Of a stretch of DNA of 64,000 nt, positions 1 through 64,000 are shown piece after piece. This DNA is from Pseudomonadales bacterium (GTDB lineage: Bacteria > Pseudomonadota > Gammaproteobacteria > Pseudomonadales > Pseudohongiellaceae). The DNA lies in assembly GCA_022822865.1 (NCBI GenBank), contig JAJDYJ010000047.1, forward strand, positions 1-64,000. The letters run 5' to 3'. Numbering within the stretch: position 1 is the stretch's first letter; each line of letters starts with the position of its first letter. A program made the position numbers and the translations under genes. The notes below the pieces were generated by a model. That model was not told where the DNA came from. It saw only the letters and a list, made by a program, of their open reading frames with translations, and did no database searches.

Positions 1-5
1 AACCC

Positions 6-69
6 TCCGGCGTTTTGGTGTGTCTTTTTGTTGATTCGAGACCAACGCAAAGATACCCAAAACGCCGGA
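6..69. repeat. 13-bp perfect inverted repeat (tccggcgttttgg ... ccaaaacgccgga) forming a long imperfect stem-loop downstream of the HlyD-like gene
   Basis: Arms 6-18 and 57-69 are exact reverse complements; the interior (TCTTT..GTTG / CAAC..AAAGA) is partly complementary. Confidence 0.7.
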
Positions 70-169
70 ACCTTTCCAGGATTTCCAGCAGTTTGTTCAA
101 TCAAATCAGTTGGTTGAGAGTTTACGGACAAGAACGAGTTAGTTTAGGAAGGGTAATGCTGCGTATCGT

Positions 170-1402
170 TCAGATTCTGGCAAGTAACGGATCGAGCAGC
201 ACTTCCCACAACTTTCTTTCTTCCAGTACGATATGTGCGCTGAGAGTCATGCCCGTCTGTAACGGAAACCTCTCGCCATAGGCATCAACGTGCTGCACGG
301 AAATACTGACGAGCACGCGGTAAACCGGACCCGAGACTCCCAGAGCAACAGGCAACTCCGACGGGTCGAATATAGTCCTCGACACCAGGATGATCTTACC
401 CTCCACGATTCCGTATCTCTGGAAAGGGAAAGCATCGAACTGCAGACGCACGTGTTGTCCTTCCTGAATGAAACCTGCAGCCCGCGTTGGCACAAACAAC
501 TCCGCCTCCAGACGACCTCCCTCCGGCAACAAGGCTACGGTCATTTGCTGAGGACGAACACTCTGGCCGGCAGAGAGGGGCAATGCGGCCACACGTCCCG
601 AGACCGGTGCCGCCATCACCAGCGTTCCCCTTCCGGAAACCTGCGCTCTTTGCGACCGCAGGCCGGCAATCCCCTCCCGCAATTCGGTAATCGCCGCCTC
701 TTCATTTGCCGGCAATCCTTCCAAGCGGAGCCGGTAAATCGCCGACTCCCCCTTTTTGATTTCAATCTGCTGCTTGACCTGCGTAGCCGATTGCCGTAGG
801 GAAAGGACGGCTTCCCGTTGCCGGTCGACATCGGACGTGGAAGCGGCATCCGACTTCGCCAGCAATGTAATCCGCTCAAGTGCTTCTCCGGCAGTAAGTA
901 TGCGCTCGTCCAGAACCTGACGCTGTTCCTCAAGAGCGGAAAGTTCGGCCTGAATGGCGTCCATTTGCCCCTCTAGTTCCAAGGCTTCACGGGCGAAACG
1001 CAGTTCCGTCAACGGTATGAGGTTCTCCCGCTCGGTTATCTGAGTTTCCATTTCAGCCAAGGCGATTCCGTACACTCCCTCGCCCGCCGAAAACGCGGTA
1101 TCGAGATTCAGAGTGACCAGGGAATCACCTTCATTGACGATCTGGCCTTCAACAACGTGAACCGTCTCGACCGTTCCCAGTAGTGGAGAGACGACTCGCA
1201 CAAGGCCCTTGTCGGGTTTTATCCAACCCTGCACGATTTCTTTTCTTGCGTAGCCCCCGATGAGCAGCGCCAGTGCTATCACAGCCACGATAGCGCCTAT
1301 GAGCCAAGTGACGACCCATGTCGAAACCGGAGAAGCGAGGGACACCTCGCCAAGCAGACGACTCCCTCTTCTCTCTATAACTTGTTTGCGGAATAGCTCC
1401 AT
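170..1402 (-). CDS. HlyD-family membrane-fusion/adaptor protein of a peptide (bacteriocin-type) exporter
   Basis: Single N-terminal TM helix, biotinyl-lipoyl-like segment (VVSPLLGTVETVHVVEGQIVNEGDSL), coiled-coil region, adjacent to a C39 ABC transporter. Confidence 0.88.
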   Translation of the reverse strand: MELFRKQVIERRGSRLLGEVSLASPVSTWVVTWLIGAIVAVIALALLIGGYARKEIVQGWIKPDKGLVRVVSPLLGTVETVHVVEGQIVNEGDSLVTLNLDTAFSAGEGVYGIALAEMETQITERENLIPLTELRFAREALELEGQMDAIQAELSALEEQRQVLDERILTAGEALERITLLAKSDAASTSDVDRQREAVLSLRQSATQVKQQIEIKKGESAIYRLRLEGLPANEEAAITELREGIAGLRSQRAQVSGRGTLVMAAPVSGRVAALPLSAGQSVRPQQMTVALLPEGGRLEAELFVPTRAAGFIQEGQHVRLQFDAFPFQRYGIVEGKIILVSRTIFDPSELPVALGVSGPVYRVLVSISVQHVDAYGERFPLQTGMTLSAHIVLEERKLWEVLLDPLLARI

Positions 1403-1444
1403 TCGCTTTGTCGTTGCTTCTCTTGTACCAAGGGGCGCTTTTGC

Positions 1445-3526
1445 TCAACTGCCAGACAAGGATTTCTCATGCTCGACCAGACGGCCTTGGTTCATCACGA
1501 GTACACGATCCGCGCATTCGAGAAGTTGCTTGCCGTGCGCGATGACGATTCTTGTAATGTTCATTTTGGAAATGACTTCTGCAATCTGCAGTTCAGTTTG
1601 CAAGTCCAAATTTGCCGTGCCTTCGTCGAGAAACAAGACTTTCGGGTTGTGGTACAAGGCCCGCGCGAGCAGCAGCCTCTGTCTCTGTCCGCCTGACTGT
1701 GCCGCGCCCATATCGCCAATCAGTGACAGATAGTGCATCGGCATTCGACTGATTTCTTCGTGAACCTGGGCCTGGATGGCGCATTCCACAACCCGTTGCA
1801 TATCAACCTCGGAGTCGAAACTGGAAATGTTGTCAGCAATCGACCCGGACAGGAGTTGATCGTCCTGCATTACTACACCGGCGGCGGCCCTCCAATTGCG
1901 CAGCCCGAGGATATGCAAAGGCAGGCCATCCACTCTGACAATTCCCGACTCCGACTCAAGCAGACCCAACATTACCTTCAATAGTGTCGATTTGCCTCCA
2001 CCCGAAGGCCCTGCAATGGCAATAAATTCACCTGAATCGATTGACAGGGAAACGTTTTCAAAGACGAAAGGATCGTTCTGATCGTATCGAAAGCTGACAT
2101 CTTCAAGCTTGATTTTTCCTTCAATGTTTCGAACGTCCGATATCGGACAATCAAGTCCCGCTTCCTTTTTCGATTGCACTATGTCGGACAATCGCTCCAA
2201 GTGCAATCCCAACATGCGGAATTCTATGCCCTTGTTCACAAGATCTTCGGCCGTATTTGCGAAATGCTGCCTGTACGACATGAAGGCGAACAGCATTCCA
2301 ATGCTGATCTCCCCGGAAAGAATGAGTCCGGCGCCAAAATACACGACCAATACCGTTTGCAGGCCAAACAACAGTGACGATGCAAACTGATTGCCGATCT
2401 GTAACTGATTGTATGAAACATCGGCATTTACTACTTCGGCGTACAGATTTCTCCACATGCCCTCTCGCTGCACTTCCCTACCAAATAGTTTTATAGCACG
2501 AGAAGCTCGTATGGTCTCAATAACGTTTGTGTTCTCAGCAGCGCGCCTGGATATCAATTCTTCTTGCCGGCTTCGCATGAAAGGAAACAAAATGATTGAG
2601 ATAGCCAAATACACGACCGTGAAACCAATAGCAATTAATGCCAGCCGCCAGCTATACAACAGCATCAGTACTATCGTTGCGACCACCATTATTCCGTCAA
2701 TCAAAGCTGCAACGACGCTTTGCGTCAATGCGGTCTGTATTGGCTGTATCGATCCAATACGGGAAATGATGTCTCCAACATGGCGCTGCTCAAAATACTT
2801 CGCGGGAAGACGCGTTAGATGTCGCAACACATTTCCAGCCATCTGAAACGTCAAGGACTGACCCAATAGTAAAATGACCCAAGACCGCAACGCTTCCGTG
2901 ACGGCATTGATAATGTACAGAAGCCCAAAACCAATCCCAAGCAATAACAGTAGGCCGGTATCGTAGCGGGTAACAGCTTCGTCGATCACGAGTTGAAGGT
3001 AAAAGGGGGCGGCTAGTGCAAAAAGTTGTATAACAATCGAAAGAACGAGTATCTGAACGAATGTGCGTTTGAGCCCGGTCAGTCGAGACCACAAGCTTGA
3101 CAGTTTCGTTGGAGTCCGGGCAACGATCGGTCGAAAGTCCGCCGCGGGGGCAAGCTCGAGAGCAACACCGGTGAAGTGTTCAGCGACTTCCTCCAAGGAA
3201 TATGAAACTCGACCCCGGGCCGGATCAAGAATCGTGAACCGGTTCCTTCGAACTTCCTTCAATACAACAAAATGATCTAGGTCCCAATGCAGTACAGCCG
3301 GGAGAGCGATGTCACGGAGTCGTTCCGGCTCAAGTCGCAGAGCTCTTGAACTCAGGGAAAGCTGTTCCGCAATCTCCATCAAATTTCGAAGCCGCACTCC
3401 TTTAAGCGATACGCCAAACCGTTGCCGCAAGTTTACCAAGTCAATTTTGTGGCCGTAATGCTCGGCAACCATTGCTATCGAAGCCAGCCCACATTCAGTA
3501 GCCTCGCTTTGAAGGAAAATTTTCAC
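1445..3526 (-). CDS. Peptidase-C39-domain ABC transporter (bacteriocin/microcin processing and export)
   Basis: C39 motif QSEATECGLASIAMVAEHYG with catalytic Cys, HFVVL His and LDPARG Asp; TM domain; Walker A GPSGGGKST; signature SGGQRQR; Walker B VLFLDEGTAN. Confidence 0.95.
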   Translation of the reverse strand: MKIFLQSEATECGLASIAMVAEHYGHKIDLVNLRQRFGVSLKGVRLRNLMEIAEQLSLSSRALRLEPERLRDIALPAVLHWDLDHFVVLKEVRRNRFTILDPARGRVSYSLEEVAEHFTGVALELAPAADFRPIVARTPTKLSSLWSRLTGLKRTFVQILVLSIVIQLFALAAPFYLQLVIDEAVTRYDTGLLLLLGIGFGLLYIINAVTEALRSWVILLLGQSLTFQMAGNVLRHLTRLPAKYFEQRHVGDIISRIGSIQPIQTALTQSVVAALIDGIMVVATIVLMLLYSWRLALIAIGFTVVYLAISIILFPFMRSRQEELISRRAAENTNVIETIRASRAIKLFGREVQREGMWRNLYAEVVNADVSYNQLQIGNQFASSLLFGLQTVLVVYFGAGLILSGEISIGMLFAFMSYRQHFANTAEDLVNKGIEFRMLGLHLERLSDIVQSKKEAGLDCPISDVRNIEGKIKLEDVSFRYDQNDPFVFENVSLSIDSGEFIAIAGPSGGGKSTLLKVMLGLLESESGIVRVDGLPLHILGLRNWRAAAGVVMQDDQLLSGSIADNISSFDSEVDMQRVVECAIQAQVHEEISRMPMHYLSLIGDMGAAQSGGQRQRLLLARALYHNPKVLFLDEGTANLDLQTELQIAEVISKMNITRIVIAHGKQLLECADRVLVMNQGRLVEHEKSLSGS

Positions 3527-3539
3527 AGCCCGACTCCCT

Positions 3540-4085
3540 TCAAATAGTTTTCTTTAGACCAATGAAAGAAACTATGGCGCTTAAGGTTAATAGGGAAACC
3601 AGTGATGCCAAGTAGAGAGCTATTCTAGTCACAGATATAGAGAAAAGGTTTGTTGTAGCTAACAAAATATCCGCATATCCATATCCGGTAAAAATCACAA
3701 AAATATTACTTACTGCCACGAGAAACCTTGTAATTCCTCCTCCAGCCAAAAGCATAACTATAATAAAGAAGATCAATATGTCCTTTGGTTCACCTTCTTG
3801 AAAATAGGCCTTTATTGGAGTTGATACACTAATCAATTGCTTCAAAATCTTGCCGAATGTCATTTTTCTAACTCGAGCCCGGCATTCCAGATCAGGAAAC
3901 AAATACAACAAGAATGCGGAAATAATTATGGATCCGACAATGTTTGATATAATTAGGCTTTCTATTCCAGTAATAACTGGATTTAACTCGCCTTCCACTC
4001 CTCCAGTAGAAACAATCAAGTAAATCGTAGTTAATACATCTGCTAGTGTTGAAACCAAAATTATGCCAAGAATTGTCCACTTCAT
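3540..4085 (-). CDS. Multi-pass membrane protein of the bacteriocin-like locus (possible immunity or accessory protein)
   Basis: 181 aa, several hydrophobic segments, AT-rich, co-directional between the peptides and the exporter. Confidence 0.7.
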   Translation of the reverse strand: MKWTILGIILVSTLADVLTTIYLIVSTGGVEGELNPVITGIESLIISNIVGSIIISAFLLYLFPDLECRARVRKMTFGKILKQLISVSTPIKAYFQEGEPKDILIFFIIVMLLAGGGITRFLVAVSNIFVIFTGYGYADILLATTNLFSISVTRIALYLASLVSLLTLSAIVSFIGLKKTI

Positions 4086-4100
4086 ATTTGAATCAGAATG

Positions 4101-4367
4101 CTAGATTAAACGGTTCCCGAAAAAATAGACCATAACAAGCCCGGAAAGCAATATGGAAAACAAGAAACAGTAGGCGGAAACAAGCTTGGTTTTTTCCACA
4201 AAAAGCAGAATTACAATGCAACCCAAGTACGCAATAAGTGGCAATGCTACAACATAAGCTAATTGCGAATCGTCACTTAATCCTACAGCGAACAGAATAA
4301 TGCATCCAGCCAAACAGCCAGAGGCAGCCAACTTGCATGTATTCACAATGCCATTCAAATTGTTCAT
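4101..4367 (-). CDS. Small membrane protein (88 aa), candidate immunity protein
   Basis: Internal Met start MNNLNGIVNTCKL... is preferred over the 127-aa ORF, whose extension overlaps the upstream peptide gene; about 3 hydrophobic segments. Confidence 0.6.
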   Translation of the reverse strand: MNNLNGIVNTCKLAASGCLAGCIILFAVGLSDDSQLAYVVALPLIAYLGCIVILLFVEKTKLVSAYCFLFSILLSGLVMVYFFGNRLI

Positions 4368-4383
4368 TTGCCACAAGAACAGA

Positions 4384-4414
4384 AGCCTGGACTGGCAGCG
4401 TCCCAATCCAGGCT
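4384..4414 (-). terminator. Stem-loop (12-bp stem, one mismatch, 7-nt loop) between peptide gene 4429-4620 and the downstream membrane-protein gene; terminator/attenuator or processing site
   Basis: agcctggactgg (4384-4395) pairs with ccaatccaggct (4403-4414); no strong U-tract follows on the minus strand. Confidence 0.55.
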
Positions 4415-4428
4415 CCTGCATTCCTCCA

Positions 4429-4620
4429 TTATCGCTGTTGCGCCCCCTGCCAAATTGCGGCAAGTGACCCGACTGCCAAGCCAAGCGTAAATGCGATGGC
4501 TAAGGCCGGCAATATCCCCCCTGCAACTTGATCAAGCTCTTCTTCGCTTAGAGTACGAAATTCAGGCAAAGATCTAACTTGCGCGTTCACTTCACTACTC
4601 AAATTGATTTCAGTCATCAT
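4429..4620 (-). CDS. Double-glycine-leader bacteriocin-like precursor peptide (core ILPALAIAFTLGLAVGSLAAIWQGAQQR)
   Basis: Leader ...LSEEELDQVAGG, 28-aa hydrophobic core with GxxxG (GLAVG), next to a C39 exporter. Confidence 0.85.
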   Translation of the reverse strand: MMTEINLSSEVNAQVRSLPEFRTLSEEELDQVAGGILPALAIAFTLGLAVGSLAAIWQGAQQR

Positions 4621-4636
4621 ATTGCTCCTCTATTCT

Positions 4637-4822
4637 TTAAAGAGACTCGATATACTCGCGAAGTCTATAAGACGTTATGCACATTGCTACAACAAGCCCT
4701 AAAACAAGAACTGGATGACCTCCTGACACTTGGTCGAGTTCGTCCTTAGACAGAACGCGATGTTCATAAGGGTATTCAGCCTGGGAACAAGGCTTGTCGA
4801 TGAGTTCAGATTTGATAATCAT
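4637..4822 (-). CDS. Double-glycine-leader bacteriocin-like precursor peptide (core HPVLVLGLVVAMCITSYRLREYIESL)
   Basis: Leader ...LSKDELDQVSGG, hydrophobic 26-aa core, upstream GGAGGAG ribosome-binding site. Confidence 0.83.
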   Translation of the reverse strand: MIIKSELIDKPCSQAEYPYEHRVLSKDELDQVSGGHPVLVLGLVVAMCITSYRLREYIESL

Positions 4823-4840
4823 TTTTTGTACTCCTCCATT

Positions 4841-4987
4841 TCACCACAACTGTCTGGTAGTGTGGTATCCGACGAAAACGCCGGCGCCGAAAAAGATTAT
4901 CGCAAGATCGACAGCGATAATTACGGGTATGATTCCACCACTGACCTCATCTACCTCGTTCAAGGTCAACTCTCTGATTTCGTGCAT
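4841..4987 (-). CDS. Double-glycine-leader bacteriocin-like precursor peptide (48 aa; not in the supplied ORF track)
   Basis: Manual translation of the minus strand: MHEIRELTLNEVDEVSGG|IIPVIIAVDLAIIFFGAGVFVGYHTTRQLW*; AGGAGGA RBS just upstream; leader matches LTLNEVDEVSGG consensus. Confidence 0.88.
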   Translation of the reverse strand: MHEIRELTLNEVDEVSGGIIPVIIAVDLAIIFFGAGVFVGYHTTRQLW

Positions 4988-5021
4988 TTTATCCTCCTAT
5001 TGTTCAACTTGGAAATGCCCG

Positions 5022-5056
5022 CGTATAGTGCCACCCCCCCCCCCCCCCGAAGTCAA
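5022..5056 (-). promoter_or_regulatory. Putative promoter of the peptide operon containing a 15-bp poly-G (poly-C on +) tract between -35-like TTGACT and -10-like TATACG
   Basis: C15 run at 5034-5048 on +; TTGACT at 5056-5051 and TATACG at 5027-5022 on the minus strand, 23-nt spacer. Confidence 0.4.
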
Positions 5057-5097
5057 TCAACCTTGAGCGCAAATTTGTAACAAAATGTGTCAAGCGG

Positions 5098-6654
5098 TCA
5101 TTGGCCCAAGTCCTCCCGCGAGAGAAAGATCGGAAATTCCGTCCGCAATTGCATGTCGATTTCGTCGCTGACGTGGCGCGGCGCCGGGGCCGCGAGAATT
5201 TCGCGCTTCTTTGCGATGGCTCGGTCGAGTGGCAGCGGCTTGCCGCTTTCCTCCCATTCCGTCGGGCTCGCGCGGTCGCTGAAGTCCGGGTAGACGTATT
5301 CGCTCTGCATCACCCGCAAGGTATTCGCGGAACCCAGGTAATGTCCCACCCCGCCGGTGCAGACCTGCTCGATCTCGTCAAAACTCAAGGTTTCGGAGTT
5401 GACTTCGATGCCGCGGGTCACGCGGCCGATCGCCCCGAGCACGTCGTTGTCGAGCAGCAGGCTCTCCGGACAGGTTCCCAGGAGGCTGGCATACATCCCG
5501 GCGGCCTCGTAGACGATGTTCGCTCCCGAGAGCGCGGCGGACAACACCGTGGCGGCGCGTTCGGCGCCGGCCTGGAAATCGGGAAACTTGGCGTCGGTCA
5601 TGCCGCAGGCGGTGCCGAAGGGCAAGTCCAGGTGGTTGCCTACCTGCGCGCACGCGGCGGACAGCAAACCCTGCTCTGGCGAGCCGCCGCTCATCGCGCC
5701 GGTGCGCAAGTCCGAAACGAAGGGCCAGGCGCCGAGAATCGCCGGTGCGCCGGGCTCGATGGCGTTGACGTAGACCAATCCGCCGAGGCACTCGGCCCAG
5801 GCCTGGGAAACCGTTCCGGCGAGAAAGGCGGGCCCGGTCGCACCGGCCTGGCCGGCTGACAGCAGCAACACCGGCATGCCGCCTTCCACCGCGACGCGGA
5901 GGCATTCCAGGGCGTCGGCGGCAAACTTGAGCGGCGGCACAACGAAGCAGTTCGACTGGCTGACGAACGGGCGCGCGCGCCATGCGGCCTCGCCTCCCGC
6001 GACGGTGTGCAGCATCGAAAAGCACTGCTCGAGATGTTCGGGGAGGGTCCAGCTTGAGCCGACGTGCTTGGCGGTCCCCATCAGGCAGCAATACAGCGTG
6101 TTGATGTCGAGTTCGCGGTTATCGACGATGTCCCGCGGCACGCAGGTTCGCTGGAACATGTGAATGTGCTCGCAGGTATCGGCGATGCGCGCCATATCGT
6201 AGAGATCCTGCGCCCTTGACTCGCGATAGAGGTTCTTTTCCGGGTCCGCCGCCTGCACTGCCGCGCCCGCGGTTGAGAAATGCACCCGGGAACCGCTGAG
6301 GTCCAGATCGAAACGCGGGTCTCTGGCGTACAGCACGAGGTTGCGCCTGGCCTTTTGCAGGGTTTGCTCGACGAGGCCGCGCGGCATTCGCAAACGGCCG
6401 TCGTCACCGAGTACGGCGCCGGCGTCGATGCAGGTTTCAAGGCAGTGCGGGGTCGCGTCGGCGAAGCCGATCTCTTCGAGTATCCTGAAGGCGTTGTCGA
6501 CGATCGCCGCAATGCCCTCGTCGGTCAGCGGCTTGTACTGTCCGCCGCTGTGACCCGACCGAACCGGCTTTGCAGCCTCCGCGAGCGGCGCGGCGCGAGC
6601 GGCGCGGCGCGCCTGCCTGCCTCCCATTCTCCTGGACATGGCGGTTTCCCCCAA
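5098..6654 (-). CDS. Trimethylamine methyltransferase (MttB) family protein, non-pyrrolysine type
   Basis: MttB-family sequence (DEGIAAIVDNAFRILEEIGF..., C-terminal GGVGHYLGSANTLRVMQSEYVYPDFSDR); uninterrupted ORF without in-frame amber. Confidence 0.88.
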   Translation of the reverse strand: MGETAMSRRMGGRQARRAARAAPLAEAAKPVRSGHSGGQYKPLTDEGIAAIVDNAFRILEEIGFADATPHCLETCIDAGAVLGDDGRLRMPRGLVEQTLQKARRNLVLYARDPRFDLDLSGSRVHFSTAGAAVQAADPEKNLYRESRAQDLYDMARIADTCEHIHMFQRTCVPRDIVDNRELDINTLYCCLMGTAKHVGSSWTLPEHLEQCFSMLHTVAGGEAAWRARPFVSQSNCFVVPPLKFAADALECLRVAVEGGMPVLLLSAGQAGATGPAFLAGTVSQAWAECLGGLVYVNAIEPGAPAILGAWPFVSDLRTGAMSGGSPEQGLLSAACAQVGNHLDLPFGTACGMTDAKFPDFQAGAERAATVLSAALSGANIVYEAAGMYASLLGTCPESLLLDNDVLGAIGRVTRGIEVNSETLSFDEIEQVCTGGVGHYLGSANTLRVMQSEYVYPDFSDRASPTEWEESGKPLPLDRAIAKKREILAAPAPRHVSDEIDMQLRTEFPIFLSREDLGQ

Positions 6655-6841
6655 CGCAGATGATTCGAATGTACTCTAGCCGCGAGTTTCAATCTCCGTG
6701 GTGATCCTGTCAATCGCCCTGACGACAAATACGGAGCTTGTCAGGACGCGCATACGATGATTCCTGTCGCTGCGATAGATTGCATGATGGTCCGGGCAAG
6801 GTGAAAATCGTACTCAAACACAAGCGCTGCCGGAGAAAGTC

Positions 6842-9256
6842 ATGGAAAGCCAGGCCAGAATCGTCATCGTCGGCGGCGGCATCATGGCCGTCGGGCTGCT
6901 GTACCATCTGGCAGAGGAAGGCGCCAAAGACGTCCTGCTGATCGAGAAAGGCGAGTTGACTTCCGGTTCGACCTGGCACGCGGCGGGCCAATGCCCGAAT
7001 CTGGTCGGCAACTACAATCTCGCCAAGATCCACGAATACAGCGTCGCGCTGTATCGCAAACTGGAAGAAATGACCGGCCAGGCCGTCGGCTGGCACGGCT
7101 GCGGCAGCATTCGCTTCGCCCTCACCGAGCGCGACATGGACTGGTTCCGCTATCTGCGCGGAATCGCCGACAACGTCGGCTATCACATGGAAATCATCGA
7201 CGTCGAGAAAATCAGCGAGCTGAATCCTTTTATCGATACCGGCGGTGTTCTCGCCGGCGCCTGGACCGCAAACGACGGCCATGCCGACCCGTCGGGCCTG
7301 ACCCAGGCCATGGCGCGGGGAGCGCGCGAAAACGGCGCGAGAATCGTGCGCAACAACCGGGTGACGGGAATCAATTCGCTTCCGGGCGGCGAATGGGAAG
7401 TCGTCACCGAGCAGGGAACGGTCATCGCGGAAACCGTGGTCAACGCCGCGGGCTGCTTCGCCCGGCAGGTGGCGCAAATGGTGGGAGCGGATCTGCCCAT
7501 CAGCAATATCCAGCACCACTATCTGGTTTCGGGCGATGTGCCCGAACTGATCGGGAGAGAGGCCGAGATTCCCGTGACCCGGGATCCCTGGGCCTCGTCC
7601 TACATACGCCAGGAGCAGAAATCCGGCCTTATCGGAATTTACGAGCAGGAAGGCATTACCGAAGCCTGGCGGCCCGATGGTTTGCCGCCGTGGCAATCGG
7701 ACAGCGAACTGTTTTCCGACGATCTCGACCGTCTGATGCCCTGGCTCGGCCGCGCCATGGAGCGAATGCGGATCTTCGAGCCCGCGGGAATCAAGCGCAT
7801 CGTCAACGGCGCCATCTCCCACAGCCCCGACGGGTTGCCCTTGCTGGGGCCCGTAGCGGGGTTGCGCAATTTCTGGCTTTGCTGCGGGTCGTCCTTCGGC
7901 ATTGCCCAGGGTGCCGGCTGCGGCAAGTATCTGGCCCAGTGGATGCTCCACGGCGATTCCGAAATCAACATGACCGGATTCGATCCCCGGCGCTTCGGCG
8001 TTTTTGCCGACCTCGACTACATGCGGGACCGGGGCCGCCAGGACTACGGCATGACCTACGCCACGGTCGTGCCGGGAGAGGAGCTACCGGCGGCCCGCAA
8101 GCTTCGGACCAGTCCCCTGTACGACAAATTGACCGCCAGGGGCTGCGTGTTTACCGAAACTTTCGGCTGGGAGCGGCCCAAGTGGTTCTCGACGGACGGG
8201 CGGGAAGAGCTGTACAACTTCCGTCACAACAATGTCTTCGAACTGGTGCGCGAAGAATGCCTGGCGGTGCGCGAGCGGGTCGGAATCCTCGATCTGTCGG
8301 GCTTTGCGAAATACGACGTAACGGGCCCCGATGCGGAGAAAATGCTGGACAGGCTTTGCGCCAACCGGTTGCCCCGGCGCGGCCGAATCGCGCTCACGCA
8401 TCTGCTGTCCGAAAACGGCCGCATTGCCGGTGAGGTAACCATCACCCGCCTCGACGATGAGTCCTTCTACATTCTTTCCGCCGCCGGCGCCGAGTTGCGC
8501 GATCTCGACCATTTGCAACAGGGCGTGCGTCCCGGCGAACAACTCAGCATCGCCAACGTCACCGACCGCCGCGGCGTGCTGGTGCTGGCCGGGCCCCATG
8601 CCCGGGACGTGCTTGAGCGGGTAACGGCCGCGCCGCTGGACAACCGCGAGTTTCCCTGGCTCAGCGGCATGGAAATCGACATTGCCGGCGTGCCGGTGCG
8701 GGCGCTGCGCGTCAACTACGTGGGCGAACTGGGCTGGGAGCTGCACCCGCTCATGGAACAGTTGGAACCGCTCTACGACGCCTTGCTGGAGGCCGGCGCG
8801 GATTACGGCATCCGCAATTTCGGCCTCTACGCCGTCAACAGCCTGCGATTGGAAAAGGCCTACCGCGGCTGGGGCGCGGAACTGACCAACGAAGTCACGC
8901 TGGTCGACGCCGACATGGAACGATTCATCAAGTTCGACAAGGGCGATTTCACCGGCCGCGAAGCGACCCTCGGGCAGCGCGACCGGGAGTTGCAACTGAT
9001 CTACTTCAGCCTGGAACCCGGCGACGCCGACGTGCAAGGCGGAGAACCGATTTTCTCCGGCGAGCGCTGCGTCGGCGTTACCACCTCAGGCGGCTATGGC
9101 CACTATGTGCGGCGAAGTCTCGGTTTCGGTTATGTCCCGCCCGCGCTCGCCGAACCGGGTACCGAACTGACCGTGGAAGTGCTCGGACAAAGGCGGCGGA
9201 TATTCCTGCACAAAGATCCGGTTTACGATCCGGCTAACGAACGATTGCGCGCCTGA
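6842..9256 (+). CDS. FAD-dependent oxidoreductase with C-terminal GcvT-like domain (dimethylglycine/sarcosine dehydrogenase family)
   Basis: GxGxxG-type VIVGGGIMAVGLLYHL, covalent-FAD His context TSGSTWHAAG, C-terminal GcvT-like region. Confidence 0.92.
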   Translation: MESQARIVIVGGGIMAVGLLYHLAEEGAKDVLLIEKGELTSGSTWHAAGQCPNLVGNYNLAKIHEYSVALYRKLEEMTGQAVGWHGCGSIRFALTERDMDWFRYLRGIADNVGYHMEIIDVEKISELNPFIDTGGVLAGAWTANDGHADPSGLTQAMARGARENGARIVRNNRVTGINSLPGGEWEVVTEQGTVIAETVVNAAGCFARQVAQMVGADLPISNIQHHYLVSGDVPELIGREAEIPVTRDPWASSYIRQEQKSGLIGIYEQEGITEAWRPDGLPPWQSDSELFSDDLDRLMPWLGRAMERMRIFEPAGIKRIVNGAISHSPDGLPLLGPVAGLRNFWLCCGSSFGIAQGAGCGKYLAQWMLHGDSEINMTGFDPRRFGVFADLDYMRDRGRQDYGMTYATVVPGEELPAARKLRTSPLYDKLTARGCVFTETFGWERPKWFSTDGREELYNFRHNNVFELVREECLAVRERVGILDLSGFAKYDVTGPDAEKMLDRLCANRLPRRGRIALTHLLSENGRIAGEVTITRLDDESFYILSAAGAELRDLDHLQQGVRPGEQLSIANVTDRRGVLVLAGPHARDVLERVTAAPLDNREFPWLSGMEIDIAGVPVRALRVNYVGELGWELHPLMEQLEPLYDALLEAGADYGIRNFGLYAVNSLRLEKAYRGWGAELTNEVTLVDADMERFIKFDKGDFTGREATLGQRDRELQLIYFSLEPGDADVQGGEPIFSGERCVGVTTSGGYGHYVRRSLGFGYVPPALAEPGTELTVEVLGQRRRIFLHKDPVYDPANERLRA

Positions 9257-9262
9257 AGATCG

Positions 9263-11719
9263 ATGACCAGCGGTTCCGGACACACAACCGAACTCCCGCG
9301 CCGCGCCGGCGCGATCATCATCGGCGGCGGCGTCATCGGCTGCTCCGTCGCCTGGCACCTGGCGCGGGACGGCGTTGCGGACGTCGTGTTGCTGGAACGC
9401 AGGCAACTCACTTCCGGCACGACCTGGCATGCGGCGGGCCTGGTGGGCCAACTGCGTACTTCGGTGAACATGACTGAACTGGCGCGCTATACCAGCGAAC
9501 TCTACCGGCGCCTGGAGGAAGAAACCGGTCAGGCGACGGGTTATCGGCGCTGCGGATCCATTTCGCTCGCCACCAACGAAGAACGATTCGAGGAACTGAA
9601 GCGCAGCGCGTCCATGGCGAAAGTCTTTGAGCTGGAAGTCCAGGTGCTCGATCCCGCGGCCATTGCGGCCCGGGTTCCCCTGCTCAATATTGATGACGTA
9701 CTCGGCGGCATCCATATACCGTCCGACGGCTACGCGAACGCCGTCGACGTCACCAACGCCCTGGCGAAGGGCGCTCGCGCCGCCGGCGCGCGCATTTTCC
9801 AGAACACTCCGGTCGAATCCATTCTCACCGCGGGCGGCCGCGTCGCCGGAGTGGTTACCGACCGGGGCGAGATTGAAGCCGACTGCGTGGTCTTGTGCGC
9901 CGGCATGTGGACTAGGGAACTGGCGGCCTCGATCGGCGTGAACGTGCCCCTGCACGCCTGCGAGCACTACTACGCCCTGTTCGATTCGGTGGCGGGATTG
10001 AGCCCGGACCTGCCGGTCGTGCGCGATTACGACGCCTGCTCCTATTTCAAGTACGACGCGGGCAAACTGCTGGTCGGAGCCTTCGAGCCCAACTCCAGGC
10101 CCTGGGGGGCCGAAGGCATACCGGAGGACTTCTGTTTCGATGAGATTCCCGGCAGCCTGGAGCATTTCGAGCCGATTCTCGAACAGGCCATGGCGCGCGT
10201 CCCCGCGCTGGAAACCGCCGGTCTGGCAAAGTTTTTCTGCGGACCCGAGAGCTTTACGCCGGACGTGCGCTACCACATCGGCCAGGCGCCCGAGATGGAT
10301 AACTGTTTCGTGGCGGCTGGATTGAATTCCATCGGTCTGCAATCCGCCGGCGGCATCGGCAAGGTAATATCGGAATGGATACGGCTCGGACATCCGCCGT
10401 CGGATCTCTGGGAAGTGGACGTGCGCCGCAACCTGCCCTTTCAGCGCAACCGCAGATACCTGCGCGAGAGGGTCTCCGAAAGCCTCGGACTGCTATACGC
10501 CGCGCACTACCCCTATCGCCAGTACGACACTGCCCGGGGCGTTCGAAAATCGCCGCTACATGACCGTCTGCAGGCCATCGGTGCGTGCCACGGCGAACTC
10601 GCCGGCTGGGAACGGCCCAACTGGTATGCGCCGCAACCTGACCTGGCGCGTTACGAGTACAGTTGGGGACGGCAGAACTGGTTCGAATACTCCGCCCGGG
10701 AACACCGGGCGGTGCGCGAGCGCGCGGGCTTGTTCGATCAGTCCTCGTTCGCCAAGTTCATGGTCCAGGGCCGCGAAGCGGTACGGGTGCTGAATCGCGT
10801 TTGCGCGAACGACATTGACGTGTCCCCGGGACGCATAGTCTATACCCAGTGGCTGAACGAACGCGGTGGCATCGAAGCGGATTTGACGGTCACCCGTCTG
10901 AATGAGATTTGCTACCTGGTCGTTACCGCGGCCGCTACTGAAATCCGGGACTTCAACTGGCTGCAACGGCATATTCCGGCCGACAGCCACTGCACGTTGA
11001 CCAACGTGACCTCGGCGATGGGCGTGATTTCGATCATGGGACCGAACTCCCGTGCGCTGTTGCAATCGCTGAGCCCCGACGATCTCTCCCACGAGGCCTT
11101 TCCCTTCGCCCACAGCCGGGAAATCGAGCTCGGTCACGCGCTGGTGCGCGCCTCCCGCATTACCTACGTCGGCGAACTCGGCTGGGAACTCTACGTCCCC
11201 ACCGAGTTCACGGCCGGCGTCTACGACGCCATTGTCGAGGCCGGCGCGGCCTTCGACCTGGCCCACGCCGGCTACCATGCGCTCGATTCGCTGCGCATCG
11301 AAAAGGCCTACCGGCATTGGGGCCACGACATCACCGACGAAGACACGCCGCTCGAAGCGGGCCTTGGCTTCGCCGTCAAGTTCGACAAGCCGGGCGGATT
11401 CATCGGCCGCGAGGCCTTGGTGGAACAGCGGCAAACGGGGCCGGCGAAGCGCTTGCTGCAGTTCCGGCTGCTCGACCCGAAACCGCTGCTCTATCACGAC
11501 GAACCCGTTTGGCAGGGCGACTCACTGGTCGGGCGCATCACCTCGGGCGCCTACGGCCACACGCTCGGCGGCGCGATCGGCCTGGGCTATGTCGATACCG
11601 CAAAAGCACCAGACCCCGCCGCGGGAAACTTCAGCGTCGAAGTGGCCGGAGAAAAGTTCGCCGCGGAAGCATCATCGAGACCAATGTACGATCCAGCCAA
11701 CGAGCGCATCCGTTCTTGA
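9263..11719 (+). CDS. FAD-dependent oxidoreductase with C-terminal GcvT-like domain, tandem paralogue of the preceding gene
   Basis: IIIGGGVIGCSVAWHLA, TSGTTWHAAG, same architecture and C-terminus (YDPANERIRS vs YDPANERLRA). Confidence 0.92.
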   Translation: MTSGSGHTTELPRRAGAIIIGGGVIGCSVAWHLARDGVADVVLLERRQLTSGTTWHAAGLVGQLRTSVNMTELARYTSELYRRLEEETGQATGYRRCGSISLATNEERFEELKRSASMAKVFELEVQVLDPAAIAARVPLLNIDDVLGGIHIPSDGYANAVDVTNALAKGARAAGARIFQNTPVESILTAGGRVAGVVTDRGEIEADCVVLCAGMWTRELAASIGVNVPLHACEHYYALFDSVAGLSPDLPVVRDYDACSYFKYDAGKLLVGAFEPNSRPWGAEGIPEDFCFDEIPGSLEHFEPILEQAMARVPALETAGLAKFFCGPESFTPDVRYHIGQAPEMDNCFVAAGLNSIGLQSAGGIGKVISEWIRLGHPPSDLWEVDVRRNLPFQRNRRYLRERVSESLGLLYAAHYPYRQYDTARGVRKSPLHDRLQAIGACHGELAGWERPNWYAPQPDLARYEYSWGRQNWFEYSAREHRAVRERAGLFDQSSFAKFMVQGREAVRVLNRVCANDIDVSPGRIVYTQWLNERGGIEADLTVTRLNEICYLVVTAAATEIRDFNWLQRHIPADSHCTLTNVTSAMGVISIMGPNSRALLQSLSPDDLSHEAFPFAHSREIELGHALVRASRITYVGELGWELYVPTEFTAGVYDAIVEAGAAFDLAHAGYHALDSLRIEKAYRHWGHDITDEDTPLEAGLGFAVKFDKPGGFIGREALVEQRQTGPAKRLLQFRLLDPKPLLYHDEPVWQGDSLVGRITSGAYGHTLGGAIGLGYVDTAKAPDPAAGNFSVEVAGEKFAAEASSRPMYDPANERIRS

Positions 11720-11727
11720 CCCCCACC

Positions 11728-11768
11728 AAAACCGCTGCGCGGTTTTGACTCCCCCTGGGAGGGGGAGT
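11728..11768. terminator. Two adjacent perfect stem-loops between convergent genes (likely bidirectional terminator or intergenic repeat)
   Basis: aaaaccgc-tgc-gcggtttt (11728-11746) followed by actccccc-tggga-gggggagt (11748-11768). Confidence 0.7.
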
Positions 11769-11796
11769 GGTGTGGTCACGCGCGGGAGTGGGTGGT

Positions 11797-13470
11797 TCAG
11801 GAGAGTCCGGCGATTATTCCGTCCGAATCCACTTGTATGTTATGGGCCGACGGTTTCCGCGGCAGTCCGGGCATCGTCATGATGGCGCCGCAGACCGGCA
11901 CGATGAAGCCGGCGCCCACCGCCAGCCGCACTTCGCGGATTTCCACGATGTGATCCCTGGGAGCCCCGAGCAATTGCGGATCGGTCGAAAAACTGTATTG
12001 CGTCTTGGCCATGCAAACCGGAAATTTGCCATAGCCGCTGTCCTGCAGCCGGGAGAACTCATCGCGCACATTGAACGGCGCGGCGATGTCCCGGGCGCCG
12101 TAGATTTTCTGCGCTATGCGGCGCGTTTTCTCCCACAGGTCGAGTTCGTCTTCATAGAGCAGGCGGAAATCGGCGACTCCCGAATCGGCTGCCCGCGCCA
12201 CTTCCCTGGCCAGTTCTGTCGCGCCAGCGCTGCCTTCGGCCCAATGCCGCGACTCGACGGCGACGACGCCGGCCTGCCGGCAATAGTCCAGGATGGCGCG
12301 AATTTCGGCGTCGGTGTCGGCCGGATGGCGATTGATCGCCACCACCGCCGGCACGCCGAAACTGCCGAGAATGGCGAGATGCTGTCCCAGATTGGCGCAG
12401 CCCTTCGTCACCGCGGCGCTGTCCTCGCGCAGCAAATCGTTTCTGGCAACCCCGCCGTGCATCTTCAGCGCCTTGACGGTTGCGACCAGAACCGCGGCGT
12501 CGGGCGTGAGGCCCGCCGACCGGCATTTGATGTCGAAGAATTTCTCGGCGCCGAGATCGGACCCGAATCCTGCCTCGGTCACTACGTAATCGGCCAGCCT
12601 GAGAGCGGTGCGGGTGGCGATGACCGAGTTGCAGCCGTGGGCGATGTTCGCGAACGGTCCGCCATGGATGAGCGCCGGATTGTTCTCCAGCGTCTGCACC
12701 AGGTTCGGCAGCAAGGCGTCCCGAAGCAGGGCCGTCATGGCGCCCTGCGCGCGAAGTTCCCGGGCGGTGACGGGCTGCCGGTCGCGGGTGTAGCCGACGA
12801 CCATGGCGCCGAGCCGCTCCTGCAATTCGGTCAGGTCCTGCGCCAGGCAGAAGACCGCCATGATTTCGGAAGTGCTGGTAATGTCGAAACCCGCCTCCCG
12901 GGGTACGCCATGGGCGGTTCCGCCGAGACCGATGGTGATCTGGCGCAATGCGCGGTCGTTCATGTCGACCACGCGCCGCCAGGTGATTCGGCGTGGATCC
13001 AGGTCCGGGTTCGCATTCCAGTGGACGTGGTTGTCGGCCAGAGCGGCCAGCAGGTTATGGGCGGCGGCTATGGCGTGGAAATCGCCGTTCAGATGCAGAT
13101 TGATGTCGGCCATGGGCGCGACCTGAGCGTATCCGCCGCCCGTCGCTCCGCCTTTCATGCCGAAACAGGGGCCGAGGCTGGGTTCGCGCAGGCAGATCAT
13201 CGCTTTTTTGCCGATGCGGTTGAGCGCGTCGCCGAGACCGATCGTAGTCGTAGTCTTGCCCTCGCCGGCCGGAGTCGGCGACACGGCAGTCACCAGTATC
13301 AGCTTGCCGGACGCGTTTGGCCGAGACTTGCCGATGGCGGCGAAGTCGACCTTGGCCTTGGCGTTGCCATAGGGGATCGTATCGTCGGCAAAGCCGAATT
13401 TGCCTGCGATCTCGCGTATCGGCAGCATGCCGGCCGTACTGGCTATTTCAATATCGGATTTCTGTGGCAT
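11797..13470 (-). CDS. fhs: Formate-tetrahydrofolate ligase
   Basis: Characteristic [61 protein letters not shown] motifs. Confidence 0.96.
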
Positions 13471-13628
13471 CGGATTTCCGTCATCCCCGCGAACAGCGTG
13501 TTCTTGAACCAGGCTCTGCGGCTGGAACGCAAGAGTAGTCGGCTCGCCCGGTAGCGCTCAATAAGTCCTGTCACTTCTGGAAGAAAATTTGTCGCACAGC
13601 CAATAGTCGCATCATTTCCCTTCGGAAA

Positions 13629-14642
13629 TTACCTGTCGGCGCGGTCGACGCTTGGCGTCTTGCCGTAGAGTTCCCTGTATGTCGTGCTGAAATGCGAACT
13701 GGAGACGAAGCCCGCCTGGGCCGAGATTTCGACGATGCTCATGCTGGTCTGGAACAGCAGTTCGCGCGCTCGCGCCAGCCGCAGATACAGGTAGTAGCGC
13801 GACGGCGAGGTCAGCAGGTATTTCTGGAACAGGCGCTGAAGCTGCCGGCGCGAAAGCCCTACATAGGAGGCCAGTTCAACCTGGCTGAGCGGCTCGCGGA
13901 TGTTGCTTTCCATCAACTCCACCGCCGCCACCAGCTTGGCCGATTGTCCGCCGACCTGATGGCGCAGCGGTACGTGTTGCAGGTCCCGCGTATCGCGTAT
14001 GCGATCGTGTACGAATTGGTCGGCGACCTCGGCGCAGATTTCCGCGCCCAGTTGCCGGCGAATGAAATACAGCATCATGTCCATCGGCGCCGTGCCGCCG
14101 GAGGCGGTAAAGCGGTCGCGGTCTATTGAATAGACGCTCCTGCTGACCGAAACGTTCGGAAACTGCTCGGTCAGGGCGGCGAATTCTTCCCAGTGTACGC
14201 TGCAGCGGTACCCGTCAAGCACCCCGGCGCTGGCCAGCAGGTAACTGCCCGTACAGGTGGAGCCAAGCGCCAGCCCGCGGGCGCTGCAAGCGCGCAGCCA
14301 GTGCATCACCGGTTTCTCGCAATGGCGCTCGACCCGTTCACCGCCGCATGCTATGACCACGTGCAGATCGCGGGATTGTATTTCGTCGGCGATGGCGAAA
14401 TCGGCGCTGATGGATAGTCCGTCGCTGGCGGTCACCGGTCCGCCGGTCTCTGAAATCATCCGCCAGCTATAGACTTGCGATCCGGCCGCGCGATTGGCCA
14501 TGCGCAAGGTCTCGATCGCCGACGAGACGGAAATGAGCGTGAATTCTTCCAGAAGCAGGAAGCCGAAACAGGTCGGCATCGATTGGGGGTCGTTGTTTGT
14601 CATAGCGCAGATAATGTTATCCGCGCGGTTGCGGTCTGGCAA
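13629..14642 (-). CDS. GlxA/CdhR-type AraC-family transcriptional regulator (DJ-1/PfpI-like N-domain + AraC HTH)
   Basis: PfpI-like N-terminus; C-terminal AraC HTH (LSQVELASYVGLSRRQLQRLFQKYLLTSPSRYYLYLRLARARELL). Confidence 0.9.
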   Translation of the reverse strand: MPDRNRADNIICAMTNNDPQSMPTCFGFLLLEEFTLISVSSAIETLRMANRAAGSQVYSWRMISETGGPVTASDGLSISADFAIADEIQSRDLHVVIACGGERVERHCEKPVMHWLRACSARGLALGSTCTGSYLLASAGVLDGYRCSVHWEEFAALTEQFPNVSVSRSVYSIDRDRFTASGGTAPMDMMLYFIRRQLGAEICAEVADQFVHDRIRDTRDLQHVPLRHQVGGQSAKLVAAVELMESNIREPLSQVELASYVGLSRRQLQRLFQKYLLTSPSRYYLYLRLARARELLFQTSMSIVEISAQAGFVSSSHFSTTYRELYGKTPSVDRADR

Positions 14643-14657
14643 AGGTCTGCAGCCCGA

Positions 14658-15293
14658 TTATCGCTTGCCGGCTCCCGCCAGACGCCGGAATTTTTCCAGA
14701 TCGGCGGGGGTGTTGATGTTTACGAAACTTGCCGCCATTCCGGACAGGTCCGTTGCATGTATCGCGTTCGCGTCGAGCCAGCGGTGTACGGCCCGCCCGC
14801 CGCCGGCATAGAACTTCGCCAGCGACCTGGCCCGCTCGCGACTGACAAGCAAGGTAAGATTCTGACGCCGTTCGCCGTCATGGGCGACGGCGGCGCCGCG
14901 CGCCAGCGCATCCCCGGACAGGGCCTGCACCAGATCGGGCGCGATCCAGGGAGCGTCTCCCGGACAACTGAGAAACCACTCGCCCGGGGCGCCCGCGAAA
15001 CAGGAAACCAGGCCGCCGAGCGGCCCCTGATCCGCTTCGGCGTCCACAAAAATATCGCAGCCGAAGCTTTGATAGGCCTTCGCGTCCTGGCCGGCGCCCA
15101 GACTGAGGACGATTCGGGATACCTGCGGCCGCAGATTATCGATGACGAATTCGACAAGTCTGCGCTCGCCGATGCGAACGAGCGGCTTCTCGACGCCGCC
15201 CAGGCGCCGACCCCTCCCCCCGCACAGAACGATCGCGATGACCTCTTCAGGCTTCAAGGACGCGCCGCTCGTGACAATAGAGATTGAATCCAC
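14658..15293 (-). CDS. mobA: Molybdenum cofactor guanylyltransferase
   Basis: AIVLCGGRGRRLGGVEKPLVRI nucleotidyltransferase motif, SCPGDAPWIAPD; adjacent to fdhD. Confidence 0.9.
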   Translation of the reverse strand: MDSISIVTSGASLKPEEVIAIVLCGGRGRRLGGVEKPLVRIGERRLVEFVIDNLRPQVSRIVLSLGAGQDAKAYQSFGCDIFVDAEADQGPLGGLVSCFAGAPGEWFLSCPGDAPWIAPDLVQALSGDALARGAAVAHDGERRQNLTLLVSRERARSLAKFYAGGGRAVHRWLDANAIHATDLSGMAASFVNINTPADLEKFRRLAGAGKR

Positions 15294-16125
15294 TTGATTT
15301 CAGAAAGCCGATCAGCGTGATTCCCTCCTGCTCGGCAAGTTCGATGGCGAGGCTGGACGGCGCGCCGATGGCCGCCACCAGACCCACGCCGGCCATGGCC
15401 GCCTTCTGAATGAGTTCGAAACTCGCCCGGCCGCTCAGGAGGACGCCGCATCCCGACAGTCCGCCCTCGCCGAAACACGACCCTACGAGCTTGTCGAGGG
15501 CGTTATGCCGCCCGACGTCTTCGTGAAGGCGCCGAATCCGGCCTTGCGCGTCGAAACTCGCCGCGGCATGGAGTCCGCCGGTGCGGGTAAATTCGCATTG
15601 GCGCTCGCGCAATCCGGCCGGCAGTTGCCGCAGCTTGCCCGCGGAAACCGTAAAACCGCTGCGCTCGCGGGCCGGCGCCTCGTGGGCGATGGCGTCCAGC
15701 GAGGCCTTGCCGCAGACGCCGCAACTCGAACTGGTATAGAAGTGGCGCTTGAGTTTTTCCAGATCCACCCTTACCCAATCCTCGAGTTCCACCCGCAGGA
15801 TATTGCGCAAACCCTTGTCCGGGCTCGACGGACCCGAGTGCTCTACGCGCCGGATGTCGGCCGGATTGCCGACGATGGCTTCGCCGGCGAGAAAGCCCGT
15901 AGCCAGCGCTTCGTCCTCGCCGGGGGTGCGCATGGTGACGGCGACGCTCTGTTCGCGGCGGGCCTGCCCGTCGCTGAACGAAAGGCGGATTTCGAGCGGC
16001 TCCTCGATGCTGACCGCATCGCCCGCGCGTTCCGTTCCCGCCGGGCCAAGACGAGTGATGTCGCGCCGCAGGCTCCCGGCCGCCGGCGATCCGGCGGCTG
16101 TGACGTCGCTCATGGGTTTGCTCAT
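15247..16125 (-). CDS. fdhD: Formate dehydrogenase accessory sulfurtransferase
   Basis: SSCGVCGKASLDAI motif, DVGRHNALDKLVG motif. Confidence 0.95.
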   Translation of the reverse strand: MSKPMSDVTAAGSPAAGSLRRDITRLGPAGTERAGDAVSIEEPLEIRLSFSDGQARREQSVAVTMRTPGEDEALATGFLAGEAIVGNPADIRRVEHSGPSSPDKGLRNILRVELEDWVRVDLEKLKRHFYTSSSCGVCGKASLDAIAHEAPARERSGFTVSAGKLRQLPAGLRERQCEFTRTGGLHAAASFDAQGRIRRLHEDVGRHNALDKLVGSCFGEGGLSGCGVLLSGRASFELIQKAAMAGVGLVAAIGAPSSLAIELAEQEGITLIGFLKSSGFNLYCHERRVLEA

Positions 16126-18947
16126 TCCCCGGGCAGGAGTTCGCGCTGCCTCTGTTCCCGGTGCCGGAATTCCTCCTGCCAGGCAGAGACGTGATTGGCC
16201 GGCCTGATCTCAACCGCGGTCACCTTGTACTCCGGGCAATTGGTGGCCCAGTCGCTCAGGTCGGTGGTGACCACGTTGGTGCCGGTGGCCGGATGATGGA
16301 AGGTGGTGTAGACCACGCCGGGCGCGACGCGCTCCGTCACATCCGCCTTGAGCACGATCTCGCCCATGCGGCTGGAGATGGATACCCGGTCACCCGTGCG
16401 CACGCCGCGCAGCTCGGCGTCGCTTGGATGAATTTCCAGCCGGTCTTCGTCCAGCCATTCGATGTTTTCCGTGCGCCGGGTCTGGGTGCCTACATTGTAC
16501 TGGGTCAATATGCGGCCGGTGGTCAGGAGCAGTGGATACTTGCGGCTGGTGCGCTCGTCGGTCGGCTGATAGTCCGTGAGCATGAACCGGCCCTTGCCGC
16601 GCACGAATTGCGCCTCGTGCATGATGGGCGTGCCTTCGGGCGCGGAATCGTTGCAGGGCCATTGCACACTTCCCAGGCGGTCGAGCTTCTCGAAAGTGAC
16701 CCCCGCAAAGTCCGGCGTCAGGCTCGCGACCTCGGCCATGATGTCCTCGGCCGACTCGTAGTGCATGGGATAGCCCATCGCCGCCGAGAGGTCCTGCACC
16801 GCTTCCCATTCGGCCTTGCCGGACTTCGGTTGCATTACCTGGCGCACGCGGTTGATGCGCCGCTCGGCGTTGGTGAAGGTGCCGTCCTTTTCGAGAAAGG
16901 AGGTGCCGGGCAGGAAGATGTGCGCGAACTTGGCGGTCTCGTTCAGGAACAGATCCTGCACGATCACGCAATCCATATTGCCGAGCGCGGCTTCGACGCC
17001 TTGTGTGTTCGGATCCGACTGGGCGAGATCCTCGCCCTGGATGAAGATGCCCTTGAAACTGCCGCCGCGGGCGGCGTCGAGCATGTTCGGAATGCGCATG
17101 CCGGGCTCGGCCAGAAGCTTCACCTGCCAGGCGCTTTCGTATTTCTCGCGCACCGAGGCTTCGACGATCGGCTGATAGCCGGAAAGCTCATGGGGGAAGG
17201 AACCCATGTCGCAGGAGCCCTGGACGTTGTTCTGACCGCGCAGCGGACAGACGCCGACGCCCATGCGGCCGATGTTGCCGGTCGCCATGGCGAGATTGGC
17301 CATTGCCATGACCATGGTCGAACCCTGGCTGTGTTCGGTGACGCCGAGACCGTAATAGATGGCGGCATTTTTCGCCGATGTATAGAGATGGGCGGCGCTG
17401 CGGATGTCCGCCGCTGAGACGCCCGTTATTTCCTGCACGACTTCGGGGGCGTTTTCCGGGCGCGCCGCGAACTCGCGCCATTCCGCGAAGGATTCCGGAT
17501 CGCAGCGTTCGCGCACGAAGTCTTCGTCGACGAGTCCTTCGGTCACCACTACATGCGCGAAGGCGTTCATCATCGGCACATTGGTGCCGGGCAGCAGCGG
17601 CAGGTGCAACTCCGCCTCAATGTGCGGCGAACGCACCAGATCGATGCGTCTCGGATCCAGCACGATCAACCTGGCGCCCTGGCGAAGCCTGCGCTTGAGG
17701 AGCGACGCGAACACCGGGTGTCCGTCGGTGGGATTGGCGCCGATGACGACGATGGTGTCCGCCTGCAGGACCGAATCGAAATGCTGGGTGCCGGCCGAAG
17801 TTCCGTAGGTCTGCTTGAGGCCGTAGCCGGTGGGGGAATGGCAGACGCGCGCGCAGGTGTCCACATTGTTGCTGCCGAAGGCGGTCCGCACCATCTTCTG
17901 CACGGTCCAGATCTCTTCGTTGGTGCAGCGCGCCGAGGTGACGGCCCCGATGGAGTGCAAGCCATGCTCGGCCCGAATGGCCTTCAGGCGCGAGGCCGCC
18001 TCGGCGATGGCCTGGTCCCAGGAAACTTCGCGCCAGGGGTCGGTGATCCGGTCGCGGACGAGAGGTTTTACCACGCGCTCCGGGTGGTTCGCATAGCCCC
18101 AGGCGAAGCGCCCCTTGACGCAGGAATGGCCGTGATTGGCCTTGCCGAGCTTGTCCGGCACCATGCGCACGACCTGGTCGCCCTTGAGTTCGGCGCGGAA
18201 CGAGCAGCCGACGCCGCAATAGGCGCAGGTGGTTCGAACGCTGCGGTCCGGCACGCCTTCGTCGATCACCGTCTTCTCCATCAGCGTGGCGGTCGGGCAG
18301 GCCTGCACGCAGGCGCCGCAGGAAACGCATTCGGAATCGAAGAAGTCCTCCGCGCCGGTCGCCACCGTCGAATCGAAACCGCGCCCGGCGATGGTCAATG
18401 CGAACGTGCCCTGCACCTCGCTGCAGGCGCGCACGCAACGCGAGCAGACGATGCACTTGGAAGGGTCGAAACTGAAATAGGGATTGGAAGCGTCGACCGG
18501 GGCGCTCAGGTGATTTTCTCCCTCGTCGTAGCGGACCTCGCGCAAGCCCACGGCGCCGGCCATATCCTGGAGTTCGCAGTCCCCGTTGGCGCTGCAGGTG
18601 AGACAGTCGAGCGGATGATCGGAAATATAGAGTTCCATCACGCCGCGGCGGAGTTTGGCGATCTTCTCGCTTTGCGTTCGCACCGCCATGCCTTCGCGTA
18701 CGGGCTCGGTGCAGGATGCGTGGACACCGCGGCGCCCTTCGACCTCGACGAGGCACAGGCGGCAGGAACCGAACGCTTCCATATTGTCCGTCGCGCAAAG
18801 TTTCGGCACGGGAATGCCGGCCTCGATGGCGGCGCGCATAATGGAAGTGCCTGCCCGCACCTTGATTTGCGAGCCGTCGATGGTGACGGTTACCTGCTCC
18901 CCGTTCGCGGGGGCGGGTGTGCCGTAATCTGGATCGTCGAGTCTCAT
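16122..18947 (-). CDS. fdsA: NAD-dependent formate dehydrogenase alpha subunit (molybdopterin; N-terminal NuoG-like Fe-S domains)
   Basis: 2Fe-2S/4Fe-4S N-terminal motifs, CAYCGVGC, Cys (not Sec) active-site context ARVCHSPTGYG, MPT-binding regions. Confidence 0.93.
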   Translation of the reverse strand: MRLDDPDYGTPAPANGEQVTVTIDGSQIKVRAGTSIMRAAIEAGIPVPKLCATDNMEAFGSCRLCLVEVEGRRGVHASCTEPVREGMAVRTQSEKIAKLRRGVMELYISDHPLDCLTCSANGDCELQDMAGAVGLREVRYDEGENHLSAPVDASNPYFSFDPSKCIVCSRCVRACSEVQGTFALTIAGRGFDSTVATGAEDFFDSECVSCGACVQACPTATLMEKTVIDEGVPDRSVRTTCAYCGVGCSFRAELKGDQVVRMVPDKLGKANHGHSCVKGRFAWGYANHPERVVKPLVRDRITDPWREVSWDQAIAEAASRLKAIRAEHGLHSIGAVTSARCTNEEIWTVQKMVRTAFGSNNVDTCARVCHSPTGYGLKQTYGTSAGTQHFDSVLQADTIVVIGANPTDGHPVFASLLKRRLRQGARLIVLDPRRIDLVRSPHIEAELHLPLLPGTNVPMMNAFAHVVVTEGLVDEDFVRERCDPESFAEWREFAARPENAPEVVQEITGVSAADIRSAAHLYTSAKNAAIYYGLGVTEHSQGSTMVMAMANLAMATGNIGRMGVGVCPLRGQNNVQGSCDMGSFPHELSGYQPIVEASVREKYESAWQVKLLAEPGMRIPNMLDAARGGSFKGIFIQGEDLAQSDPNTQGVEAALGNMDCVIVQDLFLNETAKFAHIFLPGTSFLEKDGTFTNAERRINRVRQVMQPKSGKAEWEAVQDLSAAMGYPMHYESAEDIMAEVASLTPDFAGVTFEKLDRLGSVQWPCNDSAPEGTPIMHEAQFVRGKGRFMLTDYQPTDERTSRKYPLLLTTGRILTQYNVGTQTRRTENIEWLDEDRLEIHPSDAELRGVRTGDRVSISSRMGEIVLKADVTERVAPGVVYTTFHHPATGTNVVTTDLSDWATNCPEYKVTAVEIRPANHVSAWQEEFRHREQRQRELLPGE

Positions 18948-18954
18948 AAAAGGC

Positions 18955-20400
18955 CTACCCTTGTTTCCACTCCCCCTTGCGGGGCAAAGCTTCGCCCAGC
19001 GCGCTTCGCACCGGAATCGGGGTCATGCCTCCCATCTGACACAAGCTCGTCTGTTCCATCAGATCGCAAAGCTCGTCGATGACTTCAAGCCTGTCTTCAG
19101 TGTACTCGCCTGAAGCCAGCGCCGCTACAGCTTCTTTACCTCGCACCGAGCCGATCCGGCAGGGCGTGCACTTGCCGCAGGATTCGTGCGCGCAAAAGGC
19201 GAAGGCGTAATGGGCCTGCTGTACGAGATCGACCGTGTCTTCGAACACGACCAGTCCGCCATGCCCGATGCCGGCGCCCAATGCGGCCATGTCTTCGTAG
19301 CTGAGCGGCGTATCCAGATCGCGCTCGAAGAGATAGGCGCCGAGCGGACCGCCCACCTGCACCGCCCCGAAGGGGCGGCCCGTTCGCGTTCCGCCGCCCC
19401 AGTCCTCGATGAGTTCGCGCATAGTTACGCCGAAAGGCAGTTCATAGAGCCCGCCGCGCTTGATATTGCCCGCGAGCTGGAAGGTGCTGCTGCCCGTCGA
19501 AGCGCCGACGCCGATTTCGGCATAGGCCTTGCCGCCCATGTCGAGTATGCCCGGCACCGAGCAGAGAGTGATGACGTTGTGGACGAGCGTCGGCTGGCCG
19601 AACAGTCCGGCGACGGCGGGCACCGGCGGTTTGGCGCGAATTTCGCCGCGCTTGCCTTCGAGGCTTTCGAGCAGCGATGTCTCTTCGCCGCAGATATAGG
19701 CGCCGGCGCCGATGAAGAGTTCGATGTCGAATCTTTCCAGCAGCCCGAGCGTCCCGGCCTTGTCGATGGCGTTCGCGAAGATTTCGGCCGCGAGCGGGTA
19801 TTCGGAGCGCAGATAGACGATCCCCTTGTCGGCTCCGGTGGCATGGCCCGAGATCACCATGCCTTCGATCAACCGGAAGGGGTCGCCTTCCATGATGAGC
19901 CGGTCGGCGAAAGTGCCAGAATCGCCTTCGTCGGCGTTGACGACGATGTATTTCTGCGGCGCCGGCGTATCGTGTACGGTCTGCCACTTGATGTGCGCCG
20001 GGAAGCCCGCGCCGCCGCGGCCCCGGAGCCCGCTGGCCTTGATTTCCCCGATGATTTCGCGTGGTTCGCGTTCGAGTTGTTCGAGCAGCCAGGACGGGTC
20101 ATACTCCATGGGATCGATAAGGCCGCAGCGATCGAAAACGATGCGCTGCTGGCGCGCAATCTCGGGCAGTTCGGCCAGGGGCCCGAGAGCGACGGCATCC
20201 AGGGCGTCGAGATTCTGCACGGGTCCATAGGCCTCGCCGTCGATCACGAGCATGGGTTCGAGCCAGGCCAGCCCGAAACCCCCGGTGCGGACGACTTCAT
20301 GACCCCTCGCCTGCAATTCGCGCGCGAGATCGTTTGCGCCAAGCGCGTTGGCGAGGGTTTCGTTCGGCACCAGGGTGCGTTTCGCTTCGGCGCGGCTCAT
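18955..20400 (-). CDS. fdsB: NAD-dependent formate dehydrogenase beta subunit (NuoF-like)
   Basis: GLRGRGGAGFPAHIKWQ, ADEGDSGTFADRLIMEGDPF, ESCGKCTPCRIG motifs. Confidence 0.94.
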   Translation of the reverse strand: MSRAEAKRTLVPNETLANALGANDLARELQARGHEVVRTGGFGLAWLEPMLVIDGEAYGPVQNLDALDAVALGPLAELPEIARQQRIVFDRCGLIDPMEYDPSWLLEQLEREPREIIGEIKASGLRGRGGAGFPAHIKWQTVHDTPAPQKYIVVNADEGDSGTFADRLIMEGDPFRLIEGMVISGHATGADKGIVYLRSEYPLAAEIFANAIDKAGTLGLLERFDIELFIGAGAYICGEETSLLESLEGKRGEIRAKPPVPAVAGLFGQPTLVHNVITLCSVPGILDMGGKAYAEIGVGASTGSSTFQLAGNIKRGGLYELPFGVTMRELIEDWGGGTRTGRPFGAVQVGGPLGAYLFERDLDTPLSYEDMAALGAGIGHGGLVVFEDTVDLVQQAHYAFAFCAHESCGKCTPCRIGSVRGKEAVAALASGEYTEDRLEVIDELCDLMEQTSLCQMGGMTPIPVRSALGEALPRKGEWKQG

Positions 20401-20834
20401 GTGAGCAGTTCCTTCCCGGTCGCATGCACGATCACGCGCTCATTGACCATGGCGCACGGGCCCGAGGCGCAGAGGCCGAGACAGTAGACGCTTTCGAGGC
20501 TGACAGCGAGATCTTCGCTGGTCTCGCCGGGTTCAAGCCCAAGCGCCTCGGTTACTTCTTTCGTGAGCGCGCGCGAACCGACGGATTGGCAGGCTTCGGC
20601 CTGACATATGCGAATATGCCTGCGCCCTCGGGGCGAAGTGCGAAAGTCGGCGTAGAAAGAGACGATCCCGCGTACGTCCGCCAGGCTCAGGTTGAAGACA
20701 TCGGCGACGATGCGGACGTGCTCGTCCTCGATATGGCCATGGGATTCCACGATATTCCGCAGCGCGGTGACAGGCGCGCCCACTTGCCCGACGCAGGCGG
20801 CGACAAGCTCGCGAATGGCTTCGCTGTTCGGCAT
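20397..20834 (-). CDS. fdsG: NAD-dependent formate dehydrogenase gamma subunit (NuoE-like)
   Basis: FYADFRTSPRGRRHIRICQAEACQS...; YCLGLCASGPCAMV 2Fe-2S motif; 4-bp overlap with fdsB. Confidence 0.92.
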   Translation of the reverse strand: MPNSEAIRELVAACVGQVGAPVTALRNIVESHGHIEDEHVRIVADVFNLSLADVRGIVSFYADFRTSPRGRRHIRICQAEACQSVGSRALTKEVTEALGLEPGETSEDLAVSLESVYCLGLCASGPCAMVNERVIVHATGKELLT

Positions 20835-20916
20835 GAACCCGCACCTCCCATAGAGGAACCGTGAATTATAGCAAGGCGCAAGCGCCCTTCAGGACACGAA
20901 TTCTTGTAGCCGCGAC

Positions 20917-22089
20917 TTATTCAAGCGTCCATGCGACCCGGATCGGTTCGCTGCCGTAGATCAGCAAATCCGGTTCGGCTTCGCTGCTATAGGCGACCCA
21001 GAACTTCAGATTGACGCCTTCCAGGCCAAGGCGTATTCCGGTGAGGGCTTCGCGATACAGTTGATAACCATGGGCGGGATCGAAAACAGGCTGCCCGCGG
21101 GTGATGCCGTTCCTGCCGAGAATGATCAGTTCCATGGCGTGTTCGAGATTGCCGGGAGGCGTCGCGGCGGGCAATTCGCCGCCGGCCCAGGGATGCCATT
21201 CGCCTTCGGCGTTGCGCGCGAAATACCGGCCGTCTTCCGTTTCGGCGATGACATGGAGTTGACCGGGCTGGCCGCGGTGCGCGGGGTCGATCAGCACGGT
21301 GGTGTAGATATTGAATTCCTGCCAGGGCCGCAACGCCTCCCGCGCCGTCGCCCCGGCGTCCGCGCTGGCGTAGCCCGAGAAATGCGCCTGGATCGCCGCG
21401 CCGTTGCTTGCAACCGCCTCGCCGAGGGCCACCGGACAATATTCCCGGTTGCCCGAAATCACGGCGACGCCGCAGATGTCGTCCGGCGACAGCCGCTTGC
21501 GCCACTTGTGAGTAGGTCCGTAAGCCATGACCGCGGCATCGATATAGCCGTGCCCGAGCCCGAGGTTGTGACCGATCTCGTGCAGGGCCACCGAATAGAA
21601 ACTGGTTTCGTCGAACACCATCTGTTCGGCGCCGCCTTCGGCGTGTTCGAACATCTCGTTGAAAAAGATGTCGCCTTCGTCGATTACCCTCGCGTCCCCG
21701 GAACCGCCGAGAAAAGTCAGCGCCCAGCCCGCGGCTTGCGCCATCGAACCGCCGCCGCAGTTCGTCTCGCGCCAGGTGACGGTATTGATCTGGTTGCGCG
21801 CGGACGCGGAACCGGACGAACGGCGCGTACAATCCTCCGAGTCGCGCGTGACCGCGCTGAGATCGAAGTACGGAATCTCGGCGTTCCAGTAATGCACCGA
21901 ATCGTGGAACAGTGGGTCCCAGGCGTCGCCGTCGTCGGATTCCCCTGGCACCCAGACGTTCCAGGCAAGCCGGTTATCCTCCAGCGGCAGGTTATCGATG
22001 TCCTCGTACAGCGGCTTGTAGGAAAACGCTGAAGCGCAGGTGGCGGCCAGGGCCGCGACTGAAACGATTCTGAACATCCTTCGCTTCAT
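20917..22089 (-). CDS. Secreted zinc metalloprotease, matrixin-like
   Basis: HExxHxxGxxH motif HEIGHNLGLGH; signal peptide from MKRRMFRIVSVAALAATCASAFS; start moved to 22089. Confidence 0.82.
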   Translation of the reverse strand: MKRRMFRIVSVAALAATCASAFSYKPLYEDIDNLPLEDNRLAWNVWVPGESDDGDAWDPLFHDSVHYWNAEIPYFDLSAVTRDSEDCTRRSSGSASARNQINTVTWRETNCGGGSMAQAAGWALTFLGGSGDARVIDEGDIFFNEMFEHAEGGAEQMVFDETSFYSVALHEIGHNLGLGHGYIDAAVMAYGPTHKWRKRLSPDDICGVAVISGNREYCPVALGEAVASNGAAIQAHFSGYASADAGATAREALRPWQEFNIYTTVLIDPAHRGQPGQLHVIAETEDGRYFARNAEGEWHPWAGGELPAATPPGNLEHAMELIILGRNGITRGQPVFDPAHGYQLYREALTGIRLGLEGVNLKFWVAYSSEAEPDLLIYGSEPIRVAWTLE

Positions 22090-22126
22090 GTCCAAATCCC
22101 TCCGGGCCTGCCCCGCGGCCGCGCTG

Positions 22127-22615
22127 TTATTCCCCGACGACCCGGGCCCAGCGCAGTCTCGCCGTTGTCCTGCCGTTATTGCGCACTTCGAGGTACAGCG
22201 TATTCCCGTCGTCGGCGAATTCGTAGTAGCGCGACATGGCCTGGCCGAGCATGTTGCGATTGTAGGCGCCTTCCACATGATGAACGACCGCCTGCCGTTC
22301 GAGATCTACGCTGAAAGTGCCGAAATAGGCGATGTATCCCGCGCCGGCGCTGCCGGCGCCGTCGCTGTCGCCCCAGTCTTCCGGCATCAATTGCGCGTTC
22401 ATCAGGCCGGTCGCCTGATAATCGATCCGCCCCGTCGAGTAGGGACGCCGCACCACCTCCCCGTCTTCGCTGATCGCATTAAACCGGACCAGGCGCCAAC
22501 TTCCGAGCAACTGCGCCTTGACGGTTTCTGCACCGCCTGCCGGCTGCGCTTCGGCCGCGGGGATCAGCATCAGCATCGTCGGCAAGACAATCGACAGTAG
22601 TCCGATTCGTTTCAT
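22127..22615 (-). CDS. Secreted lipocalin-like domain protein
   Basis: Signal peptide MKRIGLLSIVLPTMLMLIPAAEA; QLLGSWRLVRFNAISEDGEVV...; start moved to 22615. Confidence 0.65.
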   Translation of the reverse strand: MKRIGLLSIVLPTMLMLIPAAEAQPAGGAETVKAQLLGSWRLVRFNAISEDGEVVRRPYSTGRIDYQATGLMNAQLMPEDWGDSDGAGSAGAGYIAYFGTFSVDLERQAVVHHVEGAYNRNMLGQAMSRYYEFADDGNTLYLEVRNNGRTTARLRWARVVGE

Positions 22616-22731
22616 GATGAATACCTCGATAAGCCAATCGGGACAACGAGTTGTCCACATGATACTTCAGGAATCCCGACGTTTGTCTATCACGTAGGCC
22701 GATGATTCTGAATCCCGCTAAACCAGTGGCG

Positions 22732-23724
22732 CTACTGGATCAGGGCGTCAAGTTCCTGCCGCCTGGCGCCCGCCAGGATGTCCTGCACCGCCCGGTTGCC
22801 TTCGTGGCAGGCCGACTCGTAAAGCAATTGCCCCGGCGGCATTCTCTGAAACGGCAGTTCGGCGACGATGGGCGCCGTGTAGGTCACGGGATCGACGATG
22901 GTATAGGAGTACAGCAGTTCGTTTTCCGACACGGCGGTAATTCGTTCCGTGACTTCGAATACTTCCGACGCGGCGATCTGGCTGAAACTGTGTTCCAGGC
23001 GAAAGCTGTTGGTGTGGATCACCAGGGTTTCGCCTTCCCAATGGCCGATGGAGTCTCCCATCCATTTCCGGATCGGAAAATCCGGATGTTCCTTGTTCAA
23101 TCTGACGATCCGCAGTTGTATCGCTTCCTCACTCAATATCGCCACGTAGTCTTCGGTCTGCACGATCTGGATATGCGTGCCGTCGAAGTTCGTCATCGTG
23201 GGCAGGGGCGGGCCGAGATGCAGGCAGCGTTCGCCCGGCGGGCGGGTTTCGGGCCCGTCGAAATTGTTGTTCATGATCGCCCCGTAGCGGCTGCCGAGTT
23301 CATCGGTGCCGGGGCGCAGGGGAAAGCGGCCGTTTTCCGGCTCGATGATCAGCGAAGTGCGCAACTCTCCGTTGATGCGCGCCACGGCTACCGGCAGGCC
23401 CGGCAGGAAATTCAGATCCGTGCGGAACTCGATGTCGCCGCCCGCGGGCGGCGGACCCCGGTCAGCGGCGACCGGCGCTTCCCGACTGGCTCGCGTTTCG
23501 GTCTGTTGCCGCTCGAACTCCGCGGCTTCGGCCTCGGTGTAGGCTCTCCTGTTGCCCAATTCGACGGGCCGCTGGACCGGCGTGGCAAAGCGTTTTTCCC
23601 AATAGCCCTGCAAGTCCGGCACGCCATGTTCGGTTCGCGGGGCGCGGTAAGCCGCTGAATCCTGCGCCGCGGCAAGTACCGGCCAGGCAATTGCCGTCAG
23701 CAGGACGATCAGCCGGCTTCCCAT
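22732..23724 (-). CDS. Secreted protein of unknown function (paralogue of 27199-28221)
   Basis: Signal peptide; shares GDSIGxWEGxTLVxxT and ACHEGNxAxxxxLxGARxxE with the second copy. Confidence 0.7.
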   Translation of the reverse strand: MGSRLIVLLTAIAWPVLAAAQDSAAYRAPRTEHGVPDLQGYWEKRFATPVQRPVELGNRRAYTEAEAAEFERQQTETRASREAPVAADRGPPPAGGDIEFRTDLNFLPGLPVAVARINGELRTSLIIEPENGRFPLRPGTDELGSRYGAIMNNNFDGPETRPPGERCLHLGPPLPTMTNFDGTHIQIVQTEDYVAILSEEAIQLRIVRLNKEHPDFPIRKWMGDSIGHWEGETLVIHTNSFRLEHSFSQIAASEVFEVTERITAVSENELLYSYTIVDPVTYTAPIVAELPFQRMPPGQLLYESACHEGNRAVQDILAGARRQELDALIQ

Positions 23725-23736
23725 CGCCGCTGCCGT

Positions 23737-24834
23737 TCAGCGCACCTTGATGTATTTCCGCAGACGCTGCGGGCGGGGTTCTCCCGCGAAGATATTGCCG
23801 TTGCGGTCGACGGCTATCGATTCCGCGCCGCTGCCGCCCTGGGTGATCGGCGGATTGTCGCCCATGTCGAGTATGAAGTGCTCGACCCAGCCGGTTTCCA
23901 CGTCACCGACCCGGATGCCCTTCTCCCACCCCGGATTCTGGGTCATGTCGGATTCGGAGTCGGCGACGTAAATCGTGCCGTCGGCCGAGATCCAGATGTC
24001 GCTGGGCATGCCGAACTGGGTCCAGACGGAAAGAAAATTGCCTTCCTGGTCGAAGATCGAAATGCGCTTGTTGCCACGGTCGGCGACGAAAATGCGGCCG
24101 TCCGGCGCCATCGCCAGGGCGTGGGGGCCGAGCAATTGGCCCGGGCCGTAGCCGGTTTCGGCAAAATCCATGATGAACTCGCCGTCCGCGGAATATTTCA
24201 CGATGCGGTTGTTGCCGTTGTTGTTATGGCCGTCGGCGACGAAGATGTCCCCGTTCGGCGCGGTCACGATATCGCTGGGGTTGGTGAAATGATATTGACC
24301 GTCTCCCGACACGCCAGCCTCGCCCAGCGTCATGAGAACCTCGCCGGCGGGCGAGAACTTGAATACCTGGTGGCCATAGGGGGCGCCCGAAGGCGATTCG
24401 CCGGCGCCGGCTTCGGTGACCCAGATGTTGCCGTCGCCGTCGACGTGCAAGCCATGGGGCCAGGCGAACATGCGGCTGCCGAATTCGGTGACGACATTGC
24501 CGTCGGGGTCGAATTTCAGGATGGGATCGAGATCCGACTGGTCGCAATAGGTCTGGCTGCCCCGCGGCGTACCGTCGTTGCCGCAACGCACGATCGCCCA
24601 GAGATGTTCGCCGTCGTTATCGATATGGACGCCACCGGGCGAACCCATCGCCCGATCGCCGGGAAGTTTGGCCCAGGGTTGGCCGATCAGGCCCGGGCCG
24701 GTTCCGGCTTGCAGCCCGTCCGCCGGCCGCCAGGGATTGCGCCCGGACTGGGCGCTTACCTCCGCCGCCGCCATACTCAGCGCCAGCAGTATTCCCAGCA
24801 CCGCGGCGAATTTTCTCTCTGCTGGTTCAATCAT
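23737..24834 (-). CDS. NHL-repeat beta-propeller secreted protein (peptidyl-amidating-lyase-like)
   Basis: Repeated DGxIFVADRGNKRISIFDQEG / PHGLHVDGDGNIWVTEAGAG motifs; signal peptide. Confidence 0.82.
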   Translation of the reverse strand: MIEPAERKFAAVLGILLALSMAAAEVSAQSGRNPWRPADGLQAGTGPGLIGQPWAKLPGDRAMGSPGGVHIDNDGEHLWAIVRCGNDGTPRGSQTYCDQSDLDPILKFDPDGNVVTEFGSRMFAWPHGLHVDGDGNIWVTEAGAGESPSGAPYGHQVFKFSPAGEVLMTLGEAGVSGDGQYHFTNPSDIVTAPNGDIFVADGHNNNGNNRIVKYSADGEFIMDFAETGYGPGQLLGPHALAMAPDGRIFVADRGNKRISIFDQEGNFLSVWTQFGMPSDIWISADGTIYVADSESDMTQNPGWEKGIRVGDVETGWVEHFILDMGDNPPITQGGSGAESIAVDRNGNIFAGEPRPQRLRKYIKVR

Positions 24835-24984
24835 GGGAAACGCTCCTCAAAATGCACACCATCGAATTGAAAAGCTATAGCGATGACCAATGGATGTCCA
24901 GCCTGAGCTTGTGCTCTTTTCGCCGTGCGCCCGCTGTGGCATTCTCATGTCCAGAGAGTTCAACGCACCTTCAGGGGGCTGAGA

Positions 24985-27183
24985 ATGAAAATCGCTGAAT
25001 CGATTTTGAAAACCGCTATCGGCGGATGCTTGCTGGCCCTGGCGGCCTGCGGGCGGCAGGAACCGGAAACCGCGGCTGTCGCCGAACCGGCGGGCGGGAC
25101 GTCTCCCGCCGCGGCCGTAGTTATCGATCAGGACGATATCGGCGGCGTGGTGACCGGCGCCAACGGGCCGGAAGCCGGCGTTTGGGTGATTGCCGAGACC
25201 AACGACCTGCCGACCCTGTTCTCCCGCAGCGTGGTCACCGACGATAACGGGCATTACCTGATTCCCGACCTGCCGGCGGCGCAATACGAAGTCTGGGTGC
25301 GCGGCTATGGCCTGGTGGATTCGCCCAGGGTCAACGCGTCTCCGGGCCAATCGCTCGATCTGGACGCCGTGACCGCGCCCGACGCCGCCGCGGCCGCGGC
25401 CTATTACCCCGCGGGGCACTGGTATTCGCTGCTCGATATTCCCGACCGGAGCGAATTTCCGGGCACCGGCCCCGACGGCAACGGCATCTCCATCGATATT
25501 CACAACCAGGCCGACTACATACGGCGGGTGACCAACGGCGGTTGCCTGGCCTGCCACCAGATGGGCAACGCGGCCATCCGCACCATGCCCGGCCTGTTCA
25601 GCGGTTACGATACCTCGCTCGAAGCCTGGAACCGCCGTGTCATGTCCGGGCAGGCGGGCGGCTCGATGGTCAGGGGACTGGCCGCCATGGGCGAGCGCGG
25701 CGTGCAAATGTACGCCGACTGGACCGACCGCATCGCCGCCGGAGAACTTCCGCCGGCCCCGGAACGACCTGCCGGCCTCGAACGCAATGTGGTAATCACG
25801 GTTTGGGACTGGGCGGACCCGACCGCCTATCTGCACGACCTGGTCTCCACCGACCGGCGCGACCCCACCGTGAACGGCTACGGCAATCTTTACGGCGCGC
25901 TGGAAGAAAGCGCGAACTATCTGCCGGTGCTGGACCCTGTCGAGAATTCGATTTCGCAAGTGCCGGTGTTCCCGGAAGATCCCGATTACAATCCCCCTCC
26001 GCCCACACCGCTGGCGGAATCTCCCTATTGGGGCGACGAGCCGATCTGGGACGCGTCGACTTCGGTGCACAATCCGATGCTCGATCACGAAGGCAGGGTC
26101 TGGATCACAGCCCGGGTGCGGGCGCCGGACAATGTGCCCGAATTCTGCCGGGAAGGTTCCGATCACCCCTCGGCCCAGGTGTTTCCGACCGGCCGCGCCG
26201 GCCGCCATCTCGGGGTTTACGATCCCGACACCGATGTCTATACGCCGATCAACACCTGTTTCAGCACGCACCACCTGATGTTCGCCGAGGACGAGGACCA
26301 TACCTTGTGGACCAGCGGCGGCGGCAGCGTCATCGGCTGGCTCAATACCCGGGAATTTCTTGAAACCGGCGATTCCGTGGCGGCCCAGGGCTGGACGCCT
26401 TTCATCCTCGACACCAACGGCAACGGCGTGCGCGACGCGGACTACACCGAACCGGGCGAAGCCGCAGATCCGGCGCGCGACATGCGCATCGACGGCCGAT
26501 ACTACGGCGTGGCGCCGGCGCCCGACGGCACGATCTGGGGTTCTTCCCTCGGTTATCCCGGCGCCGTCGTGCGGCTCGTGCCCGGAGACGACCCGGCCAC
26601 CACCGCGCTGACGGAAATCTTCCAGCCGCCTCTCGACGCCAACGGCGACCCGGTCGAAGGCTTCTCGCCACGGGGCATGGACATCGATCGCAACGGCGTG
26701 GTCTGGGCGGCCATGGCCAGCGGCCACATGGCGAGTTTCGACCGTTCGCTTTGCACCGGCCCGCTGAACGGCCCGGAAGCGACGGGGCAACATTGTCCGG
26801 AAGGCTGGACTTTCTATACCGAACCCCTGCCGCAATTCAGGAATCTCGACCTGCCGGGAAGCGCCGAAGGCAGCTATTACACCTGGGTCGACCAGTTCAA
26901 CACATTCGGCCTCGGCGAGAACACGCCGATCAATACCGGCAATCAGTCCGGCGCGCTGCTCGTGCTGAACGACGGCGAATGGGTGCGCCTGCGGGTGCCC
27001 TATCCGCTCGGGTTTTACACGAAGTGGCTGGACGGCCGCATCGACGATCCGGACGCCGGCTGGAAAGGCCGCGGCTTATGGGCGACCTATAGCAGCCGCG
27101 CGCCTTTCCATATGGAAACCGGGGCGGGAACCACGAGCAAGGTCTATCACTTCCAGATGCGGCCCGACCCGCTTGCGAGGTGA
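24985..27183 (+). CDS. Secreted lipoprotein-like protein with carboxypeptidase-regulatory-like domain and beta-propeller (Vgb-like) region, CxxCH motif
   Basis: Signal/lipobox LLALAACGR; early Ig-like segment VTGANGPEAGVWVIAET; CLACH; propeller segments PDGTIWGSS, DRNGVVWAAMAS. Confidence 0.75.
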   Translation: MKIAESILKTAIGGCLLALAACGRQEPETAAVAEPAGGTSPAAAVVIDQDDIGGVVTGANGPEAGVWVIAETNDLPTLFSRSVVTDDNGHYLIPDLPAAQYEVWVRGYGLVDSPRVNASPGQSLDLDAVTAPDAAAAAAYYPAGHWYSLLDIPDRSEFPGTGPDGNGISIDIHNQADYIRRVTNGGCLACHQMGNAAIRTMPGLFSGYDTSLEAWNRRVMSGQAGGSMVRGLAAMGERGVQMYADWTDRIAAGELPPAPERPAGLERNVVITVWDWADPTAYLHDLVSTDRRDPTVNGYGNLYGALEESANYLPVLDPVENSISQVPVFPEDPDYNPPPPTPLAESPYWGDEPIWDASTSVHNPMLDHEGRVWITARVRAPDNVPEFCREGSDHPSAQVFPTGRAGRHLGVYDPDTDVYTPINTCFSTHHLMFAEDEDHTLWTSGGGSVIGWLNTREFLETGDSVAAQGWTPFILDTNGNGVRDADYTEPGEAADPARDMRIDGRYYGVAPAPDGTIWGSSLGYPGAVVRLVPGDDPATTALTEIFQPPLDANGDPVEGFSPRGMDIDRNGVVWAAMASGHMASFDRSLCTGPLNGPEATGQHCPEGWTFYTEPLPQFRNLDLPGSAEGSYYTWVDQFNTFGLGENTPINTGNQSGALLVLNDGEWVRLRVPYPLGFYTKWLDGRIDDPDAGWKGRGLWATYSSRAPFHMETGAGTTSKVYHFQMRPDPLAR

Positions 27184-27198
27184 AGGTAACCTGTCAAG

Positions 27199-28221
27199 TC
27201 AGTCTTCGGATTGCTGTTGCAGGTAGTGCTCGACTTCCTTGACCCGGGCGCCTTTCAGCATCATTTCCATCGCATAGTTGCCTTCGTGGCAAGCGTACTC
27301 GTAGGGAATCTGGTCCGTCGGCGGCCAGACCATCTCGCCGCTGTAGCTGTCGGTATAATCCGCGTCTTCCACCGTGAAGGCATAGACCAGACCCCCGCCT
27401 TCGAGGGGGCTGAAGCGTTCTACGACGCGGCGGTCCGCGGGTTGACGCGGCTGATCCAGAAAATTGACGGTTTCGACGACCAGGGTGTCGCCTTCCCACC
27501 AGCCGATCGAATCCCCGTCGTACTTCGCGAGCGCGGCGGGTTTGTGCTCCCCGTCGCCCAGGCGGATGATTCGCGCCCAGTTCATCCACTCGACATAGAG
27601 CATCATGTAGTCATCTGTTTGAACGATGGTCTTGATATTGTTGTAGGCCCTTGAAGAAATTGGAATCGTGGCTGCCGGGAAATAAATGCAGCGCACCTGC
27701 AACATCTGGTTTTCGGGGCCGTCGAAAGGCTGGTCGCCGGTTTCAAGCCACCAGGCGCCGCCCGGATCCTCCCATTCGAAGCGGGGCGCGGCGTCGGCCT
27801 TTGCCTGCCCTTCCGGCGTACGCGGAGGCAGCCGCCCGTTCTCGGGATAGGTCAGGATCGAAGTCCGGTATTGCCCGTCGAGGGCGAATGCGTCATTGCC
27901 CCGGTCGAACCAGAAATCGTTGTAGGAACCGATCGTTCCGCCTTGCTCGGGCGGAGCGCGATTCGGATCGCCCGGTGCGGAATCGGCTGCGCGCGTGTTC
28001 ATCTCGCGGTTGCGCAAGGCCTGTACTTCTTCCTCGTTCAGATACAGCCTGTTGCCGAATCGTTGGGGCCGCTGGTATGGCGTCAATGTCGAGATGTCGT
28101 AGTTGCCGCTGAAATCGGGCTTGCCCGAGGAAGTGCGCGGATAGTCGTCCTGCGCTGTCGCGAATCCCGCCGCGGTCATCAGGACAAACAGGGAAAGTAT
28201 CGGTGACGGATTCCTGAACAT
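27199..28221 (-). CDS. Secreted protein of unknown function (paralogue of 22732-23724)
   Basis: Signal peptide; shared motifs IVQTDDY, GDSIGWWEGDTLVVET, YACHEGNYAMEMMLKGARVKE. Confidence 0.7.
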   Translation of the reverse strand: MFRNPSPILSLFVLMTAAGFATAQDDYPRTSSGKPDFSGNYDISTLTPYQRPQRFGNRLYLNEEEVQALRNREMNTRAADSAPGDPNRAPPEQGGTIGSYNDFWFDRGNDAFALDGQYRTSILTYPENGRLPPRTPEGQAKADAAPRFEWEDPGGAWWLETGDQPFDGPENQMLQVRCIYFPAATIPISSRAYNNIKTIVQTDDYMMLYVEWMNWARIIRLGDGEHKPAALAKYDGDSIGWWEGDTLVVETVNFLDQPRQPADRRVVERFSPLEGGGLVYAFTVEDADYTDSYSGEMVWPPTDQIPYEYACHEGNYAMEMMLKGARVKEVEHYLQQQSED

Positions 28222-28289
28222 AATTTTCACCACGTTCGTTACAAGTCGAAATGCCGGTCGCTCTACCTCATTCTACGCGCCTGGGCCGC

Positions 28290-28850
28290 TCAATCCAGCG
28301 AGGGATGCTCATATCCGGCCGGCAATACCTGTTCGTGATCGACGCGGATGCTCAGATATGTGATCTGCTCCTGGATATGACGGAATCCGTGCGGTACGCC
28401 GGCGGGAATCACGACGATGTCCCCCGCGGCGACGGCCTGCACCTGGCCGTCGGTTACTGTGCGCCTGCCGCTCGGTCCGATGAGTTCGCGCACCGCCGTG
28501 GCGTCGGCGGGAAATTCGATGGGATCCGTTTCATCGCCTCCGGTAACCAGAATGCCCGAACCGGAAAGAATGTAGTACACCTCGGTAACCCGGTGGTGCA
28601 GGATCGAGGTTACCTCCTCGCCCTCGGTGCGCGTGCCCGCCCGGCGCAGAATGCCGACCGCCACGTTCAGGTCGTCGCCGATATCGACAATCCTGATCTG
28701 CTGATCGATCGTATCGCCGAGATTCTCGAAGACTGTCATGATCTCCGCATAGGGAATATGGGTGGCGTTGTCCGGTTCCTGGGCCTGGACGCCGGCTGTG
28801 AAGACGAGCGGAATCGCCGCGACGAATGATTTCAGGGCATTGCTGTTCAT
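28290..28850 (-). CDS. Secreted cupin-domain protein
   Basis: Signal peptide; cupin-like ILHHRVTEVYYILSGSGILVTGG ... GDIVVIPAGVPHGFRH. Confidence 0.82.
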   Translation of the reverse strand: MNSNALKSFVAAIPLVFTAGVQAQEPDNATHIPYAEIMTVFENLGDTIDQQIRIVDIGDDLNVAVGILRRAGTRTEGEEVTSILHHRVTEVYYILSGSGILVTGGDETDPIEFPADATAVRELIGPSGRRTVTDGQVQAVAAGDIVVIPAGVPHGFRHIQEQITYLSIRVDHEQVLPAGYEHPSLD

Positions 28851-28921
28851 TGATTTCTGCTCCGGTTGATCGTTTGCTTGTGTGCTACCATGCGCGTCCG
28901 CGTATTGAACCTGACCCGATC

Positions 28922-30331
28922 ATGACTTCGCAAGCGGTTTCCGCCCGGCCGGACCTGTTCGAGCGGCTCAAGGAGATCGTCGGCCCCGCCGGATACCGGG
29001 ACGGCGACGACATCGAACCGAAGAACTATCAGGACCTGATGGAAGACCGGGCCATTCGCCCGCCGCTGCTGCTGCGGCCCGCGAATACCGGGGAAGTTTC
29101 CGCGATTCTTGCCCTGTGCCATGCCGCGGGCCAGCCGGTGGCGCCCCAGGGCGGCATGACCGGCCTCGTTTCCGGCGCCGCGCCGCTCGAAAACGAGATT
29201 TGCCTAAGCCTCGAACGCATGAACAAAGTGGTCGAACTCGACCCGTACACCAGCACCATGACTGTCGAAGCCGGCGTGCCGCTGCAAGTAATCCAGGAGC
29301 AGGCCGATGCCGAGGGGCTGCTGTTTCCGCTCGACCTCGGCGCCCGCGGCAGTTGCACCATCGGCGGCAACCTGTCGACCAATGCCGGCGGCAACCGCGT
29401 CATCCGCTATGGCATGACTCGCGAATTGGTCGTCGGCCTCGAAGCGGTGCTCGCCGACGGCACCGTCATCGACAACCTGCACAAACTGCGCAAGAACAAT
29501 ACCGGCTACGACATAAAGCAATTGTTCATCGGCAGCGAAGGCACGCTGGGAATCATTACCCGGGCCGTGCTGAAGCTCTTTCCCCGACCCGACAGCCAGG
29601 CGGTCGCCATGTGCGGCACGGGCACGTTCCGGCAGGTCGCGGACCTGCTGGTGCATGCCCAGGCCAGGCTCGGAGCCAATCTCAGCGCCTTTGAAGTACT
29701 CTGGCAAAACACCTACCAACTGGTTGACGTTCACGTGCCCCACGCCAGCGTGCCCTTGCCCGACAGTCACGCCTTTTACGTGCTGGCCGAAAGCATGGGC
29801 TCGGACGAGGCCACCGACGGCGAACTGTTCCTCGACATGCTCGATGAAGCCAGCCGCAAGGACCTGATCGAAGAGGTGGTGGTCGCCGATACGTCCGACA
29901 AGATCAGGAAACTGTGGACCGTGCGCGACGCCGCCGCCGAAATCGCTCCGGGAGTCGGCTATCTCCATACCTACGACGTCAGCATGAACGTCGCCGACAT
30001 GGGCTATTTCGGCGAGGAAGTCGAACACCGGCTGCGGGAAAAGTGGCCGGACGCCATTCTCGGCCTGTTCGGCCACATCGGCGACGGCAATCTGCATATC
30101 GTCATCAACGTCGGGCCGGAAACCCGCGCCCTGCACCTGCGACTCGACGAAGTGATTTACGGCCTGATCCGCGAGTTGAAGGGCTCGGTCTCGGCCGAGC
30201 ATGGCATCGGCATCATGAAACGGCCGTTCCTGCCGTATAGCCGGAGCAGGAACGAAATCGAACTGATGCGCAATCTGAAACAGAGCCTGGACCCGAACGG
30301 CATCCTCAATCCGGGCCGGATATTCAACTGA
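28922..30331 (+). CDS. FAD-binding oxidoreductase, GlcD / D-lactate dehydrogenase family
   Basis: PCMH FAD-binding motif VAPQGGMTGLVSGAAP, GSCTIGGNLSTNAGGNRVIRYG, C-terminal GHIGDGNLH, SAEHGIG. Confidence 0.93.
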   Translation: MTSQAVSARPDLFERLKEIVGPAGYRDGDDIEPKNYQDLMEDRAIRPPLLLRPANTGEVSAILALCHAAGQPVAPQGGMTGLVSGAAPLENEICLSLERMNKVVELDPYTSTMTVEAGVPLQVIQEQADAEGLLFPLDLGARGSCTIGGNLSTNAGGNRVIRYGMTRELVVGLEAVLADGTVIDNLHKLRKNNTGYDIKQLFIGSEGTLGIITRAVLKLFPRPDSQAVAMCGTGTFRQVADLLVHAQARLGANLSAFEVLWQNTYQLVDVHVPHASVPLPDSHAFYVLAESMGSDEATDGELFLDMLDEASRKDLIEEVVVADTSDKIRKLWTVRDAAAEIAPGVGYLHTYDVSMNVADMGYFGEEVEHRLREKWPDAILGLFGHIGDGNLHIVINVGPETRALHLRLDEVIYGLIRELKGSVSAEHGIGIMKRPFLPYSRSRNEIELMRNLKQSLDPNGILNPGRIFN

Positions 30332-30350
30332 AACAGGAAATTCACCGGTA

Positions 30351-31070
30351 ATGAAAGATCTGAACGGAAAGACCGTGGTCATCGTCGGCGGCACCGCCGG
30401 CATCGGCCTGGCGACCGCGCAAGCGGCGGCCGCGGCGGGAGCGAAAGTCTGGGCCGCGGGCCGCAGCGAAGCCCATCGTGACAAGGCCACGGCAACGGCA
30501 GCCGGGGCCTTTGCAGTGCGCGAAGCGGACATTCATGACACAGACGCGCTCGAAGCGCTGTTCGGCGAAGCCGGCCGCATCGATCATCTGGTCTTGTGCG
30601 CCATCGGCGGCGAACGCACGCTCAAGCCGTTCCTCGAACAGACCGAAGAACAGTTCAAGGCCGCCTACGGCAAACTCTGGGGCTACGCGAATGCGGTGCG
30701 GACCGGTGCGCCCTTCCTGGCCGAAGACGGTTCGATCACCCTGGTCAGCGGCTCCCCCGCGCGCAAGATCAAGCCGGGGCAGTCAGCGCTCAGTTGCGTC
30801 GGCGGCGCCGTCGAGAACCTGGCGCGCTGTCTGGCGGTTGAAATGGCGCCCATCCGCGTCAATATCGTATCCCCGGGCACCATCGACACGGCAATGTTCG
30901 ACTCGTTTGGCGACGCCAGGGAGGAACGCCTCAAGGCCGTCACCGGCGGCCATCTGATCAAGCGCGCCGGAACCCCGAACGAAGTGGCCGAGGGCGTTCT
31001 GTTCGTCATCAACAACCGCTTCGTCACCGGCACTACCGTCGACGTCGACGGCGGCCGCATTCTCAGTTAA
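30351..31070 (+). CDS. Short-chain dehydrogenase/reductase
   Basis: VVIVGGTAGIGLATAQ Rossmann motif; C-terminal FVTGTTVDVDGG. Confidence 0.9.
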   Translation: MKDLNGKTVVIVGGTAGIGLATAQAAAAAGAKVWAAGRSEAHRDKATATAAGAFAVREADIHDTDALEALFGEAGRIDHLVLCAIGGERTLKPFLEQTEEQFKAAYGKLWGYANAVRTGAPFLAEDGSITLVSGSPARKIKPGQSALSCVGGAVENLARCLAVEMAPIRVNIVSPGTIDTAMFDSFGDAREERLKAVTGGHLIKRAGTPNEVAEGVLFVINNRFVTGTTVDVDGGRILS

Positions 31071-31100
31071 TCGATAATCGCAATCAGAACGTCAGCTAAC

Positions 31101-31820
31101 ATGAACAAGATGATCAAGGAACTCGCCGGCGCCGCCGAGGCGCTCGAACCCGATATGAGCCTGCTCGAGGCCATCGCCGAACGGCGCTCGGTGCGCGGCT
31201 TCCTCGACCGCGAAGTGCCGCCGGAAGTCATGACGCGCATTTTCGATATCGCCCGGCAGGCGCCGTCGAATTGCAACGTGCAGCCGTGGAAGGTCTATGT
31301 CGCCTCGGGCGCCCTCAAGGACCGCCTGCGGCAACAGATGTACGAAAACACCGCCAACGGCGTGCCGCCGAACCCGGATTACGAATATCGCGGCGATTTC
31401 CGCGACGAGTATCGCGTACGCCAGGTGGAATGCGCCGTGGCGCTGTACTCGCAGATGGGCATCGGCCGGCACGACCGCGAAGGGCGCATGCGCGCGGTCT
31501 TGCGCAATTTCGAATTCTTCGACGCGCCCCACATCGCCTTCATCGGCATGAATCCGGCATTCGGCACGACCGTGGCGGTCGACGTCGGCATGTACGCCCA
31601 GACGCTGATGTTGACCATGGTCGCATTCGGCCTGCATAGCTGCCCCATGGGAAGCATGCGCAATTACCCGGACCTGATCCGGGAAGCCTTCGATATCAGG
31701 GACGGCACAAAGATCCTGTTCGGCGTCAGCTTCGGCTACGAGGACGCCGAAGTGCCCGCAAACGCCACCCGCACGACGCGCGCGCCACTCGACGAAAACG
31801 TCGTCTTCCGCTCGGAGTGA
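31101..31820 (+). CDS. Nitroreductase family protein
   Basis: RRSVRGFLDREVPPEVMTRIFDIARQAPSNCNVQPWKVYV; LHSCPMGSMRNYPDLIREAF. Confidence 0.9.
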   Translation: MNKMIKELAGAAEALEPDMSLLEAIAERRSVRGFLDREVPPEVMTRIFDIARQAPSNCNVQPWKVYVASGALKDRLRQQMYENTANGVPPNPDYEYRGDFRDEYRVRQVECAVALYSQMGIGRHDREGRMRAVLRNFEFFDAPHIAFIGMNPAFGTTVAVDVGMYAQTLMLTMVAFGLHSCPMGSMRNYPDLIREAFDIRDGTKILFGVSFGYEDAEVPANATRTTRAPLDENVVFRSE

Positions 31821-31839
31821 AAGCGGCGGGGACAATGAC

Positions 31840-32328
31840 TTGGCGCTGAAACCCGTAATTCTGCTGCACGATCTCGACAACCGGATGGTGGACCGCTGGG
31901 CGCGGCTGATCGGCGAAACCGGCCGCTACGCGACCATCAACACCTATAACGAAACCCACGCCCGCGAGGCCATCCGCCAGTACAACCGCGGCTTCGGCCT
32001 GCTCACCAACCGCCTGGCCTGCCTGATCACCGGCTGGAACAATCATCGCCGCCCGGCCGAACAATTGCTGTTCCGATTACGACGCGAGGAGGGACGCAGT
32101 CCTTTTCGGCGACCTACACCGGTAATCGTCATCACCGAAGATCATCGCCAGGACCTGAAAGCCGAAGCGCTCGACCCCGAACACGGCCGCGCCGCCGCCT
32201 ACCTCGACGCCGACGATTTTGGGGACACGCTCGTGGACTTGCTCAACCGAATCGTGTTCGAACAAGGCGCGGACGAACTAAATTCCATTGCCTACGCAAA
32301 ACTGCGTCGAGAATCCCGCACGCTGTGA
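31840..32328 (+). CDS. Hypothetical protein (weakly response-regulator-like)
   Basis: Continuous co-directional ORF with TTG start; no strong family motif recognised. Confidence 0.5.
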   Translation: MALKPVILLHDLDNRMVDRWARLIGETGRYATINTYNETHAREAIRQYNRGFGLLTNRLACLITGWNNHRRPAEQLLFRLRREEGRSPFRRPTPVIVITEDHRQDLKAEALDPEHGRAAAYLDADDFGDTLVDLLNRIVFEQGADELNSIAYAKLRRESRTL

Positions 32329-32330
32329 GT

Positions 32331-32561
32331 CGCCGTCTGGCGGGCGGTGTGCAGCGGGCGTGCGAGGCATGGGTGAGGCCCGGTCGGCGTAGCCGACAAG
32401 AAGCAACGCTTCTTGAGGGCCGAACGACTTGCCATGGATGGCAAGGCTGGGGGTTAGCGAAACCACCAATGTCGCGCCAGGGACGGCATGCACGATCCAA
32501 TCGAAGCCAGCCAACACAGACGTATTTACGGCGTCCGCTGCAAACCGCCCGCCAGGCGGCG
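32331..32561. repeat. Intergenic element bounded by 29-bp imperfect inverted repeats with nested hairpins
   Basis: Arms 32331-32359 and 32533-32561 match as reverse complements with about 3 mismatches; inner perfect hairpins at 32383-32397, 32398-32414 and 32428-32445. Confidence 0.75.
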
Positions 32562-32683
32562 ACGGGACCGAAGCCACCATTCTCCACCTGTGACATTAAG
32601 TCGCATTTCGGCGATTGCAATCGTTCGCATCAATTGGCAGTCTAGGCGGTTGAATTTGCCAAGAAACAACCAGGGGGCCATTC

Positions 32684-34273
32684 ATGTTCAAGACCATGCT
32701 TCTCCGTACCGCATTACTTGCCGCCGCGTTCGCGCTGCCGGCAGCCCATGCCGCCGATCTCGACCGGATCGGCACTTACGAATTCCCGAGTTCCGCTTCG
32801 CCGGAAGCCCAGGAATACTTCATCCAGGGCGTCGGATTCCTGCACAGCTTCGGCAGGACCCAGGCGCGCGAGGCGTTCGTCAAGGCGCAGGAACTCGACC
32901 CGGATTTCGCGCTGGCCTATTGGGGCGAGGTCTTCACCTACCAGCATCCCTTTTTCGGCCCGGTGGACGAACGGCCCGGCCAGGCGCTGATGAAACTCGG
33001 CGCCACCAGCGAGGAGCGGATCGCCAAGGCGCCGACCGAACGCGAAAAGGGCTTCCTCAAGGCCGCGGAAGCCTATGCCCTGGCGCCCGGCGGCATGCCG
33101 GATCGCCGGATCGCCTGGATGAACGCCATGGCCGACCTTTACGAGAAGTATCCGGACGATGACGAAGTAAAGGCCTTTTACACCGTTTCCATGCTGTCCG
33201 GCGCCACCGCTTCCGGCGACATGCGCGAGCGCATCAACATGCGCGCCGGGTCGCTGGCGCTGGAGTTGTTCAAGGACAACGACAATCATCCCGGCGCGGC
33301 GCATTACGTGATCCATTCCTTCGACGACCCGCTGCACGCCCCGCTCGCCCTCGAAGCCGCGCTCAAGTATGCGGACATCGCCCCGGCGGTCTCCCACGCG
33401 CGTCACATGCCGACCCATATCTTCATCCAGCACGGCATGTGGGACCGCGTCGCGATGTGGAACGATTCGGCCTTCCAGGCCGCCCGCGAACTGTGGAAAC
33501 AGGGCGATGAAGTCGGCGACCAGAACCATTCCTCCGACTGGGGCCAGTACGGCGACCTGCAACTCGGCGACTGGGAGCGCTCGAAGTTGTGGCTCGAACG
33601 CGCCGAGCAGACGCTGAAGGAAAATCCGGAAGACCCGCGCTCGATCAACACCCTGAACACCATGCAGGCGCGCCACATCATCGAAACCGAACAATGGGAA
33701 TTGCGCGAGTTGAACGACGAGCTGGCGGATCACCAGTTGCTCGCCCTCGGCCTGAGCGCCGCCCATCTCGGCGAACTCGCACTGGCCGAACAGGTTGCCG
33801 ACAAGCTCGGGGCCAGGGCCTCGGATCAGCCAAACAACGCAAACCTGCAGGTCATGCACGCCGAAGTGGCGGCGCTGACCATGGCGAAGCACGCCCAGCA
33901 GCAGCTCAACGAAGGCCTGACCACCGACGGGCTGCCGCAACAGGAAAAGGCCATCGAACTGCTGAATCAGGCAGTAGCGCTGAAAGAGGCCCAGTTGCCG
34001 CCGCGAGGCGCCGCCGAACCGCTCAAGCCGATCCACGAACTGACCGGTGAAGTACTGCTCGCCCTCGGCCAGCCGAAGGACGCCGCCGAGCGATTCGAAC
34101 AGTCGCTGCTGCGCATGCCGAACCGGCCGCTGTCGCTGCTCGGCGCCGCCCGCGCCTATGCCGCCATGAACGAGAAGGATATGGCCGGCGAGAAGTATCA
34201 GTCGTACCTGGCGATTCGCAGCGACGACTCGCATGCGGCGGTGAAGGAAGCCAGGCAATACCTGAGTAACTGA
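32684..34273 (+). CDS. Secreted TPR-repeat protein
   Basis: Signal peptide MFKTMLLRTALLAAAFALPAAHA; TPR-like helices; HMPTHIFIQHGMWD segment. Confidence 0.75.
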   Translation: MFKTMLLRTALLAAAFALPAAHAADLDRIGTYEFPSSASPEAQEYFIQGVGFLHSFGRTQAREAFVKAQELDPDFALAYWGEVFTYQHPFFGPVDERPGQALMKLGATSEERIAKAPTEREKGFLKAAEAYALAPGGMPDRRIAWMNAMADLYEKYPDDDEVKAFYTVSMLSGATASGDMRERINMRAGSLALELFKDNDNHPGAAHYVIHSFDDPLHAPLALEAALKYADIAPAVSHARHMPTHIFIQHGMWDRVAMWNDSAFQAARELWKQGDEVGDQNHSSDWGQYGDLQLGDWERSKLWLERAEQTLKENPEDPRSINTLNTMQARHIIETEQWELRELNDELADHQLLALGLSAAHLGELALAEQVADKLGARASDQPNNANLQVMHAEVAALTMAKHAQQQLNEGLTTDGLPQQEKAIELLNQAVALKEAQLPPRGAAEPLKPIHELTGEVLLALGQPKDAAERFEQSLLRMPNRPLSLLGAARAYAAMNEKDMAGEKYQSYLAIRSDDSHAAVKEARQYLSN

Positions 34274-34287
34274 TCGAGGCGTAGTCC

Positions 34288-35559
34288 ATGAAAGAATTGC
34301 AATGGGAAAAGGCCGCCGGCAACGGCCTGCTTAACCGGCGGCATCTGCTGCAACTCGGACTGACCGGCCTCGGCGCCGCCGGAGCGAGTGCCGCCTTCGG
34401 CCAGGACGCCGGCGCGATCCTGCAGATTCCGGAGTGGTCGCGCATGCCCGGCGCGAACGCCAGCGCCTACGGCGAGCGATCCCGCTACGCCGGCGATCTG
34501 CAACGCATGGCGGGCACGCCCGACCCGATCTATCCGGGCGGCGGCTCCTCGCGTACCCCGTTGCAGTTCCTGCAAGGCACGATCACGCCGAACGCGTTGC
34601 ATTTCGAGCGGCATCACGCCGGGATTCCCGACATCGATCCCGCCGGACACACGCTCGTCATCAACGGCCTCGTGCGGCAGCCGCTGGCTTTCAGCTACGA
34701 GAACCTGCTCAAGTACCCGATGGTCAGCCGGATCAATTTCCTCGAATGTTCCGGCAACAGCGGCGCCCTGCTGCGCGGCGGCAATGCCGACGGCACGGCC
34801 CAGAGCCTGCACGGCCTGCTTTCCTGCGCCGAGTGGACCGGCGTCCCGCTTTCGACCTTGCTCGACGAAGCCAGCGTATCGCCGGAAGCGCGCTGGGTCG
34901 CCGCGGTGGGCGCCGACGCCGCGAGCATGGGGCGTTCGGTCCCCATCGAGAAGGCCCTCGACGATGTGCTGGTGGCGCTGTACCAGAACGGTGAGCCGAT
35001 CCGGCCGGGACAGGGTTATCCCGTGCGTCTGTTCTGCCCCGGCTGGGAAGGCAACATCAGCGTGAAATGGCTCACCCAGCTCAAATTGATGCGCGAACCG
35101 GCGCAGTTCCGCGACGAAACGAGCAAGTATACCGACACGATGCCCGACCGCAGCAGCCTGCAATTCACTTTCCCTATGGGCGTGAAGTCGCTGATCACCT
35201 CGCCTTCGGGCCGAATGAACCTGCCCCGGCCCGGTATTTACCAGGTCACCGGCGTGGCCTGGTCGGGCCATGGCGCGATTCGGCGAGTGGAAGTCAGCGC
35301 CGACGGCGGCGCCACCTGGGCCGAAGCCGAAATGCAGGCGGAACCCGGCGACAAGGCGCTGGCGCGTTTCACGATCCCCTGGGAATGGTCCGGCGGACCG
35401 GCGGTGCTGCAAAGCCGCGCCGCCGACAGCGCCGGCAACGTGCAGCCCGTTCGCGACGAGGTGCTGGCGGCGCGCGGCACGATCAGCTTCTATCACAACA
35501 ATTGCATCCAGAGTTGGGGCGTGGACGACGGCGGAGCGATCAGCAATGTCTATGTCTAG
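34288..35559 (+). CDS. Sulfite dehydrogenase catalytic (SoxC/SorA-like) molybdopterin oxidoreductase
   Basis: Twin-arginine-like NRRHLLQLGLTGLGAAG; ISRINFLECSGNSG-like Mo-co Cys context; C-terminal Mo-co dimerisation-like region. Confidence 0.85.
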   Translation: MKELQWEKAAGNGLLNRRHLLQLGLTGLGAAGASAAFGQDAGAILQIPEWSRMPGANASAYGERSRYAGDLQRMAGTPDPIYPGGGSSRTPLQFLQGTITPNALHFERHHAGIPDIDPAGHTLVINGLVRQPLAFSYENLLKYPMVSRINFLECSGNSGALLRGGNADGTAQSLHGLLSCAEWTGVPLSTLLDEASVSPEARWVAAVGADAASMGRSVPIEKALDDVLVALYQNGEPIRPGQGYPVRLFCPGWEGNISVKWLTQLKLMREPAQFRDETSKYTDTMPDRSSLQFTFPMGVKSLITSPSGRMNLPRPGIYQVTGVAWSGHGAIRRVEVSADGGATWAEAEMQAEPGDKALARFTIPWEWSGGPAVLQSRAADSAGNVQPVRDEVLAARGTISFYHNNCIQSWGVDDGGAISNVYV

Positions 35560-36094
35560 ACGCACCGCGGCATGGGGCAGGATTCTGGCGCTGCTTCTTT
35601 GCGCCGGCTGGCTCGCGCCGGCGGGCTCCCAGGAAGCGCGAATCCAATTGGGAACGCCGATCGACGAAGATCAGTTGAGCGGCTTCGATCTGATCGCGGC
35701 GCCGGACGGCAGCGGCATGCCGCCGGGCGCCGGCACCGCGCGCCAGGGCCGCTCGGTCTACGAATTGAATTGCCTGCGCTGCCACGCCGTCAACGGCGAA
35801 GGCGTTTCCGGCAACACCGTCATTGCCGGCGGCGACATGCGGTCCGAGGAGCTGCCGCTGCGCACGGTGGGCAGCTACTGGCCCCATGCCAGCACCCTGT
35901 TCGACTTCATACGCAGGGCGATGCCGGCCGACGCCCCCAAGACGCTCAGCGACGACGAGGTATATCAGGTAACCGCCTATGTGCTGTTCCTCAACGGCAT
36001 CGTCGGCGAGGACGAATCCATCAACAGCGAGACGCTCACGGCGATCGCCATGCCCAATGGGGATGGCTTCGTCGACCACAGCCACCTGCACTAA
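35546..36094 (+). CDS. c-type cytochrome (SoxD/SorB-like partner)
   Basis: Signal peptide; CLRCH haem motif; overlaps the end of the SoxC-like gene by 14 bp. Confidence 0.85.
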   Translation: MSMSRRTAAWGRILALLLCAGWLAPAGSQEARIQLGTPIDEDQLSGFDLIAAPDGSGMPPGAGTARQGRSVYELNCLRCHAVNGEGVSGNTVIAGGDMRSEELPLRTVGSYWPHASTLFDFIRRAMPADAPKTLSDDEVYQVTAYVLFLNGIVGEDESINSETLTAIAMPNGDGFVDHSHLH

Positions 36095-36136
36095 AGACCG
36101 GCGCGTCGTTACTTATCGGAATGGAGTTTCGAGGTT

Positions 36137-38437
36137 ATGATTTTGACAAGGGAAGTTCTCCGCGGTGTGCATCTGCCATGCGCCGGCCTGCTGCTGCCGT
36201 TGATGTTGTCCTGGGTCCAGGCCGCATTCGCGCAATACGATCTGATCATCCCTGAAGTCAGCGGCGTACCGTCGCTGGAAGATTTCACCGGCATGGCGCC
36301 CGCCACGCCGCTGGCGCGCTCCATGGCCAGGGTCGAGAATTTCATTCAGCGCGAGCCCGACGACGGCGACCCCGCCAGCCAGCGCACCGAAGTCTATATC
36401 GGCTACGACCGCACCGAATTGCACGTCGTGTTCCTCGCCTTCGACAGCGAACCCGAAGGCATCCGGGCGAACATGTCTTCGCGCGAGAACATCGACGGCG
36501 ACGATTCGGTCGAGATCACCGTCGACACCTTCAACGATCAGCGCGCGGCTTTCACGTTCCGTTCGACGCCGCTGGGCATCCAGTGGGACGCCCGCTGGAC
36601 CGAAGGCTCCTCGCGCAGGGGCGGTTTCGACACCACCCTGGAAGCCGTCTGGGACAGCGAAGGCCGGCTCACGGACGAGGGTTACATGGTCAGGATGGCC
36701 ATCCCCTTGCGCAGCCTGCGTTTTCCCGACACCGACGAGCAGACCTGGCGGGTGCAGTTCGCACGCATCATTCCGCGGCTGAGCGAGCAGTCCTTCTGGC
36801 CGGCGTATACGATCGACATCGAGGGCCGCCTGAACCAGACCGCCCTGCTCAACGGCATCCGCGACGTCTCGCCGGGCAACAACTACCAGATCATTCCCTT
36901 CCTTTTCGCGCGCGAAGTCGACGCCCTGAACCCGCGCATGGCGGGCGGCCCGGGATTCGAAGCCACCAGCGAACAGGATCTCGGAGTGGACGCCAAGTTC
37001 GTCTTTAACGACAGCATGGTGCTCGACGTCACCCTGAACCCGGACTTCAGCCAGATCGAGTCGGACGAACCCCAGGTAACGGTGAACGAGCGTTTCGAAG
37101 TGCAATTTCCCGAACGGCGGCCTTTCTTCGTCGAAAACGCGGACTTTTTCGCCACCGACTCGACGCTGGTCTTCACCCGCCGCATCGTCGATCCTGAAGG
37201 CGGCCTGCGCTTTACCGGCCGCTCGGGGAATTTCGGTTTCGGCAGCATCGTCATCAATGACGCGGCGCCGGGGCAGAATCGCGCCGAGACCGATCCGCTC
37301 AACGGCGAAAAAGCGAATATCGCCATCCTGCGGGGCTTTCTCGATGTCGGCGAACAGGACCGCTACGGATTTCTCGTCAGCGACCGCGAACTCGCCGACG
37401 GTTACAACCGCGTGGCCAGTCTCGACGGCCGCGTCAAGTTGAGCGAAAACTGGATCAGCCAGTTCCAGCTGGTCGGCTCCGACACCGACCCCTATACCGC
37501 CGGCGGCGAAAGTTATACCGGCGTGCAACGCAACATCCAGGTCAATCACGTCGGCCGCAACTGGAACACGCATACGCATTTCATCGAAGCCAGCCCGGGA
37601 TTCCGCACCGACCTCGGCTTCATGTTCCGTTTTTTCCAGCCCGACACTTCCGGCCTGCACCAGAACGTCTCCTATACCTACTTCCCGGAAGACATTCCGC
37701 TCAACCGTATGAGCGCCACCTGGTTCGGCGTCTATCTGGAAGACTGGGACGGCACAAAGATCTACCATCAGAACGGACCCACGCTGGATTTCGCCACCGA
37801 CACTTCCTCACTGAGCCTGGGCTGGGTCGGGTACAACGAAATCCTGCAGCCGGGCGATTATCCGGGGATCATGCTCACGCAGAACCACGACTACGACGAC
37901 TGGCAGGTTCAATTCAGTAACAATTCACTCAACACGCTCGAATTCGGCTTGGGCTACCGCTGGGGCTCGACGCTGAATCTGGTGCCGACCGCGGGCGATC
38001 TTCCCTATGTGGCCGACCACTCCCGCATCACGGCCGACGCGCTCTGGCGCCCGATAGACCGGCTGCGGATCAACAACACCTATCTCTATACCGAAGTGCG
38101 GAATCGCGCAGGCGCCCACATTTTCAGCAATGAGATCATCCGCTCCAACTGGAACTACCAGTTCACGCGCGAATGGTCGCTGCGGTTCATCACGCAATAC
38201 GAGGAAACGACGGGCGGGCCGCTGACGAGGCTGGAAGACGAGCGCAATCTGAATTTCGACTTGCTGTTGCGCTATGTGATCAATCCCTGGTCGGCTTTTT
38301 ATGTCGGCTACAACTCCAACAGCAGCAATTTCGAGATCGTGGATTTCGAGGGCGAACGCGAACTGGTCAGCACCACCGATCTGCGCCGCGACGGCGACCA
38401 GTTGTTCGTGAAGTTTTCTTACTTGTTCCAGCGGTGA
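36137..38437 (+). CDS. DUF5916/CBM9-like domain outer-membrane protein
   Basis: N-terminal carbohydrate-binding family 9-like segment (TEVYIGYDRTELHVVFLAFDSEP) followed by alternating beta-strand-rich C-terminus ending in LFVKFSYLFQR. Confidence 0.8.
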   Translation: MILTREVLRGVHLPCAGLLLPLMLSWVQAAFAQYDLIIPEVSGVPSLEDFTGMAPATPLARSMARVENFIQREPDDGDPASQRTEVYIGYDRTELHVVFLAFDSEPEGIRANMSSRENIDGDDSVEITVDTFNDQRAAFTFRSTPLGIQWDARWTEGSSRRGGFDTTLEAVWDSEGRLTDEGYMVRMAIPLRSLRFPDTDEQTWRVQFARIIPRLSEQSFWPAYTIDIEGRLNQTALLNGIRDVSPGNNYQIIPFLFAREVDALNPRMAGGPGFEATSEQDLGVDAKFVFNDSMVLDVTLNPDFSQIESDEPQVTVNERFEVQFPERRPFFVENADFFATDSTLVFTRRIVDPEGGLRFTGRSGNFGFGSIVINDAAPGQNRAETDPLNGEKANIAILRGFLDVGEQDRYGFLVSDRELADGYNRVASLDGRVKLSENWISQFQLVGSDTDPYTAGGESYTGVQRNIQVNHVGRNWNTHTHFIEASPGFRTDLGFMFRFFQPDTSGLHQNVSYTYFPEDIPLNRMSATWFGVYLEDWDGTKIYHQNGPTLDFATDTSSLSLGWVGYNEILQPGDYPGIMLTQNHDYDDWQVQFSNNSLNTLEFGLGYRWGSTLNLVPTAGDLPYVADHSRITADALWRPIDRLRINNTYLYTEVRNRAGAHIFSNEIIRSNWNYQFTREWSLRFITQYEETTGGPLTRLEDERNLNFDLLLRYVINPWSAFYVGYNSNSSNFEIVDFEGERELVSTTDLRRDGDQLFVKFSYLFQR

Positions 38438-38501
38438 GGGGTTTATACTTTACACGGTTTGCGAATTTGCGCTCAAAGATAAAGTTCAAGAGGTATCAAG
38501 C

Positions 38502-39671
38502 ATGAGCTTCAAAAGAAATTCCTGGTTGTCCGCCGCTCGATGTCTTGGCCTGGTCCTGGCGCTGGGGGCCGGCGGCGGGGCCTGGGCGCAGTCCGGTGAG
38601 ACCGTTCGTGACGCTTATCCGGAACTTGCCGGTCTGTTCAGTGCTTTTGATGTGACGCAGGCCGCGGCGCTTGACGCCATTGCGGAAATCAATGCCGACC
38701 CGGCGACCATGGATGCGCGGATGGAATTGGCCATGCATCTGGAGATGATGGCCAATATGACCATGCAGGAAATGATGGCCATGGGCGGTCATAGCGCCGG
38801 GGAAGTGGCGATGTCGATGGATATGGAGAATCCTTACGGCGAACGGGAGACGGAAGTCCGCGTCGCCCTGCTGGAGCGGCTGCGGCAGGAACACGAGCCT
38901 GCCGAAGCCGCCGCTTCGTTCCAGAACAGTGCGTCGCTCGACCGCCATACGGCGGAGATCTTCGAACGCGGCCGCCGTTTCGAAGACAGACTGTTCGCCA
39001 TTTACGTCGACGATTCGATCGGCGACAAGCGGGCCGCGGTACGGGATGCGGTCGCGGAGTACATGACCGACGACATGCATTCGGTATCGAGTACGCCGAA
39101 AAATGTGAGCCTCCTGCTTACGCATCCGCAGGCGGGGGCGTTACAGACCGGGTTTCCCCTGCTGCGCGGATTTCTCTGGTCGAACCAGTGGCTGCAACTC
39201 GCCGCGCTTGAGGCCGTCGTGCTCCAGACCGTTGACAGCAACGTCAGCGGCGGGACCGACACGGTGACGGAGCGTTACTGGAACAAGATGGGCTCCGCCG
39301 GGGGCATGACCATGTTTCCGGCGCCGGTCGAGTTACCCATGGCGCCGGCGATCGCGCCCAATCTGTACAGCCAGTCCGCGGAAGCGGCGGTTATTCTCGA
39401 CAATCTGAACGTGCTCGAGACCATGGTCGCCGACATCATGGCGTATCCCAATCTCGACGACCGGGCGGAGTTGATCGAAGCCCTGACCGCGGATTTCACC
39501 AACAAGACGGAGAATCTCGCCGACAGCATGAATTACCTGCTGTTCGCCCTGCGCGGCGGCATCTACAACCAGGGCGGCCCCGCGGTTGGCGAGTTGATGC
39601 AGTCCGAGCGCAATCGCAGCCGCTCGGCGATGGACATGGAACACGCCATGATCATGTCCCAGCCCATGTAG
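38502..39671 (+). CDS. Secreted hypothetical protein
   Basis: Signal peptide (GLVLALGAGGGAWAQ), Met-rich segments (MAMHLEMMANMTMQEMMAMGG). Confidence 0.6.
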   Translation: MSFKRNSWLSAARCLGLVLALGAGGGAWAQSGETVRDAYPELAGLFSAFDVTQAAALDAIAEINADPATMDARMELAMHLEMMANMTMQEMMAMGGHSAGEVAMSMDMENPYGERETEVRVALLERLRQEHEPAEAAASFQNSASLDRHTAEIFERGRRFEDRLFAIYVDDSIGDKRAAVRDAVAEYMTDDMHSVSSTPKNVSLLLTHPQAGALQTGFPLLRGFLWSNQWLQLAALEAVVLQTVDSNVSGGTDTVTERYWNKMGSAGGMTMFPAPVELPMAPAIAPNLYSQSAEAAVILDNLNVLETMVADIMAYPNLDDRAELIEALTADFTNKTENLADSMNYLLFALRGGIYNQGGPAVGELMQSERNRSRSAMDMEHAMIMSQPM

Positions 39672-39749
39672 ACAAGCCGTTACCAGCTGGCGCGCGAACC
39701 GGCAGACTTCCCGGATTACCGAAGAACGACGGAACCGGTAACGAAGCCA

Positions 39750-40400
39750 ATGGACGATTCAGCGACAATCGAAATCTGGGGCGCGGGCACGATGCGGACG
39801 TTCAGACCCGTCTGGACTGCGGAAGAACTGGGTCTGAACTATCGGCACGTTCCCATCGGCCCGAGAACGGGCGAGACGCAAACCGCGGAATACACCCGGC
39901 TGAATCCAAAGCAGAAGGTGCCTTGTCTGGTCGATGGCGAACTCGTGTTTTCCGAAAGCGTCGCCATCAGCCGCTATCTGATTGCCCGCTACGGGGACAA
40001 TTCGACGATAACGGCCCCGGAATGCCTGGAGATGCGCGCCAGGGAGGACGAATGGGTAAGCTATTTCTATGGCGAACTCGATGAAACCAGTCTCTACGTC
40101 ATACGCCGCCATGGCGCTCTCGCGCCGATATACGGCGAAGCCCCGCAAGCCGTCGCATCCGCCAGAACCTATGCCGCCAGACATCTCTCCGTGATCGCGG
40201 CTCATCTCGAGAACCGCGACTTCGTCGTGGGCGGCCGGTTCGGCCTGGCCGATATCATTCTGGTTTCCTGTCTGGATTGGGCTCTGCGTTACGACTTCGA
40301 CCTGGAGGATTCGCTCCTGGGGTACAGGGACTCGATCACACAACGCGAGGCCTACGGGAAGGCCTGCGCCGTCAATTACTCCGAACGCAAGGGAGGGTGA
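39750..40400 (+). CDS. Glutathione S-transferase family protein
   Basis: Thioredoxin-fold N-domain with LNPKQKVPCLVDGELVFSESVAISRYL motif. Confidence 0.9.
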   Translation: MDDSATIEIWGAGTMRTFRPVWTAEELGLNYRHVPIGPRTGETQTAEYTRLNPKQKVPCLVDGELVFSESVAISRYLIARYGDNSTITAPECLEMRAREDEWVSYFYGELDETSLYVIRRHGALAPIYGEAPQAVASARTYAARHLSVIAAHLENRDFVVGGRFGLADIILVSCLDWALRYDFDLEDSLLGYRDSITQREAYGKACAVNYSERKGG

Positions 40401-40403
40401 ACA

Positions 40404-41597
40404 ATGGGACCGCTGGCAGGCATGCAAGTCCTCGATCTCACGAGCATGGTTTCCGGCCCCATGGCCGGGGCAATGCTGGCCGACCAGGGCGCCGAAGTCA
40501 TCAAGATCGAGCCTCCGCATGGCGAGCAGATGCGCCATCTGGGGCAACCGCACAACGGACTTCCGCCGACGTTTTTTTCGTGCAACCGCGGCAAGAAATC
40601 CATCGCGGTAAATCTCAAGCGGGAGGCCGGTCAAGAGGTGCTATGGCGACTCATCGAACAGGCCGACGTATTGCTGCAGAACTTTCGCCCTGGCGCCATG
40701 AAACGCATGGGGTTCGGTGAAGAAACGGTTCGCGCCCGTAACCAGCGCATCATTTACGTCTCGATCAGCGGTTTCGGCGAGACCGGGCCGTATGCCGATC
40801 AGCGCGTTTACGATCCCGTGATTCAGGCCCTTTCCGGCGCTACGGACATTCAGGCGAATCGCCTTACCCGGGAACCGGAGATGTTCCGGGTCATCATCGC
40901 GGACAAGGTCTCCTCGCTGACCGTGGCCCAGGCTGTCTCGAGCGCCCTGTTTCACCGCGAACGGTCCGGTGAAGGGCAGCACATCCGGTTGTCCATGCTC
41001 GACGCCATGCTCGCCTTCTTCTGGCCCGAGGGCATGGGCGGGCTGACCTACGCGGATGCCGGGTTCGACCCGGCGGAACGGTCGGGATCGATGGACCTGA
41101 TATACCCGACGCGGGACGGGCACATCACGGCCGGCGTCATATCCGACAAGGAATGGGTCGGGATGTGCCGGGCCATCGAGCGGGAAGATCTCATAGACGA
41201 CGAACGATTCTCGACAGCGCGCGCCCGCGGGCGGAACGCGCAAATTCGCAAGGAGATCACTCGCGAGGAAATCGCCAAGTGGCCGAGCGAGGAGATTCTT
41301 GCGCGTCTGAACGCAAACGACGTGCCCAACGCGCCCTTGCTCAGGCGCACGCAACTGCTGGACAACGAGCAGATCGTCGCGAGCGATTCGATCGCCAGAA
41401 CCGAATTCGAGGGATTCGGCGAAGTCCGTCAGGCGCGCCCGGCGGCGCGCTTCAGCAAAACACCGGGCTCGGTCCGCGCGCCGGCGCCAATGCTGGGCGA
41501 ACATTCGATCGATATACTTGCCCGGCTGGGATATTCGGAGGAAGATCGGCGGCAGCTTGTCGAAAACGGGATCATTGTCACGGGAGAGAACGCATGA
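40404..41597 (+). CDS. CaiB/BaiF CoA-transferase family protein
   Basis: GMQVLDLTSMVSGPMAGAMLADQGAEVIKIEPPHGEQMR; NRGKKSIAVNLK. Confidence 0.92.
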   Translation: MGPLAGMQVLDLTSMVSGPMAGAMLADQGAEVIKIEPPHGEQMRHLGQPHNGLPPTFFSCNRGKKSIAVNLKREAGQEVLWRLIEQADVLLQNFRPGAMKRMGFGEETVRARNQRIIYVSISGFGETGPYADQRVYDPVIQALSGATDIQANRLTREPEMFRVIIADKVSSLTVAQAVSSALFHRERSGEGQHIRLSMLDAMLAFFWPEGMGGLTYADAGFDPAERSGSMDLIYPTRDGHITAGVISDKEWVGMCRAIEREDLIDDERFSTARARGRNAQIRKEITREEIAKWPSEEILARLNANDVPNAPLLRRTQLLDNEQIVASDSIARTEFEGFGEVRQARPAARFSKTPGSVRAPAPMLGEHSIDILARLGYSEEDRRQLVENGIIVTGENA

Positions 41598-42361
41598 AAC
41601 CGGTTTGTCTGGTAATGGGCGCCGGCGCGGGCATCGGCGGCAGCGTCGCGAAGAAATTCGCCGGCGAGGGCTACCACGCGGTCCTGTGCCGGCGCAGCGA
41701 TGAAGCCGGGCTGCGAAAGCTGGTCGAAGACATCCGGACGGACGGCGGCGAAGCCACCGGCTTTCTGCTGAACGCGGTGGTCGAAAACGCCATCGAGGAA
41801 CACATTGCCAGGATCGAAAAAGAGATCGGTCCTGTCGAAGTGGTCCTGTTCAACCTGGGCGCGCAAATCGGCAATCGCTCGCTTGCCGACACCAGCCACA
41901 AGGCGTTCGAGCTGGGTTGGCGCATGGCGACCTTCGCCCTGTTTCGCATGGCGAAGGTACTGCTGCCCCTGATGGAACAACGAGGCAGCGGCACGTTTCT
42001 CGTCACTTCCGCGACGGCCGCGGTCCGCGGCAACGCCGGGCAGCATTCTCACGCCGCCGCCATGGGCGGCCGCCGCATGCTGTGCCAGTCACTGAACGCC
42101 GAGTACGCCCCCAAGGGCATCCACGTCGTGCACATATTGGTCGACGGCGCCGTCGACGCGCCCGACACCCTCGGCAAGATGCTGGGAGAAGAGGCGTTCC
42201 GGAAACTGCGCGAAAAACGCGGCCTGGACAAGGACGGTTTGCTGCTTCCGGAAAAGATGGCGGAAACCTATTTCCACCTCGCCCACCAACACCGCTCAGC
42301 CTGGACCCACGAACTCGACCTCCGCTCCTTCTCCGACCTCGCCTGGTGGAATCACCGGTAG
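41594..42361 (+). CDS. Short-chain dehydrogenase/reductase
   Basis: CLVMGAGAGIGGSVAKKFAGEGYHAVLC; ATGA overlap with the preceding stop. Confidence 0.88.
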   Translation: MKPVCLVMGAGAGIGGSVAKKFAGEGYHAVLCRRSDEAGLRKLVEDIRTDGGEATGFLLNAVVENAIEEHIARIEKEIGPVEVVLFNLGAQIGNRSLADTSHKAFELGWRMATFALFRMAKVLLPLMEQRGSGTFLVTSATAAVRGNAGQHSHAAAMGGRRMLCQSLNAEYAPKGIHVVHILVDGAVDAPDTLGKMLGEEAFRKLREKRGLDKDGLLLPEKMAETYFHLAHQHRSAWTHELDLRSFSDLAWWNHR

Positions 42362-42366
42362 CGCCG

Positions 42367-43320
42367 TCAGCCGCCAAGCACCTTGCGGAATACTTCGGCG
42401 TCGACGTTGCCGCCGGTGAGGATCACGCCCACCTTGCGCCCGGCTTGACGTTCTCGTTCCTGCATCAGCGCCGCGAAAGCGGCGGCGCCGGCGCCTTCGG
42501 CGAGATTGTGGGTGCTGCGGTACAACATGCGCATGGCTTCGGCGATTTCTTCATCGCTGACCTCGACCAATCGGGCCGCGCCCTTGCGCACGAACTCCAG
42601 CGGCTCCTCCATCGGTACGCGGCAGGCCATGCCATCGGCGAAGGTGTCGGCCGATTCGGTCGCCACCACCCTGCCCGCTTCCACGCTCCGCGCCATCGCC
42701 GCGGCGTTTTTCGCCACCACGCCGATAACTTCGGTTTTCAGACCGAGCAGGTCGCGTACATGAATAACGCCGCAAACGCCGGTTCCCATGCCGATAGGCA
42801 CATAAACCGCGTCGAGCTCGGCCACCGCCTCGAACAGTTCCAGCGCGTAAGTCGCGACGCCGCGCACCAGCGCGTGATGAAAAGGCGGCACGATCATCGC
42901 GCCTTCTTCCTCGGCGACCCGCACCGATTCAATTCTCGATTCTTCGAAATCGTCGCCGAATTCGATCAATTCCGCGCCCCAGCCCGTCATGGCCGCGTTC
43001 TTTTCAACGCTGTTTCCTTTCGGCGCGTAAACGGTTACCGGAACGCCGAGACGGCATGCCGCAAAAGGTATGCTCTGGCCGTGATTGCCCCTGGTCGCGG
43101 TCATGATCCTGTGCGGCAGGCCGGGCCCGCGCTGCAATTCATCGAGCAGCACCAGGCCGCCGCGCACCTTGAATGCGCCTATCGGCGTGTGATTTTCGTG
43201 CTTCAGCCAAACCTCGCAACCAGCGAGGCCGCACAAACCGGGCCAACGGTATTGCGGCGTCGGCGGCATATGCCGCCCAACGACATCCCGCGCCCGGCGC
43301 AGTCCGTCCAAGTCAAACAT
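42367..43320 (-). CDS. PLP-dependent threonine/serine dehydratase-like protein
   Basis: HENHTPIGAFKVRGGL Lys motif; MGTGVCGVIHVRDLLG; start moved to MFDLDGLRRARDV at 43320. Confidence 0.9.
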   Translation of the reverse strand: MFDLDGLRRARDVVGRHMPPTPQYRWPGLCGLAGCEVWLKHENHTPIGAFKVRGGLVLLDELQRGPGLPHRIMTATRGNHGQSIPFAACRLGVPVTVYAPKGNSVEKNAAMTGWGAELIEFGDDFEESRIESVRVAEEEGAMIVPPFHHALVRGVATYALELFEAVAELDAVYVPIGMGTGVCGVIHVRDLLGLKTEVIGVVAKNAAAMARSVEAGRVVATESADTFADGMACRVPMEEPLEFVRKGAARLVEVSDEEIAEAMRMLYRSTHNLAEGAGAAAFAALMQERERQAGRKVGVILTGGNVDAEVFRKVLGG

Positions 43321-43494
43321 CGAACAGTCCCCCCAAGTCGAGGCGCGCATTCTAACGCAAATACGAAAGGCCCACATGACGCCGGCAATTCTCATTTTGC
43401 CGCTAAGTGTCCCTTCGGAGACGGTTGATTCAATCGAGTCCGAACAATGTGAGCCGCCGCCGGGTGGCGGATCGAAGCCACAACCATCGAGTCC

Positions 43495-44643
43495 CTAATC
43501 GAAATGCAGGCGCGAGCGGTTGAGGCGTTTTACCGAATTGCAGCCCATCAGGATCATGTCGCGCTGGATCTCTTCCCGCAATTTGCTCAGGGCGCGATCG
43601 ACCGCGGGTTCGCCGCCGGCGGCCAGCGCGTACAGGTATCCCCGTCCGATCATGCAGGCCTTCGCTCCCATCGCCAGCGCCTTCAACACATGAGTGCCGC
43701 GGCGCACGCCGCCGTCGAGAATGACTTCGATGCGGTCGCCCACGGCGTCGACGATGGGTCCGAGTTGATCGAAAGGCGCCGTCGAGCCGTCGAGCTGGCG
43801 GCCGCCGTGGTTGGAGATCATGATGGCGCTTGCGCCGATGTCCACCGCGCGGCGGGCGTCGTCCACCGACATCACCCCCTTGATCGCGAAAGGTCCGCCC
43901 CAGCGCCGGATTGCCTCTTCGGCGTCCTTCCAGGTGATCGAACGGTCGAACTGGCTGTTGATGTAGTCGATGACCGAGATCAGCTTTTTCGTCCCCTCTT
44001 CGATATTGGCGGAAACGTTGGCGAGCTCGAATTTCCTCGAAGTCAGATAGTTCAGGCTCCAGTGAGGATGCATGAAAAAGCTGAGCATGCTCGCCAGGGT
44101 GAAACGCGGCGGCGTGGTCATGCCGGTATGCAGGTCGCGCTCCCGATTGCCGGCCACCAGGGTATCCACGGTCAGGCAGATGGCGGAAAAATTCGCTTCC
44201 TTGCAACGCTCGATGAAATTCCAGCTCATCCCCCGGTCCTTGTGAATATACAACTGGAAACATTTGGGACCGGGCGTCTGTGCGCCGATCTCCTCGATGC
44301 TCGTGGTGGAAATCGTCGACAGGCTGTACATGGTGCGGTGGCGCCAGGCCGAGCGGCACACCGCGTTTTCGCCGTGATGATGAAACAGCCGCGACATCGC
44401 CGTGGGCGAACAGAATACCGGCCAGTCTAAATCCTGTCCGAGTACGTTGACCGACAAATCGAGTTTCGAGAGATCCGCGAGCGCGTCGGGAATCAGCCTG
44501 ACATTGTCGAAGGCGCTCGTATTGCGGCGCAAGGTGACCTCGTCATCGGCGCCGCCGTCGATGTAATGGAAAAGGGGCGCCGGCAGCCGCTTCCGCGCCA
44601 GCTTGCGGAAGTCCGCCGGGTTGTTGCAATCGCTAATGCGCAA
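43495..44643 (-). CDS. Alpha-hydroxy-acid oxidase / FMN-dependent L-lactate dehydrogenase family
   Basis: YIDGGADDEVTLRRN, VSNHGGRQLDG-like ISNHGGRQLDGS, ILDGGVRRGTHVLKALAMGA; TTG start at 44643 placed after the terminator hairpin. Confidence 0.9.
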   Translation of the reverse strand: MRISDCNNPADFRKLARKRLPAPLFHYIDGGADDEVTLRRNTSAFDNVRLIPDALADLSKLDLSVNVLGQDLDWPVFCSPTAMSRLFHHHGENAVCRSAWRHRTMYSLSTISTTSIEEIGAQTPGPKCFQLYIHKDRGMSWNFIERCKEANFSAICLTVDTLVAGNRERDLHTGMTTPPRFTLASMLSFFMHPHWSLNYLTSRKFELANVSANIEEGTKKLISVIDYINSQFDRSITWKDAEEAIRRWGGPFAIKGVMSVDDARRAVDIGASAIMISNHGGRQLDGSTAPFDQLGPIVDAVGDRIEVILDGGVRRGTHVLKALAMGAKACMIGRGYLYALAAGGEPAVDRALSKLREEIQRDMILMGCNSVKRLNRSRLHFD

Positions 44644-44660
44644 GTTTTCTCTCCTCTCGA

Positions 44661-44692
44661 AAAAAGGGCCAGGGTAGCTTCTACCCTGGCCC
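44661..44692 (-). terminator. Intrinsic terminator of the 44718-46439 gene
   Basis: Perfect 12-bp stem GGGCCAGGGTAG/CTACCCTGGCCC with 3-nt loop, followed on the minus strand by a T-run (CCCTTTTTTC). Confidence 0.9.
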
Positions 44693-44717
44693 CTTTGTCT
44701 CAATCAGCTATCGTAGA

Positions 44718-46439
44718 TCAGATTTCCCGGGTGTTATGGTAGGTGAAATAGCCGATGAACATCTCTTCCCAGGTTTGCAGGCCACCCAGCGCGGGCACGG
44801 TCGGATCGGCCGCGCCGGGATTCATCTCGGAATTGTCGAATGCGCCGTCGATCACGACCCGCGAGCCCGCCGGCAGCAATTTGGGCTCGACCAGCCGATA
44901 GGTGGGCTGCCAGTTGAAATTGTAATTCGGCACATTGATCAGGACTTCCGAACTCTGGTCGGGATAAATCACCTTGAAGCGCATGTTCTTGCCCCGCGTA
45001 TGCATATGCGGGCGGAAGGCATGCATCATCACTTCCTTCTCGAACACGTGGCTCGCGTACATGCGATGATCCCTGGCGCCGGCGGGAATGACGATATTCC
45101 GGCCGCCGTGGGAAAGGGAGTAGGTGCGGAATTCGTGATCCGGCGTTTCCTCCGCGAAATAGAGGCCGATGGCGGTCTGATCGGTGACCTCGCGCCCCAT
45201 GGTCGTGTAGTGCTCGGAGATCTCGATCTTGTAGCCCCTGGGAATGTAGACCCCGGTGCCTTCGGGAAAGACCGTGGCGTCGTCCTTGCCCGGCGCGAAG
45301 CCTTCGAGGAAGCGGGTTTCGCCTTGCTGATCCGGGCCCGCGTTACGGTCATAGTCGGGTTCGACCACGCGCGCGATCATGTGGTGCACCACCGACCGCT
45401 CGCCGGGGATGAACTGCACGGCCTTCACCCACTTGTCTTCTTCGAACGGCAGGTCCACGACGGGAAAGCGGTAGTCCACCACGCCGGTCGCCGGCACGGT
45501 GAATTTCTCCGAATAGACGATATGGTCGGGCTCGCCGAGTTGCCAGCCTTCGTGGAATTCGAGTCCGGTCAGCGGATCTTCCGGACTGTCGCCGCGAGGC
45601 GCGCCGGCGTCGATCCAATGCACGAGGGTCTGCAATTCACCGGTCGGCATATAGCGCGCATTGGAAAAACGATTGAAATGCGGATCGACCTGGGCCGGAG
45701 GCATGCGCTTGGTCATCAGGACTTCGCGGATCATCGGCGACCAGCCCCGGACCATCTGGTGGCTGTCCATGGCGAAAGGCGCGATTCCGCCCTGGCGGTG
45801 GCAGTTGGCGCAACGCTCACGCAGGATGGGAGCGACGTCGGCGGCATAGTCGGGAGTGTTCTCCGCGAGACGTTCCCGGACCTGAAAATCGATCTCGCAG
45901 CCCGGCGCGTCGACGATTACCGTCTCCGCGGGGCGGGTTTCGCCGGTAGTGGCCTGCCAGAGCGCGTCCTTGATATGGGCGCCGGCAGGCGCGTCGTCGG
46001 ATTCCGGGCGGTCCAGCGGCCCGCGATAGAGTATTTCCAGCCGGGCGGGATCGAGCACCACGATTTCACCGGCCTTTTCGATACCGAGCGAAGCGGCGAC
46101 AAGTTGCGCATCGTCGATCATGACGGGCCAGCGGTAGTCGAATATTTCCGCCTCGGCGGCAACCGCCTCGCGACCGTCGGAAGCGTTGAGCATGAGGAAT
46201 CCCACGCCCTCGTCCTTCCAGGTGGTTTCCAGCAACTTGTACTTGTGGTTCTGGTTGTAATTGACTTCGCAGCCATTGGCCTGACTGACGATTACCAGCG
46301 CGTTCAGGTACGCGTACTTTGACAACTGGTGAAAATCGCCGTCGGCGTCAATGAGGCCGAAGTTGCCGACCCGGTCGGCGGCGGTGGCGTTACCGGCAAG
46401 GGCGGCAAGCAACAATCCGGTCAGGAAAGAAAGGCGCAT
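44718..46439 (-). CDS. Secreted multidomain protein: thioredoxin-like N-terminus, CxxCH motif, copper type II monooxygenase-like C-terminus
   Basis: Signal peptide; redoxin-like segment; CANCHRQGGIAPF; VVHHMIARV and HMHTRGKNMRFKV His motifs. Confidence 0.75.
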   Translation of the reverse strand: MRLSFLTGLLLAALAGNATAADRVGNFGLIDADGDFHQLSKYAYLNALVIVSQANGCEVNYNQNHKYKLLETTWKDEGVGFLMLNASDGREAVAAEAEIFDYRWPVMIDDAQLVAASLGIEKAGEIVVLDPARLEILYRGPLDRPESDDAPAGAHIKDALWQATTGETRPAETVIVDAPGCEIDFQVRERLAENTPDYAADVAPILRERCANCHRQGGIAPFAMDSHQMVRGWSPMIREVLMTKRMPPAQVDPHFNRFSNARYMPTGELQTLVHWIDAGAPRGDSPEDPLTGLEFHEGWQLGEPDHIVYSEKFTVPATGVVDYRFPVVDLPFEEDKWVKAVQFIPGERSVVHHMIARVVEPDYDRNAGPDQQGETRFLEGFAPGKDDATVFPEGTGVYIPRGYKIEISEHYTTMGREVTDQTAIGLYFAEETPDHEFRTYSLSHGGRNIVIPAGARDHRMYASHVFEKEVMMHAFRPHMHTRGKNMRFKVIYPDQSSEVLINVPNYNFNWQPTYRLVEPKLLPAGSRVVIDGAFDNSEMNPGAADPTVPALGGLQTWEEMFIGYFTYHNTREI

Positions 46440-46527
46440 GATCAATCTCCGCAATTGGGTGTTGACGGGCATCTCATCCGTTACCGGGCCAGCATAGTGC
46501 AGCTACCGGCCTGAATCAATACGACGC

Positions 46528-47895
46528 TCAGCGGTCGCTGCCGTGCACCTCGTGCAGGCTGTCGCCCGAAGTCTCGCTCAGCGTCCACACGCAAAGCAGC
46601 GCTATCACCGAGGCCAGCGCGATATAGACCGATACCCAGACGATGGCGTATTCCGTCCACAGGAAAGTAGCGATCATGGGGGCAAACGCGCCACCGAGAA
46701 TCGCGCCGAACTGGTAGCCCAGGGAGGCGCCGGAATAACGCACTTCGGTGCTGAACAATTCCGTATAGAAGGCGGCCTGGGGACCGTACATCATTGCCAT
46801 GAAGCAGAGCCCGCCGGTCACGGCGAGCACGATCATCCAGAAATCGCCGGTGTCGATCAGCGGAAACAGGGCAAAAGCCCATACTCCGGTAAGAATCGCG
46901 CCCAGCATATAGATGCCGCGGCGCCCCTTGCGGTCGGAATAACCCGACGCCCAGAACTGGAACGGAATCATCAGGGCGGAAGCGATCAGCACCGCGCTGA
47001 GCATTTCGTCGCGGCTCATGCCGGCGACGCCCTGGCTGCCATAGGCCAGGATGAAGGCGATGAGGATGTAGAACGATACCTGGATCGAGAGGAAGGCCCC
47101 CGCCGCCAGGGAAATGGTTTTCGGGTACTTGATCAGGGCTTCGAGCACCGGCGAGCGGCGAGCGGCCCGGGCTTCGGGATGTTCGTCCTTGTGCGCTTCG
47201 CGCACCATTTCCAGTTCGCGGAAGGCCACGGTGTCTTCCAGTTTGAGTTGCACGAACATGCTGATGCCGATCAGCGCCACGCTGGCTATGAAGGGAATGC
47301 GCCAGCCCCAGGTCTGGAAAAACTCGTCCGACACCGCGGCGCTGATACCGATCAGGGCCAGATTGGCGAGGATGACTCCCACCGGGGCGCCGGCCTGGGC
47401 GTAGGCGCCGTACCAGCCGCGTTCGTTGCTCGGGGCGCTTTCGGTCACGAGCAGCATCGCCCCGCCCCATTGACCGCCGATGGCCAGACCCTGGCAGAAA
47501 CGCAGCAGCGTCAGGATGATCGGCGCGGCGATGCCGATCGTGGCATAGGACGGCAGCAGCCCGATCAGGGTGGACGCGACGCCCATCAGCGCCAGCGCGA
47601 TCACCAGGGTTTTCTTGCGGCCGATGCGGTCGCCGAAATGGCCGAACATGATGCCGCCGAGCGGCCGCGCGATGAATCCGAAGGCGAAGGTGCCGAAGGA
47701 GAGAATCAGCGCGACGGTAGGCGTGCTTTCCGGAAAGAAGACGGCGGGAAAAACGAGCGCGGCGGCGGCCGCGTAAAGGAAAAAGTCATACCATTCGATA
47801 CTGGTGCCCGCCAGCGCCGTAAGGGCGACGGTACGCATGTTCTGTTCGAGATGAGCTTCCGCTTCCTGTACCGTGGCGGTTTCGCTGACGGCCAT
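46528..47895 (-). CDS. MFS transporter (MHS family)
   Basis: 12-TM pattern; GHFGDRIGRKKTLVIAL; SIEWYDFFLY. Confidence 0.93.
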   Translation of the reverse strand: MAVSETATVQEAEAHLEQNMRTVALTALAGTSIEWYDFFLYAAAAALVFPAVFFPESTPTVALILSFGTFAFGFIARPLGGIMFGHFGDRIGRKKTLVIALALMGVASTLIGLLPSYATIGIAAPIILTLLRFCQGLAIGGQWGGAMLLVTESAPSNERGWYGAYAQAGAPVGVILANLALIGISAAVSDEFFQTWGWRIPFIASVALIGISMFVQLKLEDTVAFRELEMVREAHKDEHPEARAARRSPVLEALIKYPKTISLAAGAFLSIQVSFYILIAFILAYGSQGVAGMSRDEMLSAVLIASALMIPFQFWASGYSDRKGRRGIYMLGAILTGVWAFALFPLIDTGDFWMIVLAVTGGLCFMAMMYGPQAAFYTELFSTEVRYSGASLGYQFGAILGGAFAPMIATFLWTEYAIVWVSVYIALASVIALLCVWTLSETSGDSLHEVHGSDR

Positions 47896-47961
47896 GACCC
47901 CCCTCCTTCTTTTTCAGGCTTGATCGCATTGGCGGCCGCCGCGGGCAAATCCCGCGGCGGC

Positions 47962-47999
47962 TTTCGAGAATAGCAGGAACAATCCCTTGCTGTACAAGC
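47962..47999 (-). promoter_or_regulatory. Putative promoter of the MFS gene (GCTTGTAC-N12-TTCCTGCTATTCTCGAAA)
   Basis: Same layout and 18-bp identity as the element at 49159-49196. Confidence 0.55.
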
Positions 48000-48005
48000 T
48001 AATTT

Positions 48006-49124
48006 TTACGGGGCGGAGTACTTCGTGAAGGCGCCGCCGGCCAATGGCAGGGAAGCAGGGCCTTCGGCGGCAAACACATTGCCGTCGGCGTCCACGGCGA
48101 CGCCTTCGCCCGCTGTGCCCTGATCGCCCCTGCTTTCGGTCTGGTAGCCCGGGATGAATCCGACGATGCGATCCTCGTCCAGCGGTCCGATTCGAACGCC
48201 GCAATGCCAGGCCTCGTGACGCAGCGGACCCGACTCGGAGTCGATGGCGTAGACCATGTCGTCGGTGATGAAAATCCCGCTGATGCGGCCGTAGCTGTAC
48301 CTGGATTCGAGATAGTTTCCGTCCTGATCGAAGATTTCGATCCGGTGATTGCCGCGGTCGGCGACCCACAGGCGGCCCCGGGAATCGAATTCAATGGCAT
48401 GGGGAGTGCGGAAGTCGCCGTGGGCCGTGCCGAGCTGGCCCCATTCCATGAGATAAGTGCCATCGGGCGCATATTTCACGATACGCGCCGTCAGCCCCGC
48501 CTGGCGGCCTTCTTCGAGCGCCTGCGCGTTGAGCATGCCCTGGCCGCTATGGCCGTCCGCCACGTAAATGCTGCCGTCCGGCCCAACGATCACGTCGTTG
48601 GGCTGATTCAGGTGGGCGCTGTCGTTGCCGGGCTGCCCGGCGGTGCCCAGGCTCATGAGCAGTTCGCCGTCGGGACTGAACTTGTGTACCTGATGTCCCT
48701 TGGTGCCTTCGGCGTTACCGGCGAAGTCGGCCACCCAGACATTGCCTTCGTCGTCCACATGAATGCCGTGCGGCGTAACCATGATGCCGGCGCCGAAATT
48801 GGCCAGAACTTCGCCGGTATGCCGGTCGAACTTGAATATCGGATCCACCGGATTGCTGTCGCAGTTGATGCCCTGCCCGCCGAGCGCTCCCGCTCCGCAA
48901 CGCTCGTAGGCGACTACATGGCCGTCGGTGGGGTCGATATCGATGCCGGCGGTGGAGCCCCATTGCCGTCCCGCAGGCAGATCGCCCCATTCGTTTTCAA
49001 CGACAGGGGTTGGATTCGGGAAACCTTCGCCCGTGACTATGTTGCCGCCTTCCTGGGCGATGGCGCTGCCGGCCAGCAGCATTGCGGCGCTGAGCCCGGC
49101 GGGAAAAAGATACTTGTTTGACAT
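48006..49124 (-). CDS. NHL-repeat / six-bladed beta-propeller secreted protein
   Basis: Repeats PHGIHVDDEGNVWVADFAG, GRLWVADRGNHRIEIFDQDGNYL; signal peptide MSNKYLFPAGLSAAMLLAGSAIAQ. Confidence 0.85.
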   Translation of the reverse strand: MSNKYLFPAGLSAAMLLAGSAIAQEGGNIVTGEGFPNPTPVVENEWGDLPAGRQWGSTAGIDIDPTDGHVVAYERCGAGALGGQGINCDSNPVDPIFKFDRHTGEVLANFGAGIMVTPHGIHVDDEGNVWVADFAGNAEGTKGHQVHKFSPDGELLMSLGTAGQPGNDSAHLNQPNDVIVGPDGSIYVADGHSGQGMLNAQALEEGRQAGLTARIVKYAPDGTYLMEWGQLGTAHGDFRTPHAIEFDSRGRLWVADRGNHRIEIFDQDGNYLESRYSYGRISGIFITDDMVYAIDSESGPLRHEAWHCGVRIGPLDEDRIVGFIPGYQTESRGDQGTAGEGVAVDADGNVFAAEGPASLPLAGGAFTKYSAP

Positions 49125-49158
49125 GACCTTGCCTCTCGCATTCTGGATTGCGTTTTCG

Positions 49159-49196
49159 TTTCGAGAATAGCAGGAATAAGGCGCCCGCGCACAAGC
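49159..49196 (-). promoter_or_regulatory. Putative promoter of the NHL gene (GCTTGTGC-N12-TTCCTGCTATTCTCGAAA)
   Basis: Same layout and 18-bp identity as the element at 47962-47999. Confidence 0.55.
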
Positions 49197-49254
49197 CCGG
49201 ATTTGCTGTATCATTCCGCGCGTTCGCAAATTCTTGCTATCGAGGAGTTGACCA

Positions 49255-50526
49255 GTGGAACAGGAAACCATCGCCATCCATGGCGGATACGAAACGGACA
49301 CGAATACCAAGGCGGTTGCCGTACCGATATTCCAGACCGTGGCCTATGAATTCGACGACGCGCAGCATGGCGCGGACCTGTTCGATCTCGCCGTTCCGGG
49401 CAATATCTACACGCGCATCATGAACCCCACCAATGCGGTGCTGGAAGCGCGCATGGCGGCAATGGAGGGCGGCCTGGCGGGGCTTGCCGTGAGCTCGGGA
49501 ATGGCGGCCATCAACTACGCGATCCTGACCCTGGCCAGCGCCGGCAACAACATCATCACGGTTCCGCAACTGTATGGCGGAACCTACACGCTTTTCGCCC
49601 ACATGCTGCCCAGCCAGGGCATCGAAGTGCGCTTCGCGGAAGACGACACGGCCGCCGCGCTGGAAAAACTCATCGACGAAAATACCCGCGCCATATATTG
49701 CGAAACCATCGGCAATCCGGCCGGGAACATCATCGATCTGGAACCGATCTGCGAAATGGCGCGCCGGCATGGCGTCGTGGTGATCGTCGACAATACCGTG
49801 CCGACCCCCGTGCTTTGCAGACCCATAGAATACGGCGCGGACATCGTCGTGCACTCGCTGACGAAGTACGTTGGCGGTCATGGCACGTCGATCGGCGGCG
49901 TGATCGTCGATTCCGGAAAGTTTCCCTGGGCCGAGCACGCCGTGCGCTATCCCGAGTTGAACAATCCCGAACCGTCATATCACGGGATCGTCTACACCGA
50001 AGCGCTGGCCGAAGCCGCGTTCATCGGCAGGGCGCGGACCGTTCCGCTTCGAAACACCGGTTCGGCTCTTTCGCCCCTGAATGCGTTTCTCATCCTGCAA
50101 GGGCTGGAAACGCTCAACCTGCGGATGGAACGGCATTGCGAGAACGCCATGGCCGTCGCCGAATATCTTTCCTCGCACGACAAGGTGGAATGGGTCAGTT
50201 TCGCGGGACTTCCCGCCGACCCGGGCTACGCACTCGCGCAAAAGTATTGTGGCGGCACGCCCGCTTCGTTGCTTACGTTCGGCGTACATGGCGGATTCGA
50301 GGCCGGCGTTCGATTTTACGACGCGCTGAAGATGATCAAACGGCTGGTGAATATCGGCGACGCCAAGACGCTGTCCTGTCATCCGGCGTCGACCACGCAT
50401 CGCCAGTTGACCGAAGAAGAGCAATTGTCGGCGGGCGTGCGTCCGGAAATGATCCGGCTGTGCATCGGCATCGAGCACATCAACGATATCAGGGCCGATA
50501 TCGAGCAGGCTCTGGCGGCGGCTTAA
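49255..50526 (+). CDS. O-acetylhomoserine (thiol)-lyase / Cys-Met metabolism PLP enzyme
   Basis: SGMAAINYAILTLASAGNNIIT; VHSLTKYVGGHGTSIGG PLP Lys motif; HPASTTHRQLTEEEQLSAGV. GTG start. Confidence 0.92.
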   Translation: MEQETIAIHGGYETDTNTKAVAVPIFQTVAYEFDDAQHGADLFDLAVPGNIYTRIMNPTNAVLEARMAAMEGGLAGLAVSSGMAAINYAILTLASAGNNIITVPQLYGGTYTLFAHMLPSQGIEVRFAEDDTAAALEKLIDENTRAIYCETIGNPAGNIIDLEPICEMARRHGVVVIVDNTVPTPVLCRPIEYGADIVVHSLTKYVGGHGTSIGGVIVDSGKFPWAEHAVRYPELNNPEPSYHGIVYTEALAEAAFIGRARTVPLRNTGSALSPLNAFLILQGLETLNLRMERHCENAMAVAEYLSSHDKVEWVSFAGLPADPGYALAQKYCGGTPASLLTFGVHGGFEAGVRFYDALKMIKRLVNIGDAKTLSCHPASTTHRQLTEEEQLSAGVRPEMIRLCIGIEHINDIRADIEQALAAA

Positions 50527-50614
50527 GGATAGGCATATAGTGTCCCCGAGGCGACCCGACGGTCGCCGGTGGGCAAACACGATCTGCCGGGCCGCTCCCG
50601 GCAAGGAGGCAAGA

Positions 50615-51022
50615 ATGATCAATTCGATCGGGTCGACGCTGTCACGCTATTCGGAGGAACTGCTCAGCGTGCTGCGAATCACCGCCGCGTTCATGTTTCT
50701 GCAGCACGGAACGCAGAAAATGTTCGGCTTTCCCGTCGAGGCGAACGCGCCGTACGAACTGATGACGCTGGTTCCGGGTCTGGCCGGCCTGCTCGAAGTG
50801 GTCGGCGGACTGTTGTTGCTGGTGGGCTTCTTTACGCGTACGACGGCCTTCGTTCTTTCCGGCATGATGGCGGCGGCGTTCTGGATGGCCCATTCCGGCC
50901 CGAATCTTTTCTTGTGGGCCGTGGCGAACAGGGGTGAAGCGGCCGCTCTCTACTGCTTCCTGTTCCTCTATATCGCCGCCGTCGGCGGAGGCAAGTGGAG
51001 CGTTGACTGTTTGCGACGCTGA
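50615..51022 (+). CDS. DoxX family membrane protein
   Basis: [35 protein letters not shown]. Confidence 0.9.
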
Positions 51023-52503
51023 TGAAGCCCTGTATCCTCGCGATCGACCAGGGCACGTCTTCGAGCCGCGCGCTGGTGTTCGACTCGACCGGAGCGTTAC
51101 GGGGCCTGGGCCAACAGGAGTTTACGCAGCATTTTCCCCGTAACGGCTGGGTCGAACACGACGCGGAGGAAATCTGGCGCACTACCTTGTCGAGTTGCCG
51201 CGCGGCCATGCGCGACGCCGGAATCGACAGCCGGCAACTCGCCTGTATCGGCATCACCAACCAGCGTGAAACGACGGTGTTATGGGATCGCGCCAGCGGC
51301 GAACCCGTACACAAGGCGATCGTCTGGCAGGACCGGCGGACCGCCGACCACTGCCGCGAGTTGAAGCGGAAACGCGTCGACGAGTCCGAATTGCAACGCA
51401 AGACCGGGCTGTTGCTCGATCCGTACTTTTCCGCCACGAAATTGCAATGGCTGCTGAACGAGGTCCCCGGCCTGCGCGAACGCGCCGAACGGGGCGAACT
51501 CGCCGCCGGCACGGTGGACAGTTTCCTGTTGTGGAAACTGACCGGCGGGCGCAGCCACTATACCGACGCGAGCAATGCCTCGCGCACGATGCTGTTCAAC
51601 CTGGAATCACAGGATTGGGATTCCGACCTGCTCGAGCTGTTCGAAGTGCCGCGGCAGGTGCTGCCCGAAGTACTCGACAGCGCCGCCGACTACGGCGTAA
51701 GCGAGCCGGAACTGCTCGGCGGCGCCGTGCCGGTGACCGGGGTTCTCGGCGACCAGCAGGCCGCGGCTTTCGGCCAATGCTGTTTCAGCGCCGGCGCGGC
51801 CAAGAGCACTTACGGCACGGGCTGTTTTCTGTTGATGCATACCGGCGAGACGCCGGTTTACTCGCGCAACCGGCTTTTGACCACGGTGGCCTACCGTTTG
51901 GAAGGCAGAACGAGCTACGCCGTCGAAGGCAGCATCTTCATGGCCGGCGCGACCATGCAATGGCTGCGCGACAAGTTGCATCTGATAACCGACTCCTCCG
52001 AATCCGAACGATTGGCCGAGGCCTGCGCCGAAGATTCCGGGGTTTATCTGGTGCCCGCTTTCACCGGCCTGGGCGCGCCGTACTGGGACCCGGACGCCCG
52101 CGGCGCGATCTACGGCCTGACCCGCGACAGCGGCATCGCCGAAATCGTCACCGCGGCCCTGCTTTCGGTCTGTTACCAGACACGCGACCTGACCGGCGCC
52201 ATCGCCGCCGACGGCGTTGACCTGAACCTCCTGCGCGTCGACGGCGGCATGGTCGCCAACGACTTCTTCCTGCAAAATCTCGCCGATATCCTCGCCTGCC
52301 AGGTGCACAGGCCGGTAGTCGCCGAGACCACGGCGCTGGGCGCCGCATACGTGGCAGGCTTGCAGGCCGGCGTGTTCTCTTCGCTCGACGCCGTATCCGG
52401 CCTCTGGCAGCTCGACCGGGAATTCAATCCCGAACGCGATGCGGCGTGGCGCGAAAAGAGATACGCCGGCTGGCAGGATGCCGTGCGGCGCACCGTAAGC
52501 TGA
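51022..52503 (+). CDS. glpK: Glycerol kinase
   Basis: [64 protein letters not shown]. Confidence 0.96.
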
Positions 52504-52512
52504 GGCGCTCGC

Positions 52513-53142
52513 ATGGAACTGCATCTGATCCGGCACGGCGAAACCCAGTGGAACCGCGACCAGCGCGTCCAGGGCCAATGCAATGTCGGACTGAACGAGA
52601 CCGGCAACAGGCAATCGGCCGAACTCGGCGAGCGGCTGCGGGACACCCGTTTCGACGCCATCTACAGCAGCAGTTCCCTGCGTACCCGGGAAACGGCCTG
52701 GCTGGCTTTTCCCGACCGCCACGAGGACATCGTCTTTCTCGACAGCCTGCGCGAGATCGACCTCGGGCCCTGGGAAGGCCGGCTGCACGCGGAAATCGCC
52801 GTAGACGACCCGGAGTCGCAACATCATTTCTGGCACATGCCTCATCTGTTCGAGGTGGAAGGCGCCGAGACCTTCTTCGAGTTGCAGGAGCGGGCGATGC
52901 AGGCGATCCGCGGCATATTGCGCAAGCATTTCGGGCAGCGCGTGGCCGTGGTCAGTCATGGCGCGCTGATCAAGTCGGTGTTGTGCCACATGGAAGAATT
53001 GCCGATGCGCGACCTCTGGTCCTGGCAGCCCATGCACAATTGCGCGCACAACATCGTGCGCCTGGAACGCGACGGCGCCGCCGAGATCCTGCAATACGCC
53101 GACCAGCCTTTCGCCCATGTCAAAGGGGTGCGTGTTGTCTAG
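52513..53142 (+). CDS. Histidine phosphatase (phosphoglycerate-mutase-like)
   Basis: LIRHGETQWNRDQRVQG; VAVVSHGALIKSVL. Confidence 0.92.
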   Translation: MELHLIRHGETQWNRDQRVQGQCNVGLNETGNRQSAELGERLRDTRFDAIYSSSSLRTRETAWLAFPDRHEDIVFLDSLREIDLGPWEGRLHAEIAVDDPESQHHFWHMPHLFEVEGAETFFELQERAMQAIRGILRKHFGQRVAVVSHGALIKSVLCHMEELPMRDLWSWQPMHNCAHNIVRLERDGAAEILQYADQPFAHVKGVRVV

Positions 53143-53635
53143 CGCCCGGCAGCGGAAAAGCGTCAGTTTCCTGTATTTCTGCGCGATCGCCGCTTTCGCC
53201 CTGGCCTGCTCGCAGGCCGCGGGCTGGTGGGTCAATTTCAACATTCCCGTGAATGGCACGCTGGAATGGAACGGATTCATCCATTTCACCCATATCCGCA
53301 ACTACGGCGGCATCTTCGGCCTGATGCAGGGCCAGGGCTGGCTGTTCGGCCTGCTCAGCGTCGGTCTGCTCGGCGGCATCGTCGTCTGGTTGTGGCTGGG
53401 AACCGGCGTATCCCGCTTCGAATTCTGCTGTTTCGGCTTCATCGCCGGCGGCGGATTGAGCAATGTGATCGACCGGCAGATTCACGGCGGCGTGATCGAT
53501 TACATCAACTTGCAGCACATTCCATACTGGAATTACATCTTCAATCTCGCCGACGTCATGATCCACGTCGGCATCTGGCCGATGATCCTCTACGGACTGC
53601 TGGCGCGAAAACCCGGAAGGTATTCCCACTCATGA
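53117..53635 (+). CDS. lspA: Lipoprotein signal peptidase (signal peptidase II)
   Basis: GGGLSNVIDRQIHGGVIDYINL and FNLADVMIHVG catalytic Asp motifs; 4 TM segments. The start may be a few codons downstream. Confidence 0.88.
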   Translation: MSKGCVLSSARQRKSVSFLYFCAIAAFALACSQAAGWWVNFNIPVNGTLEWNGFIHFTHIRNYGGIFGLMQGQGWLFGLLSVGLLGGIVVWLWLGTGVSRFEFCCFGFIAGGGLSNVIDRQIHGGVIDYINLQHIPYWNYIFNLADVMIHVGIWPMILYGLLARKPGRYSHS

Positions 53636-54564
53636 GCATTGACCGACTCGACGGAGTACTCGCTCCGGTCGTCACGCCCTTTGACGAGAATCTGGCGCCG
53701 GACACCGCGCGCTTCACCGCCCTCTGCCGCTGGCTGCTCGGCCAGGGCGTGAAACTGGCGGTTTTCGGCACCACCAGCGAGGCCAATTCACTCTCGCTGG
53801 CGGAAAAGTCCGCGTTGCTCGAGCATTTGCTCGACTCGGGAGCCGACCCTGACAGCATCATGCCCGGCACAGGGCTCTGTTCGCTGAGCGAAACCGTGGA
53901 ACTCACTGCCCGGGCAGCGGCGCTCGGCTGCCCGAGAGTGCTGCTACTGCCGCCCTTCTACTACAAGAACCTGAGCGACGACGGGCTGTTCGGCTACGCC
54001 GCCGAGCTTATCGAGCGCGCGGGGAATGAGAACTTGCAGATTTACCTGTATCACTTCCCCGCCATGTCGCAAACGCCCTGGCCCATGGACGTGATCGACC
54101 GCCTCGTGAAGAGCTACCCGGCAAACATTGCCGGCATCAAGGACAGTTCCGGCGATTGGGAAGAAACCAGAGCCTTCATCAATGCCGGCTGGCCCGGCTT
54201 CCGGGTTTTTTGCGGCTCCGAACGTTTCCTGCTGCAAACCATGCGTGCCGGCGGCGCGGGCTGCATCTCGGCCACCGCCAATATCAACCCGGCCGCCATC
54301 GCCGCGCTTTGCGCCCACTGGCGCAACGACGACGCCGATCAGCAGCAAGCCGAACTGATCCGAATCCGCGAACTGTTCGAAACCGCCCCCATGGTCGCCG
54401 CGGTCAAGGCCGCCATAGCCATCTGCAGCGGCGACGCCGCCTGGTCTCGCCCCCGCCCGCCGCTGATGCCGCTGTCCCGCGAACAATATGAAGCATTGCG
54501 CGCCGGACTGACGGCGGCCGGCCTCGAAATGCCGGGTATCGGCGGCGTTTGTAGCGATTTGTAG
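53632..54564 (+). CDS. Dihydrodipicolinate synthase/N-acetylneuraminate lyase family protein
   Basis: VTPFDENLAPD; GTTSEANSLSLAEKSAL; YHFPAMSQ; AGIKDSSGDW. Confidence 0.92.
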   Translation: MSIDRLDGVLAPVVTPFDENLAPDTARFTALCRWLLGQGVKLAVFGTTSEANSLSLAEKSALLEHLLDSGADPDSIMPGTGLCSLSETVELTARAAALGCPRVLLLPPFYYKNLSDDGLFGYAAELIERAGNENLQIYLYHFPAMSQTPWPMDVIDRLVKSYPANIAGIKDSSGDWEETRAFINAGWPGFRVFCGSERFLLQTMRAGGAGCISATANINPAAIAALCAHWRNDDADQQQAELIRIRELFETAPMVAAVKAAIAICSGDAAWSRPRPPLMPLSREQYEALRAGLTAAGLEMPGIGGVCSDL

Positions 54565-54678
54565 CAAGTGCCGCCTGAGTGCGTCTAACGCTTTTCCCGC
54601 TCTCGACAAGCCCTGGCCCTTGGGGTAACTTCCGGCGTTGATCTACCGGCAAGTACATTGAATTCTGCGAGGCTGATA

Positions 54679-56682
54679 ATGAAAAAATCTCCTGCAATCT
54701 ACCGCTCCGGAAGCAAGTCGCGAAGCGCCGCCCTGCTGGCGGCCGGACTGGCGTTCTGCGCGGGATCCCTGTTTGCCCAGGAAACTGTAGAGTGGATGAC
54801 CCTGGGCAATGATTTCGCCAACACCCGATATTCCGAATCGACCCAGATCACCGCGGATAACTTTGACCAACTCGAAGTCGCCTGGGTCTGGGACGGCGCC
54901 AGCATGGGCGCGGTCAGCGGGCGTTCGACACCCAGCTACATCGATGGCGTCCTGTATACCGTCGCCGGCTACCGGCGGCATGTCGTCGCCATCGATCCGG
55001 CCAGCGGGGAAACGCTCTGGAGCTATCGGCTGCCGCATACCCGGCGCTGGGAATATTCCATGCGAGCCGATTACGGCAAGGGCGTCGGCTATGACGTAGT
55101 CGACGGCCGCGGCGTCATCTACATTGCCACGCCGGGCTTCTTTCTGGTCGCGCTTGACGCCGAAACCGGCGCGCCGCTCGAAGGATTCGGCAGCCCGGTG
55201 CCCGTCGACGGTTTTCCGCAAACCGGCGTTGTGGACATGCTGGCCGATCTGGGCCATCCCTACGATCCATACGAGGGCATTCCGCTGGAAACCGGCTACA
55301 TCACCTCGTCCTCGCCGCCCATGGTGATCAACGACACCGTCGTGGTCGGCAACTCGGCCGAACAGGGCTATAACCAGGCGCGCATCGAAAACGTGCCCGG
55401 CGACATCCTCGGCTACGACAAGACCACCGGCGATTTCAAGTGGAAATTCAACGTGATTCCCCGGCCCGGCGAATACGGCCACGAAACCTGGGAAAACGAC
55501 GCCTGGCAATGGACCGGCGATGTCTCTTCCTGGGCGCCGGTCTCCGCCGACGTGGAAAACAACATCGTTTACATTCCGACCAATGGCGCCACCATCGACT
55601 ATTATGGCGGCTTCCGTCCGGGCGACAATCTCTACGGCACGAGCCTGATCGCGCTCGATGCCGGCACCGGCGAGCGGGTCTGGCATTACCAGACGGTCAA
55701 GCACGACATCTGGAACTACGACAATCCCCAGGCGCCGGTCCTGCTCGATCTGAATGTCGACGGGCAGCCGGTTCCGGCGGTCATGCAGGTCACCAAGCAA
55801 AGCTTCGTCTACGCCTTCAACCGCCTCACCGGCGAACCGCTGTGGCCGTTCGAAGAACGCGAAGTGCCGGCGTCCATCGTTCCCGGCGAAGTGCTGTCTC
55901 CGACCCAGCCATTCCCGACCCGGCCCGCGCCGTTCGACATGCAAGGCGTCTCCATCGACGATCTGGTCGATTTCACGCCGGAACTGCGACAGCAAGCGAT
56001 CGCCGCCATGGCAGATTACGAAATGGGCCCGCTGTTCAATCCGCCGATCCATCGCGACAATCCGCTCGGCAAGCGCGCCTCGCTGATTTGCCCGGGCGGC
56101 GGCGGCGGGGCCAATATCACCTCGCCCTCGGTGGCCGATCCGAATACCGGATACCTGTTTATCTCCTCGCAGAAGGCCTGTAGCCCGGTCCAGCTCGTAC
56201 CGGGTGAGGAAGCCGACCTGCAATACGAGGAGCCGACCGGCACGACCTTCGCGCAATACGCCGACGGCCCCGGCGGCGGCGCCCCGCGGCATCCGGCCAA
56301 CATTCCGCTGTACAAGCCGCCTTACAGCCGCATCACCGCCATCGACATGAACACCGGCGAGCACGCCTGGATGATCCCGGCCGGCGGAACGCCGAGCCGC
56401 GTGCTGAACAACCCGGCGATGGAAGGACTCGATATCGGCAACACCGGCTCGGGCAATCTCGTGCCGATGACGATCACGCCCAACATGCTGGTGTACTCCG
56501 ACGTCAACAGCGAGGACCAGGTCATGTTGTACGCGGTGGACAAGACTACCGGCGAAACAATGGCCGAAGTCGAAGTCCCCGAGCGCAGCCGCTACGGCAT
56601 GAGCACCTGGACCCACGAAGGCCGCCAGTACATCATCCTGCAAACCGGCCCCCGCCTGACCGCAATGGCGCTGCCGGAGTAG
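54679..56682 (+). CDS. PQQ-dependent quinoprotein dehydrogenase
   Basis: NDFANTRYSESTQITADNFDQLEVAW; repeated propeller W-motifs; LIALDAGTGERVWHYQTVKHDIWNYDNPQAPVLLDL. Confidence 0.9.
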   Translation: MKKSPAIYRSGSKSRSAALLAAGLAFCAGSLFAQETVEWMTLGNDFANTRYSESTQITADNFDQLEVAWVWDGASMGAVSGRSTPSYIDGVLYTVAGYRRHVVAIDPASGETLWSYRLPHTRRWEYSMRADYGKGVGYDVVDGRGVIYIATPGFFLVALDAETGAPLEGFGSPVPVDGFPQTGVVDMLADLGHPYDPYEGIPLETGYITSSSPPMVINDTVVVGNSAEQGYNQARIENVPGDILGYDKTTGDFKWKFNVIPRPGEYGHETWENDAWQWTGDVSSWAPVSADVENNIVYIPTNGATIDYYGGFRPGDNLYGTSLIALDAGTGERVWHYQTVKHDIWNYDNPQAPVLLDLNVDGQPVPAVMQVTKQSFVYAFNRLTGEPLWPFEEREVPASIVPGEVLSPTQPFPTRPAPFDMQGVSIDDLVDFTPELRQQAIAAMADYEMGPLFNPPIHRDNPLGKRASLICPGGGGGANITSPSVADPNTGYLFISSQKACSPVQLVPGEEADLQYEEPTGTTFAQYADGPGGGAPRHPANIPLYKPPYSRITAIDMNTGEHAWMIPAGGTPSRVLNNPAMEGLDIGNTGSGNLVPMTITPNMLVYSDVNSEDQVMLYAVDKTTGETMAEVEVPERSRYGMSTWTHEGRQYIILQTGPRLTAMALPE

Positions 56683-56818
56683 CAAACCCGATCCGGCTAT
56701 GTTTCCACATTCGGGGAAACATCGCCGGATTACCCAATCTGCTAATGACGTTCCGCATGACTCAATCTGAATTAACGCGCCCGCGCGGCATAGGGATTGT
56801 TCCAAATATCGCTATATA

Positions 56819-56849
56819 AGTTGGCGTTTTTACGGTAATATCGCCAACT
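56819..56849. repeat. Inverted repeat AGTTGGCG-N15-CGCCAACT abutting the ATPase start codon
   Basis: Arms 56819-56826 and 56842-56849 perfect; ATG at 56850. Confidence 0.65.
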
Positions 56850-58001
56850 ATGTTTACAAGATTACTGCCCAGCCCTGATCGATCGGTTCTGTTGTTCGGT
56901 CCTCGTGGAACCGGGAAATCAACCTGGATTCGCGAACGCTTCCCTCACGCCGCCACCTACGACTTGCTGGACACCCGCGAGGCATTGCGTCTGCGTAAAG
57001 ACCCGCAAGCGCTATACCGGGAAGCTTCGATCTTGCCGGCCGATAGCTGGGTGGTCATTGACGAAGTGCAGAAGGCGCCCGAGTTGCTCAATGAGGTTCA
57101 TCGCCTGATCGAGTCGCACAATTTGCGATTTGTATTATCCGGCTCAAGCGCCCGCAAATTGCGGCGGGGCAAAGACGTCAATCTGCTCGCCGGGCGGGCC
57201 GCCACGGTCTCGCTTTTTCCCCTGGTGTCTCCCGAACTTGAATCTAAACTCGACTTCGAGAAGATTTTACGCTTTGGCACATTGCCTCTGGCGATTACCC
57301 GGGACGACCCGCAGGAATATCTGCGCGCATACGCCGAAACCTATCTCGTGCAGGAAATCCAGGCCGAAGCATTGACGCGCAACGTGGGCGCATTCGCGCG
57401 TTTTCTTGAAATCGCCGCGCGCCAGAATGCCCAGGTGACGAATTTCACCGGCATCGCCCGTGATGCGGCAATCAGTCGCCAGACCGTCCAGAACCATTTC
57501 GAGATTCTCATCGATACCCTGCTCGGATTCTGGTTGCCCGCCTGGAAACTGAAGTCCTCGAACAAACAGGTTTCACATAGCAAGTTCTATTTCTTCGATC
57601 CCGGCTTAGCCCGGGCGCTGACCGGCAGGCTGCCTTATCCGCCTGCCGCGGAAGAATCAGGCGCATTGCTGGAAACCTTCGTGCTCGGCGAGTTGCGGGC
57701 GCACGTGAGCTATACCGGCAAACATTATCCGCTACGCTTCTGGCGCAATTACGACGGAGCCGAAGTAGACCTGATCTGCGAGACGGCGAACGGTTTCGCA
57801 GCGGTGGAAATCAAGGCTTCCACCCGCTGGGATAAGAGTTTCAATCGCGGTCTGCGCCGGATACGGGAGGAATTGGGCGTGGAAGATGTACATTGTTACG
57901 GAGTTTACTTAGGCGAACGCCAGATGCTGTGGGATGATATCCGCGTCCTGCCGGTGGCCGATTTTCTGCGGCAATTGTGGGATGGTGACATTTTGCCGTG
58001 A
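56850..58001 (+). CDS. AAA ATPase with C-terminal DUF4143-like domain
   Basis: LLFGPRGTGKSTWIRE Walker A; WVVIDEVQKAPELLNEVHRLIE; GSSARKLRRG; C-terminal nuclease-like EVDLICETANGFAAVEIKAS. Confidence 0.92.
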   Translation: MFTRLLPSPDRSVLLFGPRGTGKSTWIRERFPHAATYDLLDTREALRLRKDPQALYREASILPADSWVVIDEVQKAPELLNEVHRLIESHNLRFVLSGSSARKLRRGKDVNLLAGRAATVSLFPLVSPELESKLDFEKILRFGTLPLAITRDDPQEYLRAYAETYLVQEIQAEALTRNVGAFARFLEIAARQNAQVTNFTGIARDAAISRQTVQNHFEILIDTLLGFWLPAWKLKSSNKQVSHSKFYFFDPGLARALTGRLPYPPAAEESGALLETFVLGELRAHVSYTGKHYPLRFWRNYDGAEVDLICETANGFAAVEIKASTRWDKSFNRGLRRIREELGVEDVHCYGVYLGERQMLWDDIRVLPVADFLRQLWDGDILP

Positions 58002-58047
58002 GCGACTCATTGTGAGACTGTCTGGCGAAGTTCCGGAGTACTGAAAA

Positions 58048-59577
58048 TTGTCCTCTCCACCCGATTCCGAAAGCGGCGCGCCGTCCATCGACCGGTTCAT
58101 CTTTGCCGGTGGACTTCTGCTGCTGGTGGGCGTCGTGCTTGCGATTCTCGTCGCGCCGCAATGGAGCGCCACTGCGATAGACAGCACCTATGTCGCCATC
58201 ACGACCAGGTTCGGCGTGTTGTATGTGGCGGCGGCCGTAGCGACTCTTTGCTTTCTCTTGTACATCGCCATCAGCCGGCATGGAGACCTGGTGCTGGGCT
58301 CCTCCGCCGATCCGGAATACAGTCGATTCAGTTGGGCATCGATGCTGTTCTGCGCCGGCATCGGCGCCTCGCTGCTCTACTGGGGTGCGACGGAGTGGGC
58401 GTTCTATTACGTTGCGCCGCCGTTCGGCATCGAAGCCGAATCCGACGCGGCGTTGTTGATGGCCAACAGTTACGGAATGTTTCATTGGGGGCCGATAGGC
58501 TGGTCCTTTTACTTGCTGCCGGCGGTCGGCCTGAGCCTTTCCTTTCACGTGTTCCGGGTTCCCACTCTCCGCCTCAGCTCCGCCTGCGGCGAAGTTCTGG
58601 GGAGACAGCGGGAACTTTGGCCGGGGCGGCTGGTGGACCTGCTGTTCATCGTCGGCACGATCGGCACCTGCGCCACCGGGCTGGGATTCGGCACCTCGGT
58701 GGTGTCGGCGGCCGTAAACAGGCTCACCGGCATAGAAGACGGCATCGGGTTGCAGATCGGCGTCATAGCGGCGGCGACGGGCCTGATCGCGTTCAGCGTG
58801 TACCGGGGACTGAACCAGGGCATTCGACGCCTTAGCACGATCAACTCCGCACTGGCGCTGGTGCTGGTCGGCTGCATATTCCTGTTCGGGCCGAGCCTGT
58901 TCATTTTCGAGGCAGGCATCGCGTCCCTGGGCACAGTGACCGGCAATTTCCTGCGCATGCTCACCTGGACCGACCCGCTCCAGCGCGCTGAATTCGTGGA
59001 AACCTGGACCGTTTTCTACTGGGCCTGGTGGCTGGCGATGGGTCCGTTCATCGGCATGTTCATCTGCAGGATTTCCCGCGGCCGCAGCTTGCGCGAACTG
59101 ATACTCGGCGTGCTTGGCTGGGGCAGTATCGGCTGCGCGCTGTTCTTCATGGTGCTCGGCGGTTACGCCCAGCACCTGGAAATCGAGGGGATCTACCCCG
59201 TGGTGCGCGAGGCGACGGAAGTCAGTCCTTCGACCGCGCTTGCCGGCATCGTCTCGCTCCTGCCGATGGGTTCCGTACTCGTTCTGCTGCTCGCGGTGAT
59301 CGGACTGGTCTTTGTCGCGACCACTTACGATTCGGCCGCCTATACGCTGGCGGCTGGCGCCACGCGCTATCTGCAAGCGGACCAGCATCCCTCGCGCCTG
59401 CATCGGGTATTCTGGGCCTTCGCCCTGGGCTCTCTTCCCCTCAGCCTGCTGTTCCTGGGTGGACTGCGGGAGCTTCAGACCGCCTCCTTGCTGGCATCCT
59501 TGCCGATCCTGCTGGTCTACGGCATGCTCGCCGTTTCCATATCACGCATGCTGAACCGGGCTCGCGCCCCGCGGTGA
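58048..59577 (+). CDS. BCCT family (betaine/carnitine/choline) transporter
   Basis: FCAGIGASLLYWGATEWAFYY; TWTVFYWAWWLAMGPFIGMFICRISRGRSLREL; non-ATG start (TTG). Confidence 0.94.
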   Translation: MSSPPDSESGAPSIDRFIFAGGLLLLVGVVLAILVAPQWSATAIDSTYVAITTRFGVLYVAAAVATLCFLLYIAISRHGDLVLGSSADPEYSRFSWASMLFCAGIGASLLYWGATEWAFYYVAPPFGIEAESDAALLMANSYGMFHWGPIGWSFYLLPAVGLSLSFHVFRVPTLRLSSACGEVLGRQRELWPGRLVDLLFIVGTIGTCATGLGFGTSVVSAAVNRLTGIEDGIGLQIGVIAAATGLIAFSVYRGLNQGIRRLSTINSALALVLVGCIFLFGPSLFIFEAGIASLGTVTGNFLRMLTWTDPLQRAEFVETWTVFYWAWWLAMGPFIGMFICRISRGRSLRELILGVLGWGSIGCALFFMVLGGYAQHLEIEGIYPVVREATEVSPSTALAGIVSLLPMGSVLVLLLAVIGLVFVATTYDSAAYTLAAGATRYLQADQHPSRLHRVFWAFALGSLPLSLLFLGGLRELQTASLLASLPILLVYGMLAVSISRMLNRARAPR

Positions 59578-59619
59578 GAAACACCGAAATCGGCTGGGAC
59601 CGGCAGATTCCGCGAAGTT

Positions 59620-60006
59620 CTAGTCTTCTTCGTCGTCGACTTCGACTTCGGGGCGGTCGACGAGTTCGACCCAGGCCATGGGGGCGCTGTCGCCGTCGCG
59701 ATAGCCGCATTTGAGGATGCGGATGTAGCCGCCGGGGCGATCCTGGTAACGCGGGCCCAATTCAGTGAAGAGCTTGCCGACCGTGGCCTTGTTGCGCACC
59801 CGGCGGAAGGCCAGGCGCCGGTTGGCCACGCTGTCCTCCTTGGCCAGGGTGATGAGAGGCTCGGCGATGGTGCGCAGTTCCTTGGCCTTGGCCAGGGTCG
59901 TCTTGATGATTTCGTGCTCCACCAGCGACGTCGTCATGTTGCGAAACATGGCGGTGCGATGTGCGCTGTCGCGGCTGAAACTGCGGCCGCTTTTTCGATG
60001 ACGCAT
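59620..60006 (-). CDS. rplQ: 50S ribosomal protein L17
   Basis: [45 protein letters not shown]. Confidence 0.98.
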
Positions 60007-60027
60007 TTGCTGAACCCCTTTCTTGCC

Positions 60028-61026
60028 TCAGGCGACCCGTTCGTCGGACTTCAGCCGCGCGGGCGGCCAGTTTTCGAGCCGCAGGCCGAGTGAAAGTCCG
60101 CGGGTTGCGAGCACGTCCTTGATCTCGGTCAGGGATTTCTTGCCGAGATTGGGCGTGCGCAGCAACTCCACTTCGGAGCGCTGGATCAGATCGCCGATGT
60201 AATAAATGTCTTCCGCCTTCAGGCAGTTGGCCGAACGTACGGTCAATTCGAGATCGTCCACCGGCCGCAGGAGGATGGGATCGATCTCGTCCTCGCGCTG
60301 GGACGGCTCGTTGACGATCTCGCTCTGGAAATCGACGAACACCGCCAACTGGTGTTGCAGGATGGTGGCGGCATGGCGGATGGCCTCTTCCGGATCGATC
60401 GTACCGTTGGTTTCCAGATCGATGATGAGCTTGTCGAGGTCGGTGCGTTGCTCGACACGGGCGTTATCGACCGAATAGGAAATCCGCACGATCGGGCTGT
60501 AGGACGCGTCGAGCAGTAACTTGCCTACGGCGCGGGTTTCGTCGTCCTCGCCAATGCGCGAATCCGCCGGCGAGTAGCCGCGGCCCGAACGCACGGTCAG
60601 GCGCATGTTCAATTCGCCTTCGTCGTTCAGATGGGCTATCTCATGGTCCGGATTGACGATCTCCACGCCATGGGTCGTCTCGATATTCGCGGCGGTGACC
60701 AGGCCCGGACCCTTGCTCTTCATCTCGAGCACGGCTTCCTGGCGGTCGTTGAGTACGATGGCGATGCCTTTCAGATTGAGCAGGATTTCCACCACGTCTT
60801 CGCGCACGCCTTCGATCGTGCTGTATTCGTGCACCACTCCGTCGATCTCGACTTCCTCGATCGCGCTGCCCGGCATGGACGAAAGCAGGATCCGGCGCAG
60901 GGCGTTACCGAGGGTATGCCCGAAACCCCGCTCCAGCGGCTCCAGCACCACGCGCGAGTGGTACTTGTCGAATTCGTCTACCTGCACCACTCTGGGGGTG
61001 AGGAAATCTGCTAAGGATATCTGCAT
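60028..61026 (-). CDS. rpoA: DNA-directed RNA polymerase subunit alpha
   Basis: [29 protein letters not shown]-terminal domain [18 protein letters not shown]. Confidence 0.98.
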
Positions 61027-61060
61027 GAAATCTACCTAATCCGAAAGTTACGCTTTCTTG

Positions 61061-61681
61061 CTACTTGGAGTACAACTCCACTATCAGGTTCTCGTTGATG
61101 TCCGGCGGCAGGTCAGCACGGTCAGGCACGCGAGTGAACTGACCTTCCATCTTGCCGGAGTCAACCGAAACCCAATCCACTTCTGTCCTTTGAGCGGCCA
61201 GCTCCATCGCGGATTTAATTCGCAATTGCTGTTTCGCCCGTTCCCGCACGGAGACGACGTCGCCTTCGTTGACCTGGTAGGAAGGGATGTTCACCAGTTC
61301 GCCGTTCACGCTTATCGACTTGTGAGATACAAGTTGCCGCGCTTCGGCGCGAGTCGAGCCGAAGCCCATGCGGTACACCACGTTGTCGAGCCGGCATTCG
61401 AGCAGTTGCAGCAGATTCTCGCCGGTCGCGCCCTTGCGCCGGGCCGCTTCCTTGTAATAGCCGCGGAACTGCTTCTCGAGAACGCCGTAGGCGCGGCGCA
61501 CCTTCTGCTTTTCGCGCAACTGCACGCCATAGTCCGACAGCCGTCCCCGGCGCTGTCCGTGCTGACCGGGAATCGCCTCGGTCTTGCATTTGCTGTCGAT
61601 GGGACGAACGCCGCTTTTCAGAAAAAGGTCGGTGCCTTCCCGGCGGGACAACTTGCATTTTGGGCCCAGATATCTGGCCAT
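61061..61681 (-). CDS. rpsD: 30S ribosomal protein S4
   Basis: [24 protein letters not shown]...; S4 domain. Confidence 0.98.
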
Positions 61682-61724
61682 ACTCAGTCTCTCCTGTGCC
61701 TTTCCATACTGTCGCCGCTTCGCG

Positions 61725-62120
61725 CTACACGCGCCGCTTCTTCGGCGGGCGGCAACCGTTGTGAGGAATGGGAGTCACGTCGGTAATATTGTTCACGCGC
61801 AGACCGCAGGCATTCAGCGCGCGCACCGCGGATTCGCGCCCCGGCCCCGGTCCGTTGACCTTCACGTCCACGTTCTGCATGCGATACAGCTCAATGGCCG
61901 TGCGGCCGGCTTTCTCCGCGGCGACCTGGGCCGCGAAAGGCGTGCTCTTGCGCGAGCCGCGGAAGCCGGAACCGCCCGCGGTCGCCCAGGTAAGGGCGTT
62001 GCCCTGGCGGTCAGTCACGGTAATGATCGTATTGTTGAAAGACGCGTGAATGTGGACAACGCCGTCGGAGACTTCGCTGCGCGCTTTCTTGCGTCCTGTC
62101 TTGGCTCCTGGTGTTGCCAT
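61725..62120 (-). CDS. rpsK: 30S ribosomal protein S11
   Basis: [41 protein letters not shown]. Confidence 0.98.
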
Positions 62121-62123
62121 GGT

Positions 62124-62480
62124 TTACTTCCTGATCGGCTTGCGCGGACCCTTGCGGGTGCGGGCATTGGTCTTGGTGCGCTGTCCGCGCACCGGCAGCG
62201 AACGGCGATGCCGGATGCCGCGATTGCAGCCGAGGTCCATCAGCCGCTTGATGTTCATGGAGGTTTCCCGACGCAGATCGCCCTCGGTCGGAACCTTGAC
62301 GACTTCGGCCCGGATCGAATCGAGTTGTTCCGGACTCAGTTCGCTGGTGCGGGTCGAGGGCTCGATGCCGGCGGCTTCGCAGATCGCGCCCGCCAGGGTC
62401 GGCCCTATGCCATAGACATATCGCAGGGAAATCACGATATGCTTGTTGTCCGGTATGTTGACTCCGGCAATACGTGCCAT
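62124..62480 (-). CDS. rpsM: 30S ribosomal protein S13
   Basis: [49 protein letters not shown]. Confidence 0.98.
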
Positions 62481-62513
62481 AAATTCACTCCACCTCTTGC
62501 TCTCGCACTTCCT

Positions 62514-62630
62514 TTAGCCCTGTCTTTGCTTATGACGAGGCTCGGCGCTGCAGATCACGCGGATCACGCCGTTGCGCTTGATGATCTTGCAGTTCCGGCA
62601 AATCTTTTTTACGGATGCTCGCACTTTCAT
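62514..62630 (-). CDS. rpmJ: 50S ribosomal protein L36 (not in the supplied ORF track)
   Basis: Manual translation [38 protein letters not shown]. Confidence 0.97.
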
Positions 62631-62645
62631 GATCCCGACCTCCTG

Positions 62646-63971
62646 CTAGATTCCCGTCCGGCCATAGGCGCCGAGCCTGGATTTCTTCATCAGCGAGTCA
62701 TATTGATGGGACATCAGATGCGACTGCACCTGAGACCAGAAATCCATGGTCACGACGACTGAAATCAGCAGCGCCGTGCCGCCGAGATTGAACGGCACGT
62801 TGGCCAGCATCTGCATGAAATTCGGCAGCAGGCAGACCAGCGTGATATAAATCGCGCCGAACATGGTCAGACGGGTGATTACGCCGTCGATGTATTTCGC
62901 GGTCTGTTCGCCGGGCCTGATGCCCGGTATGAACGCTCCGGAGCGGCGCAGGTTGTCCGCCACGTCCCGCGGATTGAACACCAGCGCGGTATAAAAGAAA
63001 CAGAAGAAAATGATCATCGCGCTGAAAATGATGATGTATAGCGGCTGGCCGGGACCGATCAGCAGGGCCAGATCCTGCAGCCATTCGGCGCCTTCGGACT
63101 GACCGAACCATTGTCCGAGCGAGGCCGGAAACAGCAGGATGCTGCTGGCGAAAATCGCCGGAATCACGCCCGCCATGTTGATCTTCAGCGGCAGATGGCT
63201 AGCCTGGGCCTGGTACATCTTGCGGCCCTGCTGACGCTTGGCGTAGTTCACGGTAATGCGGCGCTGGGCCCGCTCGACGTATACGATGCAGCCGACCACG
63301 CCGACGGCGATCAGGCCGACCACGAGCAGCAATACGCCATTGATCTGGCCTTCGTAGGCCTGGGTCAGCGACGTTCCGACGGCAGCGGGGAAGCCCGCGA
63401 CGATGCCGGCGAAAATCAGCATGGAAATGCCGTTGCCGACGCCTTTCTCGGTGATCTGTTCGCCCAGCCACATCAGGAACATGGCGCCGGTCACCAGCGA
63501 GATGATCGCGGTGAGCGTGAACGCCAGGCCCGGATTGTAGGCCAGCGGCGTGAGCAGCCCCATGGTCATGCCGGTGCCCTGCACGGTGGCCAGGCCCAAT
63601 GCGCCCCAGCGGGTGTATTGCGTGATCTTGCGGCGTCCGGACTCGCCTTCCTTCTTCAACTGGTCGAGCTGGGGGCTGACCGCGGTCAGCAGTTGCATGA
63701 TGATCGAGGCGGAAATGTACGGCATGATGCCGAGCGCGACGATGCTCATACGCTCGAGGGCGCCGCCCGAAAACATGTTGAACAGGTCGGCGAATGTGCC
63801 TTCGTTCTGGGAGAAAAACGCCTGCAACTGGATCGGGTCGATGCCGGGCACGGGAATATGGGTGCCGACGCGATAGACGAAAATCGCGAACAGCAGGAAC
63901 AGCAGGCGCGCCTTCAGCTCGCCAAGACCGGCGCCGATATTCTCGGGACTTATTCCTGGTTTCTTCGCCAT
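62646..63971 (-). CDS. secY: Preprotein translocase subunit SecY
   Basis: [42 protein letters not shown]; 10-TM pattern. Confidence 0.98.
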
Positions 63972-63977
63972 TGCCGA

Positions 63978-64000
63978 TTACTCGCTTTCGCCTTCCTCCG
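63978..64000 (-). CDS. 3' end of an upstream minus-strand gene, expected rplO (truncated by the window edge)
   Basis: In-frame ...EEGESE* just upstream of secY; identity inferred only from the conserved spc operon order. Confidence 0.35.

Follow-up and report, generated by a model that had tools for sequence, protein, structure and literature searches.

A candidate mobile bacteriocin-type cassette with three GG-leader peptides and a poly-G tract in its putative promoter

Operons encoding peptides with a GG leader are known and common. In class II microcin systems, the TolC outer-membrane channel is usually encoded elsewhere. Class II microcins are about 5-10 kDa (PMC10233263, Table 1); the cores described below count 26-30 aa. 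In Neisseria, homopolymers are found in core promoters: the number of G's between the -10 and -35 elements sets transcription of porA (PMC3899988), and a poly-C core promoter accounts for the transcriptional phase variation of fetA (PMC13293289). In parallel, the Neisseria nap island was described as a horizontally acquired set of bacteriocin-like GG-leader peptides accompanied by homopolymer tracts that are expected to phase-vary (PMC11798529).

The locus analyzed here lies on the minus strand of a window (the whole 64-kb stretch of DNA that was analyzed). Its favored reading, to which a probability of about 0.6 was given, is that of a mobile class II microcin/bacteriocin-type cassette in which a short gene, pepA, is the first of three co-transcribed precursors placed under a phase-variable poly-G promoter.

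The pepA operon and its export genes

The pepA gene occupies positions 4841-4987, stop included, of the minus strand and encodes a 48-aa peptide composed of an 18-aa GG leader and a 30-aa hydrophobic core, with a hydropathy maximum of 2.55 over a 19-residue stretch. It starts with ATG and is preceded by a ribosome-binding site, AGGAGG at 4993-4998 (AGGAGGA at 4998-4992), the end of which lies five bases from the start codon. It opens a series of ORFs on the same strand in which pepB (4637-4822, minus strand) and pepC (4429-4620, minus strand) follow after gaps of 18 and 16 nt and encode GG-leader peptides of 61 and 63 aa, each with a 35-aa leader. All three leaders end in (E/D)(V/L)DxVxGG. The original prediction, made from the sequence, had proposed a 48-aa ORF preceded by AGGAGGA at the head of an operon and 35-aa leaders in the other two peptides, and it proved right on each of these points, including the translation of pepA. 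When ORFs of 30-100 aa with an ATG, a ribosome-binding site and the GG-leader motif were counted, the window contained three, exactly pepA, pepB and pepC, while 60 simulations of these 64 kb with a second-order Markov model gave 0.07 on average and never more than 1.

The precursors resemble described bacteriocins mainly through their leaders. NCBIfam TIGR03949 (class IIb bacteriocin, lactobin A/cerein 7B) matched pepA at 28.7 bits and pepC at 27.2 bits, above the curated cut-off of 21.5, and pepB scored 15.0 bits with TIGR01847, just under the cut-off of 15.7. In addition, pepC matched Pfam Bacteriocin_IIc with E=1.7e-4, under the Pfam cut-off. Family searches with the cores of pepA, pepB and pepC returned nothing, and a leader-only piece still scored 14.9 bits, so that the class IIb family name rests largely on the leader; membership of pepA and pepC in TIGR03949 is not established, no homology of the mature core having been found. 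The three cores are 26-30 aa long, hydrophobic and near neutral, and their similarity to one another was no higher than that of shuffled sequence.

Downstream of the peptides lies a 693-aa ABC exporter with a C39 peptidase domain (PCAT; 1445-3526, minus strand, GTG start) in which the Pfam domains Peptidase_C39 (PF03412, 2.6e-35), ABC_membrane and ABC_tran were recognized and which matches solved PCAT structures. The Cys-His-Asp triad is a requirement for a working PCAT (PMC9746304), and Cys12, His85 and Asp101 could all be read from the exporter sequence. A gene for a 410-aa HlyD-type membrane-fusion protein (170-1402, minus strand; Pfam HlyD_3, 5.1e-17) starts 42 nt after the exporter gene. 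The leader motif, the TIGR03949 match, the tandem peptides, the C39 exporter and the HlyD adaptor all uphold the proposal of a GG-leader gene heading the operon, and pepA is very probably a genuine gene, with a small secreted bacteriocin-type peptide of a kind already known as its product.

Two small membrane proteins are encoded between the peptides and the exporter: one of about 88 aa (4101-4367, minus strand, start codon uncertain) with three hydrophobic segments, and one of 181 aa (3540-4085, minus strand) with four. Immunity proteins of class II microcins are recognized as proteins of 51-216 aa encoded near the microcin gene, usually with membrane helices; both are considered immunity candidates. 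Neither gave a family match in Pfam or NCBIfam or matched a known immunity family, and PADLOC returned no match for them or for pepA. In the proposed mechanism, the exporter's C39 domain would cleave every precursor after GG, and the hydrophobic 26-30-aa cores would be released through the exporter and the HlyD-type adaptor. The released cores would most likely insert into the membranes of competitors, and one or both small membrane proteins may protect the producer.

The GC content is 36-56% across the operon as compared with 66% in the flanking MttB gene, which suggests that the operon was acquired horizontally. The MttB-family gene (5098-6654) holds a match to the Rfam family PYLIS_3 (window 5502-5601), the sole Rfam match. 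It is probably a non-pyrrolysine relative, because its frame is open with no in-frame TAG.

A poly-G tract between promoter-like hexamers

The most unusual feature of the locus, absent from the original prediction, is a putative poly-G promoter upstream of pepA. On the minus strand, a dyad (ACATTTTGTTACAAA, 5088-5074; consensus ACAATTTGTTRCAAA in relatives), which may be a regulator site, is followed by the -35-like hexamer TTGACT (5056-5051, 5/6), by TC, by 15 G (5048-5034), by TGGCAC, by the -10-like hexamer TATACG (5027-5022, 4/6) and, after 34 nt, by the ATG of pepA. The 15-G tract is the sole run of at least seven G or C in the window. It would form most of a promoter spacer of 23 bp in the assembly, and a standard promoter scan allowing spacers of 16-18 bp called nothing at the TTGACT site, an outcome that a mis-spaced tract predicts. 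Since the spacer is 23 bp with 15 G and no promoter is called by the scan, the assembled state of the promoter is predicted to be OFF. Replication slippage in the tract would change the distance between -35 and -10, so that some cells would express the operon and others would not; the loss of about six G's would give a spacer of 17 bp.

The same arrangement is found in relatives. Dyad, TTGACT-like hexamer and G run occur in the same order before GG-peptide genes at two loci of G082, two loci of G055, one of G028 and in the window, so that five GG-peptide promoters besides that of pepA have the tract in the same position. The tracts count 15 G in the window, 12 and 11 in G082, 16 and 10 in G055 and 12 in G028, with the reservation that homopolymer lengths in draft assemblies are unreliable and these values may be misstated. 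A search of 137 genomes of the family with the pattern TTTGTYRCAA-N5-34-G8 gave six sites in four genomes, six out of six before GG-peptide genes, and the reversed control of this pattern gave no sites in the same 137 genomes. Among 394 genomes of the order, few of them congeners, the pattern returned the window alone. When the dyad was omitted, seven sites were obtained in 84 congeners, namely the same six and one more in G028. This seventh site (contig C12, L200 1420-1530) reads TTGACT, ten bases, G10 and TATAGT, and the gene behind it encodes a 341-aa protein with a signal-peptide-like start, not a GG peptide.

The presence of the tract as such is not easily explained as an assembly artefact, because four species have it at the same place and one of them (G082) is represented by a single-contig genome. 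Other G/C runs were set aside as probable artefacts, namely those beside an N stretch between a poly-G promoter and a GG peptide in G028 (contig C16, L050 6655-6719) and those at the ends of contigs C26 and C28. As for the background, tracts of exactly 10 G, the length counted, numbered 0-2 per genome in six congeners. Before their GG peptide, the three relatives that have no tract (G081, G042 and one locus of G055) show a TTGACA promoter whose spacer is 16-18 bp long.

The leading alternative holds that the operon is real and that the poly-G arose by chance in an ordinary promoter region, with no switching. The tract is clear at all six sites, and so is the -35 (TTGACA-like, 4-6 of 6, just before the poly-G), which is weaker in L108. 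The -10 hexamers, however, are weak, differ among the six sites and are ambiguous at several, none reaching 4/6 at L042; this weakness and unevenness is the main weak point of the switch and speaks for the chance explanation, as does the fact that the differences in tract length (10-16) were seen between loci only. Against it, six different GG-peptide genes of four species have the tract at the same position before them and it is found almost nowhere else, and in known systems few repeats are as unstable as G and C runs (PMC3899988, PMC13293289). A chance homopolymer is held to be unlikely.

Homopolymers were also observed in other apparent peptide genes of the same genome. On contig C8 (L157 1-20000), many G/C runs occur, for instance at 150-164, 1176-1190, 2560-2568, 6622-6635, 7841-7852, 9069-9083 and 11480-11498, and several lie inside small ORFs that share the motif FPWTAPSIREISL / FPWTPPSIREISLLNDTQGG and similar forms, each of these ORFs having a poly-C run of 9-19 within its coding sequence. 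At least one of the runs, the C15 at 9069-9083, breaks the frame in the assembly, and others are in frame. An asparagine-synthase-like protein, HPr-kinase-like proteins and a sulfotransferase are encoded nearby, and the array looks like a lasso-peptide locus with lasso-type precursors. Contig C10 (L159 531-546) has one more copy of this precursor type, with a C16 run. The runs on contig C8 add to the credibility of homopolymer switching of peptide genes in this organism.

Conserved exporters and exchanged cargo

Exporters 71-79% identical to that of the window were found at ten loci in five congeners: two in G082, two and a partial one in G081, three, one of them interrupted, in G055, and one each in G028 and G042. 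GG peptides are encoded near eight of these ten exporter loci and their cores are unrelated, being N/G/D-rich, 24 aa long, or about 50-60 aa long. The search of the 137 family genomes for the pepA core returned no ortholog, the weak matches being mostly leader matches. Beyond the family set, a scan of contigs with the exporter returned two distant loci and no more, and in a plasmid collection the exporter reached at most 47.6% identity and all pepA matches had an E of 3 or more. Homologs of the 181-aa membrane protein, 30-34% identical, are present in G081, G025 and G082, and CAAX-protease-like proteins (PF02517) were found in two exporter loci, one each in G082 and G081; this last family is discussed in the literature on bacteriocin self-immunity. 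The best reading of this comparison is that the unit moves horizontally as a cassette whose exporter is conserved and whose cargo and immunity genes are exchanged.

A related observation was made in G025, where contig C137 (L196 3594-3758) encodes a 54-aa peptide starting with MNEIREL that resembles pepA but has no GG site. It is followed by a 49-aa membrane peptide and by the homolog of the window's 181-aa protein, and no exporter gene was seen among the nearby same-strand ORFs listed at this locus.

The same genes could serve other ends than competition. GG-leader peptides exported by PCATs are described as serving communication as well as competition (PMC7018657), and the peptides of the window may in principle be pheromones, processed and exported in the same way and sensed by siblings. 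Such a role is quite improbable here, given that the stretch from the peptides to the end of the HlyD gene contains no gene for a sensor kinase or a response regulator, that the cores are hydrophobic and 26-30 aa long, and that related cassettes carry proteins of the CAAX-protease-like family linked to bacteriocin self-immunity. Action on the producer's own population, as a phase-variable autolysis, is suggested by the Nap peptides: these too carry GG leaders, they mediate autolysis and showed no inhibition of competitors, and homopolymer tracts lying in reading frames probably make them phase variable (PMC11798529); the peptides of the window are likewise paired with a homopolymer. Yet the operon holds two immunity-like membrane proteins and a dedicated exporter, the turnover of cargo between species fits competition, and the described Nap peptides are cationic as opposed to the near-neutral cores found here, which leaves autolysis with a small share of the probability.

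The relatives also put the leader of pepA in perspective. The original prediction had called its 18 aa unusually short, and this part did not hold: related loci have leaders of 15 aa (MRELTYEEMEQVDGG and similar), 18 aa (MSEIRELNFHEIYAVSGG, MNEIRELTSDEIEEVSGG), 24 aa and 29 aa, so that 18 aa is a normal length and the 35-aa leaders of pepB and pepC lie at the long end. In the same genome, on contig C91 and thus apart from the operon, a 96-aa GG peptide with the 15-aa leader MRELTYEEMEQVDGG (L052 5023-5313; TIGR03949, 31.9 bits) was found, and similar peptides occur in several congeners. That pepA is untranslated and pepB and pepC are the sole genes is very improbable: the lack of orthologs in the family, and with it of evolutionary proof of coding, speaks for it, but pepA has a strong ribosome-binding site and a GG leader with a curated match, comes first after the promoter, and has a leader similar to the 18-aa ones placed directly before the exporter in G042 (MNEIRELTSDEIEEVSGG) and upstream of it in G081 (MSEIRELNFHEIYAVSGG).

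Comparison with described systems

The broader proposal that can be drawn from the favored reading, a bacteriocin-type cassette under a poly-G switch, is that a hypermutable poly-G spacer controls mobile cassettes, so that lineages would randomly make a weapon together with its exporter. The cargo would be exchanged and the switch and exporter kept, and the poly-C runs of the lasso-type genes in the same genome would make a wider repertoire phase variable. To this whole we give an even chance. If true, it would offer a simple model of a random and heritable division of labor between armed and unarmed cells, the poly-G promoter would be a sequence signature for finding further such peptides, and cargo exchange, exporter conservation and random switching would be joined in one mobile unit. 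A literature search, with most subscription papers outside it, found no bacteriocin-type operon with a homopolymer switch in the promoter spacer, the nearest case being the nap island; such a search is not proof of novelty.

As judged from its genes, the operon is predicted to work like a class II microcin system. It shares with the colicin V/microcin V type a GG-leader precursor, a C39 exporter with an intact triad, an HlyD-type fusion protein and, in the form of candidates, small membrane proteins of immunity size nearby. It differs by its three precursors per operon and by an unrelated core sequence, and its antibacterial action is a prediction. In the same way, pepA and pepC resemble class IIb two-peptide bacteriocins (lactobin A/cerein 7B, TIGR03949) by scores above the cut-off, by hydrophobic cores and by a GxxxG in both, whereas the core alone is unmatched, the adaptor is of the HlyD type as in Gram-negative systems, and there are three peptides with no defined pair.

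With regard to the switch, the nap island likewise pairs GG-leader bacteriocin-like peptides of horizontal origin with homopolymers that are expected to phase-vary, but its tracts lie in the napR and napC reading frames and its peptides are autolytic, while the tract of the present locus lies in a putative promoter spacer. In Neisseria porA and fetA, in turn, transcription is altered by a homopolymer of G or C located in the core promoter, for porA within the -10/-35 spacer, an arrangement to which the tract of the window would correspond. Those promoters control outer-membrane proteins of a pathogen and their length variation was measured, whereas here the homopolymer would control a bacteriocin-type operon through a predicted variation in tract length.
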